Made by a program: the position numbers and the translations under genes. A DNA stretch of 32,665 nt, taken from assembly GCA_014378705.1 (NCBI GenBank), contig JACMND010000045.1, positions 1 through 32,665 on the forward strand, given 5' to 3'. Shown here one piece after another: positions 1-32,665 of this stretch (position 1 is its first letter; the number at the start of each line of letters is the position of its first letter). The DNA is from Pedobacter sp. (GTDB taxonomy: Bacteria > Bacteroidota > Bacteroidia > Sphingobacteriales > Sphingobacteriaceae). The notes under the pieces are model-generated. The model saw only the letters and a program-made list of their open reading frames with translations. It ran no database searches and had not been told where the DNA came from.

Positions 1-164
1 AAGCTTAAGGTAAGTCAGAGGCAAATAATATACGCCGGTTAATTAGAAATGAAGTTGAGATTTATGTACTAAAAGAAAACGGCGATTTATGTTGAGAGGA
101 AGCCAGCTTCACGGATAATAACTGGATACGATTAATAGTATATAGGGAAATTTCAATAAAATTT

Positions 165-350
165 TTAGGCATTTTTATATGAAACAAACTGCCAATTAGT
201 TAAACTGTTTTTTAAATAGTTGACCTCATAATTTGCACCGTCTGCCGTAAATGCAAATGATAAAACTAATATAGTTATGTCTTTGGGGATAAATTTAGGC
301 ATGATTGAATCGGCAATAAACCGAACTTGCTCTGGAGTATGTTTCAGCAT
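165..350 (-). CDS. Small hypothetical protein, 61 aa
   Basis: I do not recognise this gene. It is an intact ATG-to-stop frame of 61 residues with no signal peptide and only a short hydrophobic stretch (ITILVLSFAF, about residues 25-34). It lies 48 bp downstream of another small minus-strand gene, which itself follows sodC closely, so it could be the last gene of a sodC transcript. The coding case rests on the intact frame, the ATG and the tandem arrangement only; no motif supports it. Confidence 0.5.
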   Translation of the reverse strand: MLKHTPEQVRFIADSIMPKFIPKDITILVLSFAFTADGANYEVNYLKNSLTNWQFVSYKNA

Positions 351-398
351 TGTTATTTAAGGGAAAAAACTGTTTTAATTAAGGGAGAATAATTGCTA

Positions 399-620
399 TT
401 AAAGCCGGTAATTATTAATAGCTGAACCAATCTGATTTACTTCCTCGTCTTCTTCAAAACGAGGCAACTCAGTTAAATCATCTAATTTTAACCAGCGTTC
501 GGTGTCTTTTTGAATTTTAACAAATTCAATGCCCTCTTTAAAAACGGTGTAAATATCATCCTCCTCCGGAAATATTGAATATATGGTTCCGTTAACTGTG
601 ATGTCAAAAGGTTCCAGCAT
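399..620 (-). CDS. Small acidic hypothetical protein, 73 aa
   Basis: A 73-residue cytosolic-looking protein with many Asp and Glu residues (for example EEDD near residue 20 and FEEDEE near residue 55) and no signal peptide or membrane segment. The first part (FDITVNGTIYSIFPEEDD) reads like a short beta-rich domain. I know no function. It starts 16 bp after the sodC stop codon on the same strand, so co-transcription with sodC is likely. Small proteins of this look are common in Sphingobacteriaceae, which is memory rather than a search. Confidence 0.65.
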   Translation of the reverse strand: MLEPFDITVNGTIYSIFPEEDDIYTVFKEGIEFVKIQKDTERWLKLDDLTELPRFEEDEEVNQIGSAINNYRL

Positions 621-636
621 TTTAAAAATGATTATT

Positions 637-1239
637 TTAATCGGCAGTAATTACCCCACACCCAATTCTGCTTCCTGAATTGCCTGAAGGTTGCGTGGTA
701 TAATCATCAACACCTGAATGAACAATTATTGAACGGTTAAGGATGTTTGTTTTATCATCACCACCGATTGTCCAGCGGTTACTGCTTAGTTTTATACGAC
801 CTTCTCCTTTTGAATTGAGATTAATATTACCAATATCGCCTGAATGATATTGGGCAGATCCCCATTTTCCGTGACTTTCCTGGGTAGGGTTCCAATGGCC
901 GTGAGCACCTTTACCAGAATCACTGCAATCCCCATGCTCATGCAAATGAACCGCAACACTTTTATTTGCCATAACAGGAAAAGATAGTTGGAGTTCAAGT
1001 TCTACAGATCCATCTCTTTTATTTCTAAATTCGGCTCTGCCCTTACCCGCAGTGTCTGCTTTGGTAGAACTAACATCTGCATGTGCTTTTAAACCACCAT
1101 TTGTATTATTAGAAGCAGTTTGTGAGGCTACTGAAGTTGAATCCTCAGTTTGGGAAGCCATTCTTTTACTGCTGCAGGATGTTGACAAAGCAATAAAAAT
1201 TAGCAGAATTCCGGCGTGTACAAATTTACCTAATCTCAT
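637..1239 (-). CDS. sodC: Cu/Zn superoxide dismutase, lipoprotein
   Basis: Converts superoxide to oxygen and hydrogen peroxide outside the cytoplasm. The N-terminus has a lipoprotein signal ending in STSC (Cys22), then a Ser/Thr/Ala-rich linker to about residue 55. The catalytic beta-barrel follows. All ligands are visible: VHLHEHGDC (two Cu His and the disulphide Cys), GAHGHWNP and ESHGKWG (bridging and Zn His), QYHSGDIGN (Zn His and Asp) and IVHSG (last Cu His); the second Cys is in GCGVI near the end. Length of 200 aa is normal for a bacterial lipoprotein form. Two small genes follow at 16 and 48 bp and may share the transcript. The lipobox is looser than the E. coli consensus, as is usual in Bacteroidota. 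Family assignment is very secure; attachment to a membrane is inferred. Confidence 0.95.
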   Translation of the reverse strand: MRLGKFVHAGILLIFIALSTSCSSKRMASQTEDSTSVASQTASNNTNGGLKAHADVSSTKADTAGKGRAEFRNKRDGSVELELQLSFPVMANKSVAVHLHEHGDCSDSGKGAHGHWNPTQESHGKWGSAQYHSGDIGNINLNSKGEGRIKLSSNRWTIGGDDKTNILNRSIIVHSGVDDYTTQPSGNSGSRIGCGVITAD

Positions 1240-1405
1240 GATTTTAGTTTTTATTAAAACTACAACTAAATTAGCTACTGAAAGTTTAAGAATTCGTTTT
1301 TAAATGAAATTAACAATAAAGAATGATTTCTCTAATTTCTCTATGTAAAATATCATCAAAAAATAATATCTTTTTAAAAAATATATAGAAACTCAATTAA
1401 ATAAA

Positions 1406-1870
1406 ATGTCAAAAACTCAAAAAATACTGTTGCTCTTATTTGCTATATTTATCTGCATCCAATTTTTTCATTCCAAAGAAAATCTATCTGCGCAAGCGGT
1501 ACCAAACGATTTATTTGTTCATTATAAGGCGCCTGATTCTGTAAAGCAACTGGTAAAAACGGCATGTTATGATTGCCATTCAAATAATACCACTTATCCC
1601 TGGTATTCACGCGTACAACCAGTAGCATGGTGGTTAAGTGACCATATTACGGATGGGAAGAGGAAATTGAATTTTAATGAATTTTCAACTTATGAACTTA
1701 AAAAAGCAGACCATAAAATGGAAGAAGTAATTGAAGTGCTGGAAAAGGAAGAAATGCCTCTAAAATCATATACCCTGATTCATGCAAATGCCAGGTTATC
1801 AGATGCGAAGCGAAAATCTATAACAACTTGGGCTAAGCAAGTTCGTACCCAAATACAAAACCCGCTTTAA
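1406..1870 (+). CDS. Haem-binding domain protein (c-type CxxCH)
   Basis: A 154-residue protein with an N-terminal hydrophobic anchor or signal (about residues 6-22) followed by a single c-type haem site, CYDCH (Cys54, Cys57, His58). The surrounding sequence (CHSNNTTYPWYS, then PVAWWLSDHI and GKRKLNFNEFS) matches the Bacteroidota haem-binding domain family (Pfam Haem_bd). It should sit in the periplasm with haem attached covalently; the redox partner is unknown. The gene is alone on the plus strand, divergent from sodC and convergent with the NifU gene, and ends 3 bp before a strong terminator. The ATG is preceded by an A/T-rich TTAAATAAA rather than a Shine-Dalgarno sequence. Domain is secure; role in respiration is inference. 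Confidence 0.88.
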   Translation: MSKTQKILLLLFAIFICIQFFHSKENLSAQAVPNDLFVHYKAPDSVKQLVKTACYDCHSNNTTYPWYSRVQPVAWWLSDHITDGKRKLNFNEFSTYELKKADHKMEEVIEVLEKEEMPLKSYTLIHANARLSDAKRKSITTWAKQVRTQIQNPL

Positions 1871-1873
1871 AGC

Positions 1874-1904
1874 AAAAAACCTGTATATTAAATACAGGTT
1901 TTTT
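1874..1904. terminator. Perfect bidirectional intrinsic terminator
   Basis: A 13-bp perfect inverted repeat (A6CCTGTAT / ATACAGGT6) with a 5-nt loop lies between the convergent haem-binding gene and the NifU gene. Each strand reads a stem with CCTG core followed by six T, so it can end transcription from both sides. Confidence 0.9.
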
Positions 1905-1931
1905 ATAGCATTTATTCTAAATATTAAATAT

Positions 1932-2495
1932 TTACAGCGCTTCAGAAACAACCTCGGTTACTTCCGGAACCATGCGCTTTAGTAAGTTTTCAATTCCGGC
2001 TTTTAAAGTGATTGTTGAAGATGGACAGCCACTGCATGATCCGCGTAGTTCAACCGTAACGATGCCTTCATTAAAAGAACGGTAACTAATCGCTCCGCCG
2101 TCTTGCTCTACAGCCGGACGTACGTAGTCATTTAATATTTGCTGAATTTTTATTTCTGTTTCAGTTCCCTCAAACTCCTCAGTTTTTTGCTCATGTTCTA
2201 GAATTTGCATTTCTGATTCTACGGCGCCTTTAACATATTCTTTCAACAAAGGCTCTATATCCGCCCAATCTGAATCTTCAGACTTTGTGATGGTAACAAA
2301 ATTGCTTGCAAAAAAAACCCCGTTTACAAAATTAAATCTAAATAATTCCTTGGCAAAAGGTGATTTCTCCGCACTTTCTTTGTTAGGAAAATCTACACTA
2401 TTATTGATTAGAAGCTTATTAACCAGAAACTTCATCGTTGCCGGATTCGGGGTACCCTCAGTATATACGGTGATATTTGTTGTAGCAGTACTCAT
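1932..2495 (-). CDS. NifU family Fe-S cluster scaffold/carrier (Nfu)
   Basis: Carries and delivers iron-sulphur clusters to target proteins in the cytoplasm. Residues about 8-95 look like the Nfu N-terminal domain (TEGTPNPATMKF is its hallmark), and residues about 112-185 are the NifU C-terminal domain with the cluster-binding pair Cys154 and Cys157 in GSCSGCPSS. The linker between them is Glu-rich. At 187 aa it has the usual length of Nfu proteins in Bacteroidota. It is followed by the shared terminator at 1874-1904 and is monocistronic as far as can be seen; purB lies 86 bp upstream in the same direction and could be co-transcribed. Family is secure. Confidence 0.93.
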   Translation of the reverse strand: MSTATTNITVYTEGTPNPATMKFLVNKLLINNSVDFPNKESAEKSPFAKELFRFNFVNGVFFASNFVTITKSEDSDWADIEPLLKEYVKGAVESEMQILEHEQKTEEFEGTETEIKIQQILNDYVRPAVEQDGGAISYRSFNEGIVTVELRGSCSGCPSSTITLKAGIENLLKRMVPEVTEVVSEAL

Positions 2496-2581
2496 GGTCT
2501 TAATGTATTAAAGTATGCGAAAGTAACTCTAAAATATAACTTATTTAGCTCGTAAAGTGTTTTTTACATGGTTCTGACTAC

Positions 2582-3925
2582 CTATATGCCTATATAATTC
2601 CAGGGAGTAATTTCTTTTAATTCTAGTTTTACTGTAGGGCTAACGTTTAGTTTATCAATAAACGTGGAAATTGAATTTGCATCTATTCGTTCATTTTTAC
2701 GTGTTAACTCTTTCAAAGCTTCGTACGGATTTGGATAGCCTTCGCGACGAAGTATAGTTTGAATTGCTTCAGCAACAACGGCCCAATTATTTTCCAAATC
2801 TTCGGTTATCGCTTCCTGGTTTAATAAAATCTTATTAAGTCCTTTAGTAGTCGATTTTATGGCGATGAGCGTATGCGCTAAAGGAACACCCATATTTCTT
2901 AAAACTGTAGAATCAGTAAGATCTCTTTGAAGTCGCGAAATTGGAAGTTTGGCGGCAAAATGTTCAAACAACGAATTGGCAATCCCTAAATTCCCCTCTG
3001 CATTTTCAAAATCAATTGGATTTACTTTATGCGGCATGGCCGATGAACCTATTTCTCCGGGTTTAATCTTTTGTTTAAAGTAATTCATCGAAATGTACGA
3101 CCAGATATCCCGGTTTAAATCCATCAGAATATTATTAATTCTTTTTAAAGCGTCGCATTGAGCAGCAAAATTATCATAATGCTCAATTTGAGTAGTATAC
3201 TGAGACCGGTTTAAACTCAAAGTAGTATTCACAAAATGATCAGCAAAATCTTTCCATTTTACGTCCGGATAAGCTGCCTTGTGGGCATTAAAATTGCCTG
3301 TAGCTCCACCGAATTTTGCAGAATATGGGATTGAGATGAGTTGATTTAACTGGGCGTTAATTCGTTCAGTGAAAACTTTAATTTCTTTTCCCAGCTTGGT
3401 AGGAGAGGCGGGCTGCCCATGAGTATGAGCCAGCATGGGAATCTCGGCCCAATCATTGGCTAATTTTTCTAATAAGGTTTTTAATTCGGCCAAAGCCGGA
3501 TAATAAGATTTCGCCATTCCCAGCTTGAAAGAATAGGGGATAGCGGTATTATTTATATCCTGAGAAGTTAATCCGAAATGAATAAATTCTTTATATTCAT
3601 TTAGCGAAAGCTTGCTGAATTCTTCCTTAATAAAGTATTCTACGGCTTTAACATCGTGATTGGTGGTTTGCTCAATCAATTTTATAGCCTTTGCATCGTC
3701 TTCGTTAAAGTTTTGAAATATCTGACGGAGCAATGAAAATTTTTGTTTGTCGAAATTTTTCAATTGTGGTAAAGGAAGTTCACATAAGGCGATAAAGTAT
3801 TCAATTTCTACAAAAACCCTGAACTTGATCAGTGCAGATTCGGAAAAAAAATCAGAAAGTTCTATTGTCGTTTTATGATAGCGGCCGTCGATTGGAGAAA
3901 TCGCGGTTAATGGAGTTAATTTCAT
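2582..3925 (-). CDS. purB: Adenylosuccinate lyase
   Basis: Catalyses two steps of purine synthesis: removal of fumarate from SAICAR and from adenylosuccinate. The start LTAISPIDGRY is typical of the E. coli-like class, and the family signature SSAMPHKVNPIDFENAEG (Met297) is intact; it includes the mobile catalytic Ser loop. The second conserved His region is in AHTHGQPASPT, and TSQDINNTA is the third. The 447-residue length agrees with E. coli PurB (456). ATG start chosen; upstream on the minus strand is TAACTTCG, close to the Bacteroidota -7 promoter element. The NifU gene lies 86 bp downstream. Very secure. Confidence 0.96.
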   Translation of the reverse strand: MKLTPLTAISPIDGRYHKTTIELSDFFSESALIKFRVFVEIEYFIALCELPLPQLKNFDKQKFSLLRQIFQNFNEDDAKAIKLIEQTTNHDVKAVEYFIKEEFSKLSLNEYKEFIHFGLTSQDINNTAIPYSFKLGMAKSYYPALAELKTLLEKLANDWAEIPMLAHTHGQPASPTKLGKEIKVFTERINAQLNQLISIPYSAKFGGATGNFNAHKAAYPDVKWKDFADHFVNTTLSLNRSQYTTQIEHYDNFAAQCDALKRINNILMDLNRDIWSYISMNYFKQKIKPGEIGSSAMPHKVNPIDFENAEGNLGIANSLFEHFAAKLPISRLQRDLTDSTVLRNMGVPLAHTLIAIKSTTKGLNKILLNQEAITEDLENNWAVVAEAIQTILRREGYPNPYEALKELTRKNERIDANSISTFIDKLNVSPTVKLELKEITPWNYIGI

Positions 3926-4253
3926 GTTAAAGGTTTTGCGAAGTTACATTTTTAAGAAAACTTACAAACCTTAGATTTTTTGAATTGAAATGCCGCGTGC
4001 TTCCTGTTAAATAAATTAATTTTTAAAATCGGGAATTTGATAAAGATTGATGCGTTACTTATAAACAGCCAGGTTGCGCATATTAGGTGCGTTAATGATG
4101 GGAGAGGAATCCTTTTGCTTTTTAAGCCAAAATGATATAGCGGACAGAGTGTAAAGACACCCTAGTTTTTCTCTTTAACCATTTTAAAAAAAACCCCAGG
4201 TTAGATATTAAAAGCCTAATCATGAATTTTTGACTCAAGGAAAAATTAAAACT
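3926..4253. other. Intergenic region with no supported gene
   Basis: This 328-bp stretch lies between the 5' end of purB and the 3' end of the secreted-protein cluster. It holds the purB promoter side and the downstream region of the cluster. I see only tiny frames and a short weak stem (GTGT/ACAC near 4150) and no terminator with a T run that I can defend. Confidence 0.6.
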
Positions 4254-4946
4254 TTAATCTATCGCGAAAGCAAAAAGCACAGCAGAATTATTTACGTTGT
4301 TTTGCCCCATATTAATAAATGCGTATTCTCCTTTTGGTAATCTTTTGTCTACAACAATTTCATAATAAGTCCCCTTTATTTTTTTGAAGCTCAATGAATA
4401 TTTAGAGTTGCTTTTTTCTTTCTTAGAAAATGCCATCATTCCTCCCTGACTTTCTTGTAACACAATCTTTCTGTTACCATTTTTAATAGATGTTTGGTAT
4501 AACGAAATTGTTTTGGCGGGGTCATTTAACATATCCATAATATCGCCCATGTTTCCCATGCCTTCACCCATGTTATTTTCGCCCATCATATTTGTGGTAT
4601 CAACCTCCATACTTCCCTGAATATTTTTTTTGTTCGCATCCTCCTCATTTTTTGCATATCCCATCATAAACACAAATGTTAAATTATCTATTCCCTGGAA
4701 ACGTACCGGAGATTTTGAACCCTCAATTTCATAACCTGATTGCGCACCTCCTAATCCTCCCATTTTTACTTTTGATTTTATCTCTGATGTTTCTTTTTCA
4801 AGACGAACCAGTTTGTTGTTATTGGTTTTATATCCATAAACCTCTTTGGTAAATTCAGGTTCAGGATATGTTAATTTGGTTTGTTGAGCCAGTAAAACCG
4901 TTGAGGTTGAACACAAAACAAGCATTAAAATGAAGATACGTTTCAT
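4254..4946 (-). CDS. Secreted protein with Met-rich insert, paralogue of the 7084-7776 gene
   Basis: Unrecognised family. I chose the ATG at 4946 (230 aa), because it begins a clean type I signal peptide (MKRIFILMLV...VLLAQQ); an upstream in-frame start at 4994 would add 16 unlikely residues. The mature part shares with the 7084-7776 product the pattern PEPEF, Y, NNKLVRLE, LGGA, SPVRF, then SLSFKKIKGTYYEI, a GEYAF motif and an FAFAID ending. Between them sits a Met/Gly/Asn-rich stretch (residues 120-139, seven Met in 20) that the paralogue lacks. It is the last gene of a four-gene minus-strand cluster, 59 bp behind the beta-barrel gene. The GEYAF/FAF end suggests a beta-sandwich; the function is unknown. 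Confidence 0.8.
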   Translation of the reverse strand: MKRIFILMLVLCSTSTVLLAQQTKLTYPEPEFTKEVYGYKTNNNKLVRLEKETSEIKSKVKMGGLGGAQSGYEIEGSKSPVRFQGIDNLTFVFMMGYAKNEEDANKKNIQGSMEVDTTNMMGENNMGEGMGNMGDIMDMLNDPAKTISLYQTSIKNGNRKIVLQESQGGMMAFSKKEKSNSKYSLSFKKIKGTYYEIVVDKRLPKGEYAFINMGQNNVNNSAVLFAFAID

Positions 4947-5005
4947 TGCAATATATTTAAAGAAAGAATAAATTTTATAAGTGTAAAAGATCAAAAAACG
5001 AATTA

Positions 5006-5650
5006 TTATTCATTATCATTTTTTTTCTTTTCTCTGCCTGTTTTTCCAAACCGCCATCCTACAGAAACCATAACCACGTTGTTTTTTGCATCGGCACTGG
5101 TAAAAGAAGGGCGCTGAAAACTTTGTATGTCTTTGTAAACTTTGTTTAAACTAACATTATACCGGGCACCAATAACTAACCCCATAATTGGATGAATTTC
5201 TGCACCCAGGGCATAACCGTAGTCAAACCTGTTGTATAGATCCAAAATTTTACCATAAGGATTTGCTCCTGCGCTACCCGTACCTCCAGTACTATCTACT
5301 TTCGCATTCAACAAAATGGCGGTTTGCGCCCCAAATTGTAACTGCACAAACCGCGTAATGTTAATCCCGACAAGTTGCGCCTGCATAAAATAATCAAGGT
5401 CTACGTTGCCCGTCTTGGTACTTGATTTATAATCATATCCCTGCCTGGAATAAAGCAGTTCTGTTCTTGAAGTAATTATTTTTTTAGAAGCTGGTGCCAA
5501 AAATATTCCGGCATGAAAGCCAGACCTTGTGCTGCTATTAATTTCTGAAGCTTTTGAAATCTGAGCAAAATTTACACCCGCTTTTATTCCTATCTGTGCG
5601 AATAAAGAGCAGGGTGTGATCACTAGCAGAAAAATAATTAATTTTTTCAT
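5006..5650 (-). CDS. Outer-membrane beta-barrel protein (porin family)
   Basis: A 214-residue protein with a signal peptide (MKKLIIFLLVITPCSLFAQ) and the pattern of small Bacteroidota barrel proteins: IGIKAGVNFAQ at the start, GFHAGIF, RTELLYSRQGYDY, then alternating aromatic strands and a closing VMVSVGWRFGK. This fits Pfam OMP_b-brl_2. The end is unusual in having a charged tail (GREKKKNDNE) after the last strand. It lies 45 bp downstream of the ZU5-like gene in the secreted-protein cluster. Which substrate, if any, passes through it is not visible. Family secure, role unknown. Confidence 0.88.
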   Translation of the reverse strand: MKKLIIFLLVITPCSLFAQIGIKAGVNFAQISKASEINSSTRSGFHAGIFLAPASKKIITSRTELLYSRQGYDYKSSTKTGNVDLDYFMQAQLVGINITRFVQLQFGAQTAILLNAKVDSTGGTGSAGANPYGKILDLYNRFDYGYALGAEIHPIMGLVIGARYNVSLNKVYKDIQSFQRPSFTSADAKNNVVMVSVGWRFGKTGREKKKNDNE

Positions 5651-5695
5651 GGAAGTTAATTTAGTGTTTGTGAATTTTTAAATAAGTGTTGCATA

Positions 5696-7057
5696 TTAAT
5701 CGGTTATTTTTTGCACCCATACTTTATAATAAAATCCCTGAATACCCCTTGGGCTTTCTAAAAGAATTTGTTCATCATCATTTGCAGTAAATTTTAAATA
5801 TTGAGGCAGGGCAGCCTTGCCCATAAATGCCATGAGAGGTATTGTAGATAAATCAAATTTTCCTATAGCAGCGTTTTTTACACTCGGTGGAGGCGGACAT
5901 ATAAATCTATACCTTGTCATCTCTATTGGGTGAGGTATAAAAAACAGTTCAACAATCGGATGTGGATTGTCCGGCGGATTAGCAGGAGTGATCTTGATCT
6001 GCCTTGCGCCTATAACATGAAATAAACCTGTATTGGAATTCGGATTTAAAATAATATTTTGGCAGTTATCCGTCAGAATCTCCATTTGGTTTTGAATGTT
6101 TATTACTACCGGCCGGTTATTTTCTAACGACACCAAAAAACTTCCTTCATCCCGGTAGGTTCTAACGCCTCCCCAAGCCAATGGACTACCTCCGGACAGA
6201 ATGCACAACATTTTTACTTCGTACGCATCACCGTATATGGAAATGTTGCTTACTAATTTTAGATTGTTAAACAGTCTTTCATTAATGTTAGTGGATGAAC
6301 CTTGAAAATCTACAGAAACAGCTACGGGGTTTTGTGCCGGAATTTGTGCCGGTGCCTTATAAATTGCCGAGTAATCCTGGGAAGCAGAAACTGAACCGAC
6401 TGTACTATTACCTCCGCGAATTCCGTTTACATTCCAAACAGGGGAATTTACTATTTCAGTTCCTAAAGGACTTAATTCATCATTATCTCCGCTAACTGAC
6501 TGAGAGGAAACAAAAGTTATTTTCAATCTCAGGCTTCCGTTTATTTTTACCCGCGCTGAAGAAGGGTCAATTTTGGCTTTTAAATAATTAATGTAAGAGC
6601 TAAAATGTCGGATACCCGCGGTTAGTGTTTTGGCGGTGGTATCTGCTTTCATTTTATTAACAGACAACCACTGCCCGCCTTCATCCTGCATGGCGATGCC
6701 AAGCAATGAAGCTGAATTACCTTGTAATTCATCTTTTGTATAATAAAAAATTAATTGAAGAGGTTGCGGAAAATTAACTCCTGATGGTTCTATCAGGTAA
6801 GATTTTCCGTTACCGTTCGGGGCTAAATTAGTGGTAGGCTGAATACTGAAAGTAATTTTTTTTGATATCGCTCCCGGCGGAATCAGCAATCTTAATTTAC
6901 CATCCGAAGAAGTAAAGCTGCCTCCTTCTTTTCCAATTTTCATTTCCGTTTTTTCTCCATCAGGTTTACCCAAAGCGGTTACAGCAGGAACTTTCGTAAC
7001 TTGAGAAGCCGCTGTAGCTGAAATTAAGAATAAAACAAAAATCAAAATTTTATGCAT
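5696..7057 (-). CDS. Secreted protein with ZU5-like domain
   Basis: A 453-residue protein exported by a type I signal peptide (MHKILIFVLFLISATAAS). Residues about 40-150 resemble a ZU5 domain: GGSFTSSDGKLRLLIPPGAI is the hallmark opening, followed by the Ig-like strands LIEPSGVNFPQPLQL. The rest has no domain I can name; it contains an HFSSYINYLKA stretch after the ZU5-like part, then beta-rich sequence and a Pro-rich piece near residue 365 (PANPPDNPHP). ZU5 domains in bacteria occur in cell-surface proteins; what this one binds is unknown. Genes on either side in the same direction are 26 and 45 bp away, so it is part of one operon. Confidence 0.82.
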   Translation of the reverse strand: MHKILIFVLFLISATAASQVTKVPAVTALGKPDGEKTEMKIGKEGGSFTSSDGKLRLLIPPGAISKKITFSIQPTTNLAPNGNGKSYLIEPSGVNFPQPLQLIFYYTKDELQGNSASLLGIAMQDEGGQWLSVNKMKADTTAKTLTAGIRHFSSYINYLKAKIDPSSARVKINGSLRLKITFVSSQSVSGDNDELSPLGTEIVNSPVWNVNGIRGGNSTVGSVSASQDYSAIYKAPAQIPAQNPVAVSVDFQGSSTNINERLFNNLKLVSNISIYGDAYEVKMLCILSGGSPLAWGGVRTYRDEGSFLVSLENNRPVVINIQNQMEILTDNCQNIILNPNSNTGLFHVIGARQIKITPANPPDNPHPIVELFFIPHPIEMTRYRFICPPPPSVKNAAIGKFDLSTIPLMAFMGKAALPQYLKFTANDDEQILLESPRGIQGFYYKVWVQKITD

Positions 7058-7083
7058 CGTATAATTTTTACCAGCGATTAAAA

Positions 7084-7776
7084 TTAATCACTGCTTTTCC
7101 AATCAATACCAAAAGCAAAAACCGTAAATTCTTTCAGCTCCATATTCTTCACCCAAACAAATCCATATTCACCAGCTTCCAAATTTTGCGAGAATTGGAT
7201 CTTATAATTTTCACCAGAAATTTTCTTGACGCTAAAGCTGATCAGATTCCCTTTTTCTTCTTCCTTATTAATAACCAGTCCTTCTTTAGAACTTACAGTA
7301 ACTTCTCTTTTTTGATCTACAGGTACAAACTGGTAGAATTTAATGTAGGATGTAAGGTCAATTACATCTCCGCTGGTTTTAATGAAAAAAACAATGTCAT
7401 TTTTAGATGCGAAACGTATTTTGGATGACGGGTCAGCCATGCTTAAGAATTGCTTGGCTCCTTTTAAACCCAGAGTTTTCTTTTTGGTGATCATCAGGGC
7501 ATCGGCATTTTCTAATTTAATAAGCTTGTTGCCGTCACGATCATAATAATAAGGCTGGTTAATAAACTCCGGAACAGGCAAAATAATTTCCCGCTTTAGG
7601 GCAGGTTTTACGGGCGATTTTTTTGAAGACTTTGTAACAGTTACGTGTTTAACAATGATCGTGTCATATCTGGGAACCTGTTTTTTTTTAGGATTATTCT
7701 GCGCCCCTGCATGAATACCAAAATGGCAAATAAAAAGGATCAGGCAGAATGTTAGTACAGCTGTGTTTTTATTCAT
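7084..7776 (-). CDS. Secreted protein, paralogue of the 4254-4946 gene
   Basis: First gene of the four-gene secreted cluster. The ATG at 7776 gives 230 aa starting with a signal peptide (MNKNTAVLTFCLILFICHFG...AGAQ); the in-frame start at 7833 would put 19 residues ahead of it. After a basic linker (KKSPVKPALKRE) the sequence follows its paralogue: PVPEF, YYYDRDGNKLIKLE, LGLKGAK, SSKIRF, SFSVKKISGENYKI, GEYGF and FAFGID at the end. The Met-rich insert of the paralogue is missing. I cannot name the family. A 17-bp sequence 47 bp upstream of the start (7824-7840) is repeated upstream of the response regulator gene. Secreted status is well supported; function is unknown. Confidence 0.8.
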   Translation of the reverse strand: MNKNTAVLTFCLILFICHFGIHAGAQNNPKKKQVPRYDTIIVKHVTVTKSSKKSPVKPALKREIILPVPEFINQPYYYDRDGNKLIKLENADALMITKKKTLGLKGAKQFLSMADPSSKIRFASKNDIVFFIKTSGDVIDLTSYIKFYQFVPVDQKREVTVSSKEGLVINKEEEKGNLISFSVKKISGENYKIQFSQNLEAGEYGFVWVKNMELKEFTVFAFGIDWKSSD

Positions 7777-7823
7777 CACAATCTTTTTACAATATAAACT
7801 TACAAGGGAAAGTGCTTTAGTAC

Positions 7824-7840
7824 AATAGAACAAAAGTTAT
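7824..7840 (-). repeat. 17-bp repeat, copy 1, upstream of secreted-protein operon
   Basis: The minus-strand sequence ATAACTTTTGTTCTATT occurs here and again at 8619-8635. This copy lies 47 bp upstream of the ATG at 7776. The TAACTTTTG part is near the Bacteroidota -7 element TAnnTTTG, with one base extra, so a promoter role is possible. Confidence 0.6.
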
Positions 7841-7951
7841 TGAGAAGGATTGAAGCTTTGACCCTTGAGCTATCAATCTTAAATTAATCAGGAATAAGCT
7901 TATGGCTAATAGTTTATATCTGTAGCTGAAAACTTACGGCTTATAGCCGGA

Positions 7952-8590
7952 TTACTTATTATAAAATGCCTTATTAAGTGCTTCAGTACGATTCTGGACA
8001 TGTAATTTTTCATAAATGTTATGAATGTGTTGACGTACTGTAGCGGTGCTGATCCCCAGTTTATCGCTGATTTCTTTGTATAAAAGGCCCTCTGATAGTA
8101 GCTCTAAAACTTCGTTCTCCCTTGCAGAAAGGAGATAGGAAGAAGCATTTGGTGCTGTCTTTATTTGAAGAGAGCTAACAAGTTTTCTTGCAATATTTGC
8201 ACTCATGGGCGAGCCGCCGTTATGCAGTTCAATTAAAGACTCAATAATTTTTTGAGGAGATGATTTTTTAAGGAGATAACCCATTGCACCGGCTTTGAGC
8301 GCATCAAAAACCTGCTCATTATTTTCATAAACTGTAAACATCATAAATTGTGTACCTGTACATTTCCCCTTGATCAATTTAATACAGTCAATACCGTTCA
8401 TGCCGGGCAGATTGATATCCATAATGACAATATCAACCAATAGAGAGACCAGGTTTTCAGAAGCGGATTCTGCATCAGCAAATGAAGCCACAACTTTAAA
8501 GCGTGCATCTGCGGAAATTATTTGCCTTAGTCCGGTACGTACTTCTTCCAGATCTTCTACTATCACAACGGTAATTGGCATCGGTACCAT
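7952..8590 (-). CDS. Response regulator, NarL/LuxR family
   Basis: Transcription factor activated by phosphorylation. The receiver domain covers about residues 5-125 with the phospho-acceptor Asp58 (in MDINLPG), the acidic pair near EDLEEVR, and the switch Lys in LLKKSSPQKI. The C-terminal LuxR-type helix-turn-helix is clear (about residues 150-210: LSARENEVLELLSEG, YKEISDKLGISTATVRQHI, IYEKLHVQNRTEA). The start could also be the Met at codon 4 (8581). It sits 41 bp downstream of the histidine kinase gene and is its likely partner. Target genes are unknown; the same 17-bp element occurs before this gene and before the secreted cluster. Confidence 0.93.
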   Translation of the reverse strand: MVPMPITVVIVEDLEEVRTGLRQIISADARFKVVASFADAESASENLVSLLVDIVIMDINLPGMNGIDCIKLIKGKCTGTQFMMFTVYENNEQVFDALKAGAMGYLLKKSSPQKIIESLIELHNGGSPMSANIARKLVSSLQIKTAPNASSYLLSARENEVLELLSEGLLYKEISDKLGISTATVRQHIHNIYEKLHVQNRTEALNKAFYNK

Positions 8591-8618
8591 AAATATACCT
8601 GAAGAAGCTGTAAAAATT

Positions 8619-8635
8619 AATAGAACAAAAGTTAT
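8619..8635 (-). repeat. 17-bp repeat, copy 2, upstream of response regulator
   Basis: Second copy of ATAACTTTTGTTCTATT (minus strand). It overlaps the stop codon of the kinase gene and lies 28 bp before the response regulator start, so the regulator may have its own promoter as well as read-through from the kinase. Confidence 0.6.
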
Positions 8636-11600
8636 AAGGGAACTTCCATCTGAACTAAAGTTCCGTGATCATTTTTAATAAGGGCTTTACCGCCAATACT
8701 TTTAATCCGCTCCTGAATGTTCATCAGGCCATTACCAAACCTACGGATATGATTGAAGTCAATTCCCTTTCCATTATCTTGAATGGTAATTTTCAATTTT
8801 CTGCGAAAGTCAATTTTAACGGTAACCTGAGTTGCTTCTGCATGTTTAATTACGTTATGCAATGCCTCCTTTACTGATAAGAAAATATTACGCCTGATTT
8901 CCCCGCTTATAAATATTTCAGGCAAAAGAGGAGGTATAATAAAATCACATGAAATATTATTTGAGCAAAGATACTCTACCGTATAGGTCCTGGTAAATGC
9001 CATCAGATCAGCCAAAGAATCATTTTTTTCATTTAACGCCCAAACAATTTCCCCCATTTTATCTACCATCTCATCAGAATATTGTGCAATCTTATTTACT
9101 TCATCCGCAATACATATCTGTTTATCGGTTTTTAATTGTATAATCTGGCTTAAAAATTTTATTCTTGATAAACCTCCACCTAAGTCGTCATGCATATCTA
9201 AGGCAATCCTGGTGCGCTCTTTTTCTACCGCTTTAAGCTTTTCAAAATCACGCATATGTTCTCTAATCTTACCCTGTAAATACCATTTTATAATTAACCA
9301 CACCAACAATAAAAACAACATCACACTTAAAGTTCGGGCTAAATTGGTTTGCCAAAAAGCTTTGGAAATTTCTATTTCAAGTGTTTTGCTATACGGACTT
9401 ATACTGCCGTTTGCATCAATCGCTCTAAGCTGAAAAGTATAATTGCCCGGAGGTATTCTGCTATAACGGGCGTGCCGTGTATTACCGCTGCTAATCCAGT
9501 TTAAATCATAACCGTTAAGCTGATATTCAAAAGTGCTTTCATTCGCATGTTGAAATGCGATTGGAGCAAAATCGAAAGAAAAAGTGTTTTGTTTATGTGA
9601 AAGGCTGATTTTTTTGGTGTCGTGCGGGTTAGGAACAAATCCACTTAAATTGTCATTGATATAAATATTGGTTAGCTGTGCCAGGGGTGGATAAATTACA
9701 TCATGCAATCTTTCCGGGAAAAAAGAAACCAGCCCATTTGTAGTACCGGCAATAAATTCTCCGGTTTGCGAAAGCTGATATACGCCTTCATTAAATTCAT
9801 TCGCCGGCAAGCCGTCTTCAACTGTAAAAGTTCTTCCCCGTTTCTTTTTTTCGTCATAACAGAAAAGTCCTTTTCTGCTAAACAACCAAAGCTTATTATT
9901 GGATTTAGCCACACTCATCACATTTAAAAACGGAACGTTTAACCCCAGATCTAATTTCTTAAATTTGAAATTATCACGATTTAACTCCAATAAACCCTGA
10001 TTTGTAGCCAGCAATATGCGGTTGTTCAGGCTGTCTGTCTGATAATGATTGATATCAGGGGAAAAGTGTAAAGATTGGATAATGTGGTACTTAAAATCCG
10101 CTTCTAGTTTTTTCAGCACATATAAATTAGTGTTTATGTCTTTTAAATAAACCGTACCTGTATTATCCTGATAGAGCGAATTAAAACTATTGTTATCTTT
10201 AATATTAAGCTCAGAAACTATCTCAATACGATACCCGTTTTTTGCCGAGGTGATGCTATACAAACCTCCATAGGTAGAAAACAGAAAGGATTGATCTTTA
10301 AGACGTATCATATCCAAAACCCAGTAACTTCCGAAAAGCTCTTTGGACAAAGCTTTGTAGTTAATTTTACGAAGACGGTTAGTAATCAAATTATACTGAA
10401 ACAAACCATCCTTGCCAATGCACCATGCAATCTGCTTTTCGTCAAACAACATTTTGTAGAACCTGCCGGTAAACTTTTCACCATTTTCTAAAACAGGTTC
10501 CCTGTGTTCAAGAATTTTTTTTTGCCGGTTTAATTTCCAAATCCCTGCGGCATCATTCATAATGCACCAAAGATTGTTGCTCTTGTCATAGCCAATCCAC
10601 TGCACGTTGTTATTACCTTCCCATTTGTTAAATTCATTTCGGGGAAGACTTTTTTGAAAATAATTTTTTAATACATTGGTATAGCTTATACCCCGGCCGT
10701 AACTGCCACACCAAACATTACCAGTGCGATCAAAATAAAGTGTTACGATATTATTGCTGCAGATACTAAACGGATCAAGGCGGAAGCTTCTAAAATTATC
10801 GACATATTTTTTTGTTGTTAAATTAAACGTGTAAACACCTGCATTTCCGGTTGCCACCCAAAGCAGTCCATCTGGAGCAATGGCAGCATATCTAATCTCG
10901 TTAATTAATTGCCGGGCAAAATTATCGTGTAACTGAAATTTACCGCTTTGCGGATTTAGCTCCATTAACCCCATATTGGTGGAAAGCCATACTAAAGAAT
11001 CGCTTTGCGGATAAACATGAACTATCTGTAAAACAGGTTGAGAGCTTTTTTTTATATCAGCATTAAAAAAAAGTTCTTTTTTAAGTAGACTACCTCTTTT
11101 AAAAATGTAATGAATGGTGCCTGTACTTAAATAAGTCCATACATGAGTTTTAGCAGTTACGTTATTATGCCAAACAACGCCGTCAACGGCGGGAGTTTGA
11201 ATAACTAAGCTAGAGCGATGGTTTCTGGTATTAAATATTCTGATTGATTTTGTGTCAGTCTCTATAAACCATATTTCATGCTGGTTAACAATGCCAAGAG
11301 GAACACAATATGTATTCCCTGTTTTTCCGCTTAGATTAAATATAGTAAAGTTAGAAAAGGTGTTTTTATTCCTGTTATAAAGACTGATCCCCGCATCCGT
11401 TCCAATCCAAATCTGTTTTAAAGAATCTTCTAGTATTCGTGTGATGTAATTACCTCCAATGGATTTTTCATCTGATTCGTCGTGTAAAAAATTAATCGTT
11501 TTTCCACCATCGTATAATGAAAGTCCGTTTCGTGTTCCAAGCCACATATACCCCCGACTGTCTTGCAGGAAATGATAAACAATATCCTGAGCTAATCCAT

Positions 11601-11724
11601 TTTGGACATTAAGATGTTTGAAATTATAGCGGGGATTTTGAGTTTGGGCTGTTAGGTATAGACACAACCAAAAAATAAAGAGATGTAAAATAAATAAAAC
11701 CCGAAAAGATTTAATGATCATCAT
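8632..11724 (-). CDS. Propeller-type two-component sensor histidine kinase
   Basis: A 1030-residue membrane sensor of the periplasmic two-component-regulator-propeller class. A signal/anchor (about residues 6-26) is followed by about 650 residues of beta-propeller repeats (GYMWLGTRNGLSLYD, QIWIGTDAGISLYN, LLWVATGNAGVYTF, NVWCGSYGRGISY and others), then a Y_Y_Y domain (about 720-790: YQLNGYDLNW, PPGNYTFQLRA), one transmembrane segment (about 796-816), a HisKA_3 domain with phospho-acceptor His845 (ALDMHDDLGGGLSR) and an HATPase domain ending at the C-terminus (EALHNVIKHAEA, DNGKGIDF, GNGLMNI). It heads a two-gene operon with the NarL-type regulator. Such sensors often respond to polymers or other extracellular ligands; the ligand here is unknown. 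Confidence 0.95.
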   Translation of the reverse strand: MMIIKSFRVLFILHLFIFWLCLYLTAQTQNPRYNFKHLNVQNGLAQDIVYHFLQDSRGYMWLGTRNGLSLYDGGKTINFLHDESDEKSIGGNYITRILEDSLKQIWIGTDAGISLYNRNKNTFSNFTIFNLSGKTGNTYCVPLGIVNQHEIWFIETDTKSIRIFNTRNHRSSLVIQTPAVDGVVWHNNVTAKTHVWTYLSTGTIHYIFKRGSLLKKELFFNADIKKSSQPVLQIVHVYPQSDSLVWLSTNMGLMELNPQSGKFQLHDNFARQLINEIRYAAIAPDGLLWVATGNAGVYTFNLTTKKYVDNFRSFRLDPFSICSNNIVTLYFDRTGNVWCGSYGRGISYTNVLKNYFQKSLPRNEFNKWEGNNNVQWIGYDKSNNLWCIMNDAAGIWKLNRQKKILEHREPVLENGEKFTGRFYKMLFDEKQIAWCIGKDGLFQYNLITNRLRKINYKALSKELFGSYWVLDMIRLKDQSFLFSTYGGLYSITSAKNGYRIEIVSELNIKDNNSFNSLYQDNTGTVYLKDINTNLYVLKKLEADFKYHIIQSLHFSPDINHYQTDSLNNRILLATNQGLLELNRDNFKFKKLDLGLNVPFLNVMSVAKSNNKLWLFSRKGLFCYDEKKKRGRTFTVEDGLPANEFNEGVYQLSQTGEFIAGTTNGLVSFFPERLHDVIYPPLAQLTNIYINDNLSGFVPNPHDTKKISLSHKQNTFSFDFAPIAFQHANESTFEYQLNGYDLNWISSGNTRHARYSRIPPGNYTFQLRAIDANGSISPYSKTLEIEISKAFWQTNLARTLSVMLFLLLVWLIIKWYLQGKIREHMRDFEKLKAVEKERTRIALDMHDDLGGGLSRIKFLSQIIQLKTDKQICIADEVNKIAQYSDEMVDKMGEIVWALNEKNDSLADLMAFTRTYTVEYLCSNNISCDFIIPPLLPEIFISGEIRRNIFLSVKEALHNVIKHAEATQVTVKIDFRRKLKITIQDNGKGIDFNHIRRFGNGLMNIQERIKSIGGKALIKNDHGTLVQMEVPL

Positions 11725-11727
11725 TCA

Positions 11728-11763
11728 GTTTATATACTAAATATAAACATTTGAAAACAAATG
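11728..11763. promoter_or_regulatory. Two adjoining palindromes upstream of the kinase gene
   Basis: GTTTATAT/ATATAAAC (8-bp arms, 5-nt loop, 11728-11748) is followed directly by CATTTG/CAAATG (6-bp arms, 4-nt loop, 11748-11763); they share one base. The first ends 3 bp before the start codon of the 1030-aa kinase. They may be an operator or 5'-UTR hairpins. No T run follows, so they are not a terminator. Confidence 0.45.
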
Positions 11764-11910
11764 ATTTAAGGTTTAAGCTGCTGCGATGCCAATAAGTTGC
11801 TGATTAGAACATTATCATATTAAAATTTTTATTTACAACAGTTTAAAGCGGGGGCAAATGAAAATAATATCTCCTCCTTTAAAATGCAGTTAATTATATG
11901 TTGCCTTAGG

Positions 11911-13620
11911 TTAAGAAATGGGAAGTAAAAATCCAAAACGGCTTCCTTCTCCAAGGGCACTTTCAACAAATATTTCCCCGTGCTGAGCATCAATAAAATC
12001 TTTAGAAATAGCTAATCCTAAGCCAGTACCTGATTTCTGCTCGCCATTTGTAGGTACTTGAAAGTACCTTTCAAATAAATGTTTTTGATATTTATCTTCA
12101 ATGCCGTTCCCAAAATCTTTAACAGAAAATTCCACAAACTGATCTTTCTGTGTAATTTTTATAATCAACTTAGATTTTTCTGAGCTGTAACGTAGCGCAT
12201 TTGACAAAAAATTAACCAGGACCCAGGCAGTTTTTTCTATATCAGCTTGTACATCGGGTAAGTCGGGATCAACTTCAACTTTTAAGGCTATTGATTTTTG
12301 CTCTGCCTGAAATTTAACGGAGTTTATGGCATAGTTAATAATGTCAATTGGTTTTGCTGCCTTAAAACTTAACTGGATATTCCCTGTTTCCACCTGGGCT
12401 AAATCAAGTAATTCACCGGTTATTTTCAAGAGTCGGCTGGCATCGTCATTAATATTTTGTATCAGTTGACCTTGTTCTTCATTAACTGACCCAATTCTTT
12501 GATCCTGGAGCAACTTGAGACTTAATTTTATTGATGCAATTGGAGTTTTTAGTTCATGAGAAATGGTAGCAATAAAATTTGTTTTAGCTTCGTCCAGTTC
12601 ATGAAAACTAGTTACGTTTTTAAGAACAATTACCTCCCCAATTACCTGTTCTTTAGATTTTACTTCAATTACATCTTTCGCAAAATAGCTCTCTTTATTG
12701 TCAGCGTAAATTTTCAGTTGCTTCTTTTCTTTCTCAGTGAGTAAAGTTCGGAGCAGGTCATTATGCATAGCCATATCCGGCGCATAATTTCCTATCAGTT
12801 TTTGGGACGGAATACCTAAAAGTAAACTGGCAACAGGGTTAATAAATATGATTTGCTGCTTTTCATCAAGCCCGATGATGGCATCGCTCATTTGATCAAT
12901 AATGGTTTCTATTCTGCTTTTTTCAAAAAGGATTTTGGCAAGGTTACTATTTTCGTAATCATCTAACTTGCGTGCCATGGTATTAAACGCTGTTGATAGA
13001 TCGCCAAATTCATCATTGGACTGAAACTCCAGGCGCTGTTTATAATTTTTATTTGCGATAGCTTTAATACCCTCTGTAAGTTTCTGGATGGGGTTGGCAA
13101 TGTAGCTCGGAAAGTTTATCATAAAACTAAAGCCTACAAGCAGGCACAACGTAGCAATGGATAATAAATATAAAGTAGCACTTTTAACAGTGTTTAAAAC
13201 AATTGTATTTTTACTAAATATGGCCTGCATGTTTAGAACATCCACTTTACTAATTGCCTTTTTTATTTCCAGCTTTGATTGTGCAATTTGATCCGGATTC
13301 GTGTTTCTTTCTATTATTTGGTTAAATTCATCACGGATAATACGGGTTTGTTCTGCCTCTCCAACTTCAGTGATGTTTTGTTCCTGCGATTTTAAATTTC
13401 TTTCAAAGGCTTTAATATCGCTTTCATCCAGGCGCAAACGATCGTTATCAATTGCATCGGCCATATTGTGAGTGTACTGTAAACTCTCATAGTTATCTTT
13501 TAAAACCGCATTCGCATCTGCCGAAAGGCGATTAAGATAATAAGTAGCCATGATGCATACAATCAGTGTCAAACCGAATAGTAAGCCTAAACCCAGACGT
13601 AATTTTAATTTAATTCTCAT
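11911..13620 (-). CDS. Sensor histidine kinase (HAMP-PAS) of the Kdp locus
   Basis: Likely the kinase half of a split KdpD. It has two transmembrane segments (about residues 8-28 and 145-167) around a roughly 115-residue helical periplasmic part, then HAMP (about 168-225), PAS (about 236-340), HisKA with phospho-acceptor His355 (ATISHELKTPIASIK), and HATPase (about 455-569: NFLSNALRYSS, DFGNGIEDKY, GTGLGLAISKDF). The usual KdpD has four membrane helices (DUF4118) and GAF instead, so this is not the normal fusion. It starts 52 bp after the KdpD N-part gene in the same direction. In the family the kinase signals K+ limitation; here the partner is probably the NtrC-type regulator at 21285-22619 (inferred from position). 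Confidence 0.93.
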   Translation of the reverse strand: MRIKLKLRLGLGLLFGLTLIVCIMATYYLNRLSADANAVLKDNYESLQYTHNMADAIDNDRLRLDESDIKAFERNLKSQEQNITEVGEAEQTRIIRDEFNQIIERNTNPDQIAQSKLEIKKAISKVDVLNMQAIFSKNTIVLNTVKSATLYLLSIATLCLLVGFSFMINFPSYIANPIQKLTEGIKAIANKNYKQRLEFQSNDEFGDLSTAFNTMARKLDDYENSNLAKILFEKSRIETIIDQMSDAIIGLDEKQQIIFINPVASLLLGIPSQKLIGNYAPDMAMHNDLLRTLLTEKEKKQLKIYADNKESYFAKDVIEVKSKEQVIGEVIVLKNVTSFHELDEAKTNFIATISHELKTPIASIKLSLKLLQDQRIGSVNEEQGQLIQNINDDASRLLKITGELLDLAQVETGNIQLSFKAAKPIDIINYAINSVKFQAEQKSIALKVEVDPDLPDVQADIEKTAWVLVNFLSNALRYSSEKSKLIIKITQKDQFVEFSVKDFGNGIEDKYQKHLFERYFQVPTNGEQKSGTGLGLAISKDFIDAQHGEIFVESALGEGSRFGFLLPIS

Positions 13621-13672
13621 TTAAATGAATGTTGAGTATTCCATACGCGTTTTGAAAAAGTTGTTTCATAAA

Positions 13673-14797
13673 TCAGGATAGAATGACCAAATCTATGTTA
13701 GAAGATGAAAGTTTTTTTAATAGCTGATTGAATATAGCTGTGCTCAGTATTACTTTAAATAAACCCAGGTGCGGCTTGCCTATGCAAATTGTTGTAATTT
13801 CTTTTTGTTCTGCGGTTTCGATTATAGCTTTGGCAATATTCTCATTTTTAATTTTTAAAACTTCCCCGCCCAGTTCAGTAGCCAATTTTAAATTGTTGAT
13901 TAAATGCCTTTGTTTATTCAGCTTAATCCGATTTCCACCTTCGCGGCTGGTTTGAACATACAAAACACTCCATTTGGAATTATAGTATGATGCCAAACGG
14001 GCAGTTTTGCGAATCACAACCTTTGCAGTTTCTTCATTAGAACTGATGCAGGCTAAAAATTTTTCGCTTCTTAGTTTAATACTTCTCGGGACTTCAATAT
14101 CTACCTTGCGTTCCACCTGATGGGCCACTTCTTTCAACGCAAGTTCCCTGAGCTGAAGGATCTTTTCCGGCTGGAAAAAGTTGCCCAGGGCCATGGCAAT
14201 TTTTGATTCATGGTATATTTTGCCATCCCTTAAACGGGTTATGAGTTCATCCGCAGTTAAATCAATATTCACTACCTCATCGGCCATATCCAGTATTTTA
14301 TCCGGTATCCGCTCTGTAATGGGTATTCTTGTGATCTTTTCAACATCTTCATTTAAACTTTCAAGATGCTGAATATTAACAGCGCTAATCACATTGATGC
14401 CTGCATTGAGTATATCTACTACGTCCTGCCAGCGTTTGTCATTTTTGCTTCCTTCTATATTGGTGTGTGCCAGTTCATCTACAATTACCACTTCGGGGTG
14501 AGTGTTAATAATGGCCTGTACATCCATTTCCTCAAGTTGTTTTCCCTTGTAAAAAAGTTTTCTTCTGGGTATGGCAGGCAAGCCATGTATCAATGCTTCC
14601 GTTTCGGCCCTGCCATGCGTTTCTATGTAGCCTATTTTTAAATCAATACCGTTTCTTAATAACGTATGAGCTTCCTGAAGCATCCGAAAAGTTTTACCTA
14701 CACCGGCACTCATGCCAATGTAAATTTTAAACTTACCCTTCCTGTTTTTTTGTATAAGATTTAGAAATCTTTCCGCGGATTCAGTATTAACTGTCAT
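13673..14797 (-). CDS. kdpD: KdpD N-terminal/Usp protein (sensor part without kinase)
   Basis: This 374-residue protein holds only the cytoplasmic N-terminal part of KdpD. The KdpD domain (about residues 20-230) has a Walker A loop GMSAGVGKT (28-36) and Walker B VVIVDELAHTN, plus KDVIGYIETHG-like and HRW features around KRWQDVVDIL; residues about 245-374 are a universal-stress-protein-like domain ending in IDLVILS. It ends where the membrane and kinase parts of E. coli KdpD would start. I prefer the ATG at 14797; an upstream GTG at 14836 would add 13 residues and lies only 11 bp from a hairpin. The kinase gene follows after 52 bp. Split KdpD is seen in other Bacteroidota from memory. Domain call is secure. 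Confidence 0.92.
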   Translation of the reverse strand: MTVNTESAERFLNLIQKNRKGKFKIYIGMSAGVGKTFRMLQEAHTLLRNGIDLKIGYIETHGRAETEALIHGLPAIPRRKLFYKGKQLEEMDVQAIINTHPEVVIVDELAHTNIEGSKNDKRWQDVVDILNAGINVISAVNIQHLESLNEDVEKITRIPITERIPDKILDMADEVVNIDLTADELITRLRDGKIYHESKIAMALGNFFQPEKILQLRELALKEVAHQVERKVDIEVPRSIKLRSEKFLACISSNEETAKVVIRKTARLASYYNSKWSVLYVQTSREGGNRIKLNKQRHLINNLKLATELGGEVLKIKNENIAKAIIETAEQKEITTICIGKPHLGLFKVILSTAIFNQLLKKLSSSNIDLVILS

Positions 14798-14847
14798 TGT
14801 TTGTTTTAAGTTATACTTTAATTTGAGGTCGCCCACTTTTTCATAAG

Positions 14848-14885
14848 TTCAGGTGTCCAACACTTTAAATTGTAGGACGCCTGAA
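14848..14885 (-). other. Strong hairpin between porin gene and kdpD
   Basis: Arms 14848-14861 and 14872-14885 pair over 14 positions with one mismatch and one G-U pair (TTCAGG.GTCC core), with a 10-nt loop. It lies 3 bp after the porin stop and just before the possible GTG start of kdpD. No T run follows on either strand, so it is more likely an RNA-stability or partial attenuation element than a terminator. Confidence 0.7.
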
Positions 14886-14888
14886 TTC

Positions 14889-15962
14889 TTAAAAACTTAC
14901 CGCTACTGCCGTAGTAATAGCTGAATTATTATTGGTTGAAGAACCACTTTCACGGGTAAAAATCGCATCCTTACTATCATATATTTTGCCTTCCAACCGG
15001 AACGTAATGTTTTGATAAGGGCTGTAATCCACATTTGCTGAATATCCCCATGTTTTAAATCCGTTGGGAGTTCCGCTTGATATGATGACGCCGTTCTCGT
15101 CGCTATAATATTCTGCACGACCAGCCAGCGAAACTTTTGCTGAGGGCTTGTAACGAAGGATACCTGTAGGAGAATACCAGGTATTATAATCATTTGATTT
15201 TTTTGACTTTTGCTCGATACCCGCATCAAATCCTAAAATTAATCCAACTTTTTGGTTTAATTGGAATATCCCATACAGGTTATGAAAATAACGGTACTGA
15301 CGGCTTATCTCTGGTTTATCATTACCGATAAAAGTACTGGAATTGAGTGTTACTGAGGCCGTAGGTTTATAGGTTATTTGTGTTCCAAAAGCGGTAGACT
15401 GGTTACCGTCAACGCGTTGAATTCGCTGCCAGCCGTTCAAAACCAATCCCGAAAGGAATAATTTACTATCTGCTGAAGTGTAGCTGATTTTCGCACCGGC
15501 TTCGTAATAAGGTGAGTTTTCTGCAGCAATGCTTCGCGTTAGTGTCCAGTTATCTTTACCAATTGCACTTTCCCACCCAATATGAGCAGCAAAAATACCG
15601 GCATCCAACCATAAGTTTGAATTCTTGCTCAGTTTAACCCCGGCATTGGCTTCGTATAAATTCCGGAATACATCACTTTCTGCCGCAAGATTATATTGGG
15701 CATAAGTGCCTACCATTAAACCCAGATTTGCACGAACATTATCTGTAGCATAAGCAGCCTTTAATAAGCCGAGGTTTAGATTAATCTCATTATTTCTGGT
15801 GTGATTATAAGTAAATGAAGGGCGTAGATTATTTACTGGTTTGCTGAAATCATAAGCATAGTATCCTTCTACATAACCTGATATGGTAAGCGGATTTGTT
15901 TGCGCATTTACTGCCAAAGTTGTAAAGGCAGTTAATGCTGCTATTATTGTTGTTCTTTTCAT
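14889..15962 (-). CDS. Outer-membrane porin-like beta-barrel protein in Kdp operon
   Basis: A 357-residue barrel protein with signal peptide (MKRTTIIAALTAFTTLAVNAQ) and many amphipathic strands: SGYVEGYYAYDFSKP at the start, NEINLNLGLLKAAYAT, EANAGVKLS, VGLILGFDAGIEQ, and a closing ITTAVAVSF with terminal Phe as expected of an outer-membrane barrel. It resembles the Bacteroidota putative porin class (BBP2-like). It lies 71 bp after kdpC and before kdpD in the same direction, so it is probably co-expressed with the K+ pump and may help K+ through the outer membrane. That role is inference; the barrel fold is well supported. Confidence 0.85.
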   Translation of the reverse strand: MKRTTIIAALTAFTTLAVNAQTNPLTISGYVEGYYAYDFSKPVNNLRPSFTYNHTRNNEINLNLGLLKAAYATDNVRANLGLMVGTYAQYNLAAESDVFRNLYEANAGVKLSKNSNLWLDAGIFAAHIGWESAIGKDNWTLTRSIAAENSPYYEAGAKISYTSADSKLFLSGLVLNGWQRIQRVDGNQSTAFGTQITYKPTASVTLNSSTFIGNDKPEISRQYRYFHNLYGIFQLNQKVGLILGFDAGIEQKSKKSNDYNTWYSPTGILRYKPSAKVSLAGRAEYYSDENGVIISSGTPNGFKTWGYSANVDYSPYQNITFRLEGKIYDSKDAIFTRESGSSTNNNSAITTAVAVSF

Positions 15963-16033
15963 TTTTGTTTTTGTTTTAGTTTAGTGGTTAGATGATTAGT
16001 TCTATAACCAGCCACCTAACAACCAACCACCAA

Positions 16034-16585
16034 TTATAATTCGTCTAATGCAATGTTGAGTTTCAAAATATGTACTACTTCTGGTCCCATAAAGGGTTTT
16101 TCAGTGTACTGATCAACCAATTGTGTTAATTTTTCGCTGCTGACATTCCGAATTTTCGCAATCCGTGCAATCTGTATTTTGGCTCCTTTCGGCGATAAAT
16201 GAGGGTCAAGGCCTGAACCTGAAGCGGTTACAAGCTCTACAGGAATCTGACTGGTTTTCACATCCGGATTATGAACTAGGAACGTATCAATACGGGCCTG
16301 AACTTCTTTCAGGTAATCAGGGTTTGAAGGCCCTTTGTTAGAACCTGCCGAACCTGCCGCATTGTAAGCCACCGCCGAAGGGCGTGAGTTGAAATAACGG
16401 TCTTCTGTAAATGACTGTCCCAGTTTTTCATAGCCTATCACTTTGCCATTCTTTTGAATGGTTTCGCCTTTTCCCTGGCCGGGAGCTGCTTTAGCAATGG
16501 CCCAGATTATTGTGGGATACACCACACAAAATACGACGATGCAGATGACTGTGAGGCGCAATGCCGGTAAAATATATTGTTTCAT
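16034..16585 (-). CDS. kdpC: K+-transporting ATPase subunit C
   Basis: Subunit of the KdpFABC high-affinity K+ pump. The protein has one N-terminal membrane helix (about residues 8-30) and a periplasmic body with family motifs: GYEKLGQSFTEDRYFNSRPSA (shortened here to the RYFNSRPSA core), SNKGPSNPDYL, and the C-terminal SGSGLDPHLSPKGA...QIARIAKIRN. At 183 aa it agrees with the family. It follows kdpB after 65 bp, which contains a small bulged hairpin (16614-16640). Secure. Confidence 0.95.
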   Translation of the reverse strand: MKQYILPALRLTVICIVVFCVVYPTIIWAIAKAAPGQGKGETIQKNGKVIGYEKLGQSFTEDRYFNSRPSAVAYNAAGSAGSNKGPSNPDYLKEVQARIDTFLVHNPDVKTSQIPVELVTASGSGLDPHLSPKGAKIQIARIAKIRNVSSEKLTQLVDQYTEKPFMGPEVVHILKLNIALDEL

Positions 16586-16613
16586 TTTAATGAGATTTTA
16601 GACATTAGATTTG

Positions 16614-16640
16614 AGATATGAAAAAAGTGTTTTTATATCT
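16614..16640 (-). other. Bulged hairpin between kdpB and kdpC
   Basis: AGATAT/ATATCT with inner A5/T5 and one bulged G forms an AT-rich stem in the 65-bp gap. Purely structural observation; the stem is weak and the function is unknown. Confidence 0.3.
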
Positions 16641-16650
16641 GAATATTGTT

Positions 16651-18693
16651 TTAAATAACTAGTGTAATGATCATGTCAATAAGCTTGATGCCGATAAATG
16701 GCACAATCACACCGCCTAAACCGTAGATCAGCAGGTTCCTGCGTAATAATGCACTCGCCCCGATCGGCTTATAACTCACTCCCCTTAAAGCAAGCGGAAT
16801 CAGGATCGGGATGATGATGGCATTAAAAATAATTGCCGAAAGTATCGCACTCTCCGGACTGCTTAACCTCATGATATTCAATCCTTGTAAGGCCGGAATT
16901 GACGCAATGAACAAAGCAGGGACAATGGCAAAATATTTAGCCACGTCATTGGCGATAGAGAAAGTAGTAAGGGTACCACGAGTCATTAATAATTGTTTTC
17001 CAATCTCAACAATCTCAATCAGCTTAGTCGGGTCGTTGTCCAGATCAACCATATTACCGGCTTCTTTAGCTGCCGCGGTACCACTGTTCATCGCAACCCC
17101 AACATCTGCCTGGGCCAGTGCAGGAGCATCATTTGTTCCGTCGCCCATCATCGCCACCAATTTACCCTGTGCCTGCTCGTTTTTAATGTAGTTCATTTTA
17201 TCTTCGGGTTTTGCTTCCGCGATAAAATCATCCACGCCGGCTTTTTCAGCAATATATTTAGCGGTAAGCGGATTATCCCCGGTGACCATTACCGTTTTAA
17301 CGCCCATTTTACGCAAACGCTCAAAACGCTCCTGAATCCCCGGTTTGATAATATCCTGCAATTCGATGACTCCTAAGGCTAAATCATTTTCAGAAACAAC
17401 TAAAGGTGTTCCGCCGTTAGATGCAATCGCTTTAACCTGCTCTTCAATATCTGACGGAAACTTATTTCCGGCCTTTAAAACCATATTACGTATAGAATCA
17501 AATGCTCCTTTACGTATTCTTGAACCTTCAGGAGTATCAATACCACTAGAACGGGTTTCGGCCGTAAATTTTATAAACGTTGATCCGGCAAGAATTTTGA
17601 AATTTGCATTTGGATCCTGGATTTTTGCCAGTTCGATAATTGATTTACCTTCGGGTGTTTCATCAGAAATGGAACTCAGCACGCAAGCCTCTATAAAACG
17701 CCTGGAATCTATTCCTGAACTTTCATAAAAATTGGTGGCTTTACGGTTTCCGATAGTAATAGTACCTGTTTTATCCAGTAACAAAACATCCAGATCGCCA
17801 GCTGTTTCTACAGCCTTACCTGATTTAGTAATTACGTTTGCCTGCAACGCCCGATCCATTCCAGCAATTCCAATGGCTGATAATAATCCGCCAATAGTTG
17901 TTGGGATTAAGCAAACAAAAAGAGAAATAAATGAAGCGATGGTTATTGGTGTATTTGCATAATCTGCAAATGGCTTTAAAGTGATACATACAATGATGAA
18001 TACGAGTGTAAAGCCAGCTAATAAAATAGTTAAAGCAATTTCATTGGGCGTTTTCTGACGGGATGCACCTTCTACCAATGCAATCATTTTATCTAAAAAA
18101 CTTTCACCGGGTTGAGTGGTTACGATTACTCTTATTTCGTCAGAAAGTACTTTTGTGCCACCAGTAACGGATGATTTATCACCTCCTGATTCTCGTATTA
18201 CCGGTGCAGACTCACCCGTTATGGCGCTTTCATCAATGGTAGCGATGCCTTCAACAATCTCTCCGTCTGTAGGAATGATATCTCCGGTTTCGCATAAAAA
18301 AATATCGCCTTTTTTTAACGTGCTTGACGAACGCATTTCAATAGAACCATTTTCCAGAACAATCTTTGCAGGTGTTTCTTCCCTGGTTTTACGCAAACTG
18401 TTGGCCTGTGCTTTACCTCTTGCTTCGGCAATAGCCTCGGCAAAATTGGCAAACAATAGGGTTAAAAATAGAATAAGGAATACGGCAAGATTATAACCAA
18501 AGCTTCCCTGGCTTCTATCTGTGATTGAGAATAATGTAACAACCAGCATAATAGCAGTGCTGATCTCTACGCAAAACATAACCGGATTGCGGAACATTAT
18601 TTTCGGGTTCAGCTTAACGAAGGATTGCTGTAAAGCCTCTCTTACCAGATCGCCCTGAAACAAATTTTGATTTTTAGTATTTTGACTGCTCAT
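16651..18693 (-). CDS. kdpB: K+-transporting ATPase subunit B (P-type ATPase)
   Basis: Energises potassium uptake by ATP hydrolysis. The P-type ATPase pieces are all present: TGES loop in the actuator domain ([12 protein letters not shown]), phosphorylated Asp307 in [11 protein letters not shown], nucleotide-binding [15 protein letters not shown] and the hinge [18 protein letters not shown]. Membrane segments lie at the start (about 36-58 and 66-88), around 220-275, and at the end (about 580-680). Length of 680 aa matches E. coli KdpB (682). The start is 13 bp after the kdpA stop codon, so the two are tightly linked. Secure. Confidence 0.97.
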
Positions 18694-18706
18694 TTTATCT
18701 GAATGA

Positions 18707-20422
18707 TTAATAGATGGAGAAATATTCTGCTATTGGTCCCAGAGTTAAAGCCGGGAAAAATGAAAGAGCAGTAATAATTAAGATGACCGCAAAAATCATT
18801 AATCCGAAAGTAGATGTATCGGTTTTTAACGTACCGGCACTTTCTGGAATGTGCTTTTTACTGGCTAATAAACCAGCAATAGCCAGCGGACCAATTATTG
18901 GAATAAACCTTCCCAGAAGCAGAACTATCCCTGTTGAAATATTCCACCATGGTGTATTATCGCCTAAGCCTTCAAATCCAGAGCCGTTGTTCGCGGCTGA
19001 TGAAGTGAACTCATACAACATCTCTGAAAACCCATGAAATCCCGGATTATTCAGCCATGCGATATCTTTTAAATTAGTAATACCGTAAGCTGATAATGAC
19101 GTGCCTACCAGAATTAAAAATGGATGAAAAAGCGCAACGATCATGGCAATCTTTATTTCGCGGGCTTCAATTTTCTTACCCATAAACTCCGGTGTACGGC
19201 CAACCATTAAGCCCGAAATAAACACAGCGATGATGATAAAAACGTAGAAATTAAGTATTCCTACACCGCAGCCACCATAAAATGCATTGGTCATCATCGC
19301 CAGCATTTGCATCATTCCAGTTATCGGCATGGTACTGTCGTGCATTGAATTAACCGAGCCCGTTGAAATAACTGTAGTACCAATACTCCAGTAAGCTGAA
19401 GCCGGAACTCCGATTCGCATTTCCTTACCTTCCATAGCGCCAGAACTCTGGTCTATACCCATCTTCTGAATTTGGGGATTTCCCTGAATTTCAGAATAAA
19501 TAGCCGGAATGGTTAGTAAAAGGAAGCCAATGGTCATTACACCAAAGATCATCCATGATAATTTTCTGCGCTTGAGGTAAAAGCCTAAAGCGAAAACCAT
19601 AGCCAGCGGAATGATCATTTGCGCCATTATCTCAACCGTATTGGTTAAAAAATTTGGATTTTCCAATGGATGGGCTGAGTTAGCGCCAAAATATCCTCCA
19701 CCGTTTGTACCTACATGTTTAATGGCGATCATCGCGGCAGCCGGCCCTCTGGAAACATTTACGGTATCGCCCTGCACAGAAATAAATTGATCCTTGCCTT
19801 CAAAGTTCATTGGTGTACCGTTAAATACCAGAACTACTGCAACCAAAATTGAAATAGGAAGTAATATCCTTGTAAGAGATTTTACAAAATAATTGTAAAA
19901 ATTACCTAAACCTCTTAAGCCTTTCTGGACAGTAGCGGAGTTTGGAGTGAGGCTTTTAAACACCAATGCGGCAGCGGCCAAACCGGTTGCGGCTGATACA
20001 AACTGAAGAAAAGTAACAAATGCAATTTGGTTTAAATACGACATTCCAGTTTCGCCAGAATAGTGCTGCAGATTACAGTTTACCAGAAAACTGATGGCAG
20101 TATTAAATGCTAAATTCGGCGACATGCTCGGGTTGCCGTCGGGGTTTAAAGGGAGCCAACCCTGGTTCATTAACAGGAACATGGCTACAAAAAACCAAAC
20201 CAAGTTAATAGTTAAAAGTGCGTATAAATGTTGCTTCCAGTTCATTTCGCGGCTAGCATCAACCCCGGTTATCCTAAAAATTAATTTATCAAGCGGATTG
20301 AAAATTGGATCAAGTAGCGTAGACTCTCCTTTATAAACCCTGGCAATATACCTTCCAAGCGGAATGGCGAGTAGAATGGTTACCAGGAAGGTTAATCCAA
20401 CACTTAAAATTTCAGTATTCAT
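18707..20422 (-). CDS. kdpA: K+-transporting ATPase subunit A (K+ channel-like)
   Basis: Binds and moves K+ across the inner membrane. The four pore-lining repeats are recognisable: [51 protein letters not shown], and a [14 protein letters not shown] region. At 571 aa it is a little longer than E. coli KdpA (557); extra residues sit between the second and third filter regions (about residues 320-350). The N-terminus [20 protein letters not shown] is closely copied by the 42-aa microprotein gene just upstream (stop 42 bp before this start). Ten or so membrane helices are expected. Secure. Confidence 0.97.
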
Positions 20423-20464
20423 TATTGTATTATTAAATTTTTTGGGTTAATTAATATCCAATTG

Positions 20465-20593
20465 TTAGATAAAAAGTGGTACAGATACATTGTAATGCTG
20501 CCTGTATGCGCTTAGAATATATTTTGCCAAAGGAATAGCCAGTAAAGTGGTAAGCAAACATGCCAGTCCGCCAAGTAATAATTCAGTTTTCAT
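20465..20593 (-). CDS. 42-aa microprotein resembling KdpA transmembrane helix 1
   Basis: Too short for normal gene callers; read from the DNA. ATG at 20593, one base after the kdpF stop (TAA G ATG), stop at 20465. Ungapped comparison with KdpA residues 1-31 gives 17 identical residues: M1, T3, E4, L6, G9, L10, L13, T15, the block LLAIPL (17-22), Y25, I26 and Y30. After residue 31 the two differ and this peptide ends in SVPLFI. One membrane helix (about 6-28) is expected. The DNA of the two is diverged at many third positions while the protein is kept, which suggests an old duplication under selection. It might bind KdpB/KdpA as KdpF does, or regulate kdpA translation. The role is unknown. Confidence 0.72.
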   Translation of the reverse strand: MKTELLLGGLACLLTTLLAIPLAKYILSAYRQHYNVSVPLFI

Positions 20594-20594
20594 C

Positions 20595-20672
20595 TTAAAA
20601 TTTTTCTGGTTTAATAAGGACATACACCATGTAAATGAACACAGCTATGCCGATAATTAATAATGCTGTCAT
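20595..20672 (-). CDS. kdpF: K+-transporting ATPase subunit F
   Basis: A 25-residue single-helix protein, read from the DNA: starts MTALLIIGIAVFIYMVYVLI and ends KPEKF. The pattern (one hydrophobic helix, then Lys-Pro-Glu) is that of KdpF, a small subunit that stabilises the KdpABC complex in the inner membrane. It starts 3 bp after the 27-aa gene and is followed after one base by the 42-aa gene. The order kdpF, kdpA, kdpB, kdpC is the standard one apart from the inserted microprotein. Confidence is high because position, size and tail agree. Confidence 0.85.
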   Translation of the reverse strand: MTALLIIGIAVFIYMVYVLIKPEKF

Positions 20673-20675
20673 GAT

Positions 20676-20759
20676 TTAAAATTTTTCAAAGTAATTAACC
20701 GATTTGTATAAAAGCCAGAAGCAAAATGCAGCCAGCAGGATTAAAAGGATTGTTTCCAT
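20676..20759 (-). CDS. 27-aa single-helix membrane microprotein
   Basis: Read from the DNA: ATG at 20759, stop at 20676. The peptide starts METILLILLAAFCFWLLY and ends VNYFEKF, i.e. one hydrophobic helix with a short positively charged tail. It starts 17 bp after the 118-aa gene and stops 3 bp before kdpF. Its last codons (GAAAAATTTTAA) are the same as those of kdpF, so it may be a diverged KdpF copy. I know no named family. Tight packing in the operon supports that it is translated. Confidence 0.6.
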   Translation of the reverse strand: METILLILLAAFCFWLLYKSVNYFEKF

Positions 20760-20776
20760 ATTTAATTAGTTTTTTG

Positions 20777-21133
20777 TTACCATTTGTCCATGTTAATTGA
20801 GTAGCGGTACTGACTTAATAAATGTCCTGTAAGTAAGGTTTGAAACGGATAATTTTGTACTTTTTCCGGCTTAAGCATTGGATAGATACGGATAAGAAAT
20901 TGTGCTGTTAAAACTGACTTAACAAGTCTGGAACCGTTTACCATAAACTGTTCTGCTAATAGAAAGCATTTTTGAACACCTTCCACACTTCCTTTTTCTA
21001 TCAATTTCGCTGTGTACATTGTCAGTAATTTTATTCCGGAGATACAATCCGTGCTGTTTAGGCTATAACCATCATTCTTAATTTCTGGAACTTCAATTTT
21101 CAGAAGTTCACAGATTTGTTCGTCATAAATCAT
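20777..21133 (-). CDS. Hypothetical helical protein, first gene of the Kdp operon, 118 aa
   Basis: I do not recognise it with certainty. The 118 residues look all-helical and cytoplasmic, with no signal peptide or membrane helix: LLTMYTAKLIEKGSVEGVQK then CFLLAEQFMVNG and AQFLIRIYPML. The pattern of a helix, a KGSVEGVQKCF turn and a following helix reminds me of the small Bacteroidota family labelled DUF7674, but this is from memory and weak. It is the first gene behind the candidate sigma-54 promoter and is 17 bp from the membrane microproteins, so it is probably co-expressed with kdpABC and could be a regulator or adaptor. The ATG is 26 bp downstream of the GC of that promoter. Confidence 0.75.
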   Translation of the reverse strand: MIYDEQICELLKIEVPEIKNDGYSLNSTDCISGIKLLTMYTAKLIEKGSVEGVQKCFLLAEQFMVNGSRLVKSVLTAQFLIRIYPMLKPEKVQNYPFQTLLTGHLLSQYRYSINMDKW

Positions 21134-21158
21134 ACGTATATTATTTTCTGGGCAATAG

Positions 21159-21172
21159 GCTAAGCAAATGCC
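21159..21172 (-). promoter_or_regulatory. Candidate sigma-54 promoter of the Kdp operon
   Basis: Minus strand CGGCATTTGCTTAGCC has GG (21172-21171) and GC (21160-21159) with exactly 10 bases between, the invariant spacing of -24/-12 promoters. Flanking matches to TGGCAC and TTGC are partial (CGGCAT, TAGC). Predicted start near 21148, 15 bp before the 118-aa gene. It sits right after a terminator and downstream of a sigma-54 activator gene. Confidence 0.4.
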
Positions 21173-21173
21173 G

Positions 21174-21208
21174 AAAAATAAAAAAAGCCTTAAAAGTTAA
21201 TTCAAGGC
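21174..21208 (-). terminator. Intrinsic terminator behind the sigma-54 activator gene
   Basis: Minus strand: stem GCCTTGAA/TTTAAGGC (8 bp with one G-U), 6-nt loop, then seven T, an A and more T. It ends transcription from the regulator gene and separates it from the Kdp operon. The plus strand also has a T5 run, but no gene feeds it from that side. Confidence 0.75.
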
Positions 21209-21251
21209 AGTTTTTATACTCGTAAAAAAAATTTTAGAAAAGAAACCTTTC

Positions 21252-21279
21252 CATTTTGACATGGCGGATTTTCAAAATG
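21252..21279. promoter_or_regulatory. Palindrome, candidate enhancer site of the activator
   Basis: CATTTTGA and TCAAAATG form 8-bp perfect arms with a 12-bp spacer. The centre (21265.5) is about 117 bp upstream of the predicted sigma-54 start, the usual distance of an upstream activator site. It lies 5 bp after the activator stop codon; no T run follows, so a terminator role is unlikely. Confidence 0.4.
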
Positions 21280-21284
21280 AAAAA

Positions 21285-22619
21285 TTAAGTTAACTTATAT
21301 TCTTCAATTTTTCGATACAAAGTGGTTAGGCCAATGTTCAAAAGCCGGGCAGCTTCCGTTTTATTCCCCTTAGTATAATGCAACACCTTTTGGATGTGGA
21401 TTTTTTCTGCAGTTGCCAGATCCATTTGATTAAAAGATTCTGTAGTTATGTGAAATTCTATTGGTAATAGATTGGCATTTAAAGTATTCTCATCTGAAAG
21501 GATGACGGCTCGTTCGATGTTATTTTTCAATTCACGTACATTTCCTTTCCAGGGATGCCGACTAATTTTGATTAAAAACTCCTTATCCATTTCGGTTACC
21601 TGCCGGTTAGTTTTGTGGGAGAATTCGCGAAGGTAGTGCTTCGCCAGGATTTCAATGTCTCCCGAACGTTCCCTTAATGCAGGCAGTTTAATGGCGAAAA
21701 CAGATAAACGATAATACAAATCTGAACGGAAAGACCCTTTTTCTATTTCCAGACTTAGATCTCGGTTGGTAGCTGCAATAATCCGCACATCCGATTTAAT
21801 GGTTTTGGTATCTCCCAATTTAATAAATTCACCGCTTTCTAAAATCCGTAGCAATTTGGCCTGTAGGTCCAGACTCATTTCACCGATTTCGTCCAAAAAT
21901 ATGGTTCCGCCTTCTGCTTCTTCCCAAAGTCCTTTTTTATCTTTCAAAGCGCCGGTAAAAGCACCGGCCTTATATCCAAATAATTCACTTTCCAGGATTT
22001 CTCTGGAGAAAGAGCTACAGTTAACCGCAACAAAAGACCGCGACTGGCGATTGCTTTCCTGATGTATTGAATGAGCAAAAACCTCTTTTCCGGTTCCGGT
22101 TTCACCCAATAATAAAACAGTTGTTGCGGTAGTTGCAACCCTCTTGGCCATATTTATGGCTTCTTTTATCGCTGCCGACTCCCCAATGATACTGTCTAAG
22201 CTGAACTGCTGGTGCAATTTCTTCTCAAGCCGTAAAATCTTGTGCTGCAAAAATGATTTGTCGATAGCTTTGCTTACTAATGGAATGATCTTATCATTAT
22301 CGTCTCCTTTGGTGATGTAATCAAATGCCCCGTTTTTAATGGCTTTCACACCATCTTCAATGGTGCCAAAAGCGGTTAGCACAATAATTTCGATAGCCGG
22401 AAATTTCGCCTTTATCTGTTTGGTAAGTTCTACCCCGTTTCCGTCGGGCAGTTTAACATCACTTAAAACCAGGCTGATGTCTTCATTTTCAAGAATCTTC
22501 CATGCTGACTTAATATTTTCGGCCTCCCAAATTTGATATCCTTCTAATTGTAAAATGCGGCCCAACAATTGGCGTAGCTTATTCTCGTCATCGATGATCA
22601 GTATGGATGGTTGGCTCAT
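21285..22619 (-). CDS. Sigma-54-dependent response regulator, NtrC family
   Basis: A 444-residue enhancer-binding activator. Receiver domain (about residues 4-120) with phospho-acceptor Asp54 in LSDVKLPDGNG; AAA+ domain (about 143-380) with Walker A LLGETGTGKE, the sigma-54 contact motif GAFTGA (in AGAFTGALKDK), Walker B GGTIFLDEIGEM and sensor RIIAATNRDL; Fis-type helix-turn-helix at the end (about 405-444: YTKGNKTEAARLLNIGLTTL). It is directly upstream of the Kdp operon and there is no OmpR-type KdpE in the locus, so it is probably the response regulator for the KdpD/kinase pair (inference). A terminator follows its stop codon. Family is secure. Confidence 0.95.
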   Translation of the reverse strand: MSQPSILIIDDENKLRQLLGRILQLEGYQIWEAENIKSAWKILENEDISLVLSDVKLPDGNGVELTKQIKAKFPAIEIIVLTAFGTIEDGVKAIKNGAFDYITKGDDNDKIIPLVSKAIDKSFLQHKILRLEKKLHQQFSLDSIIGESAAIKEAINMAKRVATTATTVLLLGETGTGKEVFAHSIHQESNRQSRSFVAVNCSSFSREILESELFGYKAGAFTGALKDKKGLWEEAEGGTIFLDEIGEMSLDLQAKLLRILESGEFIKLGDTKTIKSDVRIIAATNRDLSLEIEKGSFRSDLYYRLSVFAIKLPALRERSGDIEILAKHYLREFSHKTNRQVTEMDKEFLIKISRHPWKGNVRELKNNIERAVILSDENTLNANLLPIEFHITTESFNQMDLATAEKIHIQKVLHYTKGNKTEAARLLNIGLTTLYRKIEEYKLT

Positions 22620-22756
22620 TTTTAGCTTAATAATTTAATGTAAATGTAATCAAGAAGCAGGTACAAATACGATTTAAGAGGCAATGTTATACTCATTTCG
22701 TCTGATTACTTCTATGCTTATTCTCGTGCATTTGGCGTTCTCAAAAATAAAATCAA

Positions 22757-23431
22757 TTGGAAACTTTGAAGTTAAAAATAGTTTCTATAGTTTTGAGCAA
22801 AATATTTAAAAAAGCTTTGGATTTAAAGGAACATATCATCACTCAGGCCGATTCGCTTTTTTGCCAGTTTGGAATAAAAAGCATTACAATGGATGATATT
22901 GCCAAACACCTGGGCATATCAAAAAAAACAATTTATCTACATTTTAGTGATAAAAACGGATTGGTCGTGGAACTGATGCGGATGAAAATGGAACATCAGA
23001 TTTGTGATATGGACCACAGCTTTACAAATTCTATTGATGCGGTGAATGAAGTATTTTTTGCTGTAACACATATGCGACAAATGCTGTCTAAAATGAACCC
23101 CGTTTTGTTTTATGACCTTCAAAAATATCATTCGGAAGCCTGGAATTATTTTGTTGTTTTTAGGGAAAAGAAGCTTTTTGGGGTTATAAATAACAATTTA
23201 AAAAGAGGTATTTCAGAAGGTTTATATCGCAAAGAAATTAACATCGATATACTTACCTGGATGCGGATTGGCCAAATAGACACCATTTTTAGTCAGACCA
23301 CATATCCTGCAGATCAGTTTAGTCTGACCACTTTGATGACAGAAGTAACAGAGCATTTTTTATATGGGATATGCACTATTAAAGGACTTAAATTAATTAA
23401 TAAGTATAAACACGTAACCGAAAAAGATTAA
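22757..23431 (+). CDS. TetR family transcriptional regulator of the efflux operon
   Basis: Repressor-type DNA-binding protein. The N-terminal helix-turn-helix is clear: FCQFGIKSITMDDIAKHLGI and SKKTIYLHFSDKNGLV; the rest is the ligand-binding helical part. There is no ATG at the front: the frame opens with TTG at 22757, and TTG at 22817 (before DLKEHIITQADSLF) is my preferred start because TetR proteins of this kind begin close to that point. That choice gives 204 aa. Neither has a Shine-Dalgarno sequence. The tolC-like gene starts 7 bp after the stop, so the gene heads the RND efflux operon and probably controls it. The inducer is unknown. Confidence 0.88.
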   Translation: METLKLKIVSIVLSKIFKKALDLKEHIITQADSLFCQFGIKSITMDDIAKHLGISKKTIYLHFSDKNGLVVELMRMKMEHQICDMDHSFTNSIDAVNEVFFAVTHMRQMLSKMNPVLFYDLQKYHSEAWNYFVVFREKKLFGVINNNLKRGISEGLYRKEINIDILTWMRIGQIDTIFSQTTYPADQFSLTTLMTEVTEHFLYGICTIKGLKLINKYKHVTEKD

Positions 23432-23438
23432 TCAAACC

Positions 23439-24785
23439 ATGAGATATTATTTTGTTTTTTTATTTTTATTGACCGCTGTTTTCCCTTCATCGGCGCAGCA
23501 AACTGATTCAATCTCATTCAATTTAAGCTTAAAAGAAGCTATTGATTATTCTCAATCACATCAAAACGCTATTTTAAATGCAACGCTTGATGCGGAGATC
23601 GCGAAGAATACAGTAAAGCAAACCATTGCGATAGGGTTACCCCAAATTAGTGGAAACGCTAATTTTCAGGATTTCATTAAAATTCCAACCAGTTTATTAC
23701 CGGGTGAGATTTTCGGTCAGCCTGGAGTTCAAATTCCTGTTCAGTTTGGAGTTAAATATCAATCTTTGGTTGGGTTAGAATTAAATCAACTAATTTTTGA
23801 TGGGAGTTATTTGGTGGGATTGCAGGCCGCCAAAACTTTTAAGGAACTATCCAATAAAAATTTACGCAGAACAAGAATTGAAACAGAGGTAGCAGTAAGT
23901 AAAGCGTACTATTCAGTGCTTGTAAGCAATGAACAACTTTTGTTGCTTGAGGCAAATTTTAGCCGCCTCAAAAAATCATTAAATGATACAGAAGCCCTTT
24001 TCAAAAATGGTTTTGTTGAAAAAATTGATGTAGACAGGTTACGTGTTTTAAACAATAACCTGGAAACGGAGCGTGAAAACGTAATTGAACTTTTAAAATT
24101 AAATGTTAATCTTCTTAAATTTCAGATGGGAATGCCCATTCAAACTCCATTAAAATTAAGTGACTCAATAGACAGCTTACAGGGACTTGTACAAACTGCG
24201 CTACCTGCTCAAATTGATACCAATGCTTTTCAAAACCGCATTGAATATTCATTACTCCAAACTCAGAGAAGCGTAAATCAGTTTGATCTGAAACGTTATA
24301 AAAGTCAGTTTCTTCCTTCATTATCCGGTTTCGCAAGTACATCACAAAGTTTTCAGGCAGACAAATTTCCTACTTTATTTAACCAGAATTTCCCGAGCAC
24401 GGTAGTTGGGCTCCGCTTATCAGTTCCAATTTTATCCGGTGGACAAAAGCTTTACCAGGTAAGAATTGCTAAGCTGGTGGTTGAAAAGACAGATAATGAT
24501 TTAATAAATTTAAAAAACGGAATAAACCTTGAAATAGCTCAGGCCCAAACATCTTATATAAACGGAGTAAGGTCTTTGGAAAATCAAAAAAGAAATATGC
24601 AACTGGCTACAGAAGTTCTTAGAGTTTCCAAAATAAAATATGAGCAGGGTGTAGGTTCAAGTATTGAAGTAACAACCTCAGAAACATCACTTAAGGAAGC
24701 GCAGAATAATTACATAACGGCCCTTTTTGACTTGCTTATAAACAAAGTAAATTTAGACAGAGCATCCGGTAAAATCACTTATTAA
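23439..24785 (+). CDS. TolC family outer-membrane efflux protein
   Basis: Outer-membrane channel of a tripartite efflux pump. Signal peptide MRYYFVFLFLLTAVFPSSAQ, then two repeats of the outer-membrane efflux domain (LSLKEAIDYSQSHQNAILNA at the start of the first; LNLEIAQAQTSYINGVRSLE-type helix in the second, about residues 360-390) and long coiled-coil helices (EANFSRLKKSLNDTEALFKN). At 448 aa it fits. It starts 7 bp after TetR and 49 bp before the membrane fusion protein gene. Family secure; the transported compound is unknown. Confidence 0.93.
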   Translation: MRYYFVFLFLLTAVFPSSAQQTDSISFNLSLKEAIDYSQSHQNAILNATLDAEIAKNTVKQTIAIGLPQISGNANFQDFIKIPTSLLPGEIFGQPGVQIPVQFGVKYQSLVGLELNQLIFDGSYLVGLQAAKTFKELSNKNLRRTRIETEVAVSKAYYSVLVSNEQLLLLEANFSRLKKSLNDTEALFKNGFVEKIDVDRLRVLNNNLETERENVIELLKLNVNLLKFQMGMPIQTPLKLSDSIDSLQGLVQTALPAQIDTNAFQNRIEYSLLQTQRSVNQFDLKRYKSQFLPSLSGFASTSQSFQADKFPTLFNQNFPSTVVGLRLSVPILSGGQKLYQVRIAKLVVEKTDNDLINLKNGINLEIAQAQTSYINGVRSLENQKRNMQLATEVLRVSKIKYEQGVGSSIEVTTSETSLKEAQNNYITALFDLLINKVNLDRASGKITY

Positions 24786-24834
24786 GTATCCTATTTCACA
24801 ATATTAATTAATGCCATTAACAATAAATTTTAAA

Positions 24835-25923
24835 ATGAAAAAAGTTTTATCAATTGCTATCGTGCTTTTCCTTGCTGCATGTTCCGGTAAGTCTACCGAC
24901 AAAAAATCCGAGCTCGATAATCTTAAAAAAGAACGAACTCAGTTAAACGGCCAGATTGCAAAGCTTGAGTCAGAAATTGGAACCGGTACACAAGCCATTT
25001 CTAAGGAGGTTACCATTTATGAGGTTTCTGAAAACTCTTTTAAAAATTATGTTGAGGTCCAGGGAAAAGTAGATGCTGAGGAAAATGTTCAGGTAACCCC
25101 TGAAGCTGCCGGAGTAATCACTGCGGTTTATGCAAACATCGGGCAGAGGGTTAACCGTGGCCAGGTACTCGCACAGATTGATGATAAAATTCTAAATCAG
25201 AATCTTGCTGAACTTCAAACGCAGCTTGAGTTGGCAAAAACATTGTTTGACCGCCAAAAAAATCTCTGGGACCAGAAAATTGGAACTGAGGTTCAGTATT
25301 TAAATGCGAAAACTCAAAAGGAGGGTGCAGAAAGGCGTATTGCAACACTCCGTTCTCAAACCTCAATGTATAAGATTAAAGCACCTATTTCTGGAACTAT
25401 TGATGCGATGGATTTAAAGGTAGGCCAGGCAGTCATGCCAGGAGCATCTGGAATAAGAGTTGTAAACGCGTCTAATTTAAAAGTTAAGGCGCTTGTAGCC
25501 GAGTCATACGCCGGACGTGTAAACCAGGGCGATGAGGTTAGTATAATTTTTCCGGATGTGCCTGATACATTACAAACCAGGATCTCTTTTGCCGCGAAAA
25601 CAATTGACCCTCAGTCAAGAAGTTTTGGTGTTGAAATAAAACTTAATTCAAAAAAATCTTACAGACCTAACATGCTTGCCATTCTTAAGATTGTAGACTA
25701 CAAAAACGATAAAGCTTTGATTATACCTGTAAACAGTATACAAAAGGCAGAAAGTGGAGATTATGTTTTTATAGCTGAGGCAGGAAAAGCAAAGCGGATC
25801 AATATTCAAACAGGCAAAATTTCTGAAGGTAATGCAGAAATAATATCTGGTTTAAAATCTGGTGATAAAGTTATTACGGCAGGTGTGCAGGATTTAAATG
25901 AAGGTGATATTGTCAAATTTTAG
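24835..25923 (+). CDS. Efflux RND membrane fusion (adaptor) lipoprotein
   Basis: Periplasmic adaptor between the RND pump and TolC. I chose the ATG at 24835 (362 aa) because it starts a lipoprotein signal (MKKVLSIAIVLFLAAC, Cys16, lipobox LAAC); an upstream start at 24811 adds 8 residues. After a Lys/Glu-rich coiled coil (about 25-50) come the biotinyl-lipoyl domain (VEVQGKVDAEENVQVTPEAAG, shortened to its core here; IGQRVNRGQVLAQID), helical hairpin (about 125-175) and the C-terminal beta domains (SGTIDAMDLKVGQAV; AGVQDLNEGDIVKF). 68 bp before the pump gene. Family secure. Confidence 0.93.
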   Translation: MKKVLSIAIVLFLAACSGKSTDKKSELDNLKKERTQLNGQIAKLESEIGTGTQAISKEVTIYEVSENSFKNYVEVQGKVDAEENVQVTPEAAGVITAVYANIGQRVNRGQVLAQIDDKILNQNLAELQTQLELAKTLFDRQKNLWDQKIGTEVQYLNAKTQKEGAERRIATLRSQTSMYKIKAPISGTIDAMDLKVGQAVMPGASGIRVVNASNLKVKALVAESYAGRVNQGDEVSIIFPDVPDTLQTRISFAAKTIDPQSRSFGVEIKLNSKKSYRPNMLAILKIVDYKNDKALIIPVNSIQKAESGDYVFIAEAGKAKRINIQTGKISEGNAEIISGLKSGDKVITAGVQDLNEGDIVKF

Positions 25924-25991
25924 ATTTTTACGAAGGTTGTTTTTTTAATGCATCAAAAATTTCTACATATTCCATAGTCAATACTTTTACA

Positions 25992-28900
25992 ATGAAAGAC
26001 GTTAATAAAGAGTTTGGCCCGTCCAGTTGGGCTATTAATAATAAAACAGCCATATATGTGTTAACGGCAATTATTGCTGTTATGGGATACTTTGCTTATG
26101 TCGGCCTCCCTAAAGAAAATTTTCCGGAAGTTATTATACCAAAAATTTTTATAACCACTGTTTATCCCGGAACTTCTCCTTCAAATATGGAGAACCTGGT
26201 AACCAAACAGATCGAAAAGGAACTGCAGTCTACATCAGGGTTAAAAAAAGTAACCTCTAATTCTTATCAGGATTTTTCAATCATTACTGCTGAGTTTAAC
26301 ACCAATGTAGATATTAAAGACGCTAAGCAAAGGGTAAAAGATGCGGTTGACAAATCCGATTTACCGAATGATCTCCCGGATGATCCAAACGTTCAGGACA
26401 TTAATCTTGCCGATCTTCCTATAATGTACATCAATATATCCGGCGATTTTAATTTGAAAAAGCTTAAGGATTACGCTGATGATTTAAAAGATCGGATTGA
26501 AGGATTTAAAGAAATTTCGGGTGTAGATATAGTCGGGGCACTGGATCGGGAAGTGCAGATAAACGTTGATCTCAATAAAATGGCCGCTACTCAGATCTCC
26601 TTCAGAGACATTGAATCAGCAGTTGGCTTTGAAAATTTAACGATATCCGGCGGAACCGTTAAGATGGATGGGATTAGACGGACACTTAACGTTAAGAATG
26701 AGTTTACCAATGCAGACCAGATCGCCAATTTAATTATAAAAACCCCAACCGGAGCGTCAGTTTATCTTCGTGATATCGCCGAAGTTAAGGATTCATTTAA
26801 AGAACAGGAAAGCTTTGCCCGTTTATACGGGAAGAATGTAATTACCCTGAATGTTAAAAAGCGGAGCGGCGAAAACCTGATTGAAGCCTCAAATAAAATT
26901 AATGCTTTAATTACCGAAATGAAAGGCACTAGTCTGCCTAAAAATTTGGAAATAACTGTAACCGGTGACCAGTCTGATCAAACCCGTGTTACCTTACATG
27001 ACCTGATTAATACCATTGTGATCGGATTTATTCTGGTTACAATCATCCTCATGTTTTTTATGGGAGTAACAAACGCCTTATTCGTAGCGCTTTCGGTTCC
27101 ACTATCAATGTTTATCGCGTTTATGGCGATGCCAGCCTTAGGAGGTTTGTTGGGTTTTAGTTTTACAATGAATATGATTGTACTGTTTTCATTCTTGTTG
27201 GGTTTGGGAATAGTTGTAGATGATGCCATTGTTGTTATTGAAAATACACACCGGATATTCGACAACGGGAAAGTGCCTATTGTTAAAGCAGCTAAAATAG
27301 CTGCTGGCGAAGTTTTTCTACCGGTTCTCTCCGGAACATTAACCACCCTTGCCCCGTTTGTTCCCTTGTTATTTTGGCCGGGCGTAATTGGCGAGTTTAT
27401 GTTCTTTTTGCCCGTTACGCTTATTATTACCTTGCTCGCATCGTTAGTTGTGGCTTACATAATTAACCCGGTATTCGCGGTAGATTTTATGCGGCCAGAA
27501 GATCAGGAAAATAATAAACCAACCTTTGACAAATCTGTTAAAAAAATCCTTTTAATTTTAGCAGGAGTTGCTGTAATTGCCTATTTCATCAGCTTCGGTC
27601 TTGGGAATTTTGTTGTATTTCTTGCTTTTTTATATTTATTGAATCATTACTTTTTAACCGGTTTAATTCATCGGTTTCAAACTAAAACCTGGCCCAAACT
27701 GCAGGATAAATATGTTGGTTTGTTACGACGGGCATTGTACAGACCACGAACCATGCTTTGGAGCACCGTTGGTTTGTTGCTATTAACAATTGTAATGTTG
27801 GTAATAGTTCCACCAAAAATTGTCTTTTTCCCTTCCGGTGATCCTAATTTTGTTTACGTATACGTTAACCTGCCCATTGGTACAGACCAAGCTTACACCA
27901 ACGAGGTAGTAAAGAAAGTAGAGGCAAAGGTTAGCAATGTAGTTGGTAAAAATAATCCTGTGGTGTCTTCAATTATTTCAAATGTAACAGTTGGGGTTAC
28001 AGATCCGCAGGATCAAGATCAGGGGAATTATCCAAACCGTGGAAAGGTAACTGTAGCATTTGTTCAATTTGGTTTGCGTAATGGAGTCAATACATCAGAA
28101 TATTTGGATAAGATACGAAATGAAGTTAAAGGGATTCCGGGTGCTGAAATTACCGTAGCGCAAGAGCAGGGTGGTCCCCCTACATCTAAACCCATTAGTA
28201 TAGAAATTACAGGCGATGAACTCGACTCTTTAGTAAAAACCTCAGATCTGCTTAAAAAATATCTTCAAAGTAAACAAATTGCTGGAATTGAAGAACTGAA
28301 ATCAGATTTTCAAAATAACAAGCCCGAAATTATTTTCAATATCAATCGCGAAAGAGCAAACAGGGAAGGGATTTCAACAGGCCAGATCGGGTCTGATCTG
28401 CGTACGGCTATTTATGGTAAAGAGATTTCCAAGTTTAGAGATGCTAATGAAGATTATGAGATCAATTTACGCTCACGTGAAGAACAGCGTAATGATTTAC
28501 AGGCACTGAGAAACATGAAAGTAACCTACCGGGATATGGGAATGGGCGGAATAATCAGGCAAGTTCCTTTATCATCCTTCGCTGAAATTGATTATGTAAA
28601 TACGTATGGAGGGATTAAACGAAAACAAGAGAAAAGAATCATTATTATTTCTTCAAATGTTTTAGGTGATTACAATCCGAATGAAGTGGTTGCTAACATA
28701 CAAAGTGAAATTGACCAATTTAAAGCCCCCGCCGGAGTACAGGTAAAAATGGCTGGCGAACAGGAGGAACAGTTGGAAACAGCGGCGTTTTTAGGGACCG
28801 CCTTACTGGTGGCTTTAGGTTTAATTTTAATTATACTGGTCACTCAGTTTAACTCGGTTAGCAAACCACTTATCATTATCAGTGAAATTCTGTTCAGTAT

Positions 28901-29363
28901 TATAGGTGTTATATTGGGAATTACCATTTTTAGAATGGAATTGTCTATTGTAATGTCTGGAATTGGAATTGTTGCCTTAGCAGGTATTGTGGTTCGAAAC
29001 GGAATCTTACTGGTAGAATTTACAGATTTGATGATTGAACAGGGAATGTCTGTTAAAGAAGCGGTTATAGAAGCCGGCCGTACACGGATGACACCTGTTT
29101 TATTAACAGCAACCGCCACCATGCTTGGCCTGATTCCTTTAGCAGTGGGTTTCAATATTGATTTTGCGACTTTGTTTTCTGAAGGAAATCCAAAAATATT
29201 TCTGGGTGGTGATAACGTCGCGTTCTGGGGACCATTATCCTGGACTATGATTTTTGGATTGAGTTTCGCAACTTTTCTAACCCTGATATTGGTACCATGT
29301 ATGTATCTTCTTGCCGATGTTAACTCTAAAAAAGTTAAAGGATGGTTTAGAAAAGCTGCATAA
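25992..29363 (+). CDS. RND efflux pump permease
   Basis: Inner-membrane proton-driven pump of 1123 aa. TM1 is at about residues 20-36; the first proton-relay pair Asp410-Asp411 is in GIVVDDAIVVIEN. The periplasmic pore and docking domains follow the AcrB plan (QRVKDAVDKSDLPNDLP; GDLREAIYG-like SDLRTAIYGKEISK; PLSSFAEIDYV). Between the two halves lies an extra hydrophobic stretch (about residues 515-560) that AcrB does not have in this form. Near the C-terminus GDNVAFWGPLSWTMIFGLS is a further insert before the last helix. The gene ends 9 bp before the convergent aroB stop. Substrate unknown; the family is secure. Confidence 0.95.
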   Translation: MKDVNKEFGPSSWAINNKTAIYVLTAIIAVMGYFAYVGLPKENFPEVIIPKIFITTVYPGTSPSNMENLVTKQIEKELQSTSGLKKVTSNSYQDFSIITAEFNTNVDIKDAKQRVKDAVDKSDLPNDLPDDPNVQDINLADLPIMYINISGDFNLKKLKDYADDLKDRIEGFKEISGVDIVGALDREVQINVDLNKMAATQISFRDIESAVGFENLTISGGTVKMDGIRRTLNVKNEFTNADQIANLIIKTPTGASVYLRDIAEVKDSFKEQESFARLYGKNVITLNVKKRSGENLIEASNKINALITEMKGTSLPKNLEITVTGDQSDQTRVTLHDLINTIVIGFILVTIILMFFMGVTNALFVALSVPLSMFIAFMAMPALGGLLGFSFTMNMIVLFSFLLGLGIVVDDAIVVIENTHRIFDNGKVPIVKAAKIAAGEVFLPVLSGTLTTLAPFVPLLFWPGVIGEFMFFLPVTLIITLLASLVVAYIINPVFAVDFMRPEDQENNKPTFDKSVKKILLILAGVAVIAYFISFGLGNFVVFLAFLYLLNHYFLTGLIHRFQTKTWPKLQDKYVGLLRRALYRPRTMLWSTVGLLLLTIVMLVIVPPKIVFFPSGDPNFVYVYVNLPIGTDQAYTNEVVKKVEAKVSNVVGKNNPVVSSIISNVTVGVTDPQDQDQGNYPNRGKVTVAFVQFGLRNGVNTSEYLDKIRNEVKGIPGAEITVAQEQGGPPTSKPISIEITGDELDSLVKTSDLLKKYLQSKQIAGIEELKSDFQNNKPEIIFNINRERANREGISTGQIGSDLRTAIYGKEISKFRDANEDYEINLRSREEQRNDLQALRNMKVTYRDMGMGGIIRQVPLSSFAEIDYVNTYGGIKRKQEKRIIIISSNVLGDYNPNEVVANIQSEIDQFKAPAGVQVKMAGEQEEQLETAAFLGTALLVALGLILIILVTQFNSVSKPLIIISEILFSIIGVILGITIFRMELSIVMSGIGIVALAGIVVRNGILLVEFTDLMIEQGMSVKEAVIEAGRTRMTPVLLTATATMLGLIPLAVGFNIDFATLFSEGNPKIFLGGDNVAFWGPLSWTMIFGLSFATFLTLILVPCMYLLADVNSKKVKGWFRKAA

Positions 29364-29372
29364 TTTAACTGG

Positions 29373-30434
29373 TTACACAACCTCCTGGTAATATTTTAGG
29401 CTGGATATGATGTCAGTCTCCGGCAAATAATAATTGTAGTCACATTTACCTATTTGATTTAATAAAGCAAAGCCGATTTTATCGGCTTCGTTTTTTTTAT
29501 CATTTTTCATGATCTCTATAAGCTTTTTAAAAGAATTCTCTTTTAACTTGTAAGTAGGAAAACAAGATAAAATGTAGGTTTTTATCTCAACCAACTCTAA
29601 TTCTGAAAGAGTAGAATATTTTGTAGAAAGATAGCTTTCGCAGATAAATCCGATGGCGATGGCTTCACCATGCAGGAGCGGTTGTTTATCGTTTAACAAA
29701 GAATAACTTTCAATGGCATGACCAATTGTATGTCCGAAATTGAGGATTTTGCGCAAACCCTTTTCAAACGGATCTGTAGTAACCACCTCATTCTTAATCA
29801 TTACCGAACGATAAATGATTTCTGGTGATACCCGTTCTGGTTTGGTGTTTAAAAGCAGCTTAAATAGTTTCGCATCATAAATTAGTCCGTGTTTAATTAT
29901 CTCTGCAAAGCCGGAGTAAACCTCTTTGCGGTTTAATGTTTTAAGAAAAGCGGTATTTATAAAAACAGCTTTAGGCTGGGTAAACGTCCCGATTATGTTT
30001 TTAACCTGATCCATATCTATACCGGTTTTACCACCAACAGAGGCGTCAACCTGAGATAAAAGGGTAGTAGGTACGTTAACGAAATCTATTCCCCGTTTAA
30101 AAGTAGAGGCCGCAAAACCGCCGATGTCGGTTATTACACCACCACCGAGATTAATTAGCAAACTATTCCTGTCTGCTTTATAATCCAGCAGCATTTTCCA
30201 AATTCCTATACAAAAGTCGATGTTCTTATTCTCTTCACCAGGATCAATCTCAATAACATCATAATCTGCAAGATCAACTAGCTGGTTTTTAACCATTGGA
30301 AGACAGTGCTCCTCTGTATTTGTATCAACCAGAAAAATTATTTTAGAATATTGGCCATTTTTAATAAAGTCGCCAAGTTGCTGCAGACTATTTTCAAAAT
30401 AAATTAAATGTGAGTTACTCTCTATCGTTTTCAT
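29373..30434 (-). CDS. aroB: 3-dehydroquinate synthase
   Basis: Second step of the shikimate pathway to aromatic amino acids: DAHP to 3-dehydroquinate with NAD and a metal. The NAD site GGGVITDIGGFAA, the VPTTLLSQVDASVGGKTGID block and the metal ligands EIIKHGLI, FGHTIGHAIE and LLHGEAIAIG are present. Length 353 aa. Start overlaps the S4 gene stop by four bases (ATGA), indicating coupled translation. The stretch encoding KNEADKIGF (29461-29500) also forms a terminator hairpin on the plus strand for the efflux operon. Secure. Confidence 0.96.
   Translation of the reverse strand: MKTIESNSHLIYFENSLQQLGDFIKNGQYSKIIFLVDTNTEEHCLPMVKNQLVDLADYDVIEIDPGEENKNIDFCIGIWKMLLDYKADRNSLLINLGGGVITDIGGFAASTFKRGIDFVNVPTTLLSQVDASVGGKTGIDMDQVKNIIGTFTQPKAVFINTAFLKTLNRKEVYSGFAEIIKHGLIYDAKLFKLLLNTKPERVSPEIIYRSVMIKNEVVTTDPFEKGLRKILNFGHTIGHAIESYSLLNDKQPLLHGEAIAIGFICESYLSTKYSTLSELELVEIKTYILSCFPTYKLKENSFKKLIEIMKNDKKNEADKIGFALLNQIGKCDYNYYLPETDIISSLKYYQEVV
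29470..29498 (+). terminator. Terminator of the RND efflux operon inside aroB
   Basis: AAGCCGAT/ATCGGCTT (8-bp perfect stem, 3-nt loop) followed by CG and eight T on the plus strand. It is about 107 bp after the RND stop codon and inside the aroB coding sequence, where the minus strand encodes NEADKIGF. Confidence 0.7.
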
Positions 30435-30637
30435 ACAATCTCAATCTGCTGATTATTAAATTCAACAATATCACCTCGCTTAACTTTCAACCTTTTTCGG
30501 TAATCCACCACGCCGTTGTATTTAACTTCACCTTCTGTAACAACCATTTGCGCTTCGCCCCCGGTTTGAACCATATTACACGCTTTTAGCAGTTGTATCA
30601 ATGGTATATATTCTCCGTTCAATGTAAATTTCAGCAT
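30431..30637 (-). CDS. S4 domain RNA-binding protein (YbcJ-like)
   Basis: A 68-residue protein that is almost entirely one S4 RNA-binding domain: YIPLIQLLKACNMVQTGGEA, then VTEGEVKYNGVVDYRKRLKV and the closing KRGDIVEFNNQQIEIV. It resembles E. coli YbcJ (70 aa) in size. I use the ATG at 30637; an in-frame start at 30682 would add 15 residues with no domain sequence. It overlaps aroB by four bases (ATGA) and is divergent from the proline dehydrogenase gene, sharing a short promoter region of about 60 bp. RNA target unknown. Family secure. Confidence 0.88.
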   Translation of the reverse strand: MLKFTLNGEYIPLIQLLKACNMVQTGGEAQMVVTEGEVKYNGVVDYRKRLKVKRGDIVEFNNQQIEIV

Positions 30638-30688
30638 CTTGTAAAAGTAACAAAATAACCTGTCGCAAGATTTATCAGGCATAATTTC

Positions 30689-30696
30689 TACCTTTG
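30689..30696 (+). promoter_or_regulatory. Bacteroidota -7 element of proline dehydrogenase
   Basis: TACCTTTG matches the TAnnTTTG consensus exactly and ends 4 bp before the ATG. No clear -33 TTTG is visible. If used, transcription would begin at or near the ATG, i.e. a nearly leaderless message. Confidence 0.45.
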
Positions 30697-30700
30697 AAAC

Positions 30701-31909
30701 ATGGCATTAACCTCGTTAAAACATAAAACAGATGTTAACAAATCCCTTTCGTTTGATGATACGGAGATTTCGTTCCGCGGGAAAAGCAACGCATATATAA
30801 ACCGGGCATATTGGTTGTTTAAAATTATCAGCAATAATTTTTTGACCAAAGTTGGTCCGCCAATTACTGAGCTGGCCTTAAAAATCGGGTTACCAATAAA
30901 ATCCCTGATAAAGGCTACCATTTTTAAACACTTTTGCGGAGGAGAAACTATTGAAGAATGCGAAGCAACCGTGATCGCACTCGATAACGGGAAAGTTGGT
31001 TCCATATTGGATTACTCTATAGAGGGCGCAGAACGCGAAGATGTATTTGACCATACCTGCGCAGAAATTATTAAAACAATTAACCGTGCGAAAGGAGATG
31101 TCAGGATTCCGCTAACTGTCTTTAAAGTTTCTGGGATTAGTCGTTTTTGCCTTTTGGAAAAACTAAACCGCAGCGCTGTTCTTTCTGCTTCTGAAGAAGC
31201 TGAATTAATAAAAATTAATAACCGTGTTAATTTGATTTGCGAAACCGCTTTTAAAGCAGGCGTCCAGATTATGATTGATGCCGAGGAAAGCTGGATCCAG
31301 AATGCAATTGATACAATTGCAAAGAAAATGATGGGTTTATACAATTGCGAAAAGCTGACTGTTTACAATACCTATCAATTATATCGCAAGGATAAACTTA
31401 AATCTCTCAAAGAAGATTTTCTGTATTCAATTTCAGAAGGTTTTACACTAGGTGCTAAACTGGTACGTGGCGCCTACATGGAAAAAGAGGGCAAAAGAGC
31501 TTTAGAATATAATTATGCTTCCCCAATCCACCTTAGTAAAAAAGAAACCGACGATGATTACAATGCCGCCATTCTATTTTGTTTAGAAAATGTAGAGCGC
31601 ATCGGGTTTGTAGCGGGAACCCACAATGAAGAAAGTTGTCTTTTACTCGCTGAATTTATGGACCAAAAAGCAATTACCCATAGTAATCCGCACGTTTATT
31701 TTTCTCAACTTATGGGCATGAGTGATAATTTAAGCTTTAACCTGGCTGATGCCGGATATAATGTTGCTAAGTACGTCCCGTACGGTCCTGTTAAAGAAGT
31801 TCTTCCCTATCTTTTTAGGCGGGCGCAAGAAAATACATCTATTTCCGGTATGATGGGCAGAGAATTAAGTCTGATTGTGTCAGAAAAAAAACGTCGTAAG
31901 CTTAATTAA
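30701..31909 (+). CDS. Proline dehydrogenase
   Basis: FAD enzyme that oxidises L-proline to pyrroline-5-carboxylate, here a monofunctional 402-residue form without the fused aldehyde dehydrogenase. The alpha/beta-barrel is marked by IDAEESWIQ, LGAKLVRGAYMEKEG, AGTHNEESC, QLMGMSDNLSF and the substrate-binding tail KYVPYGPVKEVLPYLFRRAQENT. The start ATG follows a TACCTTTG promoter-like element by four bases. It ends in a four-base overlap with the convergent 111-aa-frame gene (shared palindromic TTAA). The gene is divergent from the S4 gene. Secure in family; the symbol putA is not used because it is not the fused form. Confidence 0.95.
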   Translation: MALTSLKHKTDVNKSLSFDDTEISFRGKSNAYINRAYWLFKIISNNFLTKVGPPITELALKIGLPIKSLIKATIFKHFCGGETIEECEATVIALDNGKVGSILDYSIEGAEREDVFDHTCAEIIKTINRAKGDVRIPLTVFKVSGISRFCLLEKLNRSAVLSASEEAELIKINNRVNLICETAFKAGVQIMIDAEESWIQNAIDTIAKKMMGLYNCEKLTVYNTYQLYRKDKLKSLKEDFLYSISEGFTLGAKLVRGAYMEKEGKRALEYNYASPIHLSKKETDDDYNAAILFCLENVERIGFVAGTHNEESCLLLAEFMDQKAITHSNPHVYFSQLMGMSDNLSFNLADAGYNVAKYVPYGPVKEVLPYLFRRAQENTSISGMMGRELSLIVSEKKRRKLN

Positions 31910-32226
31910 TTTGGTATCGGCGTAGTCAATTTTTTCAGCAAACCTTCAGAAATCTCATCGGAATACGTACCGTATGCATTAAAAAAACTGCCCTTGATGC
32001 CAAACTTAGCGGATTCGATTACATAGATCACAGACATATCGCCGGGGTCGCTCATCCCTTCAAAACGATAAACTTTTACAATCTCAAAATCGTCAGGATT
32101 CAGGCTAATGTTTCCTTCACTGGAGTGTAAAGCATTATCTTTCATGTTAAAATCATACGTGTACCCTTTAGCTTTCAAATCGTTCAAGGTTTCAACTACA
32201 GTAGGTTTTTGTGTTGGATCTGCCAT
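31906..32226 (-). CDS. Small conserved protein, about 106 aa, unknown function
   Basis: The start is the ATG at 32226 (106 aa), since the five residues from an earlier ATG at 32241 add nothing. The pattern ETLNDLKAKGYTYDFN, a short linker, then LNPDDFEIVKVYRFEGMSDP and AYGTYSDEISEGLLKKL is that of a Bacteroidota family of about 100 aa often labelled phosphoribosylpyrophosphate synthetase in databases. No such enzyme domain is present here, so I regard that label as a misannotation (memory, not checked). Cytoplasmic, no signal peptide. It overlaps the proline dehydrogenase end by four bases and lies 45 bp after the HAD gene. Confidence 0.8.
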   Translation of the reverse strand: MADPTQKPTVVETLNDLKAKGYTYDFNMKDNALHSSEGNISLNPDDFEIVKVYRFEGMSDPGDMSVIYVIESAKFGIKGSFFNAYGTYSDEISEGLLKKLTTPIPN

Positions 32227-32271
32227 AATCAAAAAACACATTCGTGAAAATATTGTTTGAGGGATTCTTTC

Positions 32272-32665
32272 TTAAACAGGCCTTGTTAATAAACCTGAAG
32301 TATAAATAAAACTCTCAAGGGTTTCAGGAAGGGTCAATAAATGAGTGGTTAATCCAAGTTCAGCGGCGGCTTTAATGTGTTGCGGACTGTCATCAATAAA
32401 CAGGGTTTCTTTAGGATCTAAATGATTTTCATCTAATACAAACTGAAAGATATTGGCGTTGGGTTTTCTCATTTTCATGAGATGTGAGTAATAGTCTTTT
32501 TCAAATAAGACGGTATTAGACGGAATTTTATACTCTGTTTGCAGGTAATTTAGAATCCATTCGTAATGAATCGCGTTATTATTGCTCAGAAGAAAACTGC
32601 GGTAACGTTTATTAATTTCCAGCAAAATTTCATGATTAACCTTCGGAACACCAATCAGAAGAGTG
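32272..32665 (-). CDS. HAD family phosphatase, 5' end cut by window edge
   Basis: The reading frame runs off the window at 32665 with no start, so it is partial. The visible 131 residues (TLLIGVPKVNHE, then NKRYRSFLLSNNNAIH) contain HAD motif II (LLSNNN), motif III (Lys in MKMRKPNANIF) and motif IV (LFIDDSPQHI); motif I (DxDxT) is outside. The TTG at 32625 is not a likely start because the same frame continues upstream with matching sequence. It resembles YihX-like sugar phosphatases. Substrate unknown. The 106-aa gene follows 45 bp later in the same direction. Confidence 0.88.
   Translation of the reverse strand, partial: TLLIGVPKVNHEILLEINKRYRSFLLSNNNAIHYEWILNYLQTEYKIPSNTVLFEKDYYSHLMKMRKPNANIFQFVLDENHLDPKETLFIDDSPQHIKAAAELGLTTHLLTLPETLESFIYTSGLLTRPV

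Follow-up and report, generated by a model that had tools for sequence, protein, structure and literature searches.

The ORF described here lies in a kdp operon, and the systems closest to it are two subunits of the KdpFABC pump and the MicroProteins. MicroProteins that originate from partial gene duplication have been described mainly in eukaryotes. Within the pump, KdpF (PF09604/TIGR02115) is a one-helix subunit, and KdpF and KdpC have been suggested to be structural chaperones (PMC12629597). KdpA (PF03814) has ten transmembrane helices, eight of which form four TM-P-TM pore repeats, according to PMC6255902.

The 42-aa peptide predicted from the ORF resembles KdpF in being tiny, in having a single hydrophobic helix and in being encoded by an adjacent gene of the same operon, and it probably has the same topology. 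On the other hand, it derives from KdpA, has no KdpF match and was found in two species only. With the N-terminal helix of KdpA it shares in-register homology over residues 1–41, but it ends after helix 1 and contains neither the pore repeats nor the selectivity filter nor a Pfam match of its own. Like the MicroProteins, it is a truncated paralogue of a complex subunit that could act on its parent; unlike them, it would represent a bacterial membrane case, in which action on KdpA is a candidate idea. No description of a KdpA-derived small protein was recognised in a full-text literature search that was judged by titles and abstract beginnings and had most of the subscription literature outside its range. 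The same search found no description of a bacterial membrane MicroProtein originating from partial duplication, which says little.

The kdp operon and the KdpA-like ORF

The whole stretch of DNA analysed (hereafter, the window) comprises 32,665 nucleotides of contig JACMND010000045.1 from the Pedobacter sp. assembly GCA_014378705.1. It carries a kdp operon that looks complete, with the gene order kdpF, kdpA, kdpB, kdpC, BBP2 porin, KdpD sensor-domain protein, and separate histidine kinase. The features relevant to the analysis are as follows:

16034..16585, minus strand: kdpC (Pfam KdpC, E 3.7e-66)
16651..18693, minus strand: kdpB (Pfam E1-E2_ATPase and Hydrolase; named from its place between kdpA and kdpC)
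18707..20422, minus strand: kdpA, parent of the copy, 571 aa (Pfam KdpA, E 3.7e-229; NCBIfam kdpA equivalog)
20435..20451, minus strand: part of the ORF-kdpA spacer that may be left over from the kdpF 3' end (ATTAACCCA-AAAAATTT versus ATTAAACCAGAAAAATTT; shuffle p 0.023)
20465..20593, minus strand: 42-codon ORF, a drifted copy of KdpA residues 1–41 (MKTELLLGGLACLLTTLLAIPLAKYILSAYRQHYNVSVPLFI; from translation, own-genome search, codon comparison and shuffles)
20595..20672, minus strand: kdpF, 25 aa (Pfam Potass_KdpF, E 3.6e-8; TIGR02115)
20676..20759, minus strand: 27-aa ORF with one helix, preceding kdpF and separate from the duplication (METILLILLAAFCFWLLYKSVNYFEKF; from recurrence in Bacteroidota kdp loci)

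The 42-codon ORF extends from an ATG at 20593 to a TAA stop ending at 20465 on the minus strand and encodes 42 aa. As the preliminary description had stated, it begins one base after kdpF, whose stop ends at 20595. The start of kdpA (20422) is located 42 nt past the ORF stop. From one start codon to the other the distance is 171 bp (57 codons), which keeps both in one frame, with two stops intervening. Translation and ungapped alignment bore out the reported identity to KdpA at 17 of 31 N-terminal residues, and 19 of 41 residues are identical overall. The divergence supposed to begin beyond residue 31 was not confirmed: the register with KdpA persists to residue 41 (VPLF in the ORF versus DPIF in KdpA), where the copy of Daejeonella oryzae reads TVSDPLF. 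The BLOSUM62 score of this alignment was 87, a value reached by none of 100,000 shuffles of the peptide (best shuffle 32), and a protein search of the own genome with E values up to 10 returned only the ORF itself and kdpA (E 4.5e-5, 46% identity, residues 1–41). Common ancestry of the peptide and KdpA is thus clearly indicated by sequence comparison. Third positions do differ widely, as had been noted, with 14, 14, and 23 differences between the ORF and its own kdpA at codon positions 1, 2, and 3 of 41 codons.

The maximum hydropathy over 19 residues is 2.25 in the peptide (residues 5–23) and 2.35 in the first helix of KdpA. No Pfam or NCBIfam family matched the peptide. It therefore has neither the Pfam KdpA match with four pore repeats that would assign it to KdpA nor the PF09604 or TIGR02115 match that would assign it to KdpF; the kdpF gene is the adjoining ORF at 20595–20672.

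Several other properties of the locus were recorded. A gene for a BBP2 (OmpL-like) outer-membrane porin (14889–15962, minus strand) separates kdpC from the KdpD gene, and D. oryzae has at this place an ORF that is likewise 357 aa long. KdpD is split (11911–14836, minus strand): its sensor domain is found in a protein of 387 aa, and a HAMP/PAS histidine kinase of 569 aa is encoded separately. Upstream of the operon, a response regulator of the sigma-54 activator (NtrC) type is encoded (21285–22619, minus strand). A search for sigma-54 promoters prompted by this regulator gave 7 loose matches in the window versus 13.9 expected, none directly before the kdp genes, and a promoter and terminator scan revealed 8 and 1 sites, respectively, versus 5.6 and 0.9 expected. 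A gene for a DUF7674 protein (20777–21133, minus strand) is located directly upstream of the small ORFs of the kdp locus. Similarly placed ORFs of its size were found in the D. oryzae, Sphingobacterium, and Flavobacterium loci, the likeness being one of size and place.

Distribution among relatives

To describe the distribution of the insert, 600 bp upstream of kdpA (or less where the sequence was shorter) was compared with the KdpA N-terminus of the same locus. The comparison comprised 84 rows (the window, 80 named loci, and three others); since L113, one of these three, repeats L032, they represent 83 distinct kdpA loci. A KdpA-like insert was present in 2 of them, the window species and D. 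oryzae. The window scored 87 (best of 100 shuffles 43), and D. oryzae scored 50, with a best of 100 shuffles of 51 in one row and 36 in the repeat row and a 95th value of 32–33. Locus L049 came next with 44 (best of 100 shuffles 42), the matching stretch being its own KdpF. Locus L108 holds only 80 bp upstream of kdpA and could not have shown an insert.

A search with the peptide in 301 genomes of the family and 395 of the class revealed no second free-standing copy beside kdpA, the query being so weak that the broken D. oryzae copy was not reported either. Short-frame hits (<100 aa) in six other genomes of the family were rejected as chance matches or as lying away from kdpA: those in G061, G191, and G074 (L008, L017, and L018) and in G111 (L117) have no KdpA gene nearby, and those in G288 and G257 are on contigs other than that of kdpA. 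A profile of the KdpA N-terminus (alignment A1) had matches in 316 of 400 genomes of the order; as this profile contains the 42-aa peptide itself, its E value for the window ORF is not evidence. The first pass was confined to the best matches, and the second covered the 44 genomes that had at least two matches (42 plus G000 and G077). Among these 44, no short-frame copy was found beside kdpA except those of the window and, in broken form, of D. oryzae (G077, E 8.9e-4). Short-frame matches of the profile in G330, G357, and G273 were again on contigs other than that of kdpA.

An apparent cut-off KdpA N-terminus in G348 was rejected as a copy, being part of one kdpA gene split by about 1.45 kb across contig ends. 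Residues 1–27 of this second kdpA of G348 (L119, 1486–1566) run up to the last bases of the contig, and residues 24–570 (L118, 1456–3069) start about 1.45 kb from its beginning; the gene has perhaps been interrupted by an insertion.

Among plasmids, 465 records contained KdpA, all with less than 60% identity, and no free-standing copy was annotated in the one plasmid kdp region inspected. In the genus of the window species, 4 of 20 genomes have kdpA. Across the loci and genomes searched, no further free-standing copy was found, and the 42-codon ORF is, judging from these sequences, not a widely conserved subunit.

Origin of the ORF

The closest named relative is D. oryzae DSM 19973 (locus L032), whose KdpA is 88% identical and whose contig is also that of G077, a genome from the genus of the window species. 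It carries an orthologous insert between kdpF and kdpA (L032, 4836–4957) with the same end, PLFI followed by a stop. A net deletion of 7 bp breaks its frame, giving MNHNFLLAGLTLTAIWLFP-stop, and the remainder (LAIPLIRRILKIYVRKNTVSDPLFI-stop) is in another frame. The next closest locus, L033 (KdpA 81% identical), has no insert, and its kdpF stop is 12 bp before kdpA. The sequence that separates the ORF from kdpA is similar to the 3' end of kdpF in the window (shuffle p 0.023) as well as in D. oryzae (0.0185), a weak and only suggestive indication of a kdpF remnant.

The shared insert, its absence from L033, and the likeness of the spacer to kdpF are explained by a tandem duplication in a common ancestor of the window species and D. 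oryzae, covering about 171 bp from the kdpF end to roughly codon 41 of kdpA. This proposal rests on the in-register homology and on position, and we infer the exact ends. The upstream copy would have kept a kdpA-like start one base past kdpF and then run into a stop, leaving a 42-aa ORF in the operon. In D. oryzae, the frame would have been lost recently, or the assembly may contain an error at that spot.

The preliminary description had taken the absence of an intact frame from homologues as grounds for rejecting the ORF as a gene. The comparison was divided on this point: the frame is intact in the window and broken in D. oryzae, that is, in one of the two species with the sequence and in the only relative that has it (1/1). 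The KdpA origin and the hint of selection proposed there were supported, but a conserved intact frame among relatives was not found.

Selection on the ORF

The ORF copies of the window and D. oryzae can be aligned over 34 codons, or 39 if the gaps are placed differently. In the 34-codon alignment, 9, 11, and 22 codons differ at positions 1, 2, and 3, respectively (Fisher p 0.0012); in the 39-codon alignment, the numbers are 11, 11, and 26 (p 1.2e-4). For residues 1–41 of kdpA, the corresponding values are 4, 3, and 18 of 41 codons. Fourfold sites of the two species differ at 139/229 (0.61) in kdpA and 170/287 (0.59) in kdpB, i.e., by about 60%, so that third positions of the ORF diverge as expected under neutrality, and first and second positions (20/68) well below this. 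This is a codon-position signature of purifying selection, obtained from a small sample (34–39 codons of two species) with near-saturated synonymous sites.

With t fixed from kdpA and kdpB, omega was 0.30 (0.19–0.43) for the ORF, 0.05 for kdpA residues 1–41, 0.01 for kdpF, and 0.036 for kdpA and kdpB together. As a first branch test on five sequences ended with lengths at the bounds, later tests took their lengths from kdpA and kdpB or from kdpA alone; free branch lengths gave omega estimates at or near the bounds. With kdpA lengths, the window branch had an omega of 0.38 and the D. oryzae branch one of 0.13, and omega = 1 was rejected for the former (p 0.0012 or 0.0005). The omega values of the ORF depend on the fixed branch lengths, as synonymous sites are close to saturation. 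The lowest value (0.13) belongs to the lineage with the broken frame, which makes sense only if the frame broke very recently, the sequence is in error, or the estimate is unreliable. The third-position excess and an omega of about 0.3 with the neutral distance fixed uphold the suggested hint of selection; they point to some coding constraint, and its direction is to be trusted more than its size.

The explanation that we tentatively prefer, at slightly under even confidence, is that the ORF encodes a young one-helix microprotein, restricted to this lineage and subject to relaxed purifying selection; it would probably act at the Kdp pump and would have been lost recently, or mis-sequenced, in D. 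oryzae. After the duplication, the ORF would have been kept as a putative translated one-helix membrane peptide, for which the codon-position bias is the support. For some time, selection seems to have retained this drifted copy of the first KdpA helix.

Alternative explanations

The main rival, nearly as likely as the preferred explanation and in itself quite possible, is that the ORF is a duplication fossil, a functionless truncated copy of kdpA whose frame has stayed open by chance in the window species and has already been disrupted in D. oryzae. It agrees with the broken frame in one of two species, with the lack of any other copy in the searched loci and genomes, and with a divergence of the ORF far above that of kdpA residues 1–41 (9, 11, and 22 of 34 versus 4, 3, and 18 of 41 codons). 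Residues that are near-invariant in KdpA (alignment A1) have also been lost from the peptide: F12, G23, L37, and D38 in the window, and E4, G23, Y25, and L37 in D. oryzae, where the position of F12 falls inside a gap. Since these losses are partial and differ in part between the species, the peptide is not a strict copy of KdpA's helix function.

Controls with five spacers compared between the two species were mixed. The 42-nt spacer between the ORF and kdpA is 75% identical in the window and D. oryzae, and the four short spacers (12–40 aligned bases) differed at 0.27, 0.24, 0.17, and 0.25 of sites versus 0.38, 0.30, 0.42, and 0.40 in shuffled DNA, the last being the ORF-kdpA spacer. Because short spacers nearby are thus partly conserved too, conserved DNA alone is no proof of coding, and weight was placed on codon periodicity. 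Against a functionless copy, the longest spacer tested (kdpC-porin, 65 aligned bases) was no better than shuffled DNA (0.446 versus 0.448), and the ORF shows a third-position excess (p 0.0012 or 1.2e-4) and a low divergence at positions 1 and 2 (20/68 sites versus about 60% at fourfold sites).

It is improbable that the ORF is a translated leader, important only for the ribosomes on it, which would maintain the coupling of kdpA to kdpF or take the mRNA to the membrane, with no role for the peptide. The kdpA-like start of the ORF one base past kdpF, with kdpA now 42 nt beyond the ORF stop, would suit such a role, and leader ORFs adjoining genes are common in many bacteria, including Bacteroidetes (PMC4833913). 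However, 42 nt exceeds the distance peak of 10–11 bp, a figure that this source gives for Actinobacteria. Other Bacteroidota have kdpF-kdpA gaps of at least 100 nt in which no hydrophobic ORF was detected (e.g., L062, L073, and L077), and kdpA of D. oryzae is intact despite the early stop of its ORF copy. Conservation of the tail residues (VS.PLFI, with synonymous changes) would likewise be left unexplained.

An RNA element in place of the ORF was also rejected: the fold z-score was 0.09, giving no RNA-structure signal that would explain the conservation, and the single Rfam match in 20000–21400 was far below the gathering score and outside the ORF.

That two hydrophobic helices of separate origin are alike by chance is hardly credible: short hydrophobic segments are easily alike, as the KdpF stretch of L049 illustrates (44 versus a best shuffle of 42), but none of 100,000 shuffles reached the in-register score, the own-genome match to kdpA had an E value of 4.5e-5, and the position, start context, and D. 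oryzae copy all fit duplication.

Other small ORFs near kdpF

The 27-aa ORF before kdpF recurs far more widely than the KdpA-derived ORF. Relatives were found in 80 of 83 distinct kdp loci, or 80 of 82 assessable ones, as L108, one of the misses, has only 80 bp upstream. In L038, L041, L042, L048, L074, and L086, the ORF is several hundred bases further upstream. Recurrence was scored by the C-terminal pattern [FYW]-F-[ED]-[KNRQ]-[IFV], with a few looser matches; the conservation of the C-terminus is therefore partly by construction. Less dependent on the pattern are Leu at –21 in 65 and Phe at –13 in 63 of 66 unique peptides. Between the window and D. oryzae, omega of this ORF was 0.05 with t fixed and 0.27 with t free. 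No Pfam family above the cut-off and no NCBIfam family matched it, and it looks like an undescribed Kdp-linked microprotein.

Small ORFs near kdpF and kdpA, mostly with a basic start and one hydrophobic stretch (e.g., MKKDKIKKLVAFILTMLIVLSMLYIVYWKYKILFKH), were observed between the two genes in L052, L054, L058, L061, L071, L076, and L109, and upstream in L039, L044, L050, L065, L078, L104, and several Chryseobacterium loci. They possibly constitute one loose family.

Possible role and implications

The preferred explanation, a one-helix microprotein at the pump, leads to the following candidate role. Since eight of the ten KdpA helices belong to the four pore repeats, the helix of the peptide, corresponding to the first of KdpA, is probably an extra N-terminal one outside the pore core. 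Basic residues past the helix suggest, by the charge rule, an N-out, C-in topology for the 42-aa peptide. It may insert beside the Kdp complex as KdpF does and modulate the assembly or stability of KdpA. By analogy with KdpF and KdpC, we favour such an accessory peptide; it could instead be a decoy for the helix of KdpA itself. The link of the ORF to KdpFABC consists of operon position only.

A bolder proposal, which we consider rather unlikely, is that a duplicated first helix of a pump subunit became a separate one-helix subunit acting in trans on KdpFABC, and that the slot between kdpF and kdpA repeatedly yields small membrane peptides. Other one-helix ORFs, not KdpA-like, occur between kdpF and kdpA in 7 of 80 other distinct loci with a recognised kdpF.

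If the ORF is a fossil, it would warn against reading in-register similarity and wide third-position divergence of paralogues as sufficient evidence of a working gene. If it is translated and active, it would represent a bacterial membrane peptide that arose when part of its likely target was duplicated, observed at a young stage. Relatives at different stages (no insert, intact, and broken) would then allow tests of how one-helix pump subunits such as KdpF originate, and, if the duplicated helix does act in trans, new pump microproteins could arise from the pump itself.
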